A stretch of DNA of 54,437 bases. Origin: Peptococcaceae bacterium (GTDB lineage Bacteria > Bacillota > Desulfitobacteriia > Desulfitobacteriales > Syntrophobotulaceae). The position numbers were made by a program, and so were the translations under genes. This document shows, piece by piece, positions 1 through 54,437 of this stretch (its first letter is position 1; every line of letters starts with the position of its first letter). Below the pieces are notes generated by a model that was not told the DNA's origin, did not search any database, and was given only the letters and a program-made list of their open reading frames with translations. The DNA lies in assembly GCA_012521215.1 (NCBI GenBank), contig JAAYMU010000100.1:1-54437 (forward strand), in the 5' to 3' direction.

Positions 1-12
1 ATAATTAGAGTT

Positions 13-93
13 AAGCATAAGCAAAACCTCCTGTAAATGATCGTGGTGGGTTTATTTACCCGGTAGGTTTTCGCTTATGCTTTATTTTTTTCC
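13..93 (+). terminator. Long hairpin with T-tract, probable terminator of the upstream gene
   Basis: AAGCATAAGC (13-22) pairs perfectly with GCTTATGCTT (73-82). The helix continues with AAAACCT (23-29) against AGGTTTT (65-71), leaving one bulged C. A second helix, GTAAAT (33-38) with ATTTAC (54-59), sits inside. A T-rich run follows at 81-91. It most likely ends the transcript of a gene left of the window. The large structured loop is unusual for a plain terminator. Confidence 0.65.
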
Positions 94-293
94 TGCTACT
101 TACCCCAATATTTATTATAGAACCTTAGATCTTAAGTGTATATATATTGCTAAAAAGCTCTGCCTCTCCCAAAATAGAGTATTGTTGCTAGGTTTTACAT
201 GAAGGACTTTTCTTTAGGGTGAAGAATTATTATTAAAGTGCGTATATAATTGATTTATGAATAAAATATATACTTTGGTGAAAGGATAAAGAA

Positions 294-809
294 ATGACCG
301 CTTTAGAAGTTGCTGATTTTGACTCAAATTATTTGAATTATGGTACAGGATTACTGGTTTCAATTCTGCTACGCTATCCGGAAATTGGGACAATTAGTTG
401 CTGTGACAAACAGCAGACTTTAGTCTTAAAATTTTTGGTCTCCAAAGAATACGAATTTGAACCCTTGAAAAGTAAACTTACCTTAGCTTTGGAATTGTTT
501 CATAGAATCGAAGGAAGAAAAATAGCGCTATGCAGTATTGAACAACACTTACAACAAGAAGTTGATTTAATAGTTATCACTAGAGATTTGAAGAGTATTA
601 CCCAAAATGAAATTAATCTCATAGTAGAAATAATTAAGAATAACATAGGGCAAAACTTAATAATCGATCAGGACAGTTTACCTGAAGAGGAAATAGATTT
701 ACAAGAAGAAGTAATTAATCATTTGCTTACCGCTATCAGAACCAATGGAACCGATAAAAGTTTTACCGCTCTCCGGGAGGATGGAAGGGTCTTAGTATTT
801 AACGGCTAA
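294..809 (+). CDS. Hypothetical protein, 171 aa, upstream of ymdB
   Basis: I do not recognise this protein. ATG 294 follows a GAAAGGA ribosome site. It has no signal peptide or clear membrane segment. The middle (about residues 60-125) alternates short hydrophobic strands with charged stretches, and the C-terminal 45 residues are acidic. It ends 25 bases before ymdB and shares its direction, so co-transcription is likely. In related Firmicutes ymdB follows recA and the RNase Y gene, so this gene may be an accessory in that neighbourhood. A TATAAT-like box lies at 245-250 without a convincing -35 element. No function can be assigned. Confidence 0.8.
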   Translation: MTALEVADFDSNYLNYGTGLLVSILLRYPEIGTISCCDKQQTLVLKFLVSKEYEFEPLKSKLTLALELFHRIEGRKIALCSIEQHLQQEVDLIVITRDLKSITQNEINLIVEIIKNNIGQNLIIDQDSLPEEEIDLQEEVINHLLTAIRTNGTDKSFTALREDGRVLVFNG

Positions 810-834
810 TGTTTAATTGAGGTGAATCTCTTAA

Positions 835-1614
835 ATGCAAATACTTTTCATAGGGGATATAGTAGGTAGACCTGGAAGAAAAGCAATCAAAAGCTTGTTG
901 CCTGCCATAAAAGAAGAATATAAACCGGATTTGATAGTTGCCAATGCCGAAAATGCTTCCGGCGGCAGGGGTTTGACTAAAGAGGTGGCTGAAGAATTAT
1001 TTGCCAGTGGCCTGGATTTTTTAACTATGGGCAATCATGTCTGGGATCAAAAAGAAATTACTAAATTTATTGACAATGAGCGTCGGCTTATTAGACCGGC
1101 CAATTACCCGAAGGGGGTACCTGGAAAAGGTTATGGATTAGTTTACGGCAATGGTTTCAAAATAGGGGTAATTAACCTTTTAGGCCGAATATTCTTAGCC
1201 CCCTTAGAAAACCCATTTTCTATGGTTATGTCCCTGATAAATAATATTGCCTTGGAAACTCCTATTATAATTGTCGATTTTCATGCCGAAGCTACTTCCG
1301 AAAAGGTTGCTATGGGTTGGTTTTTAGATGGTAAAGTGAGTGCCGTAGTTGGAACCCATACTCATATTCAGACGGCAGATGCCAGAATACTCGATCAAGG
1401 TACAGCCTATATAACCGATGTAGGAATGACCGGGCCTAGGGATTCAGTACTGGGCATAAAGAAGGAAATTGTGATTAACGGCTTTTTAACTCAGATGCCT
1501 GCCAGGTTTGAAGTTGCCTCCGGCCTAATTCAGCTCAATGCAGTCCTTATAGATATAGATGAAAAAACAGGTAAGAGCAGAAATATTACACCAATTCAAC
1601 TAGTTTCCCAATAA
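835..1614 (+). CDS. ymdB: YmdB-family metallophosphoesterase (cyclic nucleotide phosphodiesterase)
   Basis: A 259-aa calcineurin-like phosphoesterase of the YmdB (TIGR00282) family. The metal-binding motifs are in order: GDIVGRPG near residue 7, NAEN near 37, GNHVWD near 66, DFHAEATSEK near 148 and GTHTHIQTAD near 173. Characterised YmdB proteins hydrolyse cyclic nucleotides and affect biofilm and motility decisions in Bacillus. Start ATG 835 is set by GAGGTG at 819-824. Length matches the family (about 260 aa). It sits between an unknown gene and spoVS, and ymdB-spoVS is the conserved Bacillus/Clostridia order. No motif is missing, so it should be active. Confidence 0.93.
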   Translation: MQILFIGDIVGRPGRKAIKSLLPAIKEEYKPDLIVANAENASGGRGLTKEVAEELFASGLDFLTMGNHVWDQKEITKFIDNERRLIRPANYPKGVPGKGYGLVYGNGFKIGVINLLGRIFLAPLENPFSMVMSLINNIALETPIIIVDFHAEATSEKVAMGWFLDGKVSAVVGTHTHIQTADARILDQGTAYITDVGMTGPRDSVLGIKKEIVINGFLTQMPARFEVASGLIQLNAVLIDIDEKTGKSRNITPIQLVSQ

Positions 1615-1669
1615 AATTTACAATAAAGTTCTAAAATTATAAAAAAAAGGTAAAAGTATCTAAATCAAA

Positions 1670-1696
1670 AGAGGATTTTTATGTTGCTACTCGAAT
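1670..1696 (+). promoter_or_regulatory. Probable SigH promoter of spoVS
   Basis: AGAGGATTT (1670-1678) resembles the SigH -35 consensus RWAGGAWWT with one mismatch. CGAAT (1692-1696) matches the -10 core after a 13-base spacer. spoVS is SigH-dependent in Bacillus subtilis, so the position supports the reading. It lies about 60 bases before the start codon. Confidence 0.5.
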
Positions 1697-1754
1697 AATA
1701 TATAGTACACTTGGCAAATACATAGGAACTGGATAAATTGGGAGGTATTAGATA

Positions 1755-2015
1755 ATGGATGTGTTAAAAGTCTCAGCTAAATCAAGCCCTAACTCTGTGG
1801 CCGGAGCTCTCGCCGGAGTGTTGAGAGAAAAAGGCGGGGCTGAATTACAAGCGATTGGAGCTGGTGCCTTGAATCAGGCTGTCAAAGCGGTTGCCATCGC
1901 CAGAGGTTTTGTAGCTCCTAGTGGTTTAGACTTGGTCTGTATTCCAGCCTTTACCGATATCCAGATCGAAGGGGAAGAGAGGACAGCAATAAAATTGATT
2001 GTAGAACCGAGATAA
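1755..2015 (+). CDS. spoVS: Stage V sporulation protein S
   Basis: An 86-aa protein matching SpoVS along its whole length: an N-terminal LKVSAKSSPNSVAGALAGV stretch, a central alanine-rich GAGALNQAVKAVAIARGF segment, and a C-terminal PAFTDIQIEGEERTAIKL stretch. It is a small Alba-like fold protein needed for spore coat assembly and completion of sporulation in Bacillus, and it may bind nucleic acid. A GGGAGG ribosome site precedes ATG 1755. It has its own probable SigH promoter and a strong terminator, so it is likely a single-gene unit. Confidence 0.97.
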   Translation: MDVLKVSAKSSPNSVAGALAGVLREKGGAELQAIGAGALNQAVKAVAIARGFVAPSGLDLVCIPAFTDIQIEGEERTAIKLIVEPR

Positions 2016-2029
2016 TAGATCTCCTCAAT

Positions 2030-2058
2030 AACCTGTCTTACAAAGACAGGTTTTTTTT
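2030..2058 (+). terminator. Rho-independent terminator of spoVS
   Basis: AACCTGTCTT (2030-2039) pairs perfectly with AAGACAGGTT (2043-2052) around a three-base loop, followed by a run of T. Confidence 0.93.
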
Positions 2059-2109
2059 GGGCTATGAGCCCAGCTTGAATCTTAATATATTTCATGGGAG
2101 GACATAATA

Positions 2110-3063
2110 GTGAAAAACTTATGGATTGCAGATGGTCATTGCGATAGTTTAGGAGATCTCACTAATGGTAAAAGAGACTTAACAGGAACAGCAGATTTCG
2201 GGCATTGGGATTTAAAGAAGGCCAAACAAGCCGGCATTGGCTTGCAGTTTTTTGCGGCCTATATTGAGGAAGAATATAAACCTTTTCTGGCTAACCAGCG
2301 CGGGCTTCAACATTTGGAACAAGCATTAAAATTTATAGATGAAAACCCGGAGGATGTATTTTTGGTCAGGAGTAAGCAGGATTTGGCTAAACTGGGTTTA
2401 GGTAAGCCCATAGGTCTTCTGATTAATATTGAAGGCGGGGAAATCCTGGGGGAATCACTGTTTATGCTCGATTTGATTTACCGGCTGGGGGTTAGAAGTA
2501 TGGGGCTTACCTGGAACGGGCGCAATGCTATTGCCGACGGAGTTGGGGAATTAGGAAGCAAAGGCGGGCTGTCCCGCTTCGGACTAAAAGTGATTGCGAG
2601 AATGAATGACTTGGGTATGGTTATTGATGTCTCTCATCTAAACGAACCCGGTTTTTGGGATGTGATACATAATACTGCCAGCCCTGTTATTGCTTCTCAT
2701 TCCTGTGCCTACGGTCTATGCAACCATCCTCGGAATTTGACAGATGAGCAATTACGGGCTTTGGCGGACCTTAAAGGTTTAGTGGGGGTAAATTTTTGTC
2801 GTGAATTTTTGAGTGCAGACGGCCAAGCCTCTATAGATGACGTGGTCAAGCATATTTGCTATATCTCAGAAGTTACGGGAGTTGATACCGTTGCTTTTGG
2901 CTCCGATTTTGACGGCATTCCTGCACTGCCCGACGGTTTGGAAGATGCTTCCCAATTTCCCATATTGATCGATAAACTAGCCAGGGCAGGTTTTAATAAT
3001 CAAGAAATTGAAAAAATATGTAATGGGAATTTTGTCAGAGTTTTAAACAATGTGTTAAAATAA
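2110..3063 (+). CDS. Membrane-dipeptidase-type peptidase (family M19)
   Basis: A 317-aa M19 dipeptidase, a zinc enzyme related to renal dipeptidase. Metal ligands are visible in DGHCDS (residues 8-13), INIEGGE near 106, VSHLN near 175, SHSC near 196 and GSDFDGI near 267. The family cleaves dipeptides, including some with D-residues, and may take part in peptide or cell-wall fragment turnover. GTG 2110 is chosen because GGGAGG ends eight bases upstream. No signal peptide is present, so the enzyme is probably cytoplasmic. It leads a same-strand run with the PHP protein and the aminotransferase. Confidence 0.9.
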   Translation: MKNLWIADGHCDSLGDLTNGKRDLTGTADFGHWDLKKAKQAGIGLQFFAAYIEEEYKPFLANQRGLQHLEQALKFIDENPEDVFLVRSKQDLAKLGLGKPIGLLINIEGGEILGESLFMLDLIYRLGVRSMGLTWNGRNAIADGVGELGSKGGLSRFGLKVIARMNDLGMVIDVSHLNEPGFWDVIHNTASPVIASHSCAYGLCNHPRNLTDEQLRALADLKGLVGVNFCREFLSADGQASIDDVVKHICYISEVTGVDTVAFGSDFDGIPALPDGLEDASQFPILIDKLARAGFNNQEIEKICNGNFVRVLNNVLK

Positions 3064-3104
3064 GCAGTATAGCCCATTACATAATTGTAAAAGGTGAATG
3101 ACTA

Positions 3105-3938
3105 ATGTCTATTTCAAAATTCGAGGCCGATTTACACTGCCACACTATAGCTTCCGACGGGGAACTTTCACCGGAAGAAGTGGTAGAACTTGCTCTTGAG
3201 ATTAGACTTAAGGCCTTGGCTATTACTGATCATGATACTATAGGAAGCTTAGCCCGAGCTACCCAAAAAGCTAAAAAAGCAGGCTTATATTTGCTCCCGG
3301 GAATCGAGATCAATACCGACGGGGAAGGTAAAGAGGTTCATATTCTTGGTTATGGTTTAGATGAGAATAATTATTATTTAAAGCAAAAATTGCAGGAACT
3401 ACGGGAAAAAAGAATTGATAGGGTAAAAAAAATTCTGCATAAGTTAAGAAAATTGGGACTGGAAATTTCCTTCCAACAAGTAGTAAGTGTTGCTCGAGGT
3501 GATTCTGTTGGGCGTCCTCATATTGCTCAAGCTATGGTCGAGTATGGCTTAGCCTCCAGCTTTAAAGAAGCATTTACTAAATATCTAAAGATCGGTGCTC
3601 CGGCTTATGTTCCCAGGGAAAAGATTACTCCGGTTTTGGCTATTAATATTATTCGCCAGGCGGGAGGGGTAGCGGTTTTAGCTCACCCAGGCAGCAATAT
3701 TAGTCAGCAGGAAATAGAGCAGTGGAAAAGAGAAGGATTACAGGGTATTGAGGTTAGCCATCCGGATCATTCGCCACAACAAACTGAAAAATATAAAATT
3801 ATGGCTAAAGAATTAAATCTAATAGCTACCGGAGGTTCAGATTATCACGGTCCAAGTATAAAGCCGGAAGTAGAATTGGGCCAGTGGGGAACAGGCTTAG
3901 AAACTTTAGAACTCATAGAAAAAGCTAAGACTGAATAG
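3105..3938 (+). CDS. PHP-domain phosphoesterase (YciV/TrpH type)
   Basis: A 277-aa PHP protein. The N-terminal DLHCHT (residues 9-14), the SDGELSPEE segment, ITDHDT near 41 and the C-terminal GGSDYHG near 244 are the usual metal-binding motifs. An inserted helical segment (about 100-185) is also typical. Characterised relatives are 3',5'-nucleotide bisphosphate phosphatases or 5'-3' exoribonucleases (RNase AM). The substrate cannot be decided from sequence. ATG 3105 follows an AAGGTGA site. The next gene begins 15 bases after the stop, so the two are probably co-translated. Confidence 0.9.
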   Translation: MSISKFEADLHCHTIASDGELSPEEVVELALEIRLKALAITDHDTIGSLARATQKAKKAGLYLLPGIEINTDGEGKEVHILGYGLDENNYYLKQKLQELREKRIDRVKKILHKLRKLGLEISFQQVVSVARGDSVGRPHIAQAMVEYGLASSFKEAFTKYLKIGAPAYVPREKITPVLAINIIRQAGGVAVLAHPGSNISQQEIEQWKREGLQGIEVSHPDHSPQQTEKYKIMAKELNLIATGGSDYHGPSIKPEVELGQWGTGLETLELIEKAKTE

Positions 3939-3952
3939 GGAGGCTTATAAAG

Positions 3953-5122
3953 GTGAAGTTGGCATCGAGACTAAACAAACTACAAATTTCAATTTATTCC
4001 GAACTGGCAGCACTTAAAGAAGAAATTAAGCATACGGGAAAAAATTTAATTGACTTAAGTATTGGAAGTCCGGATCTTCCTCCGCCGCGGGAGGTTCAAG
4101 AGTTAATCAGCAAGCAGGCTTTGGATAACAGGGTCTATGATTATACCTTGACTCGAGGCACGACAGAGTTTAGGGAGGCTTGTGCCAATTGGTATAAGCA
4201 AAGATTCAATGTGGATTTAGATCCGGAAACTGAAGTTTTGCCCGTAATGGGGTCTCAAGACGGTCTGGCTCATATTTTTTGGGCTTTTATTGACAAAGGA
4301 GATGCAGCCTTAATACCTGATCCAGGGTACCCAATCTATTCGGATGGCTTAGCTTTGGTTGAGGGGGAGAAAATCCCACTGCCGTTGCTCTCCGCCAATA
4401 ACTTTTTGCCGGATTTTTCACAACTTAGTCCCCAGCAGGCCCTAAAAGCCAAACTTATGATTTTAAATTATCCTAATAATCCCACGACTGCTACAGCCAG
4501 CCCGGAGTTTTTTGCTAAGGTAGTTGAGTTTGCCGCGAAATATAAGATAATAGTCTGCCATGACGCTGCCTATACCGAATTAGCCTATGCCGGTGCCAAA
4601 CCGGTGAGTTTTCTTCAGGCTGAAGGGGCTAAAGAGGTAGGTGTAGAGTTTCATTCTCTTTCTAAGTCCTTCAATTTAGCCGGCCTAAGGCTAGGTTTTG
4701 TGGTGGGGAATGCTCAAGTGATAAAAGCCTTGGAAACTATTAAAACCAATATAGACTATGGTAGTTTTAGGCCATTTCTTAAAGCCGGGGCGACGGCCCT
4801 TGGCAGTTGTCAGAAAACCATAGAAACAAATCAGCAGACTTATAAGAAGAGAAGTGAAATTTGGATTAAAGGTTGTGCAGAAGCGGGATGGGACATTAGC
4901 AGCCCAAAGGCCACTATGTTTGTCTGGGCCCCGGTTCCCACTAAGCAGGATTCTCTTTCTTTTGTAATGGATTTGGCCCGGAAATCCGGAGTTTTATTGG
5001 TACCGGGAGTAGCATTCGGCGAACATGGCGAAGGATATGTCAGAATAGGCTTGGTCCAAAATGAAGCGCTGTTAAAGGAGGCTGTAAATAGAATTAAGAC
5101 TTTTTTACTTAATGAGGATTAA
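3953..5122 (+). CDS. Class I/II aminotransferase, LL-diaminopimelate aminotransferase-like
   Basis: A 389-aa PLP-dependent fold-type I enzyme. LSIGSPDLPPP lies near residue 36, LNYPNNPTT near 171, and HSLSKSFNLAGLRLGF near 236 carries the PLP lysine. The terminal RIGLV keeps the carboxylate-binding arginine. The sequence resembles the DapL family, which makes LL-diaminopimelate for lysine and peptidoglycan, but substrate assignment within this family is unreliable by eye. The start is GTG 3953 behind an AGGGAGG site. It is the third gene of the 2110-5122 run. A general alanine- or aspartate-type aminotransferase role is the main alternative. Confidence 0.82.
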   Translation: MKLASRLNKLQISIYSELAALKEEIKHTGKNLIDLSIGSPDLPPPREVQELISKQALDNRVYDYTLTRGTTEFREACANWYKQRFNVDLDPETEVLPVMGSQDGLAHIFWAFIDKGDAALIPDPGYPIYSDGLALVEGEKIPLPLLSANNFLPDFSQLSPQQALKAKLMILNYPNNPTTATASPEFFAKVVEFAAKYKIIVCHDAAYTELAYAGAKPVSFLQAEGAKEVGVEFHSLSKSFNLAGLRLGFVVGNAQVIKALETIKTNIDYGSFRPFLKAGATALGSCQKTIETNQQTYKKRSEIWIKGCAEAGWDISSPKATMFVWAPVPTKQDSLSFVMDLARKSGVLLVPGVAFGEHGEGYVRIGLVQNEALLKEAVNRIKTFLLNED

Positions 5123-5180
5123 AAAAAGGCTTTCAAGTATAGAATAGAAGAGAGGAATTCTATACCTGGGAGATGAAACA

Positions 5181-5447
5181 GTGAACACAAGGGATGAAGA
5201 AATCATTGGCCTGAAGAGCAGAATCAATGAATTAGAAAAACAGCTTGACAATCTACGCTTAAGCAGAAGGGTCTTGATGGATCTTTTGGAACAAATAGAA
5301 AAAGAAAAAAACATACTTAGTTCCCAACTACAAAAAAGGTCCAAGGATTTTAGGAGGCGGAAGAAGATTTCCCCCAAAAAAGCTTATTCTTCCGACTTTG
5401 AGCTTTATAACTTTCATGATTATTTAAAAAATAATCTAAAAAAATAA
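5181..5447 (+). CDS. Small coiled-coil protein, 88 aa
   Basis: Unrecognised. The start is GTG 5181, with GGGAG about eight bases upstream. Residues 5-58 form a heptad-rich, highly charged helix (IGLKSRINELEKQLDNL and following), then a basic segment with RRRKK near 64-68, then an aromatic tail. This fits a dimeric coiled coil with a nucleic-acid or partner-binding basic patch. It lies 58 bases after the aminotransferase and ends just before a bidirectional terminator. It may be a lineage-specific regulator, but that is a guess. Confidence 0.62.
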   Translation: MNTRDEEIIGLKSRINELEKQLDNLRLSRRVLMDLLEQIEKEKNILSSQLQKRSKDFRRRKKISPKKAYSSDFELYNFHDYLKNNLKK

Positions 5448-5471
5448 TTTTTAGGAAAGAGCGGAGAATTC

Positions 5472-5516
5472 AAACTCAGTGTCCCCGATTGTAAAACTGT
5501 AAAGGACGCTGAGTTT
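5472..5516. terminator. Bidirectional terminator between convergent genes
   Basis: AAACTCAGTGTCC (5472-5484) pairs with GGACGCTGAGTTT (5504-5516) over 13 positions with one G-T wobble. It sits in the 73-base gap between the coiled-coil gene (+) and the HD-domain gene (-). There is no strong T run on either side, so efficiency is uncertain. Confidence 0.6.
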
Positions 5517-5520
5517 AAAT

Positions 5521-6033
5521 TTAGTGTTTACTATCGATTTCGTATAAAATTCTTTCCAAACCAGTGGTTGGAGAATGATGATTTTCTATAAGGGAAAGAA
5601 CCTGTTCGTCACAACCCGCCAAGGCGGCTAGTTGTTTGCCTTGGCGGGGATGTTGTTGATGAAGAGTTATAGTTTGGCTTAAAATAGTAGAACCAGAGCT
5701 AAGCTTTTGAATATAGAGGGCAGGCAGGGCATTTATAATTACCATAAGTATTCTTTGCCAAATGCGGAGCGGAGCGACAGATTTTCCGCAATCATGTAAA
5801 AGGGCTGCGTGCAAAAGGTTGCGATAGCCTGTTTTTCCATGTATTTTGGTTATATTTTCAGAGTTATCCTCAATCTCCCGAGCAACATCCAAAGCATGCC
5901 TTCGGTCGGGCAAGGCTTGTTGGAGGAAGAGCCTATATTCTTTTTCCGATAATACTTTCCTTACCCACAGGTATTCTTTAGCATCTATACGAGGGCAAGC
6001 AGCGTTGAAAAACTGACAAAAACGATATAACAT
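5521..6033 (-). CDS. HD-domain phosphohydrolase
   Basis: A 170-aa HD-superfamily protein. RRHALDVA near residue 44 carries the first histidine, LLHDCGK near 78 is the HD signature, and NHHSP near 152 is a further ligand. The family comprises metal-dependent phosphohydrolases acting on nucleotides or cyclic dinucleotides; this single-domain form gives no substrate clue. ATG 6033 is preceded on the minus strand by AGGAAG. A hydrophobic stretch (about 90-108) could be buried or membrane-facing. It is transcribed away from guaB and shares its 119-base upstream region. Confidence 0.8.
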   Translation of the reverse strand: MLYRFCQFFNAACPRIDAKEYLWVRKVLSEKEYRLFLQQALPDRRHALDVAREIEDNSENITKIHGKTGYRNLLHAALLHDCGKSVAPLRIWQRILMVIINALPALYIQKLSSGSTILSQTITLHQQHPRQGKQLAALAGCDEQVLSLIENHHSPTTGLERILYEIDSKH

Positions 6034-6082
6034 GTTATCTTCCTCTATCTGTGTATTGCCTTATTATTTTAGTAAATTCTTG

Positions 6083-7604
<1,522 letters not shown>

Positions 7605-7680
7605 TAAGTAGCATATCCCGGAAGATAATTGTGTAAATATAAAAGTACGCTAAAAACAATTATCTATAAGGGGGAGTAAG

Positions 7681-8463
7681 GTGACATTATGGCAAGCTGT
7701 TATTATGGGAATAATTCAGGGCTTAGGTGAGTTTCTGCCTATTTCCAGTTCCGGGCATCTTGTTTTGGTTCCTTGGTTTTTTGAATGGCAAGACCCTGGT
7801 CTAACTTTTGATATTGCTTTGCATGCGGGTACTTTGCTGGCTGTTGTTATTTATTTTCATAAAGACTGGCTAAGTTTGTTACGGGCGGCTTTCAGCAATA
7901 AAGACCATAAAAGAAGAAGGATATTCTGGCTTTTAGTGCTTGCTACGATACCGGCTGCAGTTAGTGGGTTTTTGTTTAAAGATATTATTGAAAGTAAAGC
8001 CAGATCACCGGTTCTAATTGGTCTTATGCTGATCGTCTTCGGTCTGTTCCTTTATTTTGCCGATAAGCATAAGCAAACTCGAAAGCTTACTACCATGACT
8101 GTAAGGGAAGCTCTATTTATCGGTATAGCTCAGGCTCTAGCCCTTATCCCCGGAGTATCGCGCTCAGGGGTTACTATAACTGCGGCCAGATTGTTTTCTT
8201 ATACCAGAGATGATGCCGCCCGGTTTTCGTTCCTCTTATCCACTCCGGTTATTTTTGGTGCTACGCTGTTGAGTATAACGGATTTAAAGCCGGGAGAAAT
8301 CAATATGCCCTTTATTGGTGGAATTGTTGTGTCCTGTCTAGTGGGAATGTTGTCCATCTCCGTTCTGTTAAAAATTATAAAACGGCACAGTTTAAATATT
8401 TTTGTAGGTTACAGGATTCTTTTGGGCGCCTTTATTATTTTTGGGTATCTTTTCTTAGTTTAG
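7681..8463 (+). CDS. uppP: Undecaprenyl-diphosphatase
   Basis: A 260-aa polytopic membrane protein of the BacA/UppP family. It removes a phosphate from undecaprenyl pyrophosphate to recycle the lipid carrier for peptidoglycan; overproduction gives bacitracin resistance in known cases. QGLGEFLPISSSGHLVL (about 13-29) and PGVSRSGVTITAA (about 157) are the two catalytic motifs. About seven or eight hydrophobic helices are visible. The start is GTG 7681 behind AAGGGGGAG. phoU follows 60 bases later on the same strand. Confidence 0.96.
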   Translation: MTLWQAVIMGIIQGLGEFLPISSSGHLVLVPWFFEWQDPGLTFDIALHAGTLLAVVIYFHKDWLSLLRAAFSNKDHKRRRIFWLLVLATIPAAVSGFLFKDIIESKARSPVLIGLMLIVFGLFLYFADKHKQTRKLTTMTVREALFIGIAQALALIPGVSRSGVTITAARLFSYTRDDAARFSFLLSTPVIFGATLLSITDLKPGEINMPFIGGIVVSCLVGMLSISVLLKIIKRHSLNIFVGYRILLGAFIIFGYLFLV

Positions 8464-8523
8464 TACTTTGAGTCCTTTTATGTTAGTAGACAATTTGAGG
8501 AGTTAAATTCTAGAGGGGATTTT

Positions 8524-9177
8524 ATGAGCTATAGATTTGATTATTTGCTAACGGATTTAAAGAAAAAGATTGTGGAAATGGGGGACCTTGTTCATGTTGC
8601 AATTCAGCAGACCATCCAGAGTCTTAAAGAAAGAGACCTGGAATTAGCTAAAAAAATTATTGCTGATGATAAAATAATTAATAATTTTGAAGCCGAAATT
8701 GAACAGCTCTGTACCCATCTCGTAGCCACCCAGCAGCCAATTGCTTCTGATTTAAGAAGAATTGTCAGCAGTTATAAAATTATTTCATCTTTAGAGCGCA
8801 TGGGGGACTTAGCAGTTGATATTGCAAAAATTTCGCTGAGAATTGGACCTGTCCCCTTAATAAAACCCTTAATTGATTTGCCGGCAATGGCTGAACTTGT
8901 TATTAGTATGATGCATACCGCTCTGAAGGCATTCATAAACGAAGATGTGGAACTGGCTAGATCTTTGGCCGAAACCGACCATAAAGTGGATCATTTCTAT
9001 AAACTGATTTTTGATGAAATTGTGGACTTGATTGTTAAAGATCCCACAGTTGCTTCCCAGGGTGTTCACCTGCTCCTGACAACCCGTTATATCGAACGGA
9101 TCGGAGATTACTGTACAAATATAGGTGAAGAAGTTATTTACATAGCTCTAGGTATCCGGGAAGACTTGAACAAATAA
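8524..9177 (+). CDS. phoU: Phosphate-uptake regulator PhoU
   Basis: A 217-aa protein with two PhoU helical-bundle domains (about 10-105 and 118-205). The repeats are marked by SSLERMGDLAVDIA and TTRYIERIGDYCTNIGEE, each carrying the E/D metal-binding pattern. PhoU normally couples the Pst phosphate transporter to the PhoR kinase. No pst or phoR gene is visible here, so this copy is separated from its usual operon. ATG 8524 follows AGAGGGGA. It may share a transcript with uppP, whose reaction releases phosphate, but that link is only inferred. Confidence 0.93.
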   Translation: MSYRFDYLLTDLKKKIVEMGDLVHVAIQQTIQSLKERDLELAKKIIADDKIINNFEAEIEQLCTHLVATQQPIASDLRRIVSSYKIISSLERMGDLAVDIAKISLRIGPVPLIKPLIDLPAMAELVISMMHTALKAFINEDVELARSLAETDHKVDHFYKLIFDEIVDLIVKDPTVASQGVHLLLTTRYIERIGDYCTNIGEEVIYIALGIREDLNK

Positions 9178-9267
9178 GCCTTAATTGGAAAAAATATAGA
9201 AAAATAGGCATTTCCATCCCTTTTGAAGCGTATCTATTACCAAACAGCTTGCAGGGGAGGATGTGTT

Positions 9268-10494
9268 TTGGATATTACTTGGAACGATATTTGGAAAGCT
9301 AATCAGGACGTTTTTATTATGTCAGGCTTTGAAGAATGTACGGAAGAAAAAAGGAAGAGTTGGCGTTTATCTTCTCACTTCAGCTATTTTAGTACTGGGG
9401 ACATAAATCTTCGTGTTGGTATTATTGCTTGTCGGAATGAATATAGAGACGAAGATTTTTTATTTGAGGGTATTTCCTGGGGAAACTATATTGGCAATGG
9501 AGTTCGGACTGTACTTTATTTTGTAGCCCAAAATTTCTCGCCGGTTTTTATTAATGCTATTGCTAAACTTGGCGGCAACATTTCAGCCAAGGCTGTTTAT
9601 TGGCGGGAAAAGCTTACTCCTAGCCTATATCCCGTTCAGGAAACTGAATATTTAAACCCTAGCTTAATTCCTGATATCTTTTTACCAAGGCCTGACTGGT
9701 CATTTTGGCAAAAACAACTTAATCCGGTAGCTTGGAACCAATTGCAGGTCATTAAAGAGTTTTTTAAGGGACTGGAGAAGAGGAGGGTCAGGACGGTATT
9801 TGAAAAAAATAAGATTATCTTTCGTTGGGGACCCTTTGATATTGCAGAAGTAACTCTTAAGAACAATAAGTTTGAGTTATCGTCCAAAGTAAAATGGACC
9901 CGCAATAAAAACATTGTTGCTAAGTTTCTGAAGACCGGCTGGGTAGATTATGCCGGCAATCTTAATGAAGAATTCCGAAGATCTATCTTAGGTATTATCG
10001 AATTATTAGAAAATATGGAAGCTGGCAGATGTTTTGATAACAAGGATTTGCTGGCTTTAAAAATTATTACAGATCGGGAATTTTTGCCCAAGCATTTTGG
10101 GAGCTACCTGGAATATCCTTGGCTGATTAAGAACCGCAAAAGTATTCTAAATAATGCTAACCTTTTCTATTTTTTTACCTCCAGTCAAATCAATGTTCTC
10201 CATCCTATTATTAACAAAACTATTTTGAAAATGGTGCAGACTCTTTTGATTTCATCATTTTTTGAATTATGGGATAGAAAAAAGAAGACTTATGCAGAGA
10301 GTTCGAATAGAAAACTAAAGCATAAAACCGTTATCTTATCCACTTCTAATCTCATTGATGAGCTACGTTTATGTCAATGTTGGCTCCAAGATCCTCAATG
10401 TTTTCCTATATATATAATCCCTGATGACTGGAAAACCGAAGGCCTTAAAGATACTAAAGAAATGTTGCCGCTGAATGATGCTGGTTTTATTTGA
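9268..10494 (+). CDS. Hypothetical protein, 408 aa
   Basis: Not recognised. TTG 9268 is preferred because AGGGGAGG at 9253-9260 gives a seven-base spacing. An upstream in-frame TTG at 9223 lacks a ribosome site. The protein is rich in tryptophan and aromatic residues, with no signal peptide and no obvious catalytic motif. Residues 175-230 look like beta strands with a basic character, and a longer helical part follows. It ends 86 bases before rnhA. It could be a lineage-restricted structural or regulatory protein; I assign no function. Confidence 0.75.
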   Translation: MDITWNDIWKANQDVFIMSGFEECTEEKRKSWRLSSHFSYFSTGDINLRVGIIACRNEYRDEDFLFEGISWGNYIGNGVRTVLYFVAQNFSPVFINAIAKLGGNISAKAVYWREKLTPSLYPVQETEYLNPSLIPDIFLPRPDWSFWQKQLNPVAWNQLQVIKEFFKGLEKRRVRTVFEKNKIIFRWGPFDIAEVTLKNNKFELSSKVKWTRNKNIVAKFLKTGWVDYAGNLNEEFRRSILGIIELLENMEAGRCFDNKDLLALKIITDREFLPKHFGSYLEYPWLIKNRKSILNNANLFYFFTSSQINVLHPIINKTILKMVQTLLISSFFELWDRKKKTYAESSNRKLKHKTVILSTSNLIDELRLCQCWLQDPQCFPIYIIPDDWKTEGLKDTKEMLPLNDAGFI

Positions 10495-10580
10495 TTAATA
10501 ATTTTATGCCATAAAAACTAATACTGTAATATAATAAAAGAAGTTAACAGCTTTAAAAATAAGTAATGATAGGAATTGTT

Positions 10581-11048
10581 ATGACACTTAAAAAAGTAGT
10601 TATTTATACAGATGGAGCATGTTCCGGTAACCCTGGCCCCGGAGGGTGGGGTGCCGTTCTTAGGTACGGTCAGCATACCAAGGAAGTATCCGGATATGAA
10701 GAGATGACCACCAATCAGAGAATGGAATTAACTGCGGCTATAGAGGCCTTAGAATTGCTCAAGGAACCCTGTGAGGTTGAACTTTACAGTGATAGTGCTT
10801 ATCTGATTAATGCCTTCAAGCAAAAATGGCTGCAAAAATGGTTGCAAAATGGTTGGCTCAATGCCCAAAAAAAACAGGTGGAGAATATAGACTTGTGGAA
10901 AAGACTCCTTGATCTCGATGCTAAACATAAAATTAAGTGGATAAAAGTCAAAGGACATGCCGGGAATCCAGACAATGAAAAATGTGATCAGTTAGCCAGA
11001 AAGGCTATTGCGCAAGGCTTGCTTGCTCAGCAGCTTCGACAATCTTAG
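10581..11048 (+). CDS. rnhA: Ribonuclease HI
   Basis: A 155-aa RNase HI, which degrades the RNA strand of RNA:DNA hybrids during replication and repair. The four acidic catalytic residues are visible: D11 in YTDGACSGNPGPGGWG, the glutamate of QRMELTAAIEAL, the aspartate of YSDSAYLINA, and the aspartate of NPDNEKCDQLA near the C-terminus, preceded by KGHAG. ATG 10581 is chosen because ATAGGA lies eight bases upstream and the length then equals the family norm. An ATG at 10566 has no ribosome site. Confidence 0.96.
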   Translation: MTLKKVVIYTDGACSGNPGPGGWGAVLRYGQHTKEVSGYEEMTTNQRMELTAAIEALELLKEPCEVELYSDSAYLINAFKQKWLQKWLQNGWLNAQKKQVENIDLWKRLLDLDAKHKIKWIKVKGHAGNPDNEKCDQLARKAIAQGLLAQQLRQS

Positions 11049-11110
11049 CTAAAAAAGATGAAAATTTTACCAAGGAATTTTCGCACCTAGCTAGAAATAT
11101 AAGATATAGA

Positions 11111-11459
11111 AAACAAATAACCGCTCATTCTTGCGACTGAAAATGACAATATGTTGTCACGGTTGGCGACGATATCGCGTAGTCGGAATGAGGGCTTATT
11201 TGTTTAGAAGATTGAAATGGAGGTATGTTCAGGCTTGATTCTATCCTGAATTCCTGTACCCATAATAGTAGACATGCTATTTTTCGCAGGAGCGGGATGG
11301 ATTTGAAGACAGGTTTAGGATAGGAAATAGCCTCGGACATTCAATCTTCAAAGTTAGAAAAAAGACCCTGCAGTGTCGTCTAAACAAACATGGGCTGTAT
11401 TAGGTTTATATAAACCGGTCGGAATCTGCAGCCCAATAAAGGAGCTCAAAGGCTCCTTT
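11111..11459 (+). ncRNA. Structured RNA candidate: three-way junction plus long rod, ending in a terminator
   Basis: No convincing gene lies here, but two adjacent RNA modules do. Module A: AAACAAATAA (11111-11120) pairs with TTATTTGTTT (11196-11205), CTCATTC (11124-11130) with GAATGAG (11186-11192), and CGACT (11134-11138) with AGTCG (11181-11185). They enclose hairpins TGACAA/TTGTCA (11144-11159) and GCGA/TCGC (11166-11178). Module B: GAAGATTGAA (11207-11216) with TTCAATCTTC (11340-11349), then ATGTTC/GGACAT, AGGCT/AGCCT, CTATCCT/AGGATAG and CCTGT/ACAGG nested inward to 11309. A third hairpin, TGGGCTG/CAGCCCA (11391-11435), leads to a terminator. It may be a free RNA or the leader of the downstream methyltransferase gene. 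I recognise no known riboswitch. Confidence 0.7.
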
Positions 11460-11465
11460 TTTCTT
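11438..11465 (+). terminator. Intrinsic terminator closing the 11111-11459 RNA
   Basis: AAAGGAGC (11438-11445) pairs with GCTCCTTT (11452-11459) around a six-base loop and is followed by TTTTTCTT-type sequence. Confidence 0.9.
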
Positions 11466-11483
11466 AGGGCGACATACTCAACT

Positions 11484-11506
11484 AATCCCGTAAAGGGATT
11501 TTTTTT
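11484..11506 (+). terminator. Second intrinsic terminator before the methyltransferase gene
   Basis: AATCCC (11484-11489) pairs with GGGATT (11495-11500) around GTAAA, followed by six further T. It lies only 25 bases behind the preceding terminator, so it may be a fail-safe or a second regulated stop. Confidence 0.82.
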
Positions 11507-11612
11507 GTTAAGAGTAAAACTAACCCAAATAAAACATAATAAGTATATGTTTTTGTTTTCTAAAGCAAAAACACAGAAGAAATTAATAATTTTAAAGGAA
11601 GTGATAGATTTG

Positions 11613-12755
11613 ATGTTGGAGCAAACTAAAGAAACCCACCAATTATTTGTTGACATTGACGAAGGCCGAATACCGAAAAGAGTGCCTGTTCATACCTGGC
11701 TGGACATTTCGTATGTCATTCAGTATGCGGGTATGGACATGAGGAGGGCAAACTGGGATGTGGAAAATTTTAAAAATCTTTTTGATCTTAGCGCTAAAAC
11801 CTTTAAATCAGATATTAATGCAGTCGACATAACCCGTTTTATTCCTGTTTACAACATATTAGGTGCTGTAAACTTTGTTATGGGTTCCTCCGGACAGATC
11901 CAGCATCCAGAGGTTAAAGGGATGGAGGCGGACGAATATGAGGAGTTGATTGCTGATCCTTATAAATTTATCCATGACAAGCTGCTTCCGAGGTTATATA
12001 AAAAGCTGGACACTAATCCAGCTCAAAGAGCAATGGTTTTCAGTAAAGCAATGAAAGCTCATAGCGATATTTTTGGGCACATAATTGCCCATCAAGATTC
12101 ACTTGCTGAGAAATACGGCATAGCCTACGAGCGGGTTGGCTGTCAAACGGTTGCCCCTTTTGACTTAATAGCCGACCAATTCAGAGGCTTTAGAGAGATG
12201 AGCAAGGATATCCGCAGATATCCGGATCAAGTTGTAAGAGCCTGTGAGGCTGTATTGCCAATGCTCATCAAAGCCGGTATAAAACCCCATTCTTCTCGTC
12301 AGAAACGGACCTTTATGCCGCTGCATATGGCCCCTTACTTACGGTTATCTGATTTTGAAAAATTCTACTGGCCGACCTTTAAAAAGTTAATTGAAGCCCT
12401 GTGGGCTGCCGGTGCGGTGCCTCTGCTCTTTGTGGAGCAAGATTGGACCAGATTTCTTGATTATCTAAATGAATTACCTGCCGGAACCCAGATGATGTTT
12501 GAATATGGAGATCCAAAGGTAATTAAAGAAAAGGTCGGCAAGAAGCATATTATTTCCGGTTTATATCCATTAACCTTGCTGTCGAAAGGTACAAAACAGG
12601 AGTGTATTGATAAGGCTAAGGAACTCGTTGATATCTTAGCCCCCGGCGGTAACTATATTTTTAGCTTTGATAAAATTGCTCTGAATTTGAATGACGCCAA
12701 TCCGGAAAATATAATTGCCGTCAATGAATTTGTCAGAGAATACGCCGTTTATTAA
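11613..12755 (+). CDS. URO-D-superfamily methyltransferase (corrinoid-type)
   Basis: A 380-aa protein of the uroporphyrinogen decarboxylase superfamily. The non-heme branch of this family consists of methyltransferases such as MtaA/CmuA-like enzymes and O-demethylase components that move methyl groups to or from corrinoid proteins. I see no heme genes nearby, and the sequence (VPVHTWLDIS near the start, FVEQDW near 272, PGGNYIFSFDKI near 347) fits that branch better than HemE. The substrate is unknown. ATG 11613 or TTG 11610 is the likely start, behind AAAGGAAGTGAT (11594-11605). The long leader with two terminators upstream suggests regulated expression. Confidence 0.75.
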   Translation: MLEQTKETHQLFVDIDEGRIPKRVPVHTWLDISYVIQYAGMDMRRANWDVENFKNLFDLSAKTFKSDINAVDITRFIPVYNILGAVNFVMGSSGQIQHPEVKGMEADEYEELIADPYKFIHDKLLPRLYKKLDTNPAQRAMVFSKAMKAHSDIFGHIIAHQDSLAEKYGIAYERVGCQTVAPFDLIADQFRGFREMSKDIRRYPDQVVRACEAVLPMLIKAGIKPHSSRQKRTFMPLHMAPYLRLSDFEKFYWPTFKKLIEALWAAGAVPLLFVEQDWTRFLDYLNELPAGTQMMFEYGDPKVIKEKVGKKHIISGLYPLTLLSKGTKQECIDKAKELVDILAPGGNYIFSFDKIALNLNDANPENIIAVNEFVREYAVY

Positions 12756-12793
12756 AGGTTATGCTGTTTGTAAATCATCAGGGAGGTAAGAAA

Positions 12794-12940
12794 ATGGAAT
12801 TCAAGTCTGAATATTATACTTCGTGGGAAGATTATGTTAAAGAAAACGAAATTGATACAGAAAATGAAGATGTAATTAAAGCCAATACCCAACCATATGA
12901 AGAAATGGTTTTCGACTTTACAATGTGGCTGGTCATGTAA
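12794..12940 (+). CDS. Small acidic protein, 48 aa
   Basis: ATG 12794 sits behind an excellent GGGAGG site (12781-12786) and opens a 48-codon frame rich in Glu, Asp, Tyr and Trp, ending in MWLVM. It begins 38 bases after the methyltransferase stop and ends just before a strong terminator, so it is probably the last gene of that transcript. It carries no signal peptide, metal motif or recognisable domain. It could be a small partner of the methyltransferase; only position supports this. Confidence 0.65.
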   Translation: MEFKSEYYTSWEDYVKENEIDTENEDVIKANTQPYEEMVFDFTMWLVM

Positions 12941-12947
12941 ATGAGAT

Positions 12948-12984
12948 AAGCGTGGGACAAAGGGTGTCCCACGCTTGCTTTTTC
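12948..12984. terminator. Strong bidirectional terminator
   Basis: AAGCGTGGGACA (12948-12959) pairs perfectly with TGTCCCACGCTT (12965-12976), followed by a T-rich tract. It separates the small acidic ORF (+) from the helicase gene (-). Confidence 0.93.
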
Positions 12985-13005
12985 GGAGAACTTAATATAA
13001 CTGGC

Positions 13006-15261
13006 TTAGTACAACTCCAGTATGGATGCTTCATCCCGATCCAGCTTTTTTATACAGGCGCTAAAGCGTTCTTTTAATAATTGGTCCGTAACTGCTTCTC
13101 GCATTTGGCGCAGCAGATCTATGGTCCGGCGCAAGACGGAGATAATATCACCTTCATCAAGGGTACACAACTGCTGGATAGAACTTAAAGCCGATCCCTT
13201 GCTCCAAAAATAGGTGATCACTGCCGGGCGGGGATCAAAGCGTACTGCTTCCGGTCCGCAAATGGACTGGACATAAGTAAGGACTTCTTTAACATCTGAA
13301 AAATCAAGTCCATCGAATTTATTGAAAAAATCGTTGCGTTTACTTTCATAATCCACACAGGAGAGCAAAGCATTCAGCTGGTCATCATCGAGCTGTTCTA
13401 AGATTCCGGAAAAGATTGATTCCGTAACTAAAATTTCTTGGACATAAATTTGACGGGCAACTTCGCCTCGGGGAAGGATCTTGCTATCTTCAATATAGCC
13501 CAAGGCTTGCAGCTGAGATTTTTTCCTGGTGAATTCATCTTTAAATGTATTATAATCCGGCAGAGAGGCCAGTTGATTATTTAAATCGGTTATTTGATTT
13601 TCAAGTTTAGCCAACCTTACGGAATGCACTTGGCAGAGTTCATTTTGCTTTTTGGAACATTTTGCAGGGGGCTTGCGCAAGATTCTTTCCCATTTACGGA
13701 TCTTGCGTTGCATTTGCCTGGCATAAATTTTGTTCCTGCGTCGGGGATGGAGTTTTCCGTAGGCTTTCTGCAGTCTTTCCAGTTCTTTGCGTTTAGGATA
13801 GTAGTTGAGCGGGCATTGATAGGTTCCAACTTTGGGACAGAGATGTTCTTTGGATTCTTCGGCCAGTAAGGCTAAACGTTGTATTTGAGCCTCGATTTTC
13901 TCCGCCATTACTACATAGGAATGGGCAGCGAAGCTTTTCTTAAAATAAATTTCTATTTGTTCTGCAGTTAGAGTGGCCAGTAGATTTAATACAGTGTTAT
14001 AGGATAAGCGGAATTGGCTGGTTAGGGGCTCTAATTTGTTTATATCGAATTTGATCGGAGGCTCTTTATCAAAATAATTAAGGTCCACAATGGCAAAGGA
14101 ATAACCTTTATCGTCAATTCCTCTGCGACCTGCCCGGCCGGACATTTGAAAAAACTCATGGTTAGCTAAAGGACGAAAACTATGCCCGTCGTATTTGTTT
14201 AGAGAATCGAAACAGACTGATTTTACAGGATAATTAATCCCAACGCTGAATGTTTCGGTACAGTAAAGAACATAAATATACTTATTGAGAAAGAGTTCTT
14301 CCACCAGGGATTTTTGCAAAGGGAGCAGGCCGGCGTGGTGATAGGCAATGCCTTTGCGGCAAACCCTGAACAACCTGCGAGTTGAAGAAGACCAAGTCTC
14401 TTCCGAACCAAATTGCTCCAGAAAAATATCTTTTACTTTAGAGCTTTGTTCGGGAGAAAGATAATTTCTTAATGATGCTAATTCATGGGCCTTGTCCGAA
14501 CATTGCTTGCGGCTGAAGACAAAATATAAGGCCGGCAGGTATTGGGTTTCAATACTCTTAATTAAGTCGGTGTGTACGGTTGGCTTAAACAAGGGGGAAT
14601 TATTGCTTTTATTTGTTGATTTTAACCTGCGATAATAAAAATCAAGTAAATTTTCATAGCTGATAAAACCGGTTTCTTGGCTGAAATAATAATATTCTAA
14701 AGGAACAATGCGTTGATGTTCTTCTATTAATACTATAGGTTCCCGGCGTATAGTGCCGATCCAATTGGTTAATTCTTGGGCATTGGAAATGGTTGCACTT
14801 AAGCCCAAAATTTTGATATGGGGAGGAGCCAAAATAATTGATTCCTCCCAGACGGTTCCTCGGTCCTCGTCATTAAGCCAATGGATTTCATCGAAAATGA
14901 CATAGGATACTATATTTAAGTGCTCATCATTAGTAATAACTTGATTGCGAAAAATCTCTGTTGTCATGATCAACAAAGGGGCAGTAGGATTAACAACTAC
15001 ATCGCCGGTCATGATCCCAACATTTTCCGGACCAAATTGCTTGGTAAAGTCTTTAAATTTTTGATTGCTTAGAGCTTTAATGGGGGCGGTATATATTATC
15101 CTTTGCCCTTTCGTAATTGATTTTTCAACTAAATAGTCGGCAACTAAGGTTTTTCCTGTGCCGGTGGGGGCAGATACAATAACGGATAAACCATTACTTA
15201 TAGCCTCGATGGCTTCTATTTGAAATTTATCAAGCTTTAGTCCTTGGTATTCGGTAATCAT
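13006..15261 (-). CDS. SKI2/Mtr4-like DEAD/DEAH-box helicase
   Basis: A 751-aa superfamily 2 helicase. Motif I is SAPTGTGKT (about 29-37), motif II is FDEIHWLND near 124, motif III is GLSATISN near 153, and motif VI is QMSGRAGRRG near 365. The order and spacing resemble Ski2/Mtr4-type RNA helicases, including a C-terminal helical region. A cysteine-containing segment (about 470-550, CPKVGTYQCPLNYY and later CSKKQNELC) could bind zinc. Its job in bacteria is uncertain; RNA remodelling is the family expectation. ATG 15261 follows GAAAGAG on the minus strand. It is convergent with the methyltransferase unit. Confidence 0.88.
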   Translation of the reverse strand: MITEYQGLKLDKFQIEAIEAISNGLSVIVSAPTGTGKTLVADYLVEKSITKGQRIIYTAPIKALSNQKFKDFTKQFGPENVGIMTGDVVVNPTAPLLIMTTEIFRNQVITNDEHLNIVSYVIFDEIHWLNDEDRGTVWEESIILAPPHIKILGLSATISNAQELTNWIGTIRREPIVLIEEHQRIVPLEYYYFSQETGFISYENLLDFYYRRLKSTNKSNNSPLFKPTVHTDLIKSIETQYLPALYFVFSRKQCSDKAHELASLRNYLSPEQSSKVKDIFLEQFGSEETWSSSTRRLFRVCRKGIAYHHAGLLPLQKSLVEELFLNKYIYVLYCTETFSVGINYPVKSVCFDSLNKYDGHSFRPLANHEFFQMSGRAGRRGIDDKGYSFAIVDLNYFDKEPPIKFDINKLEPLTSQFRLSYNTVLNLLATLTAEQIEIYFKKSFAAHSYVVMAEKIEAQIQRLALLAEESKEHLCPKVGTYQCPLNYYPKRKELERLQKAYGKLHPRRRNKIYARQMQRKIRKWERILRKPPAKCSKKQNELCQVHSVRLAKLENQITDLNNQLASLPDYNTFKDEFTRKKSQLQALGYIEDSKILPRGEVARQIYVQEILVTESIFSGILEQLDDDQLNALLSCVDYESKRNDFFNKFDGLDFSDVKEVLTYVQSICGPEAVRFDPRPAVITYFWSKGSALSSIQQLCTLDEGDIISVLRRTIDLLRQMREAVTDQLLKERFSACIKKLDRDEASILELY

Positions 15262-15399
15262 GTGCTAGTCACTCTTTCCAGGCAAGAAGTCCCAATAATT
15301 GTATCAGAGTATTTATTTATAAGCAAATATCCTATAAAATAAAAAGATGTTCTGGGATTGAACATCTATATTTTATCTGTTTCTTTAAGTAATTATTAT

Positions 15400-15675
15400 T
15401 TAATCCCGGGAGTGGGAGGGTGCATCGGCCACAATCTGTGAAGCTATAATAACTTCGGCCATTACTCTTGCTTTATCAGGATACAATTGGGCATTAAAAT
15501 TAGTAATAACCTCACCCTTTAAAGAGACATAATAGCGGGGAGGAAGACGATTCAAAGCATGAGCCATAATATCGGTTAGGCATCTTTCGCAGCGACAGGG
15601 AATTTCATTGGTGGCCAAATACTCGTCTAAGGATTTTTTTACCAGCACTTCACTGGAGTTCTTTAATTCATACAT
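15400..15675 (-). CDS. ComFB-family protein
   Basis: A 91-aa protein resembling ComFB of the comF competence operon. The recognisable core is CRCERCLTDIMAHALNRLPP (about 27-46), followed by RYYVSLKGEV. The clustered cysteines may bind zinc. ComFB-domain proteins have been linked to cyclic dinucleotide sensing in cyanobacteria, but in Firmicutes the role is unclear. The gene stands alone here, without comFA or comFC. A good AAGGAAGTGG site precedes ATG 15675. It is divergent from menG with about 110 bases between. Confidence 0.82.
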   Translation of the reverse strand: MYELKNSSEVLVKKSLDEYLATNEIPCRCERCLTDIMAHALNRLPPRYYVSLKGEVITNFNAQLYPDKARVMAEVIIASQIVADAPSHSRD

Positions 15676-15786
15676 GGGACCACTTCCTTGCTAAAAATAA
15701 CCACCTTATTTTACCATAAAAAAACTTGGAAGGAAAGGTCCATAGCATGTTAACAGGCTATATCACTATGGTTTAGGAGATTGATA

Positions 15787-16509
15787 ATGCATTACTCTGG
15801 AAAAAGCAAATCGCAACATGTTAAAGAAATATTTAATTCTATCGCCGGAAAATATGATCTTATGAATAGAATAATGAGTTTGGGGTTGGATAAACGGTGG
15901 CGCAAAAAAGTTGTTAATATCTGTCGAGCGCGGCCGGGCATGTCGGTAGTTGATATTTGCTGCGGAACGGGAATGCTGACCAGAGAACTGGCTGAGGCTG
16001 TAGTACCCTCCGGACAGGTGGTTGGGATTGATTTTTCGGAAAAAATGTTAGACCAGGCAGTAAAAAATTTGGAAGAATATGTTCATAAAGATAAAATTAT
16101 ATTTTTATCCGGGGATGCTTTAGACTTACCTTTTGAGGACAATTCTTTTGACGGAGCGACCATAGGTTGGGGTTTAAGAAATCTGCCGGATGTATCTAAG
16201 GGTGTGCAGGAAATGTACAGAGTTGTCAAACCCGGAGCAATGGTAGTATCTATTGACATGGGTAAGACTGCAATTCCATTATTTAAACAGCTTTACTGGC
16301 TATATTTTGAAAAACTTATTCCCTTAATGGGGGAGATTTGGGCTTCAGGACGAGATCAATACTGTTATCTGTATGAATCCGCCAGTGAATTTTATTCTCA
16401 GAAAGAGCTAGTGCAGATTTTTCAAACTTGCGGCCTCGAGAATTGTAACTACCTAAATTTAGCCTTAGGCGCTGTAGCAATTGTTTATGGACAAAAACCA
16501 AAAAAATGA
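15787..16509 (+). CDS. menG: Demethylmenaquinone methyltransferase
   Basis: A 240-aa SAM-dependent methyltransferase of the UbiE/MenG family, performing the last step of menaquinone synthesis. FNSIAGKYDLMNRIMSLGLD near the N-terminus and WRKKVVNIC are family signatures. Motif I is VVDICCGTGMLTREL near 55, and GWGLRNLPD near 127 is also conserved. ATG 15787 is chosen because AGGAG ends six bases upstream; a TTG at 15781 abuts the ribosome site. Presence of this gene implies a quinone-based respiratory chain. No other men gene is near. Confidence 0.93.
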   Translation: MHYSGKSKSQHVKEIFNSIAGKYDLMNRIMSLGLDKRWRKKVVNICRARPGMSVVDICCGTGMLTRELAEAVVPSGQVVGIDFSEKMLDQAVKNLEEYVHKDKIIFLSGDALDLPFEDNSFDGATIGWGLRNLPDVSKGVQEMYRVVKPGAMVVSIDMGKTAIPLFKQLYWLYFEKLIPLMGEIWASGRDQYCYLYESASEFYSQKELVQIFQTCGLENCNYLNLALGAVAIVYGQKPKK

Positions 16510-16596
16510 TTTTAAATTTTGGAAAACGGCCAACTACATAATATTTTTACAAGGTGTAAAACTATCTCTGAAATTTATTATATCGGAGGTAATTAC

Positions 16597-17019
16597 ATGA
16601 AAGTAAAAGAAATTATGTCTACCGATGTGGTATTTGTAGATGCAACTGCAAGGGTTGCCGAAATAGCAAAAGTAATGAAGCAAAATAGTATAGGAGCCGT
16701 ACCTGTTGTTAAAAACGGTAGAGTTGTGGGTATTATTACTGACAGGGATATTGTCCTAAGAGTATTGGCTGAAAACAAAGATTATCATTCCGTTCCAGCC
16801 GAGCAAATTATGTCTAATGATCCGGTATGCATTGAAGAAAACTACGATGTCGATAGAGCGGCTGAACTCATGTCCGAGTATCAGATTAAGAGATTGCCGG
16901 TACTGCGCAATGGTAATTTAGTCGGCATTATCGCTCTAGGCGACTTGGCCATTGAACAAATTTATATGGATGAAGCAGGAGAAGCCTTAAGCGGCATATC
17001 CAGAGGGATAAGCCATTAG
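16597..17019 (+). CDS. Tandem CBS-domain protein
   Basis: A 140-aa protein made of two CBS domains (about 1-60 and 67-125). IMSTDVVFVDA and IMSNDPVCIEE open each domain; GAVPVVKNGRVVGIITDRDI and RLPVLRNGNLVGIIALGDL are the paired ligand-binding strands. Such stand-alone pairs sense adenine nucleotides and regulate partners. The C-terminal tail is short and shows no extra domain. ATG 16597 is set by CGGAGG eight bases upstream; longer in-frame starts have no ribosome site. Confidence 0.92.
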   Translation: MKVKEIMSTDVVFVDATARVAEIAKVMKQNSIGAVPVVKNGRVVGIITDRDIVLRVLAENKDYHSVPAEQIMSNDPVCIEENYDVDRAAELMSEYQIKRLPVLRNGNLVGIIALGDLAIEQIYMDEAGEALSGISRGISH

Positions 17020-17073
17020 AAAATTAAGTCCTTAGAAATTAAGCTGAACAAAAAGGCTACATGTTCATCAGAA

Positions 17074-17103
17074 AAAGTGTTGCTTAGGCAGCACTTTTTT
17101 TAT
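17074..17103 (+). terminator. Intrinsic terminator behind the CBS gene
   Basis: AAAGTGTTGC (17074-17083) pairs with GCAGCACTTT (17088-17097) with one G-T wobble and a TTAG loop, then more T. Confidence 0.9.
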
Positions 17104-17178
17104 GAGCTAAACCAAGTTATAATAAAATTATCGAGGCCGGTTGTTAAGGCCGGTAAAAATATTAAAGGAAATGATTTA

Positions 17179-17571
17179 ATGATTGAATGCGGACTCAAAG
17201 GTAAAGCAGAGACTTTAGTTACCAGGGAAAAAACGGCCAAATTCGTCGGTAGCGGAGAACTGGAGGTTTTAGCCACTCCTATGCTAGCTGCATTAATGGA
17301 GAATGCGGCCCTAGGTGCGCTAAATCTGTCCGAAAATCAAACAAGCGTAGGCACTTATTTAAATATAAAACATCTTGCCCCGACGCCGGTTGGCATGAAA
17401 GTTTGGGCAGAAGCTGAGGTTATAAAAACAGAAGGCCGCAAAATAATTTTTAAAGTTGTAGCCTTTGATGAAGAAGAAAAGATAGGAGAAGGCGAACACG
17501 AAAGAGTTATTGTGAGTAAGGATAAATTTATGGCCAAGGCAAAGAACAAAAAAGTGGTTGATAAAAAATGA
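17179..17571 (+). CDS. Hotdog-fold thioesterase, FlK-like
   Basis: A 130-aa hotdog thioesterase resembling fluoroacetyl-CoA thioesterase FlK. The putative catalytic residues are visible: threonine and glutamate in LATPMLAALMENAALGAL and histidine in NIKHLAPTPVGM. Homologues without fluoroacetate exposure probably hydrolyse other short acyl-CoAs. ATG 17179 is chosen for AAAGGAA at 17164-17170. Its stop overlaps the next start by four bases (ATGA), so the downstream YigZ gene is translationally coupled. Confidence 0.85.
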   Translation: MIECGLKGKAETLVTREKTAKFVGSGELEVLATPMLAALMENAALGALNLSENQTSVGTYLNIKHLAPTPVGMKVWAEAEVIKTEGRKIIFKVVAFDEEEKIGEGEHERVIVSKDKFMAKAKNKKVVDKK

Positions 17572-18203
17572 CAGAGTGCAACCTAAGTCAAGAAAGTTTT
17601 TTGACTGTAGCAGGTGAAGGGTTAAAAGAACAAATTATTGAAAAATCAAGGTTTATAGGACTGGTTAGACCGGTGAAAACTATAGACGATGTTGAAAGAC
17701 ATATGCAAGAGGTTAAAAAGGAATTTCCTAATGCCCGTCATTATGTATATGCTTACCGCCTGTATCAAAACAGGCTGGAAAAATCATCTGATGACGGTGA
17801 ACCTCAGGGAACGGGAGGCAGGCCGATTTTGGATCTTCTCCAGCATCGCCAACTTTGGGATGTCCAGATTATTGTGGTTCGTTACTTTGGTGGCATTCTT
17901 TTGGGTACGGGCGGTTTAACCAGGGCCTATGGGGGAACAGCACGACTAGCTTTGGAACAGGCGGGAATCACCAAGCTAGAGTGCTATGCAGTTTACAGAT
18001 TGGAATTTTCTTATGCTTGGTTTGACCAATTAAAATATGTTGTTCAACAGAAAGGCTGGAAACTGGGAGAAGAAGCTTTCGCGGAAAAAGTCAGCTTGGA
18101 GGTTTATGTTCCGGCGGCAGAAGTAGAGGAATTTGAAAGTTGGCTGGATGATTTCACCAAAAAACAAGTCGCCTGGGCAAAGGTAAAATATATAATGAGA
18201 TAA
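17568..18203 (+). CDS. YigZ/IMPACT-family protein
   Basis: A 211-aa YigZ (YvyE) family protein. KSRFIGLVRPV near residue 26, SSDDGEPQGTGGRPILD near 74, and VVRYFGGILLGTGGLTRAY near 102 are the family signatures; the C-terminal 70 residues correspond to the DUF1949 ferredoxin-like domain. IMPACT relatives regulate GCN2 in eukaryotes; the bacterial role is unsettled and may involve translation. The start overlaps the thioesterase stop by four bases. A terminator lies about 50 bases after the stop. Confidence 0.92.
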   Translation: MTECNLSQESFLTVAGEGLKEQIIEKSRFIGLVRPVKTIDDVERHMQEVKKEFPNARHYVYAYRLYQNRLEKSSDDGEPQGTGGRPILDLLQHRQLWDVQIIVVRYFGGILLGTGGLTRAYGGTARLALEQAGITKLECYAVYRLEFSYAWFDQLKYVVQQKGWKLGEEAFAEKVSLEVYVPAAEVEEFESWLDDFTKKQVAWAKVKYIMR

Positions 18204-18249
18204 AAAAAATTGGCTGTCACTTGGCAGCCTTCATTTGATTTTCAATAAA

Positions 18250-18280
18250 AAATCCTTGTAATCACCAATTACAAGGATTT
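18250..18280. terminator. Bidirectional terminator
   Basis: AAATCCTTGTAAT (18250-18262) pairs perfectly with ATTACAAGGATTT (18268-18280) around CACCA. It lies between the convergent YigZ and FAD oxidoreductase genes. Confidence 0.85.
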
Positions 18281-18339
18281 AAAGACTTAGTTTGTAGTTT
18301 TCAGCATTGCCGTTGCTGATTTACCAATGAAAGACGAGC

Positions 18340-19725
18340 TTAAGAAATCTTATCTAGAATATTTCTGGCAACATAGATACCGCTGGCAGCTGCTTGAGAA
18401 AGAGAACGGGTAATCCCTGCACCATCGCCGATAGCATATAAATTAGGATAGACTGTCTCCAGTTTATTATCCAGTTCAGGTCTGGCCGAATAGAACTTAA
18501 CTTCTACCCCGTAGAGAAGAGTGTCATAATTGGCAGTACCGCGGGCAATATTATCAAGGGTATAAATCATTTCAATAATATTGTCCAGGTAACGTTTAGG
18601 CAGGACCAGTCCTAAATCCCCGGCATTGGCGGATTTAAGAGTCGGCTTGGTAAAAGATTTTGCCATTCTTTTTTCGTTGGTGCGCCTGCCTTTGACCAGG
18701 TCACCAAACCTTTGAACTATAACACCGTCGCCTAACATATTGGATAAAGTAGCAATATATTTACCGTACTTTAAGGGTTCATTAAAGGGAGATGTAAACT
18801 TGTTGCATACTAACAGAGCAAAGTTAGTATTGTCAGATTTCAAAGCCTCGCTGGAGTAGCTGTGTCCATTAACCGTGAGAACCCCGATTGTATTTTCGGT
18901 TACCACATGACCTCTGGGGTTCATGCAAAATGTTTTGACCAGGTCATTATATTTTTTGGTATGGTAGTGAAGTTTGGCTTCATACACTTCATCGGTAATG
19001 TGACTAAAAATTTCATAAGGCAACTCCACTCTGACACCTAAGTCAATTTGGTTATTGGTTAATTTGATTTTCAACTTCTTGCACTGATCGGCAAACCACT
19101 CGCTGCCTACCCGGCCGACAGCGCCAATCAAGTAATTACAGGAAAATTGTTTTGAACCCGTATCCAGAATATATTTATCATTTGCCGGGGAGATATCAAT
19201 AATTTCAGTATTATGGCGGATGTCTATTTTTTCTTTCAAGAAATTATAGATATTAGTCATAATCATGACATTGTTTTCTGTACCCAGGTGCTTCACTTCG
19301 GCCTGCAAAAGGTGAAGATCATTCTGCAGGGCGATTTTGCGCAATTCCCGAGCTTTGGGTGTTTTGGTGGTAAACCTTTTTGTAGTAGCCCCAAATTGAA
19401 CAAGGATTTTATCCATATATTCAATTAGTTCCATTACATGTTCGTTGGAAATGTACTCATTAAGCCAGCCACCGAATTCAGTAGTAAAGTTATATTTGCC
19501 GTCCGAAAAAGAACCGCAGCCACCGAACCCTTCCATAATAGCGCAGGTGGAGCATTTCAGGCATTTGGAGGATTTGTGATCGGTGAGTGGACATGTTCTG
19601 TTTAGAATACTGTTTCCTTTTTCAAAAATACAGATTTCTAGATCACTGTTGTTTTGAATAAGCTCAAAAGCGCACATAATACCGGAAATTCCGCCGCCGA
19701 TAATACCTATATCATAATGTTTCAT
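18340..19725 (-). CDS. FAD-dependent oxidoreductase (COG2509-like)
   Basis: A 461-aa flavoprotein. The Rossmann motif GIIGGGISGIMCAFEL lies at residues 7-22, and a second FAD motif, YAIGDGAGITRSLSQAA, lies near 430. Between them is a cysteine-rich stretch (CPLTDHKSSKCLKCSTC, about 45-61) followed by GFGGCGSFSDGKYN, typical of the uncharacterised COG2509 dehydrogenases. The cysteines may hold a metal or act in redox. Substrate unknown. GAGGG precedes ATG 19725 on the minus strand. It is divergent from the PRC-barrel gene, and the shared upstream region contains a tandem 19-base repeat. Confidence 0.86.
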   Translation of the reverse strand: MKHYDIGIIGGGISGIMCAFELIQNNSDLEICIFEKGNSILNRTCPLTDHKSSKCLKCSTCAIMEGFGGCGSFSDGKYNFTTEFGGWLNEYISNEHVMELIEYMDKILVQFGATTKRFTTKTPKARELRKIALQNDLHLLQAEVKHLGTENNVMIMTNIYNFLKEKIDIRHNTEIIDISPANDKYILDTGSKQFSCNYLIGAVGRVGSEWFADQCKKLKIKLTNNQIDLGVRVELPYEIFSHITDEVYEAKLHYHTKKYNDLVKTFCMNPRGHVVTENTIGVLTVNGHSYSSEALKSDNTNFALLVCNKFTSPFNEPLKYGKYIATLSNMLGDGVIVQRFGDLVKGRRTNEKRMAKSFTKPTLKSANAGDLGLVLPKRYLDNIIEMIYTLDNIARGTANYDTLLYGVEVKFYSARPELDNKLETVYPNLYAIGDGAGITRSLSQAAASGIYVARNILDKIS

Positions 19726-19783
19726 TAATAGCCCTCATTTCAACTAGTTTAATCACCATAAGAAGTATACCATTTAGGATAAG

Positions 19784-19859
19784 ATAGAGCAATTTACTTC
19801 TGGTCGAGTAATTTAGTTCAGGTAGATCAATTTAGCTTATGTAGAATAATTGGAATTAT
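19784..19859. repeat. Four degenerate 19-bp tandem repeats
   Basis: Units begin at 19784, 19803, 19822 and 19841, exactly 19 bases apart. Examples are GTCGAGTAATTTAGTTCAG (19803) and GTAGATCAATTTAGCTTAT (19822). The core TAGANNAATTTAG is best kept in the middle units. They lie in the 258-base gap between divergent genes, where they could be regulator sites or a decayed minisatellite. Confidence 0.75.
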
Positions 19860-19983
19860 AGAAAGAATTGGAATTTCTTATTCTTAAAACTAGAAGAAGG
19901 ATATTAAGAATTTTTATAGAATTTGTCAATAATTATTATTCTTTTATGGATAAGAGCGAATTTAATTACGAGGGGGATTAAGA

Positions 19984-20889
19984 ATGAAATGTTCTGCGGA
20001 TCTCTGCAATCTTAAAATAATAAGTATTAATGAGGGGAAACAAGTTAGTACTGTCAAAGATATAATTATCGATCCCAGTAATGGCAGTGTGGCTTTTTTC
20101 GTTATAGATCAGCCCATTGATTATCTTGGGGCCCGTATTATTGCTTTTGAAGATGTTTTAGGTTTGGGTGATTATGCCCTAATTATTAACGACAGCAGTG
20201 TTATTCAAGATGTAGCTCATAATTCCCTGGCTATTGAACTCTTGGAAAGGGAAGTTAAAGTAATTGGATCCCAGGTACTTACCACCAAGGGTGGTCTTAT
20301 CGGTCAGGTTAGTGAATTTATGATCGAAGAGGAAACAGGCAGGATTGCAGTATTTAACTTGGAAGATGAAGAGGGTAAAACCAGTCAATGTCCTTGTGAT
20401 CAAGTAATAACTTATGGTCGGGATATTATTATGATAGAGCAGGGCAAAAAAACTGCTCAAACTAGTAATAAAGAGCGTAAACTTTGTCACGGTATTTGGT
20501 GGGATTATCCGCATTATACTGCTCAAACTAGTAATAAAGAGCGTAAACAGGATACTGCCGTTAGTTCTGTTAATAATGAAGAACGTCTGAAAAAGAAGAT
20601 AGAAGAATTCGGAAAAAATGATAGCTTGCTTAAGTCCCAGGCTAATAGCAACGAGGGTAGCGAGGCTGGCGAGGGTAGCAAGGATACTGAGGGTATTGAG
20701 TTTTCTAAAGATTTTAACGTCTTTGAACAACGCCAGCTTCAGTTTTTGGTGGGGAAAGTTTTGGCCAAGGACGTTAAGCTGGAGACCGGCAGCACGCTAA
20801 AGGCAGGGGAGAGGATTTCCAAGGAATCCCTGGCAGGCGTTAAGTCGCGCCAGACTTTAATGCAGCTCACAGCCCATGTGATGAAATAG
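19984..20889 (+). CDS. PRC-barrel domain protein with internal in-frame repeat
   Basis: A 301-aa protein. Residues 1-75 and 80-155 each resemble a PRC-barrel beta domain (ISINEGKQVSTVKDIIIDP; GSQVLTTKGGLIGQVSEFMI). Residues 155-235 are hydrophilic and repetitive. The C-terminus returns to FLVGKVLAKDVKLETG and ISKESL motifs, a third folded part. A 66-base direct duplication sits within the linker. PRC barrels serve in RNA processing, photosynthetic complexes and sporulation proteins; no role can be fixed. ATG 19984 follows GAGGGGG. Its 3' end overlaps the convergent nth gene by 23 bases. Confidence 0.82.
   Translation: MKCSADLCNLKIISINEGKQVSTVKDIIIDPSNGSVAFFVIDQPIDYLGARIIAFEDVLGLGDYALIINDSSVIQDVAHNSLAIELLEREVKVIGSQVLTTKGGLIGQVSEFMIEEETGRIAVFNLEDEEGKTSQCPCDQVITYGRDIIMIEQGKKTAQTSNKERKLCHGIWWDYPHYTAQTSNKERKQDTAVSSVNNEERLKKKIEEFGKNDSLLKSQANSNEGSEAGEGSKDTEGIEFSKDFNVFEQRQLQFLVGKVLAKDVKLETGSTLKAGERISKESLAGVKSRQTLMQLTAHVMK
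20452..20548 (+). repeat. 31-bp direct repeat with 66-bp period inside the PRC-barrel gene
   Basis: The same 31 bases (starting ACTGCTCAAACTAGTAATAA) occur at 20452-20482 and 20518-20548. The 66-base period is 22 codons, so the frame is kept; the peptide TAQTSNKERK appears twice. The 35 bases between encode a tryptophan- and histidine-containing segment unlike the rest of the linker. Confidence 0.95.
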
Positions 20890-21505
20890 GGCAATGGGCC
20901 GAGAGCGGACACTCGTGGCATTTAGGTTTTCTTGACTGGCAAAGAGTTCGCCCATGGGCTATAAACCGGTGGTGGTAATCAATCCAACGGTTTTTTTCTA
21001 TCAAGGCAGTTAAATCTTTTTCCACTTGGCTAGGGTTTGCGGAAGCAGATAGACCTAGCCTGTTTGCTACTCTCCGAACGTGGGTGTCCACAGGAAAAGC
21101 GGGAATGCCGAAAGCGTTGGCCAACACTACCCCGGCTGTTTTACGGCCCACCCCTGGCAATTGAACGAGCTTAGCCATTTCCGACGGGACAGAACCGTTA
21201 TATTGCTCTGTAAGTATACGGCATGTTTCTATTATGTTCTTAGCCTTGGTCCGGAAAAGGCCAAGCATGCGGATATGTTTTTCCAGCTCTTCCGGGGACA
21301 GGTCCTTTATTCTTTGAGGGGTGGGATAATGACGGAAAAGCTCGGCCGTGACTTGATTGACTTTTTGATCTGTGGTTTGGGCACTTAGAATAGTGGCAAT
21401 AAGTAGTTCAAAGGGATTGCGAAAGTTAAGGCCGCAGCCGGCGTCCGGGTAAACCTGGGCTAAAATATCAAGTATTTGGTTAACGCGTTCTTTTACTTTT
21501 TCCAT
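20867..21505 (-). CDS. nth: Endonuclease III
   Basis: A 212-aa DNA glycosylase/AP lyase for oxidised pyrimidines in base excision repair. The helix-hairpin-helix with catalytic lysine is LPGVGRKTAGVVLANAFG near 112, followed by the catalytic aspartate in FPVDTHVRR. The C-terminal C-X6-C-X2-C-X5-C holds the 4Fe-4S cluster. ATG 21505 begins five bases after the kinase stop; an overlapping ATG at 21523 is also possible. Neither has a strong ribosome site, so translational coupling to the kinase gene is likely. Confidence 0.95.
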   Translation of the reverse strand: MEKVKERVNQILDILAQVYPDAGCGLNFRNPFELLIATILSAQTTDQKVNQVTAELFRHYPTPQRIKDLSPEELEKHIRMLGLFRTKAKNIIETCRILTEQYNGSVPSEMAKLVQLPGVGRKTAGVVLANAFGIPAFPVDTHVRRVANRLGLSASANPSQVEKDLTALIEKNRWIDYHHRFIAHGRTLCQSRKPKCHECPLSAHCPISSHGL

Positions 21506-21509
21506 GATT

Positions 21510-22895
21510 TTAATCTTCAGCATAGATGCTGCCGCCGATAAATTCTCTTAAGATAGAGGTAGAGGGTATTTTGTCGGTAGGCATGGGTTCAAAGAAAGAA
21601 AGAAGATTAAGCAGACGGGTGGCAGTATTGTAGTAGGGGCTTTGTTCCGGGATGCTTTGTAACAGCGGTTCAGCAAAGCTGCGCAGAGCGTTTAATTCAT
21701 AAAGCAGGCTGGAATTAAGCATTACATCGGCTTCTTCCTGGAACTTGAAAACACTGGTATCTTCACCCCGTCTTACGCTGGCCCACTGTTTTAGAGTTCT
21801 TTCAGGCTCAAATCCCCGGAAACTGTTATCCCTGACCATGCGTCTAATAAGCCTGGCATCTGTAGTCGGAACCCGATTATAGGAATCGATATTTAAAAGG
21901 AAAAGAGCACTAATATATATTTTAAAACAGGTATGGCGATTTATGGTTTGCAGCAAATTAGGGTTTAGAGCATGGATACCTTCAACAACCAAAATATTAT
22001 CGGGACTCAGTTGCAGACGGTAACCCTTTGGAGCCCTACGCCCTGTGATAAAATCAAAGATCGGAATTTCCACTTCCTGTCCCTTAACCAGTTTAGCCAG
22101 TTGTTCATTCAATAAGGGCAAATCCAATGCTTCCAGGGCATCAAAGTCCAGTTGGCCGGAAGCATCTCTGGGTGTATCTTCCCGATTGACAAAATAATTA
22201 TCTAAAGACAGAGGCACGGGTTTAAGACCGTTGACCCGCAATTGGGTGGATAGACGTTGGGCGAAGGTAGTTTTGCCGGAGGAAGAAGGCCCGGAAATAA
22301 GAATTATTTTCATGGTTTTTTTTTCTTGCAGGATAAGATCGGCAATATGGGCAATCTTTTTATCATGGAGGGCTTCAGCCAAGGTAATCAGCTCGGTCCA
22401 TTTTCCTTTTTTGATAAACGAGTTAATATCTTTTACCTGGCCCAAGTTCAGGTTTTCCAGCCAGCGATGTGTTTCATTGTATGTTGCCGCTAATTTCCCC
22501 GGGGCGACAAATTGAACGCTGTCATCCTTATCCCCGCTAAAATGGAGAATAAAACCGGGCGGAAAATAAATAAGATGGAATTCTTTAAGCATGGAGGTAT
22601 GTTCAAAGGCTGGGTTAACCACAGAATAAACCTTATCTCCAAGCTTATATTGATAACAATTGTTATGACGGCCCTGGAATTCAAGCCTGCTGCCTGACTC
22701 TGCCCAGGACTTTAGTTGGGCTTCGATTTGATTTACTTCTCTGCTGGAAACAGCGGACCCTATTAATTCGCAGTACACGCCGTCCAAAATAGAGTAAGGG
22801 ATAGCTAATTTTTCCTCGGGAAACAATTCTTCGATAACATGGATTAAGCCTAATTGTAACGTCTGTCTGTATTTACGGGTATAATCGTCCTTCAT
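21510..22895 (-). CDS. Uridine kinase-like nucleoside kinase with N-terminal extension
   Basis: A 461-aa protein. The P-loop GPSSSGKTTFAQRL lies near residue 202, and the remaining part follows the uridine kinase fold (PLSLDNYFVNRE, FDFITGRR, VEGIHALNP). The N-terminal 180 residues resemble the ThrRS second-domain region found fused to Udk-like kinases in Clostridia. Members may phosphorylate uridine, cytidine or another nucleoside; specificity is open. ATG 22895 is chosen because GTGAGGTG lies five bases upstream; a GTG at 22907 belongs to that ribosome site. Likely co-transcribed with nth. Confidence 0.87.
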   Translation of the reverse strand: MKDDYTRKYRQTLQLGLIHVIEELFPEEKLAIPYSILDGVYCELIGSAVSSREVNQIEAQLKSWAESGSRLEFQGRHNNCYQYKLGDKVYSVVNPAFEHTSMLKEFHLIYFPPGFILHFSGDKDDSVQFVAPGKLAATYNETHRWLENLNLGQVKDINSFIKKGKWTELITLAEALHDKKIAHIADLILQEKKTMKIILISGPSSSGKTTFAQRLSTQLRVNGLKPVPLSLDNYFVNREDTPRDASGQLDFDALEALDLPLLNEQLAKLVKGQEVEIPIFDFITGRRAPKGYRLQLSPDNILVVEGIHALNPNLLQTINRHTCFKIYISALFLLNIDSYNRVPTTDARLIRRMVRDNSFRGFEPERTLKQWASVRRGEDTSVFKFQEEADVMLNSSLLYELNALRSFAEPLLQSIPEQSPYYNTATRLLNLLSFFEPMPTDKIPSTSILREFIGGSIYAED

Positions 22896-23091
22896 AAGAC
22901 ACCTCACATTTTTGATCTATGAAAGTATTATATAAGAATTACTGGAAAATGAGAAGGAAGGGAAACATGGGCCTTCGGCAGCTACATGCTAATTCATACT
23001 TCTGCTGTTTTTTTAATTAATATGCTATAATATGAAAATATAATTAATTAAGCCTAAAACTTGAGTTTTGTTAAGAAATAAGGAGGAAAAC

Positions 23092-24573
23092 ATGCAATTC
23101 ATCAGTACCAGAGGTAATATTGAGCCGCAGAGTTCAGCCCAAGCTATCTCTTTGGGAATGGTTCCTGCGGGAGGGCTGTTTGTCCCTCAAGAGATACCGG
23201 TAGTTAACTGGCAGGAATTACAGGGTTTGGATTATCACGAACTGGCCTTGTTCATAATGCGGTTATTTTGTAATGATCTTCCCGCTTCGGCTTTGCAGCA
23301 GGCAGTTAAAGTTTATAGGGACGGTCATTTTGACAACTCGAACCCTGCTCCGGTAGTTAACATTGATGGCTGTGGTTTGTTGGAGTTGTGGCATGGGCCG
23401 ACAGCAGCTTTTAAAGATATGGCTCTTCAGATACTGCCCTATTTATTGGCTGCCAGCGTTAAAGCTGTGGGCCTGGATGCTGAGGTTTTAATTCTCACGG
23501 CTACTTCCGGAGATACAGGAAAAGCGGCGTTAGAAGGTTTCAAGGATGCGCCGGGTACTAAAATAGTGGTTTTTTACCCTGATGGAGGCGTAAGTCCTGT
23601 TCAAGAACGGCAGATGATTACAACAGGAGGTTCCAATACCTATGTTTTGGCTGTATCAGGCAATTTCGATCAGTGCCAAACTGCTGTAAAAAGAGCTTTT
23701 TCTTCCCAAGATCTTAGGGAGAAATTATTTAATAATAAAAAAGTTTTTTCTTCGGCTAACTCTATAAACTGGGGAAGACTGTTACCTCAAATTGTGTATT
23801 ATTTCTGGGCTTATCTCCAGACTGTAGAGCAAGGAAAGGTTGAGGCCGGATCCTCAATTAATGTAGTTGTACCTACCGGGAATTTCGGCAATATCCTGGC
23901 TGCCTTTTATGCTAAAAAAATGGGCCTCCCGATTCAAAAACTAATCTGTGCTTCTAACCGTAATAACGTCTTGTCTGATTTTTTCCAGACCGGAATATAT
24001 AACAGTAATAGACCATTTTACCTTACAACTTCACCCTCGATGGATATTCTGATTTCCAGTAATTTTGAGAGGTTCTTGTTTGAAATGACGGAAAGGGATG
24101 CTGCCCGGATCAATAAATGGTTCAAGGCTTTGGGAACCGAGGGTAGTTATCAAGTTGAGGCTCCAATTCTTAAAGCCTGTCGCCAAAATATGTATGCGGA
24201 CTGGGCATCTGAAGAAGATGTTAATCAAACTATAGCCCACTTTTTCCAAGAATACGGATATGTTCTTGATCCCCATACTGCTGTAGGGGTTAAGGTTTAT
24301 CAGGATTATAAACAACAAAGCACTGATAATACCTATACCATAATAGCCTCAACGGCAAGCCCTTTTAAATTTGCCCAAAGTGTGTTAGAAGCAATTCAAC
24401 CGGAACAAGGCGCTAAGCAGGATGCCTGGGGATCGCTAAATAAACTTAGTGACTTGACCGGTTGGCCAATTCCTCCAGGCCTAAGAAATTTACAGGATAA
24501 AGAAGCTCAGCCAGGGCGAAAATGTTTACCAACTGAAATTGAAAAATTCATTTTGGAGGAATTCTGCAAATAA
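23092..24573 (+). CDS. thrC: Threonine synthase
   Basis: A 493-aa PLP enzyme converting O-phosphohomoserine to threonine. FISTRGNIEPQSSAQAI opens the family, the PLP lysine is in HGPTAAFKDMALQILPYLL near 106, and ATSGDTGKAALEGF near 141 and VPTGNFGNILAAFYAKKMG near 264 are phosphate-binding and active-site segments. It belongs to the longer, E. coli/yeast-type form. ATG 23092 is fixed by an AAGGAGG ribosome site. No hom or thrB is adjacent. A chemoreceptor remnant follows 66 bases later. Confidence 0.94.
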   Translation: MQFISTRGNIEPQSSAQAISLGMVPAGGLFVPQEIPVVNWQELQGLDYHELALFIMRLFCNDLPASALQQAVKVYRDGHFDNSNPAPVVNIDGCGLLELWHGPTAAFKDMALQILPYLLAASVKAVGLDAEVLILTATSGDTGKAALEGFKDAPGTKIVVFYPDGGVSPVQERQMITTGGSNTYVLAVSGNFDQCQTAVKRAFSSQDLREKLFNNKKVFSSANSINWGRLLPQIVYYFWAYLQTVEQGKVEAGSSINVVVPTGNFGNILAAFYAKKMGLPIQKLICASNRNNVLSDFFQTGIYNSNRPFYLTTSPSMDILISSNFERFLFEMTERDAARINKWFKALGTEGSYQVEAPILKACRQNMYADWASEEDVNQTIAHFFQEYGYVLDPHTAVGVKVYQDYKQQSTDNTYTIIASTASPFKFAQSVLEAIQPEQGAKQDAWGSLNKLSDLTGWPIPPGLRNLQDKEAQPGRKCLPTEIEKFILEEFCK

Positions 24574-24638
24574 ATCCGGAACAGTAAAGGATAATTATCG
24601 TTTTAATTCAGAAGTCAAAATTGGTCAAAAAAGAGTAA

Positions 24639-24782
24639 AACGCAGCCAGCACTCAAGAAATCTCCGCTTCTGTAGAAGAATATACTGCTTCGATGTCTGT
24701 TATAGCTGATTCCAGTACTGAACTGGTGAGGCTCGCTCAAGATTTAAAGGAGGAGATCAGCAAGTTCATAATTGAAAGTTAG
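24639..24782 (+). pseudogene. C-terminal remnant of a methyl-accepting chemotaxis protein
   Basis: The frame from 24639 to the stop at 24780-24782 encodes 47 codons. It contains STQEISASVEEYTASM and then SSTELVRLAQDLKEEISKF, the classic C-terminal MCP coiled coil with its methylation-region pattern. An in-frame stop at 24636 cuts it off, and no start or ribosome site exists. The rest of the receptor gene is absent, so this is a deletion scar. Confidence 0.8.
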
Positions 24783-24800
24783 ATTTAAATCAAAAAGACC

Positions 24801-24830
24801 TTGACATTTAAAAAACGTATGAAGTAGAAT
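24801..24830 (+). promoter_or_regulatory. Strong SigA-type promoter
   Basis: TTGACA (24801-24806), an 18-base spacer and TAGAAT (24825-24830). No coding region follows directly; the transcript would be the ~95-nt RNA described next. Confidence 0.8.
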
Positions 24831-24925
24831 AGATAAATGGAAGGATGGGGAACCTTCCTTGGGGAAAAAGGTGGACGAAGTGGCGGGAACAGGCAGTGGT
24901 ACGTACGCTGCCTGTTCTGCTTTTT
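24831..24925 (+). ncRNA. Small RNA candidate of ~95 nt with its own promoter and terminator
   Basis: Hairpin GGAAGG (24839-24844) with CCTTCC (24853-24858) comes first, then a purine-rich single-stranded stretch, then GAACAGGCAG (24887-24896) with CTGCCTGTTC (24908-24917) followed by TGCTTTTT. The last hairpin is a good terminator. No start codon with a ribosome site is present. It does not match SRP RNA, 6S RNA or a riboswitch that I know. It could be a trans-acting RNA or a leader of the corA gene 230 bases away, although the terminator argues for a separate RNA. Confidence 0.68.
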
Positions 24926-24977
24926 CCGAAAGCCTAACAGATAATTACTAAGCTGATATTGATTAAAATATTTGTTA

Positions 24978-25046
24978 AGGCCTTTTTACCTAATTGCTTA
25001 AAAGGCCTATTATTATGGAAAACATATTCCGGCCGGGACGGCCGGA
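24978..25046. other. Two hairpins in the 228-base gap before corA
   Basis: AGGCCTTTT (24978-24986) pairs with AAAAGGCCT (25000-25008). The GC-rich TCCGGCC (25028-25034) pairs with GGCCGGA (25040-25046) around GGGAC. Neither has a clear T tract. Nothing else recognisable lies here, and no M-box magnesium riboswitch motif is seen. Confidence 0.55.
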
Positions 25047-25152
25047 TCCATCCTAAGGAATAATTAACATAGTTCTGCGAATAGTAATATTGCTATTCAA
25101 TAAAACCTTAATTTAAAAAATCTTAATTTAACTTGGCATCTTGGAGAAGCAA

Positions 25153-25959
25153 ATGGAGATTAAAGCACTGAATTTTAATTCCTGGGATGAGATAAAATCC
25201 AATATTAATTTACTGACAGATTCGGAAAAAAAAGACTTTAAACAATTAGCAACTTTAGAAAAAAGTTTTTCTAAACAGTTAAATAACGACCTGCAGTTTT
25301 TTAGTTTTAAAGGAAATCGTTATCATATTAGAATTTTAATAAGTGAAAACGCCTTCTATTATCATCCCAACAGTATTTTGGATGAAAACCTTGCCAACTG
25401 GAGAAATGACCAAAAACTGGCCAACACTTATGATCTTTTGTGTTTAGTAGGCTTTGAATTATTGGAAATAATTCAACGTCAAACCCACAGTTTGGAATTT
25501 TTTATGGATAAATTCGAAGCCGATATATTGGAAGATCCCAGAAAATCCCAGATAGCAGATATTATCAGACTGCGTGGCAACGCTCTAAAGATTAAGAAAC
25601 AATTAAACAACTATAATCAAATATTTATCCGGTATAAGCGTAATACCCCTTTATGGGATGAATTAATCATTAATCTGCAGAGTAGCCTTGATGACGCCAG
25701 GAGTTTGGTTGAAGTCATCGAAAATATCAGAGAGGCTCACCAAGCTTCCATGGATAATAAAGTGAATGAAATTATGAAGTTCCTTACTATAATGGCGACA
25801 ATCCTTCTGCCCATCAGTCTGCTGACTAGCTTTTTTGGTATGAACTTTGAAAATATGCCCTTGATTCATAATCACAATGGGATTTATATTTTATATGGGC
25901 TATGTTTGATTATTGTGTTGATTTCTATTTACCTGTTTAAACAAAAGGACTGGTTGTAA
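25153..25959 (+). CDS. CorA-family divalent cation transporter
   Basis: A 268-aa CorA-type channel for magnesium or related cations. The cytoplasmic helical part fills residues 1-205. Two C-terminal membrane helices follow, the first ending in the signature FFGMNFENMPL near 232-242. The basic tail FKQKDWL is also typical. The N-terminal domain is short compared with E. coli CorA (316 aa). ATG 25153 is chosen because GGAG lies six bases upstream; a TTG at 25141 has none. The CYTH gene follows 22 bases later, probably on the same transcript. Confidence 0.92.
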   Translation: MEIKALNFNSWDEIKSNINLLTDSEKKDFKQLATLEKSFSKQLNNDLQFFSFKGNRYHIRILISENAFYYHPNSILDENLANWRNDQKLANTYDLLCLVGFELLEIIQRQTHSLEFFMDKFEADILEDPRKSQIADIIRLRGNALKIKKQLNNYNQIFIRYKRNTPLWDELIINLQSSLDDARSLVEVIENIREAHQASMDNKVNEIMKFLTIMATILLPISLLTSFFGMNFENMPLIHNHNGIYILYGLCLIIVLISIYLFKQKDWL

Positions 25960-25981
25960 GCAATAAGTTTAAGGAGATGAC

Positions 25982-26464
25982 ATGAGCATGGGTCTGGAAA
26001 TTGAGCGTAAATTTCTGGTTCACCATGAGTTACTGCCGCCCTTAAGCGCTGGGGAAAGGATAATTCAGGGATATTTATCAAAAAAACCAATGGTTAGGTT
26101 TAGAATTATAAATCATGACTTGATTATTACGGTTAAAGAGTATTTTTCCGCCGGTAGACGTTTTGAACTGGAAACACCGGCTAAAAAAGTAACGGAGGAA
26201 GAAATAGCGAAAATCCAAGAGCTGGCCATTAGCCCTCCTATTATCAAAGTCAGGCACAAAATCAAAGATGAATCGGGTTTGATCTGGGAGTTAGATATCT
26301 ATGAAGGTCCCAACAAAGGGCTGATGACAGTAGATATCGAACTGCCCGCTGAAGATTATCCAATAAGATTTCCGGCCTGGGTAGATCATGAGCATGAAAT
26401 TACCGAAGATGAACATTATAATAATTTAAACTTAAGCCGCAAACCATACTCCACCTGGACCTAA
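25982..26464 (+). CDS. CYTH-domain phosphohydrolase
   Basis: A 160-aa CYTH protein. EIERKFLV at residues 6-13 is the defining motif, with charged strand patterns after it (VRFRI, ITVKEY, FELETP, WELDIYEG, DIELP). The acidic and basic residues line a triphosphate tunnel in this family; known members hydrolyse inorganic triphosphate or thiamine triphosphate. ATG 25982 follows AAGGAG. It lies 22 bases after corA, which fits a shared link to magnesium, the usual cofactor, though this is inference. Confidence 0.9.
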   Translation: MSMGLEIERKFLVHHELLPPLSAGERIIQGYLSKKPMVRFRIINHDLIITVKEYFSAGRRFELETPAKKVTEEEIAKIQELAISPPIIKVRHKIKDESGLIWELDIYEGPNKGLMTVDIELPAEDYPIRFPAWVDHEHEITEDEHYNNLNLSRKPYSTWT

Positions 26465-26544
26465 ATTAGTATTTTTTTGTCCTACTGTGTATAATAACCA
26501 AAAGAATAATCGTTTTAAAGTTTTAATAGTTGGGAGGAATGATT

Positions 26545-28368
26545 TTGGCCAAGATCTTGCGTAAGAGGGAAGAAATCCCGCATGAGGATAAATGGAGATT
26601 GGAAGATATTTTCCCTTCAGATGAGGAATGGGAGAAAAGATTTAAAAAAACTGAACAACTTATTTCTTTAGCTGAAAAATATAAGGGCAACCTGGCTCAA
26701 AGTCCGGCTATGTTTGTAGAAGGAATGGAATGGGCCGACAAACTAAGCCTTAACTTAGAAGATTTATATACCTATGCAAAAATGCGCCGGGATGAAAACA
26801 ATAAAATAAGTCTTTATCAGGGAATGACGGACAGAGCCAGCATGCTTTCCGTACAAGCCGGGAGCGCTTTGTCTTTTATTGTGCCGGAAATATTGGCTAT
26901 CCCGGAGGAAAAATTAGCTCAAATGCGCCGGGATCCGAGACTGAACCTTTATGATCATTTTTTGGACAATATTTTACGTCAAAAAGAACACGTTCTTTCG
27001 CCTGAAGAGGAAAAGTTACTGGCTGAAGCAAGTGAACTTGCCGCCGCACCGAGCACGATTTTCAGTATGGCCAATGATGCCGACTTAAAAATCGGTTATA
27101 TTAAAGATGAAGAAGGGCGGGAAGTTGAACTTACTAAAGGCAATTTTATTAAGTATATGGAGAGTAAAGAGCGGACGGTAAGAAAGGATGCTTTCACCAC
27201 TTTGTACGCGGCTTATAATAAACAAATAAATACTTGGGGAGCAATGCTTAATGCCAGCGTCAAAGCCGATGTATTTTTTGCCAGAGCCAGGCGTTACCGT
27301 TCCTCTATTGAGGCCGCTTTAGATAATGATAACGTTCCGCTGACGGTTTATGATTCGCTCCTGGAATCTGTACATAGCTTTCTCCCGGAATTTCAGAGAT
27401 ATCTAAAGTTGCGGAAAAAAGTACTGGCCCTGGATGAACTCCATATGTACGATATTTATGTGCCCTTGCTGCCGGAAATGGATACCAATATACCATTTAC
27501 CGAGGCTAAAGAGAAAGTAAAAGAAGGTCTTAAGCCTTTGGGTAGAGAATACCTAAGAGTTTTGGATGAAGCTTTTGCCAATCGCTGGATAGATGTATAC
27601 GAAAATGAAGGTAAGACAAGTGGAGCTTATTCCTGGGGCACTTACAGCAGTCACCCCTATGTTTTGCTCAATCATCAAAATACCCTGGATTCCTTATTTA
27701 CTTTAGCTCACGAGATGGGACATGCCCTGCATAGTTATTTCTCCAACAAGAACCAGCCCCATTTATATGCCGGCTATAAGATTTTTGTGGCTGAAGTTGC
27801 TTCTACTCTTAATGAGTCACTGGTTATGAGGCACTTAATCCATACTACGGACAATCCCAAGATGAAAGCTTATCTGCTTAACCACTACTTAGAGCAGTTC
27901 CGGGGAACGGTTTTTCGCCAAACAATGTTTGCGGAGTTTGAAAAGACCATTCACGCTGCAGTGGAAAGAAATGAGTCCTTGACTGCTGACAACCTTTCCC
28001 AAATATACAGGGAATTGAATTTAAAATATTTCGGCCCGGATGTTGTTGTCGATGAACAAATAAATATCGAATGGGCGAGGATACCTCATTTTTATAGTGC
28101 TTTCTATGTTTACAAGTATGCGACCGGTTTTTCGGCAGCCACCGCTTTAGCTCAGCAAATCCTGAATGAAGGACAGGCTTCTGTCAAAAGGTATTTGGAA
28201 TTTTTGGCCAGCGGAGGTTCGGATTATCCGATTGTGTTGCTGAGGCGAGCAGGTGTAGATATGGAAAGGCCTGAGCCTGTAAGGGAAGCTCTTACTGTAT
28301 TTTCCGATCTTCTAAACCAATTGGAAGATCTTATAAGCAAGGAAAATTTAATTGCTGACAATAACTGA
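26545..28368 (+). CDS. pepF: Oligoendopeptidase F
   Basis: A 607-aa M3 metallopeptidase that cleaves short peptides in the cytoplasm. The zinc site LAHEMGHALHSYF lies near residue 390, with the third ligand in AEVASTLNE near 421. EIPHEDKWRLEDIFPS at the N-terminus is characteristic of PepF. GGGAGG lies at 26532-26537, which favours TTG 26545 (seven-base spacing from GGAGG); ATG 26539 is only one base away from the ribosome site. The length is normal for the family (about 600). Confidence 0.95.
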   Translation: MAKILRKREEIPHEDKWRLEDIFPSDEEWEKRFKKTEQLISLAEKYKGNLAQSPAMFVEGMEWADKLSLNLEDLYTYAKMRRDENNKISLYQGMTDRASMLSVQAGSALSFIVPEILAIPEEKLAQMRRDPRLNLYDHFLDNILRQKEHVLSPEEEKLLAEASELAAAPSTIFSMANDADLKIGYIKDEEGREVELTKGNFIKYMESKERTVRKDAFTTLYAAYNKQINTWGAMLNASVKADVFFARARRYRSSIEAALDNDNVPLTVYDSLLESVHSFLPEFQRYLKLRKKVLALDELHMYDIYVPLLPEMDTNIPFTEAKEKVKEGLKPLGREYLRVLDEAFANRWIDVYENEGKTSGAYSWGTYSSHPYVLLNHQNTLDSLFTLAHEMGHALHSYFSNKNQPHLYAGYKIFVAEVASTLNESLVMRHLIHTTDNPKMKAYLLNHYLEQFRGTVFRQTMFAEFEKTIHAAVERNESLTADNLSQIYRELNLKYFGPDVVVDEQINIEWARIPHFYSAFYVYKYATGFSAATALAQQILNEGQASVKRYLEFLASGGSDYPIVLLRRAGVDMERPEPVREALTVFSDLLNQLEDLISKENLIADNN

Positions 28369-28456
28369 TTTAATTATGGACTTTAGCTATTGCTTTCTTG
28401 CTTAAATGTTGCCTTTAAAATTCTTAATATTTTTACAAAAATTGGGGGTAATTATT

Positions 28457-29290
28457 ATGTCTGATGCATGCAGCAGTTGTTCTTCAGCTTCCAGTTGTTC
28501 CGGAAGTTGTTCTTCCGTTCCGGAGAAAACTAAGGCCCAAGAAGCCAGTAAAGTTAAAAAAGTAATCGCGGTAATGAGCGGCAAGGGTGGTGTGGGCAAA
28601 TCTTCGGTTACAGCAATGCTGGCGGTTAACTTTAGGCGTCAGGGTTACCAGGTGGGTGTCTTGGATGCAGATATAACGGGACCCAGTATACCTAAAATTT
28701 TTGGTCGTAAAGATACTGCAGGTGCCAGTGAGATTGGCCTTTTGCCGGTTGAAACTAAAACCGGTATCAAGCTCATGTCTTTGAATTTGATGATACCTAA
28801 TGAAGACGATCCTGTTATTTGGCGAGGGCCTGTAATTTCTCAGCTGGTTAGACAATACTGGACCGATGTAGTTTGGGGAGAATTGGACTATTTATTGATT
28901 GATTTGCCCCCGGGTACAGGAGATGTGCCAATTTCGGTATTCCAATCCATACCTGTTGACGGGGTGGTCATAGTCTCCAGCCCCCAACAGTTAGCTAACA
29001 TGGTAGTCAGAAAAGCTATAAAAATGGCTAGGATGTTTAAAGCGAATTTCTACGGCTTGATAGAAAACATGGCCTATGTAGAGTGCCCGGACTGTAAGCA
29101 TAAAATAGAGGTCTTTGGTAAGCCCAGGGGGAAGGAAGAAGCAGAGAACAACAATATCCCTTTCCTAGGAGAGTTGCCTCTTGATCCGGAGCTGGCCGGT
29201 TTGGCCGATGCCGGAAAAATCGAAGAGTATTATTCTCCGCGATTCGAGGCCATTAGTCAAAGCCTAAGTACTGGACAGGCGAAGCTGTAA
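28457..29290 (+). CDS. Mrp/NBP35-type P-loop ATPase (Fe-S carrier)
   Basis: A 277-aa MinD/Mrp ATPase. The deviant Walker A SGKGGVGKSSVTAMLAVN lies near residue 42, DADITGPSIPKIFG near 71, and DLPPGTGD near 151. CPDCKHKIEVFG near 211 provides the bridging CxxC for a 4Fe-4S cluster. The N-terminal 22 residues are nearly all Cys and Ser (CSSCSSASSCSGSCSS), as in some Clostridia members. ATG 28457 is set by TTGGGGGT. It is likely to transfer clusters to apo-enzymes. The isc genes are elsewhere in this window (38495-40594). Confidence 0.92.
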   Translation: MSDACSSCSSASSCSGSCSSVPEKTKAQEASKVKKVIAVMSGKGGVGKSSVTAMLAVNFRRQGYQVGVLDADITGPSIPKIFGRKDTAGASEIGLLPVETKTGIKLMSLNLMIPNEDDPVIWRGPVISQLVRQYWTDVVWGELDYLLIDLPPGTGDVPISVFQSIPVDGVVIVSSPQQLANMVVRKAIKMARMFKANFYGLIENMAYVECPDCKHKIEVFGKPRGKEEAENNNIPFLGELPLDPELAGLADAGKIEEYYSPRFEAISQSLSTGQAKL

Positions 29291-29386
29291 ATAATTCAAA
29301 CCCCAACCTTTAAAAATACTTAATAACACATTTGATAAAATATCCTTATTAACATTTAAAAGTTTAGGCGAAACGGGGGTGGCTTA

Positions 29387-30634
29387 ATGAGAGAGTACAA
29401 TATAAGAGACATAGCTCTGGCTCCAAGCGGGCAACGTAAAATAGAGTGGGTCCGGCAGTTTATGCCTGTTTTGAATCGCTTGCATCAAGAATTTACAGCC
29501 CAAAAGCCTTTTGCCGGCAAAAGGGTGGTACTGTGCCTTCATCTGGAAGCTAAAACCGCTTATTTGGCCTTAACCTTACAAGCCGGAGGAGCAAAAGTGG
29601 CTGTCGTTGCCAGTAATCCGCTCTCTACCCAGGATGATGTGGTTGCTGCTTTGGTTGAAAACGGCATTAGTGCTTACGCCTGGCATAACGCTTCGGATGA
29701 AGAATATAAAATGCATATCAACCAAGCCCTGGATTTTAAGCCGGACTTAATCATTGATGACGGCGGGGACTTGGTTTCGACGCTCCATACTAGCCGGCGG
29801 GAACTTTTAGATAGGGTTCAAGGCGGAGCTGAGGAAACCACAACTGGAATTCTTCGTCTCAAAGCTATGGCCAAGGAAGGGAAACTATGTTTCCCAATGA
29901 TGGCCGTTAATGACGCCCGCAGTAAATACCTTTTTGATAACCGTTATGGAACTGGCCAGTCGGTGTGGGATGCAATTTTGAGAACAACAAACCTAGTGGT
30001 GGCTGGTAAAACCGTTTGTATCATCGGCTATGGCTGGTGCGGGAAAGGGGTTGCTTTACGGGCCAAAGGGTTAGGAGCCAAAGTAGTGATTTGTGAAGTT
30101 GATCCTGTCAAAGCGAATGAAGCTTGGATGGACGGCCATGATGTTAAAAAGCTAAAGGAAGCGGCGCCATATGCTGATTATTTTATTACGGTTACCGGCA
30201 ATAAGAATGTGATTCGTCGAGAACATATGCAATTAATGAAAAACGGAGCTATTCTAGCTAATGCCGGGCATTTTGATGTGGAAATATGCAAGCCCGATCT
30301 AGCTCAAATCAGTATTTCCCAAAAAACAGTCAAGCCCAATATCGAGGAATTTATCTTGCCGGACGGCAGGAAAATTTACTTATTGGCTGAAGGACGCTTG
30401 GTCAATTTGGCCGCAGGGGACGGTCATCCGGCTGAAGTTATGGATATGTCTTTTGCCTTGCAAGCATTGGTCTTAGATTATTTGCTAAAAAATAAGGAAA
30501 TCGAAAATGGTGTGCATAATGTGCCGTCGGAAATAGATAACAAAGTAGCATTGATGAAGCTTAATTCCTTAGGGTTGGACATCGATAGCTTGACAGAAGA
30601 ACAGGTCCGATATTTAGCAGCCTGGCAAGAATAA
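29387..30634 (+). CDS. ahcY: S-adenosylhomocysteine hydrolase
   Basis: A 415-aa AdoHcy hydrolase, which splits S-adenosylhomocysteine into adenosine and homocysteine and so relieves product inhibition of methyltransferases. DDGGDLVSTLH near 124, GGAEETTTGILRLKAM near 146 and NDARSKYLFDNRYGTGQS near 175 are substrate segments. The NAD motif is VCIIGYGWCGKGVALRAKG near 211, and NAGHFDVEI near 288 is conserved. The C-terminal Lys/Tyr tail of eukaryotic enzymes is absent, as in the shorter microbial form. ATG 29387 follows GGGGGTGG. The RNA gene starts about 170 bases later. Confidence 0.95.
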   Translation: MREYNIRDIALAPSGQRKIEWVRQFMPVLNRLHQEFTAQKPFAGKRVVLCLHLEAKTAYLALTLQAGGAKVAVVASNPLSTQDDVVAALVENGISAYAWHNASDEEYKMHINQALDFKPDLIIDDGGDLVSTLHTSRRELLDRVQGGAEETTTGILRLKAMAKEGKLCFPMMAVNDARSKYLFDNRYGTGQSVWDAILRTTNLVVAGKTVCIIGYGWCGKGVALRAKGLGAKVVICEVDPVKANEAWMDGHDVKKLKEAAPYADYFITVTGNKNVIRREHMQLMKNGAILANAGHFDVEICKPDLAQISISQKTVKPNIEEFILPDGRKIYLLAEGRLVNLAAGDGHPAEVMDMSFALQALVLDYLLKNKEIENGVHNVPSEIDNKVALMKLNSLGLDIDSLTEEQVRYLAAWQE

Positions 30635-30763
30635 TTAAAAATTAATTTCCTCAATTTCCGCTAATTAAGTCAGAAAAAGATTGTTAAGAAGGATTGAAAT
30701 TAGTTTTGCTGTTTTCTTATCAGAATGTTTAGGCATGCTGATTTTGGATTGTCTGTTCAGCTT

Positions 30764-30792
30764 TTGAAATTAAAGAAATATTAGAATAAAAT
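30764..30792 (+). promoter_or_regulatory. SigA-type promoter before the large RNA
   Basis: TTGAAA (30764-30769), a 17-base spacer and TAAAAT (30787-30792). Initiation near 30799 would lie about 40 bases before the terminal helix of the RNA. Confidence 0.6.
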
Positions 30793-30839
30793 ATAGATGA
30801 AACCAATATATTAAACTGTCTAATAAAACTGGTTCTTTG

Positions 30840-31490
30840 AAAATAAGAAAGTTTCTCACAGGCATGGGGCGTTATTCTAGTGCACAGAACGATTGTCGGA
30901 GGGCGGGCCTAAGAATCCGCTAAGGGCACACCGATGAAGTTCCTGGTGGTGGCTCGAGGACGCCCAGTCGCGGGCTGCTGCTGGGAGTTAAGGACTTAGG
31001 GGGATCTACAATGGCATGTAGGCGTTACCCTTTGTCCGTGGAGGCCCAGGTTCGTGGCTTAATTGAAATCAGGCTACGGCTTGGGGATGAACCTGCATTA
31101 GGAAGGGACTTAGTGCAGTGTAGCCTGCCTTGAGGTGGAGAAGTTGGGAAGGCGCGAAACGGTAAATAAATATCGGCAGGTATTTATTTACCAGCCGGAA
31201 ATTCTTCTCTGCAAAAGAGGCTAGGACAATCGGGAGTGTGAAGGAAAACTTCTAGAGCGCTGTCAAAAAGGATTAAAGTGCGGACTAAGTGGCGATCAAG
31301 TTCCGAAAGTGGTGACACTTCGGGCTAGGAGTAAAGGGAAACCGCCTTTTTGGGAAACCAAAAGGATCCTAGCGGGAAAACCTACTTGACCTAAGCCGTA
31401 ACGTTTACTTTTTGACTTCCCTAAACCTGTAGAAACTTTATTATTTTATGGTAAGAATAATAAGTTTTAAAGATCCTTAGGAAAGGATCT
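30840..31490 (+). ncRNA. Large structured RNA, ~600 nt, candidate OLE RNA
   Basis: A terminal helix closes the element: AAAATAA (30840-30846), AAAGTTTCT (30848-30856) and ACAGG (30858-30862) pair with CCTGT (31426-31430), AGAAACTTT (31431-31439) and TTATTTT (31441-31447). Inside are GTCAAAAAG (31262-31270) with CTTTTTGAC (31408-31416), GGTAAATAAATA (31161-31172) with TATTTATTTACC (31181-31192), AGGTTC/GAACCT near 31050/31090, and a GAAA-loop hairpin near 31345. The GC content is above the surroundings and no ORF is coherent. RNase P, tmRNA and SRP signatures are absent. Size, complexity and host type fit OLE RNA; I could not compare with its covariance model. No OLE-associated protein gene adjoins it. 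Confidence 0.68.
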
Positions 31491-31496
31491 TTTTTA
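31471..31496 (+). terminator. Terminator of the large RNA
   Basis: AGATCCTT (31471-31478) pairs perfectly with AAGGATCT (31483-31490), followed by TTTTTATTT. The tail runs into the 3' end of the convergent bactofilin gene. Confidence 0.92.
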
Positions 31497-31886
31497 TTTA
31501 TTATTTACTGATTCATTTGACTCATCGTAGGTACTCTTGCCAACAAAGAGCGCTCCTTGTTCGATCTTTAGTTCCTTAGTATGAATATCTCCGTATAAAC
31601 GGGCAGAGGGACTTAACTCCAGTAATTCATTTACTTTGACGTTGCCGCGGACTTCCCCGGCTATGCTGATATTTTGGGCTTCAATATCGGCCTTGAGTAC
31701 CGCAGTGGGGCCAATGACCAGGGAACCTGTAACATGAACTGAGCCTTCTAACTTACCGTCTATCCTTGCATTGCCGGCAGCTATAAAAGAGCCTTTGATT
31801 TCGCTTTCTTCTGCTAAATAGGTAAGATTTGAGTTATTAGGGGTTTTGGTTACCGGCTTGACGTCATTTTCTTTTCTACCAAACAT
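31494..31886 (-). CDS. Bactofilin
   Basis: A 130-aa bactofilin (DUF583), a polymer-forming cytoskeletal protein. The core (about 28-115) is a run of short beta-helix rungs with repeated glycine and hydrophobic positions: GSFIAAGNARIDGKLEGSV, then VIGPTAVLKADIEAQNISI, then GEVRGNVKVNELLELSPSA. Flanking tails are disordered. Bactofilins assemble filaments at the membrane and help cell-shape or wall enzymes. ATG 31886 follows AAGGAG on the minus strand, three bases after the stop of its membrane partner gene, so the two form one operon. Confidence 0.95.
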   Translation of the reverse strand: MFGRKENDVKPVTKTPNNSNLTYLAEESEIKGSFIAAGNARIDGKLEGSVHVTGSLVIGPTAVLKADIEAQNISIAGEVRGNVKVNELLELSPSARLYGDIHTKELKIEQGALFVGKSTYDESNESVNNK

Positions 31887-31889
31887 TTC

Positions 31890-32276
31890 TTACTGCTCCT
31901 TATTATTTGTTTTCTCTGATTCTGTGGAGTCTTGATTTTGCGGCTTGATTTTTAAAATATCAGCTATTTTTTTCTCCAAGGCAGCAATAGCTGACAGCTG
32001 CTTGTTAATCTCTTCAGTCTTTTCATTAAGACGGGCAATTTCAAGATTTTTCGCTTGTATTTCCGATTCAAGCTTATCGGCATAGGCCATTTTTTGGCGA
32101 TATTCGTTGATGTAATGGGCTTGGTATCTGTTATGAATAAAAAGACTGGCTAAAAAGATCACAACTATAACCGAACCGAAAATAAGTATTCTTTTTAATT
32201 TATGAGAAAAATTAAATTGACGGGGTATTTGATTGTGTTCAGGCGGAATTATGATTATGGAATACTTGCGTTTCAA
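31890..32276 (-). CDS. Membrane-anchored coiled-coil protein, resembling an M23 peptidase N-terminus
   Basis: A 128-aa protein starting at TTG 32276 behind AGGAGTGAT. Residues 29-47 form one membrane helix (ILIFGSVIVVIFLASLF), and residues 55-108 are a coiled coil. YSIIIIPPEHNQIPRQF at the N-terminus resembles the start of the M23 peptidases that usually accompany bactofilins. The LytM catalytic domain is entirely missing; a Gln/Ser/Thr/Glu-rich tail follows. It may be a bactofilin membrane anchor that lost, or never had, the peptidase. The stop lies three bases before the bactofilin gene. Confidence 0.78.
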   Translation of the reverse strand: MKRKYSIIIIPPEHNQIPRQFNFSHKLKRILIFGSVIVVIFLASLFIHNRYQAHYINEYRQKMAYADKLESEIQAKNLEIARLNEKTEEINKQLSAIAALEKKIADILKIKPQNQDSTESEKTNNKEQ

Positions 32277-32386
32277 ACTATCACTCCTGAAAGGCCCAAT
32301 TATATTTCCAAACTAAAGCATATATGCCTTTGAGCGCCTTGTCAACAAGACTATAGAACCAAGATTAAAGCCGGTCAAACCTTGTA

Positions 32387-34141
32387 TTATTTATGAAAAT
32401 GCTTATATACTTCCTGAGCGGTTTTAAGCGGTAGTCCTGATTTTCTTAACTCTTCGACTCCGGCTTGTTTGATGGCCTCTAAAGATTTAAAGTATTGAAG
32501 AAGCAGCCTTTTGCGTTTTACTCCAATTCCGGGTATCCCATCCAATTCTGAGGCTATCATGCTCTTGATTCTTTGCTGGCGATGAAAAGTAATGGCGAAA
32601 CGGTGAACCTCATCCTGAATACGCTGAATAAGATGAAAGACATGAGGGTTTTCTTTTAAGTTTAATTCCCGGCCGGCGCTGTTAATTAAGCTACGTGTTT
32701 CATGCCGTTCGTTCTTAACCATGCCGGCTACAGGGATGTTAAGGCCTAATTTCTTTAAGGCCGCCAAGGCGGCATTTATTTGTCCTTTTCCACCGTCAAC
32801 CAAAATTAGGTCCGGAAAAGAAGCCCCTTCACTTTGCAAACGCTTATAGCGGCGGTAGACAACATGTTTAAGATAACCGGTATCGTCATTTATATTCTCA
32901 TCGGGTGAAATATTAAATTTCCGGTAGTTAGCTCGACAGGGTTTACCGTCTCGGAATTGAATCATGCCGCCCACCACGTTTGTTCCCCCTAGCTGGGAAA
33001 TATCAAAGGCCTCGATGACCTGGGCCTGTGGAATATTCAGCTCTTGGGCCAGCCCGGACAAGGCTTTTTTTGCCTCCTTGGTTTTATCAGCCTCCAGCTT
33101 TATCTTCTCTTCGAGTACGGTTTGAGCATTGGTAAGGGCCAGGTTGATAATTTCCCGGATCTTGCCTTTCTTGGGTACAGTTATAGGAAGCAAATCCAGT
33201 ACAGAGGTAGAAGTTAGTTCCGGGATGCAAATTTCATCCGGGATAACGGCGTTTCCGGCATAATACTGGACTAAGAAGGAGATAAATGACTCTTCGGGGT
33301 CAAAAAAATAGGGGAAAATAAAGCCGTCCCTAGTGACAAGTTTACCTTGACGGAAACAAAAGACCTGGATACTGATCAGTTCTTCGTTGGTGGCATAGGC
33401 AATTATATCCCTGTTACGAAAGTCGTTAAGCGTAATATTCTGTTTTTCCTTTATTTTTTGTAAATCCTCAATTAAATCACGGTATTCCGAAGCAGCTTCG
33501 AATTGAAGTGCTTCGGCGGCCTCTTTCATTTTTTGTTCCAGCCAGTCTATAACGATCTTCTGGTTGCCCCGCAAAAACTGATTGGCTTTTTCCACCAGCT
33601 CTTCATACTGCTCTGGTTTAATTTGCCGGGTACAAGGGGCCAGGCATTGGCCGATATGATAGTATAAACATTGCTTATTGGGAATATGCTTGCATTTGCG
33701 AAAGGGAAGGAAACGGTTGAGCAGGCGGGCTGTTTCTCTGGCGGCGGTAGCATTGGGATAGGGGCCGAAGTATTTGCCTCCTTTTTTATTTACTTGGCGT
33801 GTCACGACAATCCGCGGGTGCTGTTCGGAAGTAATTAAAATATAAGGGTAAGTTTTATCATCTTTCAGCATAATATTGTATTGGGGGTTGTACTTTTTTA
33901 TAAGATTGCATTCCAGCAAAAGAGCCTCAACTTCTGACGAAGTGAGGATGTATTCAAAGTCTGTTATTTCACTAACCAGTTTTTGCGTCTTTTGGTCATG
34001 AGAGCCTGTAAAATAGGAACGGACTCTGTTTTTTAAAATTTTAGCTTTGCCGACATAGATTATTTTATCGTCAGCATTTTTCATGAGATAGACGCCGGGA
34101 CCGTCAGGCAGTAAATTAAGCTTTTTTTTAATGGTTTCCAA
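32387..34141 (-). CDS. uvrC: UvrABC system protein C
   Basis: A 584-aa excinuclease subunit that makes both incisions in nucleotide excision repair. The GIY-YIG domain is at the N-terminus (GPGVYLMKNADDKIIYVGKA, residues 14-33), a UVR motif lies near 200, the RNase H-like 3' domain includes EAFDISQLGGTNVVGG and DLILVDGGKGQINAA, and a helix-hairpin-helix (IPGIGVKRKRLLLQYF) closes the protein. The start is TTG 34141, with GAGGTGA upstream on the minus strand. All catalytic parts appear intact. Confidence 0.96.
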   Translation of the reverse strand: METIKKKLNLLPDGPGVYLMKNADDKIIYVGKAKILKNRVRSYFTGSHDQKTQKLVSEITDFEYILTSSEVEALLLECNLIKKYNPQYNIMLKDDKTYPYILITSEQHPRIVVTRQVNKKGGKYFGPYPNATAARETARLLNRFLPFRKCKHIPNKQCLYYHIGQCLAPCTRQIKPEQYEELVEKANQFLRGNQKIVIDWLEQKMKEAAEALQFEAASEYRDLIEDLQKIKEKQNITLNDFRNRDIIAYATNEELISIQVFCFRQGKLVTRDGFIFPYFFDPEESFISFLVQYYAGNAVIPDEICIPELTSTSVLDLLPITVPKKGKIREIINLALTNAQTVLEEKIKLEADKTKEAKKALSGLAQELNIPQAQVIEAFDISQLGGTNVVGGMIQFRDGKPCRANYRKFNISPDENINDDTGYLKHVVYRRYKRLQSEGASFPDLILVDGGKGQINAALAALKKLGLNIPVAGMVKNERHETRSLINSAGRELNLKENPHVFHLIQRIQDEVHRFAITFHRQQRIKSMIASELDGIPGIGVKRKRLLLQYFKSLEAIKQAGVEELRKSGLPLKTAQEVYKHFHK

Positions 34142-34246
34142 AGATTATTCACCTCTATAGCCATAATTTTAGAGAGAATGTCCCCAATATGCAACCGGAC
34201 ATCATATTCCAGCCGGTTGTAACGTATATTTTCATTGGGTGATATT

Positions 34247-34744
34247 ATGGGTAACGCCTGGGGAAGACCCCCAAAAAACGATATTTGGAACGATCTTAGG
34301 GCTTTAGCTTTATGGGTTTTTATTGTTGGCATCGTGGGCTATTTGCTATTTCCGGATTTTTTTCACAATGTTTATGAACATTTAGCCATGCCGGCTGCGA
34401 CAGAAACAGAGGATTTGGGCGAGATAATTTTGCCCGAAAATACGACGGACACCTATGATTTCCAATTGCCCAGTACCTATAATGCTCTTTATAGCGGGGA
34501 CAGTGAAATATCCGACGGCTATTGGGCCTTGTTTGTTGTGGATAATGAGCTCAAACAAATGGCTTTGTCTCCGGAAAGTTATACCTTTATTTTGATTGTA
34601 ATCGATGCTGATACCAAAGCGCAGATTAAAAATACACTGCTTCTGGCAGCCAATGGATCCATAAAAAAATACATTGTAAGCGATGAAGTATACGGTATTA
34701 TTTCCCATCTATATAAAATCAAATATAGAACGGGGACTATTTAG
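34247..34744 (+). CDS. Hypothetical membrane-anchored protein, 165 aa
   Basis: Not recognised. After about 20 mostly polar residues comes one membrane helix (about 21-38, LALWVFIVGIVGYLLF), then a roughly 120-residue domain probably outside the membrane with alternating strands (YWALFVVDNELKQM, YTFILIVIDADTKAQI). ATG 34247 is preferred: a TTG at 34235 would need a different ribosome site, and GGGTGAT lies just upstream. It is convergent with the YdcZ gene and their stop codons overlap, so no terminator fits between them. No catalytic motif is visible. Confidence 0.68.
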   Translation: MGNAWGRPPKNDIWNDLRALALWVFIVGIVGYLLFPDFFHNVYEHLAMPAATETEDLGEIILPENTTDTYDFQLPSTYNALYSGDSEISDGYWALFVVDNELKQMALSPESYTFILIVIDADTKAQIKNTLLLAANGSIKKYIVSDEVYGIISHLYKIKYRTGTI

Positions 34745-35184
34745 CGGAAGAGCAACTTGGCTCCGGTAGCAAATAGGACTAGCCCCAGAAACTGCCAGGG
34801 ACTCCAGGGAATTTTTTGGACTCCGAATAATCCGAAGTGGTCAATAAGTACGGCTGCACCGACTTGTCCCACGATTATGCAGGTGGTGGCATTGCATACT
34901 CCGATTTTGGATATGGATAGGGCAACTAAAGCTACAATTACCACGCTTAAGACTCCGCCTAAGTACAAATACCATGGTATTTGTGTCCATTTATGTTGCC
35001 AAAATGGAACTCGCCACATTAATAAGGCCAGTAAGGCAATAAAAGTCCCTATAAAATGGACGACGAAGGTGGAAGACAGCAATGAGGTTTTTTGGGTTAA
35101 TTGGGAATTAAGAGTACCTTGTAAAGCCATAGCAACACCGGATATGGCGGCAATTAGGGCGGGAATAGAGAGAAGTTTGGTCAA
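34741..35184 (-). CDS. DMT-superfamily transporter of YdcZ/DUF606 type
   Basis: A 147-aa polytopic membrane protein with about five hydrophobic helices. The glutamine-asparagine pattern MALQGTLNSQL near residue 20 and VGQVGAAVLIDHFGLFG near 105 are typical of DUF606 (YdcZ). These are half-size members of the drug/metabolite transporter group and may act as dimers. Substrate unknown. The start is TTG 35184 behind a perfect AGGAGG. The 3' end overlaps the convergent membrane protein gene by a few bases. Confidence 0.85.
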   Translation of the reverse strand: MTKLLSIPALIAAISGVAMALQGTLNSQLTQKTSLLSSTFVVHFIGTFIALLALLMWRVPFWQHKWTQIPWYLYLGGVLSVVIVALVALSISKIGVCNATTCIIVGQVGAAVLIDHFGLFGVQKIPWSPWQFLGLVLFATGAKLLFR

Positions 35185-35321
35185 AATTCTAACCTCCTAG
35201 AATTTTTTTGAATATATTATGGGCAAGAACACCAAGTAAGTTAAAAATATTATAGTATTTGTTCATTTTGTAAAGGAGAAAATGTAACAGAACAGAACAA
35301 ATTAAGAGAAGAGGTGGAAGG

Positions 35322-35684
35322 ATGGATTTTGATTCGGAACTAGTACACAGAGCCCAGATGCTTCTCACTCTCGATCATTCTTTGAGTCAAGTTAAAGAAA
35401 TTCTTTTGCGTGAAGGTTATCCTGACAAACAGGTTCAAGAGTTAATAGATGCTACGGAAGATGTGTTGAACTATTTTGTTCCTCCGGTTTATGATGATAA
35501 TAAAATTGCCATTGATATTCGCCACGCTAACAAAGATCCGAATCTGGAGGCATCTCCCGATATTCTGGTTGACAGGATAAGCGGTAAAGTGGAATTGCTA
35601 ACTCCCCAGCTTCAAGAAACCTGGAGAGTGGCGAATGAAATAAGAAAGACCCTTAAATACCAACATCAATATCGTTATTACTAA
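35322..35684 (+). CDS. Hypothetical protein, 120 aa
   Basis: Not recognised. ATG 35322 is preceded by AGAGGTGGAAGG. Residues 1-50 look like a helical UBA- or regulatory-like bundle (SLSQVKEILLREGYPDKQV), and the C-terminal half ends in an aromatic basic tail (KTLKYQHQYRYY). It has no membrane segment. A terminator follows directly, so this is a single-gene unit. The helical N-terminus with its XXGYXXXQV pattern could bind a partner protein, but this is only a resemblance. Confidence 0.72.
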   Translation: MDFDSELVHRAQMLLTLDHSLSQVKEILLREGYPDKQVQELIDATEDVLNYFVPPVYDDNKIAIDIRHANKDPNLEASPDILVDRISGKVELLTPQLQETWRVANEIRKTLKYQHQYRYY

Positions 35685-35716
35685 AACAGGGATTTTAATA
35701 AATCCCTGTTTTTTGT
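35683..35716. terminator. Intrinsic terminator
   Basis: AAAACAGGGATT (35683-35694) pairs perfectly with AATCCCTGTTTT (35701-35712), then further T. It starts at the stop codon of the 120-aa gene. Confidence 0.93.
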
Positions 35717-35852
35717 TATTAAAATTATGAACGCAAATAGCGTTATTTATGTAGAAAAGTTTAGAAGAAAGAATTCTGGCAAAATCTTGTGGAATGTTAT
35801 AAGATAAAACTTATAATAAGTTCAAAATATGTATAGTTTAGGGGTAGAAGTA

Positions 35853-36335
35853 ATGAAAGTTGGAATATTGGCCGATACCCATATTCGAAGAGGTCGCAAA
35901 CTTCCAAAACTTGTCTGGGAAACTTTGTCTGAAGTTGATTTAATTTTGCATGCCGGAGATATTGTCAGCGTTAGTTTCTTAAAAGAATTAAAGTTATTAG
36001 CACCTGTAATTGCCGTTAGAGGAAACTGTGATTGGATGATTGACGATCTTCCGGACAAGGCGATTTTTGATTTGGAACATCTGAAAATTGGTCTGACCCA
36101 TGGCTATGAAGGTCCGGGGAAGAATACTCCCCAAAGAGCATTAAATACTTTTGCCAAGGATAATGTAGACCTTATTATCTTCGGCCATAGTCATATGCCT
36201 TATAAAACCTATACCAGCGGTATATTGCTATTTAATCCCGGTTCACCTACTGAGAAAAGAAGGGCGGAGTTTCATTCTATGGGTATAATGAATCTTAAGG
36301 ATAACAGTTTTGATATCCAGCATGTTTTTTTCTAA
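35853..36335 (+). CDS. YfcE/MJ0936-type metallophosphoesterase
   Basis: A 160-aa calcineurin-like phosphodiesterase. The ligands appear in order: ILADTH (5-10), HAGDIV near 37, GNCD near 61, THGYE near 86, FGHSHMP near 116, and NPGSP near 133. Members act on phosphodiesters with broad in vitro activity; the physiological substrate is unclear. ATG 35853 is preferred over 35829 because AGGGG lies upstream at the right distance and the N-terminus matches the family. The next gene begins 32 bases after the stop. Confidence 0.92.
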   Translation: MKVGILADTHIRRGRKLPKLVWETLSEVDLILHAGDIVSVSFLKELKLLAPVIAVRGNCDWMIDDLPDKAIFDLEHLKIGLTHGYEGPGKNTPQRALNTFAKDNVDLIIFGHSHMPYKTYTSGILLFNPGSPTEKRRAEFHSMGIMNLKDNSFDIQHVFF

Positions 36336-36367
36336 GTAACTGTTAGTAACTGTTATGAGGGAAAGTT

Positions 36368-36979
36368 ATGAAATACCGGCATAAAAAAATAAAACGAGAA
36401 CACAGTATTATTAACGGGGCTCTGGATTGGTTGGAAGACCTAAGCCGCAACCGGGAGGTAACCGATATTATTCCCGGTGTAATAGATGTTACTCATTCCA
36501 AGGAGAGAGGCGTATTCTTTAAGTACGAGACTTCATCCGGGTGTAAATTGTTGGTTAAAAACGGAGGCGCAATTCAAGAGGTATTTGTTGTGACTTCCAA
36601 GCCCGAAACTGTTCAAAACTGGGCGGCTAAAATCATGGCCGAGCTGGATCTTATGCAATCAGCTTTGGCTGAAAACCCACCATCAGACCAAGATAATGAA
36701 CCTAAAAAGGTAAAAAAGAGCAAACATGCAAGATCTGCTTCCCGCCTAAGGCAAAATAGTCATCCCGCCCAATCGGGGAATCAAACCGTTAGAAGTGGAT
36801 TATTGGCGGGCGCTCAGGAGAATTACCGGCTGGTAGAGATCAATAAAGCTTTGAGAGATTCTTTTATAGACAGCCTGGCCACCATGGCTGATATAGATAA
36901 GCCTAAATTGGAAGATGTATTAGACTCAACTGTTCTGGAAGCCTTAAAACAATATAAAAACCCCCAAACAAAAAAATAA
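36368..36979 (+). CDS. DUF2103-like protein with basic linker, 203 aa
   Basis: The first 95 residues resemble the DUF2103 family of predicted metal-binding proteins: KYRHKKIKREHSIINGALDW at the start, then IIPGVIDV and GCKLLVKNGGAIQEVFVVTS. A lysine- and serine-rich linker (about 112-145) and a helical C-terminus (about 150-200) follow. The family role is unknown. The extended C-terminus looks lineage-specific. ATG 36368 follows GAGGGAAAG. It lies 32 bases after the phosphoesterase gene, so the two are probably co-transcribed. Confidence 0.7.
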   Translation: MKYRHKKIKREHSIINGALDWLEDLSRNREVTDIIPGVIDVTHSKERGVFFKYETSSGCKLLVKNGGAIQEVFVVTSKPETVQNWAAKIMAELDLMQSALAENPPSDQDNEPKKVKKSKHARSASRLRQNSHPAQSGNQTVRSGLLAGAQENYRLVEINKALRDSFIDSLATMADIDKPKLEDVLDSTVLEALKQYKNPQTKK

Positions 36980-37042
36980 GGCCAAATATAATTTGACCGA
37001 TCAAATATAATGCGACCAAAAGGTTTAGGGTGGACTAAAGTT

Positions 37043-38338
37043 TTATTTACCGGGTTTTCCCCGGTTTTTATCTAGGCCTTTGCCGGTAGGTTTATAAAAA
37101 CTTATTCCCTTGGCTTCTTCCGGCAGGTAATCTTGCTCTACCCAACCGCCGGGATAAGAATGAGGATAAAGGTAGCCGACTCCATGCCCCAAATTTTTAG
37201 CTCCGGGATAATGGGCATCCCGCAGATGGGGAGGGACTGAACCCGCCTTATGGCTGCGGATATACTCCAGGGCTTTATCAATGGCTGTGACTACGGAATT
37301 ACTTTTAGGTGCCGTAGCGATAGCCAAAACAGCTTGGGCCATTGGTATTCTGGCCTCCGGCAGCCCCACCCATTCCAGGGCATTGGCTGCCGCTTGAGCT
37401 TGAAGCATTGCGGTGGGATCGGCCAGGCCTACATCTTCCGAGGCATGAACTATTATCCGGCGCATAATAAAGCGCGGGTCTTCCCCCGATTCCAATAAAA
37501 CCGCCAGCCAATAAAGAGCAGCATCCGGATCTGATCCTCTCATACTTTTTATCATGGCGGAAATAATATCATAATGGTTGTCACCTTTTTTATCAAAACG
37601 GAAATGTCGTTCTTGTATGGATTCTTTGGCAATAGATAAATCAATTTTTCTAATTCCATTTTCCGGCGGGGTTGTAAGAACTGCCAGTTCCAGGGCATTT
37701 AAAGCCCTGCGCATATCACCTGCGGCGTAATCAACCCAGTGAGTAATGGCTTCCGGTGCAATCTCGGTCTTGTAGTTCCCTAAACCGCGTTCTTTATCGG
37801 CTAAAGCTTTTTCCAATCCTAAGCGGATTTCCTTATCAGTGAGGGGCTTTAAACGGAAAATGGTAGAACGGCTTAATAAAGCGGAATTAATTTCAAAGTA
37901 AGGATTCTCGGTAGTGGCTCCAATAAAGACAATTACACCTTGTTCCACAGCCGGTAGTAATACATCCTGCTGGCCTTTATTGAACCTATGGACTTCATCA
38001 CAAAAAACCAGAGTTTTTTGGGTGTAAAAGTGAAGCCTTTCCTGAGCTTTTTCTATAATCTCCCTAATGTCCTTAACTCCGGCGGAAACAGCATTGATTC
38101 TAACGAAATGGGAGGTAGTCTTATTGGCAATAATATGGGCTAGGGATGTTTTGCCCGTGCCGGGCGGCCCATAGAGAATCAGAGAACTAATTCTATCTGC
38201 TTCTATAGCCCGCCGTAAGAGTTTGCCGGGACCAAGTATATCTTGTTGCCCAATAAATTCATCTATGGTCCGGGGCCTCATCCTTTCCGCTAAAGGGGCT
38301 GTTTGGCGGGCATCAAAAGTGGCGGAAAATAAGTTCAT
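37043..38338 (-). CDS. rarA: Replication-associated recombination protein RarA/MgsA
   Basis: A 431-aa AAA+ ATPase acting at stalled replication forks and related to clamp loaders. AERMRPRTIDEFIGQQDILG is near the N-terminus, Walker A is YGPPGTGKTSLA near 57, Walker B is VFCDEVHRF near 112, and GATTENPYFEINSALLSR near 141 is sensor 1. The C-terminal tetramerisation part (MIKSMRGSDPDAALYWLA and PHLRDAHY) is complete. ATG 38338 is chosen because AAAGGA lies eight bases upstream; an ATG at 38371 has no ribosome site. It is divergent from iscR. Confidence 0.95.
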   Translation of the reverse strand: MNLFSATFDARQTAPLAERMRPRTIDEFIGQQDILGPGKLLRRAIEADRISSLILYGPPGTGKTSLAHIIANKTTSHFVRINAVSAGVKDIREIIEKAQERLHFYTQKTLVFCDEVHRFNKGQQDVLLPAVEQGVIVFIGATTENPYFEINSALLSRSTIFRLKPLTDKEIRLGLEKALADKERGLGNYKTEIAPEAITHWVDYAAGDMRRALNALELAVLTTPPENGIRKIDLSIAKESIQERHFRFDKKGDNHYDIISAMIKSMRGSDPDAALYWLAVLLESGEDPRFIMRRIIVHASEDVGLADPTAMLQAQAAANALEWVGLPEARIPMAQAVLAIATAPKSNSVVTAIDKALEYIRSHKAGSVPPHLRDAHYPGAKNLGHGVGYLYPHSYPGGWVEQDYLPEEAKGISFYKPTGKGLDKNRGKPGK

Positions 38339-38423
38339 TTTTAAGATCCTTTCCAGTTCAGGTTTTGGCATTTTATTTTTTTATATTATACCAGTATTCT
38401 CTATTATTTTTAAGGTAAACTTA

Positions 38424-38452
38424 TTGACAAATCCCGATTGGTTTAGTAGGAT
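38424..38452 (+). promoter_or_regulatory. Promoter of the iscR-iscS-iscU unit, possible Rrf2 operator
   Basis: TTGACA (38424-38429), a 17-base spacer and TAGGAT (38447-38452). ATCC (38431-38434) and GGAT (38449-38452) form the ends of a loose inverted repeat covering the spacer, where an Rrf2-family repressor such as the product of the next gene could bind. The repressor site is inferred. Confidence 0.6.
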
Positions 38453-38494
38453 ATGAACAAAGACTGCTTGTATAATAGGTTGAGGTGAAATTTA

Positions 38495-38926
38495 TTGAGA
38501 TTTTCTACGAGAGGGAGGTATGGCCTACTCCTAATGATTGATTTGGCTCAGAATTCGGCCCGAGGTCCAGTTTCCCTGAAAAGTATTGCTGAGAGACAAA
38601 ACTTATCGGAACATTACCTGGAACAGATTGTCCCCGATTTGCGTAAAAACGGGTTAGTTAAAAGTATAAGGGGAGCTCAAGGAGGCTATATTCTGAATAA
38701 AAGCCCTAGTGAGATCAATGTTGGAGATGTAATAAGGGTTCTGGAAGGCCCTATAGCCCCGGTAGAATGCGAAAACCAACTGGATGAAGAATGTTGTGCT
38801 AATACGGATTTCTGCGTCAACCGGGAAGTATGGGTTAAAATCAGGGATTCTATTACTGATGTAGTTGATTCTATCTCTCTTGCCGATTTGCTTCAAGGCG
38901 AGAATAAAGAGATTATGGAAAAGTAG
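38495..38926 (+). CDS. iscR: Rrf2-family regulator, IscR-like
   Basis: A 143-aa winged-helix regulator. STRGRYGLLLMIDLA opens the family, the HTH lies at about 29-50 (KSIAERQNLSEHYLEQI), and GGYILNKSPSEINVGDVIR follows. Cysteines at about 92-107 (ECENQLDEECCANTDFC) are placed as the Fe-S ligands of IscR. It probably senses cluster supply and represses its own operon. The start is TTG 38495 with GAGGTG upstream. iscS begins 50 bases after the stop. Confidence 0.9.
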   Translation: MRFSTRGRYGLLLMIDLAQNSARGPVSLKSIAERQNLSEHYLEQIVPDLRKNGLVKSIRGAQGGYILNKSPSEINVGDVIRVLEGPIAPVECENQLDEECCANTDFCVNREVWVKIRDSITDVVDSISLADLLQGENKEIMEK

Positions 38927-38976
38927 TGAATATTTAGCATGTTACTGTTTGTAGAAAAAGAAATGAGGGATTTTTA

Positions 38977-40146
38977 TTGAGACGGATTTATCTTGATCAT
39001 AGTGCGACTACTCCGGTTGATCCTGAAGTGGCTGAACTTATTATGAAATATTATCTTGAGTATTATGGAAATCCTTCCAGCGTTCATTTTTACGGCCGCC
39101 AGGTCAAAAAAGCTGTGGAAGAAGCCCGGGAACAGGTTGCTCAACTAATCGGGGCTCAACCTGGGGAAATATTTTTTACCAGCGGCGGTACAGAGTCCGA
39201 TAATCTGGCTATTCAAGGGACAGCCAGGGCAAGGGGTAATCGAGGAAAACACTTAATTACGACAGCTATTGAACATCATGCCGTCTTGGATACCTTCAAA
39301 TACTTGGCTAAAAACGGATATGATTTGACTATTTTACCGGTGGATGAAGAAGGAATTATAAACGTCGAGGATGTTGTTAAAGCTATCCGGCCGGATACTA
39401 TCTTAATCAGTGTTATGCATGCCAACAATGAAGTCGGTTCCATTCAGCCCATATCAGAAATCGGCAAAATTGCCCGGGAAAAGGGAATTTTATTTCATGT
39501 GGATGCCGTTCAGTCTTTAGGTAAACTCCCCATCGATGTTGTCGAGATGAATATCGATTTGTTAACCGTCTCTAGTCATAAAATTTACGGACCTAAAGGG
39601 GTGGGGGCTCTATATGTTCGGAGGGGAGTAAAGATTTCACCACTGGTTTTCGGCGGCTCCCAGGAGAAAAAAATGCGTTCCGGAACAGAAAACGCACCCG
39701 GCATTATAGGGTTCGGTAAGGCTTGTGAATTAGCCGGTTTAAGAATGAATGAGGAAAATAAGGTGCTCCGACATCTGCGAGATAAACTAATTAAAGGTAT
39801 TATGGATAATATACCGAGCGTAAAACTCAACGGTCCGTTAGGGGACAAACGCTTACCCAATAATGTTAACGTCAGCATTAATTTTGTCGAAGGAGAATCT
39901 CTGCTTCTTAGTCTCGATATGATAGGCATAGCCGCTTCCAGTGGGTCGGCTTGCACCTCCGGTTCTCTTGATCCCTCACATGTCTTATTGGCTATGGGGC
40001 TAAGCCACGAAGTAGCCCACGGATCATTGCGTTTTTCGTTAGGCAGGCAAAACACGGAGGAAGAGATTGATATAGTTATCCAAGAACTGCCTAAAATAGT
40101 GGAAAGATTGAGGGCTATGTCTCCTTTGTACAATAAAGCGGACTAA
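38977..40146 (+). CDS. iscS: Cysteine desulfurase IscS/NifS
   Basis: A 389-aa PLP enzyme that takes sulfur from cysteine for Fe-S and other thio-cofactors. YLDHSATTPVDPEV is at the N-terminus, IEHHAVLDT near 97 contacts PLP, SSHKIYGPKGVGALY near 202 holds the PLP lysine, and SSGSACTSGSLDPSHVL near 323 has the catalytic cysteine on its mobile loop. The start is TTG 38977 behind GAGGGA. The sequence AATAAAGCGGACT is duplicated in tandem across the stop codon (40132-40157). iscU follows 73 bases later. Confidence 0.95.
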   Translation: MRRIYLDHSATTPVDPEVAELIMKYYLEYYGNPSSVHFYGRQVKKAVEEAREQVAQLIGAQPGEIFFTSGGTESDNLAIQGTARARGNRGKHLITTAIEHHAVLDTFKYLAKNGYDLTILPVDEEGIINVEDVVKAIRPDTILISVMHANNEVGSIQPISEIGKIAREKGILFHVDAVQSLGKLPIDVVEMNIDLLTVSSHKIYGPKGVGALYVRRGVKISPLVFGGSQEKKMRSGTENAPGIIGFGKACELAGLRMNEENKVLRHLRDKLIKGIMDNIPSVKLNGPLGDKRLPNNVNVSINFVEGESLLLSLDMIGIAASSGSACTSGSLDPSHVLLAMGLSHEVAHGSLRFSLGRQNTEEEIDIVIQELPKIVERLRAMSPLYNKAD

Positions 40147-40157
40147 TAAAGCGGACT
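40132..40157 (+). repeat. Tandem 13-bp duplication across the iscS stop codon
   Basis: AATAAAGCGGACT occurs twice back to back. The first copy encodes the last residues of IscS and starts the stop codon; the second copy lies after it. It looks like a recent replication slippage that left the protein unchanged. Confidence 0.9.
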
Positions 40158-40219
40158 AATTACAAGTAACTGTTTACGGCATCACAGGGGGTTCCTACCT
40201 TAAAAAAAGGAGAGATGAT

Positions 40220-40594
40220 ATGTATTCAGAAAAAGTTATCGATCATTTTACCAATCCTCGCAATGTAGGAGAAATTGAAAACCCTGATGGCATTGGCGAA
40301 GTGGGTAATGCAAAATGCGGAGATATTATGCGCATAACTTTAGATGTGGAAGATAATATAATCAAGGATATAAAATTTAAAACCTTCGGCTGTGGGGCTG
40401 CAGTTGCGACCAGCAGTATGGTTACAGAAATGGTCAAAGGCAAAACCCTGGAAGAGGCTTTGACTATTTCTAACGCAGCAGTGGCCGAGGCTTTAGGAGG
40501 ATTGCCCCCTCTAAAAATGCACTGCTCCAACTTGGCAGCGGATGCTGTGCATGCGGCCATTAAAGATTATTTAAATAAAAAAGCCAAAGTGTAA
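40220..40594 (+). CDS. iscU: Iron-sulfur cluster scaffold IscU/NifU-N
   Basis: A 124-aa scaffold protein. The three cluster cysteines are in NAKCGDIMRI (near 33), TFGCGAAVATSS (near 58) and LKMHCSNLA (near 102), and the aspartate after the first cysteine (CGD) is kept. It receives sulfur from IscS, and the two genes are adjacent. The NifU-type companion lacks the C-terminal Nfu domain, as in most Clostridia. ATG 40220 follows AAAGGAGAG. A terminator comes 17 bases after the stop. No hscA or hscB gene is nearby. Confidence 0.94.
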   Translation: MYSEKVIDHFTNPRNVGEIENPDGIGEVGNAKCGDIMRITLDVEDNIIKDIKFKTFGCGAAVATSSMVTEMVKGKTLEEALTISNAAVAEALGGLPPLKMHCSNLAADAVHAAIKDYLNKKAKV

Positions 40595-40610
40595 TTTATG
40601 TAGCTACTAC

Positions 40611-40645
40611 GCGGTATGGACGGTCCATAACCGCTTTTATTTTTT
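40611..40645 (+). terminator. Terminator after iscU
   Basis: GCGG plus TATGGA (40611-40620) pair with TCCATA (40624-40629) and CCGC (40631-40634) with one bulged A, followed by a T-rich stretch. Confidence 0.85.
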
Positions 40646-40726
40646 GACAATGAATATTAGCTTCCAAAAATGGGAAACGTATATAACAAAGCTATTTCTA
40701 GATATCTTTATGATTGGGGGATTGGT

Positions 40727-41191
40727 ATGAGGAGAATGAGAGATTTAATTATGTTGCCAATTATTGATCCCAATACCGGGGAAAGATTGGGCTGGGTTAA
40801 AGACATTGTCTTTGAGTCGGCTACTAATACTGTTACCGGCATAATTATGGAAAAAGATACTTTTCTCAAACCACAACAATTAAAAATCGCCAGAGCGGAT
40901 ATTGCTTCTTTCGGTAAAGAATCATTAACAATCGCCCAATTAACACCCCAGGAAGTTGTTGGAACCTGTTGGTCCCAAAAGGTTGGCAGCAAAGTATACA
41001 ATGACAATGGCGATATCAAAGGAACAATCGGTGACATTTATGTGGATAATCTAGTACAAAACATTGTTGGCTATGAGATATCGGACGGTTTATTTGCCGA
41101 TTTGTATAAAGGTCGAAATGCTGTTTTTCAAAATAATATTTTGGCCGAAAGTCAAGACGTTGTTATTATTGAAGGGGGGGTGTTGTCATGA
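40727..41191 (+). CDS. PRC-barrel domain protein, 154 aa
   Basis: Two PRC-barrel-like halves: IMLPIIDPNTGERLGWVKDI (about 7-26), ending in a FLKPQQLKIARADIASFG strand, then GSKVYNDNGDIKGTIGDIYV (about 84-103). This is a second member besides the 301-aa protein at 19984, and it resembles the YlmC/YmxH-type sporulation proteins. ATG 40727 is chosen because GGGGGATT lies just upstream; 40670 has no ribosome site. Its stop overlaps the next start by four bases, so the zinc-ribbon gene is coupled. Confidence 0.82.
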   Translation: MRRMRDLIMLPIIDPNTGERLGWVKDIVFESATNTVTGIIMEKDTFLKPQQLKIARADIASFGKESLTIAQLTPQEVVGTCWSQKVGSKVYNDNGDIKGTIGDIYVDNLVQNIVGYEISDGLFADLYKGRNAVFQNNILAESQDVVIIEGGVLS

Positions 41192-41385
41192 TTTGCCCTG
41201 TTTGCGGAGGCCGAGAAATTGGTAAGGTTGGAGTTGAACAATATTATTGTTGGGAGTGTTGTGTTGAGTTTAACAGTAATTCCGATAATGTAGTTGTTTA
41301 CAACCTGGAAGAAGACGGCAGCTTAGTAGCCTGGGAAGATTTTTATGCCGAAACTTCGGAGACTGCCCAAGCCTTCGCCGAATAA
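41188..41385 (+). CDS. Small zinc-ribbon protein, 65 aa
   Basis: CPVCGG at residues 3-8 and CWECC at about 21-25 form a four-cysteine zinc ribbon; the remaining 40 residues are acidic (EEDGSLVAWEDFYAE). ATG 41188 overlaps the PRC-barrel stop (ATGA), so it is translationally coupled to that gene. The pairing suggests the two proteins work together, for example in RNA or membrane assembly, but there is no direct evidence. No homologue is recognised by eye. Confidence 0.78.
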   Translation: MICPVCGGREIGKVGVEQYYCWECCVEFNSNSDNVVVYNLEEDGSLVAWEDFYAETSETAQAFAE

Positions 41386-41461
41386 TAAAAACTATTATTT
41401 CTCACTCCCTTTAGAGGTTGGACTTGGCAAAGTCCGGCCTTTTTAATCGCCAATGGGTAAA

Positions 41462-41505
41462 GGGTATATAAGGGTATATGGGTATATAAGGGTATATGGG
41501 TATAC
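41462..41505 (+). repeat. 18-bp tandem repeat in front of the AI-2E permease gene
   Basis: GGGTATATAAGGGTATAT occurs twice in tandem and is followed by GGGTATAC, ending at the start codon at 41506. The unit itself consists of GGGTATAT blocks with or without AA. It replaces the normal ribosome site and contains several TATA-like boxes, so copy-number changes could alter expression. Confidence 0.92.
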
Positions 41506-42558
41506 ATGATTAAAACAACAAAAGCACGCCTTGTCTTTATAATAGTAATCGTCATAATAGGTTTATATTTCTTATTAAAAGTAAGGGATATTATTTCCCC
41601 CTTTGTGGCCGGAGCGGTTTTGGCTTACTTATTAAGTCCCGCAGTGAAATGGCTGCAAAAGAAAGGTTTACGGCGCAAGGGAGCAGTGGCCGTAATTTTT
41701 ATCTGGATTAGTTTTCTTATGATCTTTATAGTTTTCATGGTTTTGCCCTTGATTTATTTGGAAATAGGCAAACTGGCCATTGTTTTGCCCGACAGACTTC
41801 AGGTTATTAACAACTATCTTGAGAACCTGAAAAGCAATTATACCCAGGCCGGTTTACCCGGTGAAGTTAACCGGCTCATTGATGAACAAATACTGCGCAG
41901 TCAGGATATGCTTATTAATTGGCTGGAAAACATATTGCAAAATTTACCATCTATTCTGGTGTCTATAGGTTTATTGGTGTTATCGCCTATACTCGCGATC
42001 TACTTTTTACTGGATTGGCCCAGAATTACCCAAAGCATTATTAATCTGGTACCGGCCAGGGTAAGGGGAGAATGGCTTCGTTTACTGCAGGAAATAGATT
42101 ATCTTATTCAGCGTTATATTCAGGGCAATATTATTGATGCCTTAATAGTCGGTTTGCTCATAGGTTTTGGAGTCAAAATAGTTGGCATGGAATATGCGCT
42201 GCTCATCGGTGTTATCTGTGGCGTAACAAATTTAATCCCCTATTTCGGGCCGGTTCTGGGTACTGTTCCTTCTGTGCTGTTGGCTCTGGGGAAAAGCCCC
42301 CTTATGTCTTTGAAAGTTCTTTTGGTTATTATTATTGTCCAGCAACTGGATAGCAATTTTATTAATCCTTATCTTATGAGCAATAAACTCGGTTTGCATC
42401 CTCTGTGGGTAGTGTTCGCCCTGCTGGCCGGAGGAGAAATAGGCGGCATTTTTGGTATGTTGATCGCCATACCTTTGGCTGCGGTTTTGAGGATAATATT
42501 CCGTCATATTTACTATTATCTGGTATCTCCCCGGGAACTGAAGACAACTAAGAATTAG
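41506..42558 (+). CDS. AI-2E-family transporter (YtvI/PerM type)
   Basis: A 350-aa polytopic membrane protein. Hydrophobic helices lie at about 8-22, 27-45, 60-85, 145-170, 203-235, 240-262, 268-290 and 305-335. LSPILAIYFLLDWPR near 160 and the late glycine-rich GEIGGIFGMLIAIPLAA are family signatures. Members export autoinducer-2 or act in ion exchange; function here is open. ATG 41506 sits directly after a tandem repeat with no good ribosome site, so expression is probably weak or variable. No other in-frame start nearby looks better. Confidence 0.85.
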   Translation: MIKTTKARLVFIIVIVIIGLYFLLKVRDIISPFVAGAVLAYLLSPAVKWLQKKGLRRKGAVAVIFIWISFLMIFIVFMVLPLIYLEIGKLAIVLPDRLQVINNYLENLKSNYTQAGLPGEVNRLIDEQILRSQDMLINWLENILQNLPSILVSIGLLVLSPILAIYFLLDWPRITQSIINLVPARVRGEWLRLLQEIDYLIQRYIQGNIIDALIVGLLIGFGVKIVGMEYALLIGVICGVTNLIPYFGPVLGTVPSVLLALGKSPLMSLKVLLVIIIVQQLDSNFINPYLMSNKLGLHPLWVVFALLAGGEIGGIFGMLIAIPLAAVLRIIFRHIYYYLVSPRELKTTKN

Positions 42559-42626
42559 GAATTAATCTACGGCAAGGGTGTCTTCCACTGCTTAATTGCC
42601 GGGCAAGCCTGGGGGGTTAAGTGCTG

Positions 42627-42656
42627 TTGACAGTAAACTCCACAATTGGCTATACT
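42627..42656 (+). promoter_or_regulatory. SigA-type promoter of the alaS block
   Basis: TTGACA (42627-42632), an 18-base spacer and TATACT (42651-42656), 41 bases before the alaS start. No T-box leader is present. Confidence 0.8.
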
Positions 42657-42697
42657 TAAAAGAGTTCATTTGAGCCTCGAAATTAAGGAGGAAAAAG

Positions 42698-45325
42698 ATG
42701 TATAGCGGTAACCAATTAAGAGAAATGTTTCTAAAATTTTTCGAAGAAAGAGGCCATAGTATTCAGCCTAGCGCTTCGTTAATTCCTAAAGATGATCCGA
42801 CTTTGCTGTTGACGGTGGCAGGCATGGTCCCGTTTAAACCTTATTTTTTGGGTCAAGTGGAACCGCCCTTTGCCAGAGCCACATCTGCTCAGAAATGCGT
42901 ACGGACTCCTGACCTGGAATCTGTAGGTCGAACAGCCAGACATCATACTTTTTTCGAGATGTTGGGCAACTTTTCTTTTGGTGCTTATTTTAAAAAAGAG
43001 GCTATTAGCTGGGCTTGGGAATATATTACCGGGGTATTAAAAATTCCTGAAAGCAAACTGTGGGTAACCATACACCCGGAAGATGAAGAGGCTAAGAATT
43101 ATTGGATAAAAGAAGCGGGAGTAGACCCGGCAAGAATCGTAATCGATGAGAGTAATTTTTGGGCCGCAGGCCCTGTTGGACCCTGTGGGCCATGTTCCGA
43201 GATTTACGTTGATTTGGGCGAAACTCGAGGCTGTGGTAAACCGGACTGCGCTATAGGCTGTGATTGCGATCGGTTTCTTGAAATATGGAATCTGGTTTTT
43301 ATGCAATATAATCGGGATGAAAAGGGAAAATTAACTCCGCTTCCCAAACAAAACATTGATACCGGCATGGGTCTGGAGCGTATTGCTTCCGTCATGCAAG
43401 GAGTCGATTCTAATTTTGATACCGATCTTTTTATGCCTATTATCAATAGGGTTGCTCAAATAGCAAACACAGCCTATAAAAAAGACGCTAAAACCGACAC
43501 GGCCTTAAAAATTATAGCTGATCATGCCCGGGCGGTTTGCTTCATGCTGGCAGACGGTATCCGTCCCAGCAGTGAAGGAAGAGGATATGTTTTACGGCGT
43601 ATTTTGCGCCGGGCAGTACGCTACGCCCGTCTCCTGGGGATAGAAAAACCCTTTTTAGAGCAATTGCTTAGGGTTATTCAGGAACACTATGCCCATCACT
43701 ATACCGAACTTAAAGAAAATGAGAATTTTATTTTGAACCACTTGCGTTTGGAAGAAAAAAATTTCTTGGCCACCTTGGAACAAGGGACTTTAATCTTACA
43801 GGAAAAAGTCAGTTCTTTAAAACAAGCGGGTTTAACAAGTCTAAGCGGCCAAGATGCTTTTCATCTCTATGATACTTATGGTTTCCCGGTAGAACTTACC
43901 GCAGAAATACTGGAGGAAGAAGGTCTAACAGTTGACCTGGAGGGCTTTAAACAAGCTTTTGAAGAGCACCGGCGGCTGGCAAAGGAACAGTCCCGGCAAA
44001 TGAAGGCAACTCTGGAAAAGACTGCTTTAATAGAGAAAGCTAAGCAAACCGGGCCTACTGAATTCACCGGTTATCAGGAAATAGTTTCCGAGGCTAGAAT
44101 TCTAGCTTTATTTGTAGAAGATGAGGAAACCGACAGCGTAGGGGAAGGGGAAGAAGTAAGCTGTCTCTTAAATAAAACTCCTTTCTATGTGGAAAGCGGT
44201 GGGCAGGTGAGTGATGAGGGAATACTGCAGACTGCTAAAGCGGTGGCTCAAATTAAGGAATTAAGAAAACTGCCTAACGGTACTGTTTTGCATCGCCTTT
44301 TTGTTAAGACAGGGGTATTGAAAAAAGGAGATATTGTTCAGGCTGTTGTGGATTCAGAAAGCAGAAAAGCAACAGCCCGTCATCATAGTGCGACTCACTT
44401 ATTACACCAGGCTCTGCGTCAGGTGTTGGGCGAACATGTTCAGCAGGCCGGTTCATTGGTAACCAAAGAACGTCTGAGATTTGATTTTGCTCATTTCTCG
44501 GCCTTAACTCCGGAACAGATTACGGCCGTAGAAAATGAAATTAATGAGCAAATCCTGGCCAATATACAGGTTCGAGTAAGGGAAATGTCTATAGATGAGG
44601 CGCGGGAAAAAGGTGCCATAGCTTTATTCGGTGAAAAGTACGGCCATATGGTACGTGTTGTAGAAATAGGCAATTACAGTATGGAGCTTTGCGGCGGTAC
44701 CCATGTACAAAGTACCGGGGAAATTGGGCTGGTTAAAATTGTCTCTGAAGGAGGCATTGGAGCCGGCTTAAGAAGAATTGAAGCCGTTGCAGGTCAGGAA
44801 ACTTTAGAATATTTAAGAAAAATGGAATATCAGCTTGCTGAAATCAACCATCTGCTTAAAGGACAGGGCCAGGATACGGTAAAAAGGGTGGATGCTCTAA
44901 TCACCCAGGTAAAAGATTTAGAAAAAGAAATTCAGCACTTAAACGCCAAACTCTCAAAATACGAGGCTGATAATATATTATCTAAAGTCCAGGACGTGTC
45001 CGGAATAAAATTGCTGGCGGCCAAAGTGCAGGCTGCAGATATGGATACTCTTCGTCAAACGGCCGATATGCTTCGAGACAAGTTAAGCGAAGGGGTGATT
45101 GTCCTAGGTGCTGTGGTTGAGGGAAAAGTAAACTTGGTTACAGTGGTTAATCCCCCGGGTTTGAGAGGGCTCCATGCCGGAAAAATTATTAAGGAAATAG
45201 CCGCTATTACCGGTGGCGGCGGGGGTGGAAGACCTGATATGGCTCAAGCCGGAGGTAAGGACACTTCCAAATTGGGAGAAGCATTAGATAAGGCTAAAGT
45301 TATTATTGGCAACTTTTTAGGTTAG
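42698..45325 (+). CDS. alaS: Alanyl-tRNA synthetase
   Basis: An 875-aa class II synthetase charging tRNA-Ala. FFEERGHSIQPSASLIP begins motif 1, the catalytic core covers about 1-250 and includes RHHTFFEMLGNFSFGAYF, editing residues are HHSATHLLHQAL near 568 and CGGTHVQSTGEIGLVK near 667, and the C-terminal C-Ala part ends in GGGGGGRPDMAQAGG. The length fits the family (about 875). ATG 42698 follows AAGGAGG. In Bacillus alaS is followed by yrzL-yrrK-yrzB-yrrL, the same order as here except for an aldo/keto reductase gene. Confidence 0.97.
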   Translation: MYSGNQLREMFLKFFEERGHSIQPSASLIPKDDPTLLLTVAGMVPFKPYFLGQVEPPFARATSAQKCVRTPDLESVGRTARHHTFFEMLGNFSFGAYFKKEAISWAWEYITGVLKIPESKLWVTIHPEDEEAKNYWIKEAGVDPARIVIDESNFWAAGPVGPCGPCSEIYVDLGETRGCGKPDCAIGCDCDRFLEIWNLVFMQYNRDEKGKLTPLPKQNIDTGMGLERIASVMQGVDSNFDTDLFMPIINRVAQIANTAYKKDAKTDTALKIIADHARAVCFMLADGIRPSSEGRGYVLRRILRRAVRYARLLGIEKPFLEQLLRVIQEHYAHHYTELKENENFILNHLRLEEKNFLATLEQGTLILQEKVSSLKQAGLTSLSGQDAFHLYDTYGFPVELTAEILEEEGLTVDLEGFKQAFEEHRRLAKEQSRQMKATLEKTALIEKAKQTGPTEFTGYQEIVSEARILALFVEDEETDSVGEGEEVSCLLNKTPFYVESGGQVSDEGILQTAKAVAQIKELRKLPNGTVLHRLFVKTGVLKKGDIVQAVVDSESRKATARHHSATHLLHQALRQVLGEHVQQAGSLVTKERLRFDFAHFSALTPEQITAVENEINEQILANIQVRVREMSIDEAREKGAIALFGEKYGHMVRVVEIGNYSMELCGGTHVQSTGEIGLVKIVSEGGIGAGLRRIEAVAGQETLEYLRKMEYQLAEINHLLKGQGQDTVKRVDALITQVKDLEKEIQHLNAKLSKYEADNILSKVQDVSGIKLLAAKVQAADMDTLRQTADMLRDKLSEGVIVLGAVVEGKVNLVTVVNPPGLRGLHAGKIIKEIAAITGGGGGGRPDMAQAGGKDTSKLGEALDKAKVIIGNFLG

Positions 45326-45463
45326 ACTAAATTTAACCAAAAGGACAAATAAAACAAATTATTTTCCCTAGTGCTATTTTCCTAACAGGTAATTTATCGG
45401 GCATGAAGAATACTTATGGAGAATAGTATATACTAAAAACTGGTAAGGAAGGAGGTATAAACC

Positions 45464-45718
45464 GTGAGTAATAAGATAGAAGAAACCATGATGTTTAAAT
45501 CCCAAACCGGAGACAATTCCGCAAGGGAAATATTACAACAGGTTTATGCTGCTTTGCAGGAGAAAGGGTATGATCCAATTAACCAGTTGGTTGGCTATCT
45601 TATGTCGGGGGATCCTGTTTATATTACCAGTCATAATCAGGCCAGGACCAAGATACGGAAATTAGAAAGATACGAATTGTTAGAGGAATTAGTAGGATAT
45701 TACCTCAAAGATCTTTAA
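45464..45718 (+). CDS. ireB: IreB-family regulatory phosphoprotein
   Basis: An 84-aa UPF0297/YrzL protein. [17 protein letters not shown] near the N-terminus, [17 protein letters not shown] and [17 protein letters not shown] are conserved. In Enterococcus IreB is a phosphorylation target of the IreK kinase and affects cephalosporin resistance. The N-terminal threonine (IEETMMF) is the position phosphorylated there. The start is GTG 45464 behind AAGGAGG. It follows alaS by 138 bases and sits upstream of ruvX as usual. Confidence 0.93.
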
Positions 45719-45726
45719 AAAACGGC

Positions 45727-45793
45727 AGGGGACACAGTCAAAACATGTCTCTTAAAGGGGTAGGGGGGCACACTTCCAGAAAGTATGTCCCCT
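45727..45793. repeat. Two degenerate GGGGACA-type palindromes (REP-like)
   Basis: The first pairs AGGGGACA (45727-45734) with TGTCTCTT (45746-45753), using G-T wobbles. The second pairs AGGGG and CACACTT (45762-45775) with AAGTATG and TCCCCT (45781-45793), with one bulge and one mismatch. GGGGACA...TGTCCCC palindromes are common in Clostridia genomes. They lie between ireB and the aldo/keto reductase gene. Confidence 0.6.
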
Positions 45794-45850
45794 AAATTAT
45801 AGTCAAGGGATACATCTTATTTCGAAAAGTGATCGGAGGATACATGTTTT

Positions 45851-46795
45851 TTGCGCAAGGTAAAACTAGGATATAATGGGCCCATAGTTTCAGAGATCTG
45901 TTTCGGTAGCCTGGCTATTTCACCGCTTCAGGGTAGAGTTTCTTTAGAAGAAGGTAGAGATGTTTTGGAATATGCTTTGGCCTCGGGAATAGACTGGGTT
46001 GACACGGCTGAAATCTATGATAACTATGAGCAATTACGGCCGGTGTTGGATAAATATCCCGAGACCAAGGTTGTCAGCAAATCCTATGCTGTAACTGCTG
46101 CTGAGCTTCGAAAAAGCATAGATAAGGCTAGGTTAGGTCTAAACCGCGATGTTATCGATATTTTTATGCTGCATGAACAGGAAAGCCATTTAACCCTTTT
46201 GGGTCATGCTCAAGCCTGGGAAGCCCTTCTGGAGGCCAAAGCGTCCGGTTTAGTTAGGTACATAGGAATATCTACCCATGCTGTGCAGGGAGTCCGGGCG
46301 GGTGCTTTGCAGCCCGGGCTAGATGTTATTCATCCTCTGGTTAATTATCAGGGCTTAGGTATTATTGACGGTAATTTGGATGACATGTTGCAAAGTATTG
46401 CTTTTGCAGCCGAACTAGGTATAGGTATGTATGCCATGAAAGTATTTGGTGGCGGTCATTTGACTGCTAATCCGGAAAAAGCTTTGCACTTTGTTAGATC
46501 TTTGCCGGGTATTCAGGCTATGGCTTTAGGTATGTCCTCTCGGCAGGAGGTTGATTTTAATTTAGCCCTGTTGGCCGGTGAGCAAATCCCAGAGCAGCTC
46601 CGCCATAGTGTTCTGTACCGGGAAAAAAAACTTTATATTGCCGATTGGTGCCAGGGATGCGGGAAATGTCTTTCTGCCTGTCCCCAGCAGGCCTTGTACT
46701 TAAAAAACGGTAAAGCTACACTAGTAGCTGAGCGTTGTGTTCTTTGCGGTTACTGTAGCCGAAAGTGTGAACATTTTTGTCTGAAAATTGTCTAA
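45851..46795 (+). CDS. Aldo/keto reductase with C-terminal ferredoxin domain
   Basis: A 314-aa fusion. Residues 1-255 form an AKR barrel: WVDTAEIYDNYEQL near 48 carries the catalytic D and Y, KVVSKSY near 72 the lysine, and HEQESH near 104 the histidine. Residues 265-312 hold two 4Fe-4S motifs, CQGCGKCLSACPQQ and CVLCGYCSRKCEHFC. The pairing suggests electron transfer from ferredoxin clusters rather than simple NADPH use. The start is TTG 45851 with GGAGG ten bases upstream. It is inserted between ireB and ruvX relative to the Bacillus order. Confidence 0.87.
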   Translation: MRKVKLGYNGPIVSEICFGSLAISPLQGRVSLEEGRDVLEYALASGIDWVDTAEIYDNYEQLRPVLDKYPETKVVSKSYAVTAAELRKSIDKARLGLNRDVIDIFMLHEQESHLTLLGHAQAWEALLEAKASGLVRYIGISTHAVQGVRAGALQPGLDVIHPLVNYQGLGIIDGNLDDMLQSIAFAAELGIGMYAMKVFGGGHLTANPEKALHFVRSLPGIQAMALGMSSRQEVDFNLALLAGEQIPEQLRHSVLYREKKLYIADWCQGCGKCLSACPQQALYLKNGKATLVAERCVLCGYCSRKCEHFCLKIV

Positions 46796-46831
46796 GTTGG
46801 TTAAACTAAAAGAGTAGGAGGTAGAGGGACA

Positions 46832-47233
46832 CTGCGGATTATGGGGCTTGATCTAGGCGAGAAAACAATCGGGGTGGCTATGAGCGATCCTTTGGGTCTA
46901 ACCGCCCAAGGTATAACGGTAATAAAAAGATCTTCCAAAGACTTGGAAGAACTTCAACGTTTGATTACCGATTACGAAGTTACGGAAATAGTAATTGGTT
47001 TGCCGCGCCATATGAACGGTAGCTTAGGGGATAGAGCGCTTCAGACCCAGAAATTTGCTTCCCGGCTGGAACAAACATTTCAGCTGCCGGTAACGCTTTG
47101 GGATGAACGTTTAAGTACTGTGGGAGCGGAAAGAGCTTTACTGGAGGCAGATGTTTCCCGGGCCAAAAGAAAGAAAATAATCGACAAAATGGCAGCTGTT
47201 TTCATTCTTCAGGGCTACTTGGACAGCCGATAA
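46832..47233 (+). CDS. ruvX: YqgF/RuvX family nuclease (CTG start likely)
   Basis: A 133-aa RNase H-fold protein proposed to resolve Holliday junctions or process pre-16S rRNA. MGLDLGEKTIGVAMSDPLG near the start holds the first acid, IVIGLPRHMNGSLGDRA near 52 is the second motif, and WDERLSTVGAERALLEA near 91 has the third. The family normally begins MRIMGLDLG: CTG 46832 gives exactly this with AGGAGGT at 46816-46822 nine bases upstream, whereas ATG 46841 lies 18 bases away. A non-canonical CTG start is therefore likely; ATG 46841 is the conservative choice. Confidence 0.92.
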   Translation: MRIMGLDLGEKTIGVAMSDPLGLTAQGITVIKRSSKDLEELQRLITDYEVTEIVIGLPRHMNGSLGDRALQTQKFASRLEQTFQLPVTLWDERLSTVGAERALLEADVSRAKRKKIIDKMAAVFILQGYLDSR

Positions 47234-47297
47234 ATAAATTTGACATTCCTTACCTGCGATAGTAGAATTACAATATCTATTTGGAGAGGTGAATAAT

Positions 47298-47606
47298 ATG
47301 ACCGATGATTTCAATAAACTAGAAGAAATGGAAGAGGGTTATGATATTATTGTCTTAAATGACGATGAGGGTCATGAGCATGAATTTATGCATTTGGAAA
47401 GTCTCGAAGTGGACGGCAATACCTACTATGTACTTCTGCCGGTTGATGAAGCCGAAGAAGAGGACGATGAGGCTGAAGCCATTATTCTGAAACTTAGCAA
47501 GGATGAAAATGGCGAGGATATATTAATGGATATTGAAGACGATGAAGAATGGGAAAAAGTCGCCGATGCTTGGGAAGAACTGGATGACTTTGATGATGAA
47601 GAATAA
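47298..47606 (+). CDS. DUF1292 (YrzB-like) acidic protein
   Basis: A 102-aa very acidic protein. DIIVLNDDEGHEHEFMHLES and NTYYVLLPVDEAEEEDDEAE are typical of DUF1292, with an aspartate/glutamate-rich C-terminus (EEWEKVADAWEELDDFDDEE). No enzymatic motif is present, and the role is unknown even in Bacillus. ATG 47298 is chosen for GAGAGG eight bases upstream; a GTG at 47289 overlaps that site. It lies between ruvX and mltG as in Bacillus. Confidence 0.9.
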   Translation: MTDDFNKLEEMEEGYDIIVLNDDEGHEHEFMHLESLEVDGNTYYVLLPVDEAEEEDDEAEAIILKLSKDENGEDILMDIEDDEEWEKVADAWEELDDFDDEE

Positions 47607-47643
47607 CCGCAACATACATAAAACAATTTAAAGTTGAACAGGC

Positions 47644-47682
47644 AGAAACTCAAGAACAAAATCTTGGGTTTCTTCTTTCTTT
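47644..47682 (+). terminator. Terminator between yrzB and mltG
   Basis: AGAAACTCAAGA (47644-47655) pairs with TCTTGGGTTTCT (47662-47673) with one G-T wobble. The T-rich tract after it is interrupted by C. mltG starts 67 bases downstream, so read-through is likely to some degree. Confidence 0.7.
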
Positions 47683-47748
47683 AAAAAGCGTTATAATTAA
47701 AAAAAATCCTACAATAAAAGGCATAAAGTTGAGAAAGAAGAGAGAAAA

Positions 47749-48783
47749 ATGCAATCACGAAGTGGTAATCGAAGACTTTCAATAAAAAAAGCTTTTAAAA
47801 CCACCTTCCTTATCTTGCTGCTGGTGTTGGCCGGGGCAGGATTTTGGTTTTCTCACAACCTTAAACCGGTTTCCTCTACGGCTCAGACCCGGGTATTTGT
47901 AATAGAGCAAGGTATGCCGGCCTCTAAGGTGGCTGAAGAATTAAAAAAGCAAAATATTATTAGAAATGCACAGGCTTTTCTGCAGCTTTGCCGATGGCAA
48001 AAGGCGGATTCTAAACTTATGGCCGGTATGTATTATCTTTCTCCGGACATGAGTTCCCGTGAAATACTTGAGACCTTGCTTCAAGGCACGGAACCGGAAG
48101 TGGTTAGAATTACTATTCCTGAAGGCTATACGGTGGAGCAGATTGTCAATACCCTGGTAAACAATGGTTTAGGAACCGAAAAGGAATATTATAAGGCCAT
48201 GGCTTCGTTTAGTGCCCAAGATTATGCTTTTTTGAAAGGAATACCAAACGGTAAAAACCGTCTGGAAGGGTTTCTTTTTCCGGATACCTATTTTTTTGAT
48301 AAAAAAGCTAAACCAAGAGATGTCATTGACCGTTTTTTGCAGCGTTTTAGCCGGGAATTAACGCCTGAGACTAGAAATAAACTGGAGGAAATGAATCTTT
48401 CTATTTATGATTGGGTAATTCATGCTTCTATAGTGGAAAGAGAAGCACAAAAACAAGAGGAACGGCCGGTGATTGCCGGGGTTTTTGCTAATCGTCTTCG
48501 GATTGGTATGCCCTTGCAGTCCTGCGCTACGGTACAGTATGTGTTAGGTGAGGTCAAACCGGTGCTAAGTACTGAGGATACAAAAATAGATTCTCCTTAC
48601 AATACTTATAAATACCCCGGTCTTCCTCCAGGTCCTATTTCTAATCCGGGGCATGCCTCTTTGCAAGCGGTGCTTTACCCGGAAAAAACGGACTACTTGT
48701 ATTTTGTAGCCAAGCAAGATGGCAGTCATGCCTTTGCTGTTACTTATCAACAGCATTTAAATAATATTGCCAAGTATCAATAG
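47749..48783 (+). CDS. mltG: Endolytic murein transglycosylase MltG
   Basis: A 344-aa MltG (YceG) protein that cuts nascent glycan strands at the membrane. A single N-terminal membrane helix (about 18-36) follows a basic tail. A LysM-like part starts near 50 (VFVIEQGMPASKVAEELKKQ), and the catalytic glutamate is in ASIVEREAQKQEE near 228. GYTVEQIVNTL near 128 and YNTYKYPGLPPGPISNPG near 284 are family signatures. ATG 47749 follows GAAGAGAG. It is the last cell-wall member of the alaS block here. Confidence 0.94.
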   Translation: MQSRSGNRRLSIKKAFKTTFLILLLVLAGAGFWFSHNLKPVSSTAQTRVFVIEQGMPASKVAEELKKQNIIRNAQAFLQLCRWQKADSKLMAGMYYLSPDMSSREILETLLQGTEPEVVRITIPEGYTVEQIVNTLVNNGLGTEKEYYKAMASFSAQDYAFLKGIPNGKNRLEGFLFPDTYFFDKKAKPRDVIDRFLQRFSRELTPETRNKLEEMNLSIYDWVIHASIVEREAQKQEERPVIAGVFANRLRIGMPLQSCATVQYVLGEVKPVLSTEDTKIDSPYNTYKYPGLPPGPISNPGHASLQAVLYPEKTDYLYFVAKQDGSHAFAVTYQQHLNNIAKYQ

Positions 48784-48899
48784 TTTGTATTACTGCCATA
48801 AGCACCTCTTTTTAAGATTTTGTTTATATATTGTTTGCTTATATAATATGGAGTGGATTATTTAGTGCGTAGTTTAATTCTTAACCTTCGGGAGGTATC

Positions 48900-50177
48900 A
48901 TGAAAAAACCTGAACTTCTTGCTCCCGCCGGGGACTTGGAGAAACTCAAATTCGCTTTGGAATATGGGGCCGATGCCGTTTATGCTGCGGGAAGCTCTTT
49001 TGGCTTAAGAGCCTATGCCGGTAACTTTGATGCTGAAGAGTTGCACCAGGCTGTAGAATATACGCATAAACTAGGGCGTAAGATTTACATTACCGTTAAT
49101 ATATTTGCCCATGAACCGGATTTTGAATATTTGAAGGATTATTTGGGACAATTAAAGGCTTTGCAGGTTGACGGCCTTATTGTTTCTGATCCGGGAGTCC
49201 TTAGAGCAGCCCAAAAGTATGCACCCGGACTGGAGATTCATTTAAGCACCCAAGCCAACTGTACTAACTCGGCCAGTGCCAACTTCTGGTTTAGTCAAGG
49301 CCTAAAAAGGGTGGTGTTGGCCAGAGAGCTAACCCTGCAAGAAATAAGAGAGATCAGCCGGCGAACCGCAGGAGAGCTGGAGATATTCGTACACGGTGCT
49401 ATGTGTATGTCCTATTCAGGGCGCTGTTTGTTGAGCAATTACCTTACCGGCCGAGATGCCAACCGGGGAGAATGTACTCATCCTTGTCGCTGGGGTTACG
49501 CTCTGGTAGAAGAAAAGAGGCCGGGCCAATTTTTCCCTATCGAGGAGGATGCCAGGGGTAGCTACATTTTTAATTCCCACGATCTATGCCTGCTGCCCTA
49601 TTTGCCGTTGCTTAAAGATTTAAGGCTGGCCAGCTTTAAGATAGAAGGCCGTATGAAAGGTACTTACTATGTGGCCAGCACAGTAAAGGTTTATCGTCAG
49701 GCTATCGATACCTTATGGGAACAAGGAGAAGAGGAGTTTAACCGGAAACTTGCTTTATGGCTTAAGGAACTGGATAAAGTCAGCCACAGGGACTATTCTT
49801 CGGGTTTTCTTTTCGGCAAGCCAGGAGCGGAAGCTCATAATATCGAGACTTCCAATTATATTCGGGAATATAGCTTTGTGGGCCGGGTATTGACCCCGGA
49901 AGAATACAGTAGGCCGGAGCAGATAAAGATAAAGGGTTCGGAAAAAGAATGCATTTCTTGGATTGAACAACGCAACCATTTCCGGGTAGGAGAAGAATTG
50001 GAAGTGCTTTCTCCTCAGGAGGACCCATGGACTTTTAAAGTAACAGGTTTATGGGATGAAGAAGGTGCAGAAGTGGAAGTTGCCCGCCATCCCCAACAAA
50101 AACTAAAAATTACTGTGCCCAGACCCTTAAGTCCCTTCACTATTTTGCGCCGGGAAAAGACCAAAACTTTAAAATAA
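48900..50177 (+). CDS. U32-family peptidase/hydroxylation protein (YrrO-like)
   Basis: A 425-aa U32 protein. PELLAPAGDLEKLKFALEYG is at the N-terminus, EIHLSTQANCTNSASANFW near 112 and HGAMCMSYSGRCLLSNYLTG near 165 form the family signature, and CTHPCRW continues the cysteine set, possibly a 4Fe-4S site. Characterised relatives act in 23S rRNA hydroxylation (RlhA) or tRNA modification rather than as classical proteases. The C-terminal domain (about 320-415) is beta-rich. ATG 48900 follows CGGGAGG. The DUF4911 gene starts 22 bases after the stop. Confidence 0.92.
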   Translation: MKKPELLAPAGDLEKLKFALEYGADAVYAAGSSFGLRAYAGNFDAEELHQAVEYTHKLGRKIYITVNIFAHEPDFEYLKDYLGQLKALQVDGLIVSDPGVLRAAQKYAPGLEIHLSTQANCTNSASANFWFSQGLKRVVLARELTLQEIREISRRTAGELEIFVHGAMCMSYSGRCLLSNYLTGRDANRGECTHPCRWGYALVEEKRPGQFFPIEEDARGSYIFNSHDLCLLPYLPLLKDLRLASFKIEGRMKGTYYVASTVKVYRQAIDTLWEQGEEEFNRKLALWLKELDKVSHRDYSSGFLFGKPGAEAHNIETSNYIREYSFVGRVLTPEEYSRPEQIKIKGSEKECISWIEQRNHFRVGEELEVLSPQEDPWTFKVTGLWDEEGAEVEVARHPQQKLKITVPRPLSPFTILRREKTKTLK

Positions 50178-50198
50178 AATCGGGAGAACAATTATTTT

Positions 50199-50459
50199 AT
50201 GCATGACCAAAGAAAAAATATTGATTGCAAAGCAGAAAAAACCGATTGGCAGGATTGTGATTGTCTGGTCAAGGCCAGAGTGCCGCGCTCAGAGATTCAA
50301 ATGCTGTGTAAATTGGTGGAAAGCATGGGACATTTGGGCGTGGTCACTACCACCGACCGCCTGGCGGGGGAAGTATTAATCCAAACCACCAGGCATTGTT
50401 GGCCGGAGCTTAAATTTTTATTGCAAAAAGCCAATATCAAGATTGAATTTTTATCTTAA
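50199..50459 (+). CDS. DUF4911-family small protein
   Basis: An 86-aa protein with a variable polar N-terminus (about 1-25) and a compact core: VKARVPRSEIQMLCKLVESM, GHLGVVTTTDRL and EVLIQTTRHCWPELKFLLQ. This matches DUF4911, which often follows the U32 gene in Clostridia. Function is unknown; the fold is probably a small ACT-like alpha/beta domain. ATG 50199 has CGGGAG about ten bases upstream. It is co-oriented with U32 and pilM. Confidence 0.82.
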   Translation: MHDQRKNIDCKAEKTDWQDCDCLVKARVPRSEIQMLCKLVESMGHLGVVTTTDRLAGEVLIQTTRHCWPELKFLLQKANIKIEFLS

Positions 50460-50548
50460 TTAGGGCTACAATGGCATCCATTGTCAATTTTATAATAATA
50501 ATGTAGAATTAATTCCGGACATTATACTAGTAAGGGGATATGCCGGGG

Positions 50549-51736
50549 ATGAAAAAACAATGGTTGGCAGTGATTAACGACAACAACCTTATTGTTGCTC
50601 ATCTTGCCCTCAAGAAGAACAAACTTAAAATATTTTTTTTGGACAGCCTAAAACTGGAAGAAAACTTAAACGACTACTCTTCTCAGAAAGAAAGTAACAG
50701 TTTTGACTATATAAAAAATTGGTTTCGGGCCAATAAAATTCCTTGTGAAAAACTAAAACTAACTGTATCTAGTCTGGGATTGGTTACCAGGGTAGTTTCC
50801 TTACCCTTAATGTCCAGAAATGATCTGGAGAAGCTGGTTAATAATCAAATTAGCCAGTATTTTACTATTGATATCGAAAATTATATTATAGATTATAAAA
50901 TTCTTAACAAATATTATGAGAACAAGAAGCCTATGATCAATGTTCTGCTGGCTGCTTTACCTAAACAAAAAATTGCCTCTATCTGGTCAATATGTCAATA
51001 CCTAGGATTTGAACCGAGAGTAATTGATTTGTCGGCAGACTGTTTAACTAGAATATATTCTACACTGGCTGCCCGCAATAAGCTTTCGGGAGACATGGTC
51101 ATAGTTTCTCTTTCTGAAAACAAAGTAGAGTTTGTCCTTTTAAACAAAGGAATTTTCTTTTTATACTCCGATCTGGAAATAGATCTTAAGGCTATTGCTG
51201 CCGGCCTCACTAAGCAAAACGCTGAAAGACAGACCGAGGGTAATTCTGTTCCAGAAGAATCTATGCAAGCAGAGTTAGAAATTGCTAGCTTTTTAGCCAG
51301 GACAAAGGAATTTGTGCTTGAGGATTTGTATATTCCAAAAGAAAAAATTCCTTTTCTAAACATTACAGAATCCGATCTGGACCCAGCCCAGAAAATAAAG
51401 CATAGCAAACAATTAATGTACAGCAAACAGTCTTCAGCTAATAAAGATGAAGATTTGCCGGCGGAGTATTCTTTGAACCCACTTATTGCGGCCTTGGCAG
51501 GTCTTCTGAGCATTTATGAAACCAGTCATTACGGAAAAAAGGTGAGCAAAATTTATCTAACCGGAGAATACTGTTTTTTGCCATATGTGCCTGAAATTAT
51601 GTCTAAAAATTTAGGAATAGATACTGTAGTCGGTTTTCCCGGATGGGATCCAAAAATTAGGGTAAAAAACAGCAAACTCAGCTCTGACTGGCCAAAGTAT
51701 GGAAGCTTATACGGTCTTGCCTTGCGGGAGGATTAA
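50549..51736 (+). CDS. pilM: Type IV pilus assembly protein PilM
   Basis: A 395-aa actin-like ATPase. The fold follows FtsA/PilM: a nucleotide-binding start (LAVINDNNLIVAHLALKK), VTRVVSLPLMSRNDLEKLV near 85, and a C-terminal HVYGLALREd-like end (YGSLYGLALRE). PilM sits under the inner membrane and binds PilN. Residues 225-300 are longer and lysine- and glutamate-rich, perhaps disordered. ATG 50549 is preferred because AAGGGG lies 11 bases upstream; ATG 50540 is only two bases from it. The stop TAA abuts the pilN ATG. Confidence 0.85.
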   Translation: MKKQWLAVINDNNLIVAHLALKKNKLKIFFLDSLKLEENLNDYSSQKESNSFDYIKNWFRANKIPCEKLKLTVSSLGLVTRVVSLPLMSRNDLEKLVNNQISQYFTIDIENYIIDYKILNKYYENKKPMINVLLAALPKQKIASIWSICQYLGFEPRVIDLSADCLTRIYSTLAARNKLSGDMVIVSLSENKVEFVLLNKGIFFLYSDLEIDLKAIAAGLTKQNAERQTEGNSVPEESMQAELEIASFLARTKEFVLEDLYIPKEKIPFLNITESDLDPAQKIKHSKQLMYSKQSSANKDEDLPAEYSLNPLIAALAGLLSIYETSHYGKKVSKIYLTGEYCFLPYVPEIMSKNLGIDTVVGFPGWDPKIRVKNSKLSSDWPKYGSLYGLALRED

Positions 51737-52276
51737 ATGAAGGAACGTAAACAGTTAAATTTTGCTCAAAGGTGGAAAATTGCTCAGCGGAATTTGTCCC
51801 CTCTTGCCGGTAGCAAAAGGTTGTGGGGGCCGCTTTTGGTCTGCCTGGGGTTGGTTGTTGTCCTGGCCTTAACTCCCTGGCTATGGCAGTACAAACTTGG
51901 TTATAGATTAAAACAACTGGAAAGAAATATGGCCGATTATCAAGATGTAGCCGCCTTAGACCTTGAGGTGACCGAACTTCAGACCCAGCTTGCTAAAATG
52001 AATACCTTTCAGCAAATAATAATTGAAAAGAAAAAAGACCCTCAAGTTATAATTGAAGGTATCACTAAACATTTGCCCCTTGGCTCTCGAATGCTTTCTT
52101 TTGCCTTGGAAGATGAAAATACCATTCAGATAACAGTTATTCTCAACGAGCCGTCTGATATAACCCAACTTTGGGGCAGCCTTAGTAACTCGGATATGTT
52201 TATGGAGTTGGACATCAGCTCCGTTTCGATGCTTGAAGAACAACAAATATTGAATTTAACTTTAAAGTTAAAATAA
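51737..52276 (+). CDS. pilN: Type IV pilus assembly protein PilN
   Basis: A 179-aa bitopic membrane protein. A cytoplasmic N-terminus (about 1-28) is followed by a membrane helix (about 30-52, LLVCLGLVVVLALTPWLW), a coiled coil (about 55-105) and a small ferredoxin-like domain (about 115-179). This is the PilN/GspL-C layout, and the sequence starts directly after pilM, whose product it normally binds. GGGAGG lies inside the end of pilM. The PilM-binding N-terminal motif is short compared with Pseudomonas. Confidence 0.82.
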   Translation: MKERKQLNFAQRWKIAQRNLSPLAGSKRLWGPLLVCLGLVVVLALTPWLWQYKLGYRLKQLERNMADYQDVAALDLEVTELQTQLAKMNTFQQIIIEKKKDPQVIIEGITKHLPLGSRMLSFALEDENTIQITVILNEPSDITQLWGSLSNSDMFMELDISSVSMLEEQQILNLTLKLK

Positions 52277-52294
52277 TCAGGAGAAAAGGCTAGT

Positions 52295-52837
52295 ATGGCT
52301 AATCGTGAAAAACCGTATAAGCAAATAGCTATATTAACAATTATTATTGCCGTAACCTTAATAACTTTGTATGTAGTTTATCTTTTTATTCCTCAATTAA
52401 GTGTTATTCAGGCTAAGACCCAACTTGTTAAGGAGAAAACGGATTATTTGGCTAAAATGGAGAGAGGTTATCGAAATTACTCTCAGTTAGAAGAACAGGC
52501 AGCAGATTTAAGCACTCAAATCTCAGTCTTGGAGAATGAAATTCTCAAAGGAATGGACAAACCGGAAATTGTACTCGCGGTTTACAGTACAGCTAAGCAA
52601 AGTGGGGTTCAGCCGGTAAGCTTAAGTTTTGAAACTCTTGAGGATCAAGGCACTTATGTCGTGCTGCCGCTGGATTTTTCCTGTGAAGGCCCTTATGACA
52701 AGGTTATGGCTTTTATTCAGGAACTCCAGCAAGGGGCGCAATATTTTTTTACGCTTGATAGCATGAATTATAAGCAGCAGGGGGATAAGGTAAATGCTAA
52801 GATGCGATTGCTTACTTATTTTTATAAAGTGGAATAA
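52295..52837 (+). CDS. pilO: Type IV pilus assembly protein PilO
   Basis: A 180-aa bitopic protein. One membrane helix lies at about 12-31 (AILTIIIAVTLITLYVVYLF), a coiled coil at about 40-85, and a ferredoxin-like domain at about 95-180, with LPLDFSCEGPYDKVMAFIQE in the place of the conserved PilO strand. It should pair with PilN in the inner-membrane platform. CAGGAG precedes ATG 52295, 18 bases after pilN. A strong terminator follows, so the operon ends here without pilP or pilQ, as expected in a monoderm. Confidence 0.83.
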   Translation: MANREKPYKQIAILTIIIAVTLITLYVVYLFIPQLSVIQAKTQLVKEKTDYLAKMERGYRNYSQLEEQAADLSTQISVLENEILKGMDKPEIVLAVYSTAKQSGVQPVSLSFETLEDQGTYVVLPLDFSCEGPYDKVMAFIQELQQGAQYFFTLDSMNYKQQGDKVNAKMRLLTYFYKVE

Positions 52838-52873
52838 ATTTTAGTATAATAATTTTTTCAAGCAGACCGATTT

Positions 52874-52908
52874 AGAGCAGGCCCGATTTAGGGTCTGCTC
52901 TATTTTTC
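52874..52908 (+). terminator. Terminator of the pilMNO operon
   Basis: AGAGCAG plus GCCC (52874-52884) pair with GGGT plus CTGCTCT (52891-52901), then ATTTTTC. Strong stem. Confidence 0.9.
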
Positions 52909-52931
52909 GTAAAATTACCAACCCTTATGTG

Positions 52932-52960
52932 GAGTATTTTTTTCTCCGGCGCATAGTTAT
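52932..52960 (+). promoter_or_regulatory. Possible SigE promoter of sigK
   Basis: GAGTATT (52932-52938) resembles the SigE -35, and CATAGTTAT (52952-52960) resembles the -10, with a 13-base spacer. SigE transcribes sigK in Bacillus. The match is partial. Confidence 0.35.
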
Positions 52961-52991
52961 TATTAGGCAGGCGAAAGGGGTTGGCAGAAAA

Positions 52992-53738
52992 ATGATTACC
53001 GAACTTTTCCTAGTGAGTTTGGCTTTATCCGTAATTAAAGGGGTCACACTGCTTGTATCTTATATTAACAACAATGCTTTTCCTCAGCCCTTAGGGGAGC
53101 AGGAAGAAAGTGAATACTTAAAAATATTGGCTGATTTTAAAAGAACGGATATAGAGGCTCCCAATGAGCTTATGGTAGAAAATGCCAGAAATAAGCTAAT
53201 AGAGCATAACTTGAGGCTTGTCGCCCATCTTGTAAAAAAATATGACGGTACGGGAGAGGATAGCGACGACCTTATTTCTATAGGTACAATTGGTTTAATT
53301 AAGGGGATTAATACTTATAACCCTGATAAAGGAACCCGATTGGCGACTTATGCCGCTCGTTGTATAGAAAATGAAATATTAATGTATCTGCGTTCTCTTA
53401 AAAAGTCCAGAGGCGAGGTCTCGATGTATGATCCCATCGGTACAGATAAAGAAGGCAACACCATAAATCTTATTGACGTTTTGGGAACCGATCCCGATGC
53501 TATTTCCGATCAAGTCGAAAGTGAATTTGAACAAAAAGCTGTCTTGGAAAAACTAAAATGTCTATCCCATCGGGAACGTCTGGTAGTCCAACTTCGTTTT
53601 GGTCTTATGAACGCACCTAGAAAAACTCAGAGAGAAATTGCTAAGATTCTGGGTATATCAAGATCTTATGTTTCCAGAATTGAAAAAAAAGCTGTCCAGA
53701 AATTGATGGAGGAAATGAAAGACCATCGTCTTAATTGA
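52992..53738 (+). CDS. sigK: Sporulation sigma factor SigK (pro-form)
   Basis: A 248-aa pro-SigK. The N-terminal hydrophobic pro-sequence (LFLVSLALSVIKGVTLLVSY, residues 5-24) precedes NNNAFPQPL, where cleavage normally occurs. Region 2 contains LIEHNLRLVAHLVKKY and DLISIGTIGLIKGINTYNP; region 4 has the HTH EIAKILGISRSYVSRIEKKA near 212. Relative to Bacillus there is an 11-residue insertion near residues 47-65 (ADFKRTDIEAPNELM). The gene is intact, not split by a skin element. ATG 52992 is chosen by the family N-terminus; AAAGGGG is 11 bases upstream. Confidence 0.95.
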   Translation: MITELFLVSLALSVIKGVTLLVSYINNNAFPQPLGEQEESEYLKILADFKRTDIEAPNELMVENARNKLIEHNLRLVAHLVKKYDGTGEDSDDLISIGTIGLIKGINTYNPDKGTRLATYAARCIENEILMYLRSLKKSRGEVSMYDPIGTDKEGNTINLIDVLGTDPDAISDQVESEFEQKAVLEKLKCLSHRERLVVQLRFGLMNAPRKTQREIAKILGISRSYVSRIEKKAVQKLMEEMKDHRLN

Positions 53739-53801
53739 GGAAACACATTTTAGTCGCAATGCTAATAATTGACAATATTAGATAAATCTTTTATGATTTT
53801 G

Positions 53802-53832
53802 GTAGAAAATGAAAATTTTCTACTTTTTATTG
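53802..53832 (+). terminator. sigK terminator, target of the intron
   Basis: GTAGAAAAT (53802-53810) pairs perfectly with ATTTTCTAC (53815-53823) around GAAA, followed by TTTTTATTG. The group II intron begins immediately behind it at 53833. Confidence 0.9.
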
Positions 53833-54236
53833 GTGCGCCACGCATGGTGCGTAGCTAGGCGGTGAAAGTCCGCTATGGGGGCTGGTAGTTGCCAACCATT
53901 AGCTTAAGGCAAGGGTGTCCCTCGCGAGAGGGAATCTGAAGGAAGCCGGCGGCAAAGTTCCGACCCGAGGAACACGAATCATATTAGGCATATACTGTGG
54001 GATGAGCCTGCCAAACAAGGCAAAATCCAATAAACTGCACGGACACAGTATATGTAGATATGGCGGGTACATGGGATGAAAGTTACGTGCCTTACCGTGG
54101 GAGGTCTCACGGACGCATGGAACGTATTTGCGAAATGCGGTTGAAACAAGATTTGTCGTGAGAAGTCAGCAGAAGCCATAGTACGGAGGTGTTCAAGATA
54201 CCGAAGGAAGGGCCGAACCAAAGGAGGTGTGGGTCA

Positions 54237-54332
54237 ATGAAGGTTACTGAAAGTGGCAATTTAAAACACAGACAACTTCATTTTGAAGACTATCTGCAAA
54301 TGGTAGCTGCGGAACAGAGTGATATTGTATAA
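54237..54332 (+). pseudogene. Truncated start of the intron-encoded protein
   Basis: ATG 54237, behind AAAGGAGG, opens MKVTESGNLKHRQLHFEDYL and ends at TAA 54330-54332 after 31 codons. The start, position and polar leader are those of group II reverse transcriptases, but no RT domain follows in any frame within the 105 remaining bases. A TAATAATACTTGACA sequence follows, which looks like the edge of other DNA. Confidence 0.72.
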
Positions 54333-54394
54333 TAATACTTGACACGAAGACCTCGAACAAATAGTCTAGAAAAAAGAAAAAACGGAGGTCAGCC

Positions 54395-54437
54395 ATGTCA
54401 GAAAAAGTAAAGAGAATTACTAAACAGTATACAAAAG
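54395..54437 (+). CDS. Start of another ORF, possibly a transposase (partial)
   Basis: ATG 54395 follows CGGAGG and reads 14 codons to the window edge: MSEKVKRITKQYTK. The KQYTK end resembles the beginning of IS3-type OrfA proteins, which often continue EFK. If so, an insertion sequence landed in the intron protein gene near 54333. The fragment is too short to be sure. Confidence 0.4.
   Translation, partial: MSEKVKRITKQYTK

Follow-up and report, generated by a model that had tools for sequence, protein, structure and literature searches.

Large structured RNAs are rare in bacteria, and several of them have proved to be important machines or regulators. The raiA motif or ModT RNA (RF03072), found in Gram-positive bacteria, is a free-standing structured RNA of large size, which acts in trans and is tied to the growth transition and to sporulation (PMC11706538). 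The 6S RNA (RF00013) is a free RNA displaying a long rod and a stationary-phase role, and OLE RNA (RF01071), whose model comprises 616 positions, is a large ornate RNA of anaerobic and extremophilic Firmicutes. In this work, we analyzed a stretch of 54,437 nucleotides from a Peptococcaceae bacterium (contig JAAYMU010000100.1), referred to as the window, and we describe a new RNA family, absent from the Rfam catalogue and carried by the majority of the genomes in a single order of spore-forming anaerobes.

Like raiA/ModT, this RNA is large, structured and free-standing and belongs to Gram-positive bacteria; with 6S RNA it shares a long rod and the nature of a free RNA. It differs from raiA/ModT in lacking any RF03072 or sequence match, either in the region (E up to 10) or in its homologs (E up to 1 and 0.5), in its sigma-H-type promoter and its presence in a single order, and in its surroundings, as the nearest genes did not include comFC or raiA, the reported neighbors of ModT; a search for raiA over the relatives likewise gave no match, a weak result given that the control gave no signal. 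Neither the three-way junction domain nor the 3' hairpin resembles 6S RNA, and the 6S RNA of the same genome occupies a separate locus (G000:C170:5821-5999, 59.6 bits), the region itself being without an RF00013 match. The size, the rod shape and the apparent stationary-phase link might suggest a divergent 6S or raiA/ModT RNA; with 6S found elsewhere in the genome and neither family among the Rfam matches of region or homologs, we regard this reading as highly unlikely. No similarity to OLE RNA was found.

More generally, an earlier note on this DNA had recognized no known riboswitch, T-box or housekeeping RNA class here, and the Rfam search that it proposed agrees. Rfam 15 yielded no credible match in the region, with ten sub-threshold chance matches at E up to 10, and the homologs, searched with E limits of 1 and 0.5, likewise gave only chance matches below threshold; furthermore, no description of this RNA was found in the open-licence literature. 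As separate observations, the window carries an OLE RNA of the known family at 30848-31439 (+), matching the whole model with 435.7 bits, and group II intron domains at its end (53918-54213, +; Rfam 15). A near-perfect 80-base inverted repeat at L010 1033-1113 matches many miRNA models through shape alone.

A conserved structured RNA with its own promoter and terminator

The folding of positions 11111-11459 exceeds chance by a wide margin (z -7.7, dinucleotide shuffles), the segment 11090-11500 reaching -134.4 kcal/mol versus a shuffled mean of -97.6 (sd 4.8), with 0/100 dinucleotide shuffles matching it. The minimum free energy structure displays the three-way junction, long rod, 3' hairpin and terminator that the earlier note had drawn, and both terminators that it had reported were located (11438-11459 and 11484-11500). 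While these elements and the fold stood, the conserved upstream promoter had been overlooked, and the RNA, placed from 11111 onward in that note, probably starts a few bases earlier, at about 11105, judging from the -10 element. The core is the 5' three-way junction (P1, P2, P3), after which come the rod, the 3' hairpin and the terminator. The RNA measures ~360 nt in the window, and its relatives range from roughly 200 to 550 nt. The features are as follows:

11035..11041, +, Spo0A-box-like site TTCGACA (reverse complement TGTCGAA), overlapping the end of rnhA
11071..11099, +, sigma-H-type promoter: -35 CAAGGAATT, 11-nt spacer, -10 CTAGAAATA
11105..11465, +, predicted ncRNA transcript, its start taken from the -10 and its end from the T run of the terminator
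11111..11206, +, 5' domain, three-way junction P1/P2/P3, with covariation in 47 sequences
about 11111-11137 paired with 11180-11206, +, P1, with double changes in 9/9 modelled pairs
11144..11159, +, P2 hairpin UGACAA-UAUG-UUGUCA, one pair A-U versus G-C
11166..11178, +, P3 hairpin GCGA-CGAUA-UCGC, 99.5% of cells paired
11207..11349, +, rod: basal helix GAAGATTGA/TCAATCTTC, purine bulge, second helix, variable middle, apical motif
11219-11223, +, GGAGG, unpaired in the one-sided 5' purine bulge of the rod
11392..11434, +, 3' hairpin GGGCTGTA...TGCAGCCC with conserved internal GGTCGGAA, with covariation
11438..11465, +, intrinsic terminator with a T run

Compensatory changes across 47 homologs, gathered as the earlier note had proposed from an alignment of related genomes and assessed by a shuffle test, back the helices. 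In this alignment (A5), which was fitted to the model and hence leans towards the modelled structure, 90.8% of cells are paired versus 39-59% for slid structures, and 120 cells are changed on both sides and still paired, versus a shuffled mean of 36.5. The covariation values of P1, P2 and P3 were reached by only 0-1 of 500 shuffles. One pair of P2 is AU in 15/47 sequences and GC in 30/47, a diverged copy builds P2 from GGCTAA/TTAGCC, and P3 shows a change from A-U to G-C in 4 of the 47 sequences. Single-sequence folds in which P2 and P3 alone were fixed recovered P1 in nearly all cases. A MAFFT alignment (A4) was set aside, P3 being misplaced in two sequences.

Within the rod, the closing basal helix is nearly invariant, so that covariation speaks neither for nor against its pairing, and the second helix displays double changes in 6/10 pairs; the middle is variable in sequence and the apex carries the conserved motif GCAGGARYGG. 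The 3' hairpin has double changes in 5/8 pairs, with 12 such cells versus 3.5 in shuffles (10 sequences). Both families with the RNA, namely f1 (the window's own) and f2, retain the 5' domain and the 3' hairpin, the latter reading CTCAG...GCACCTCT...AGAGTGGGTCGTTGC...CTGAG in f2, whose rod has been remodelled or is lacking, as exemplified by L032 for the latter. A role as a CsrA sponge was considered and rejected, as most f2 copies lack the apical GGA motif of the rod. A GC-rich hairpin with a T run occurs at the equivalent position in most homologs, and a terminator belonging to the RNA was seen wherever the 3' end was inspected, save for L007 (none clear) and L024 (3' end altered).

A protein-coding signal across the region, which the earlier note had named as contrary evidence, was sought and none was found: in an alignment of 11 homologs, 82/96 gaps have lengths not divisible by 3, and these sequences share no ORF at a common position, a 71-aa antisense ORF being confined to the window. 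A short-peptide mRNA, for which the resemblance of GGAGG to a ribosome-binding site could be invoked, or a non-functional remnant is therefore hardly credible in view of these observations and of the strong covariation. Other open reading frames nearby include one of 48 aa after the URO-D gene (12794-12940, +), which has a good ribosome-binding site and matches no Pfam family, and a 423-aa protein (9223-10494, +) likewise without a Pfam match; homologs of the C-terminal part of this protein lie upstream of rnhA in the relatives L002-L004.

Distribution and gene neighborhood

The RNA was found in 52/74 genomes of the order, corresponding to 20/25 in f1 (all except genus g5), 32/46 in f2 and 0/3 in the third family. 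A blastn search of 61 relatives gave 11 genomes with homologs, the window's own included; R1, a covariance model built on the 5' domain, reached 20/74 genomes of the order, and models built from the sequences found with R1 (R2) and from 47 sequences (R3) together reached most of f2. Matches were inspected visually for the presence of the promoter and of the P2 and P3 hairpins, and 47 were aligned as A5. The 3' hairpin and terminator of L081 and L082, two weak R3 matches, suggest that these are genuine, and three genomes (L085-L087) were found via synteny, downstream of the same LUD/Fe-S gene, with strongly diverged copies that keep the promoter and 3' hairpin. The RNA is absent at that place in genera g16 and g14 and in one g12 genome, as a terminator and the next gene come immediately after the Fe-S gene there.

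Outside the order, R1 and R3 gave nothing convincing in ~400 genomes of the phylum, a search in which few candidates were scored per genome and a very diverged copy could escape. G369, which belongs to another family of the class, gave an R3 match (E 0.008) that has neither P3 hairpin nor promoter and was discarded, and the R2 matches L064, L067 and L068 and the R3 match L083 were rejected on the same grounds. No match was found in phage, plasmid and viral collections.

Hosts include Syntrophobotulus, Gracilibacter (Gracilibacter sp. BRH_c7a), several Peptococcaceae MAGs, and the genomes G014, G037, G046 and G029, which are putatively Dehalobacter sp. DCA, Desulfosporosinus meridiei, D. orientis and D. 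acidiphilus. The strong covariation, the readable promoter and the homologs in cultured species (Syntrophobotulus glycolicus, and putatively Dehalobacter and Desulfosporosinus) make this RNA directly testable, in bacteria that include some used to clean up chlorinated solvents as well as sulfate reducers. Among these hosts, S. glycolicus (G008) is a spore former with a genome of 3,406,739 bases (PMC3156405).

Neighboring genes differ among homologs and include rnhA, LUD/Fe-S protein, helicase and HAD hydrolase genes, among others; four homologs are preceded by rnhA and about 31 by the LUD/Fe-S gene. The gene following the RNA in the window does encode a URO-D protein, as the earlier note had proposed (PF01208, 33 bits versus a cut-off of 23.9). 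From this arrangement came the suggestion of a cis-regulatory RNA, i.e., a riboswitch or attenuator of the downstream gene, acting here on corrinoid or one-carbon metabolism through the URO-D methyltransferase; its same-strand position ahead of that gene, its ending in terminators, and the HAD-hydrolase gene that regularly lies downstream in f2 would fit. However, the URO-D gene is downstream in only 2/47 homologs, namely the window itself and the relative nearest to it (L001, L002), and unrelated genes take its place elsewhere, varying in both families, so that no constant same-strand downstream gene class accompanies the RNA. A convergent helicase gene comes next in six homologs, and an RNA of this orientation cannot be its leader. 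Further, the HAD gene has its own promoter-like site past the RNA terminator, and no conserved alternative antiterminator was seen. Together with the RNA's own promoter, these observations speak against the proposed cis-regulation, which we hold to be very unlikely; the note's alternative of a free RNA is favored by the conserved promoter, the terminator and the varied neighbors.

Promoter and possible role at the sporulation transition

An AGG-type -35 and a GAA-type -10, separated by 11-12 nt and located 42-55 nt before P2, were recognized by script or by eye in 47/47 homologs; in L040, L042, L044 and L047 the best score of the script chose another site, CAAGGA...AAGAAGTA being visible by eye. 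The published sigma-H consensus is RNAGGAWWW/RNNGAATWW (PMC8510167), and the 47 homologs agree with RNAGGAWWW-N11-12-RNNGAATWW, the first position of the -35 being C, not R, in most. Matches without the rest of the RNA (L064, L067, L068) are also without the promoter. A scan of the window's own genome with the strict pattern gave four sites, none before a recognized sigma-H gene, and thus the promoter assignment rests on conservation and not on the match alone. A sigma-A reading with TCGACA as -35 was discarded, as it lacks a conserved -10 downstream.

A TTCGACA site is located about 36 nt upstream of the -35, and its reverse complement TGTCGAA is the consensus of the Spo0A box (0A box). In most f1 homologs this site, of consensus TTCGACAA(T/A), keeps a fixed distance from the promoter; it is clear in f1 and degenerate in f2 (TTCAACA, TTCTACA). 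The upstream regions of spo0A share the layout GAAGGAATT or GAAGGATTT-N11-GTCGAA in G000, G005, G011, G013 and G014, with GCAGGAATT or GCAGGATTT instead in G008 and G009, and a similar -35 and an identical 11-nt spacer are thus common to the RNA promoter and several spo0A promoters of the same genomes. As to spo0A itself, its promoter reads G(A/C)AGGA(A/T)TT-N11-GTCGAA, of sigma-H type, in these seven genomes (G000, G005, G008, G009, G011, G013, G014), with a possible Spo0A box across the -10. Spo0A is encoded in 73/74 genomes of the order, whether the RNA is present or not, so that presence and absence do not tie the RNA to sporulation.

The reading that we consider the most probable is a stand-alone structured ncRNA gene under sigma-H and probably Spo0A, whose product would act in trans at the stationary-phase/sporulation transition, most likely by binding a protein or RNP. 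The RNA would be transcribed by RNA polymerase with the stationary-phase and sporulation sigma factor sigma-H, probably under Spo0A; its expression, as the promoter suggests, would fall at the end of growth or the onset of sporulation, and the partner would most likely be bound via the nearly invariant P2/P3 junction.

The purine bulge of the rod points to another possibility, namely an RNA interacting with ribosomes or mRNAs, in which translation would be dampened at the growth transition through binding of GGAGG to 30S subunits or pairing of the RNA with mRNAs. The bulge extends up to AAGGAGGU, complementary to the 3' end of 16S rRNA, and the unpaired GGAGG occurs in 16/20 f1 homologs, 21/47 overall versus 5.9 expected from shuffles, which suggests a possible 16S rRNA contact in the window's family only. 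Nevertheless, purine-rich bulges may have other uses, and with GGAGG in only 5/27 f2 homologs, this contact cannot be the shared function; as an account of the RNA, we find it rather unlikely.

Regarding the putative trans-acting RNA under sigma-H, its role may be like that of raiA/ModT, analogous and not homologous. More tentatively, it is conceivable that the family constitutes an RNA of the Spo0A/sigma-H regulon across the order, an RNA component of the sporulation decision with, in organohalide-respiring and sulfate-reducing anaerobes, a part like that of raiA/ModT in clostridia, in which case the different fold would imply an independent origin. Few RNAs take part in that decision, and this one would be among them if it acts when sporulation begins.

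Finally, in Desulfosporosinus-like genomes (loci L085, L086, L087, L029 and L040), the gene past the RNA terminator has a second sigma-H-type promoter, GAAGGAATT...GAATA, and therefore the two neighboring units may share control.
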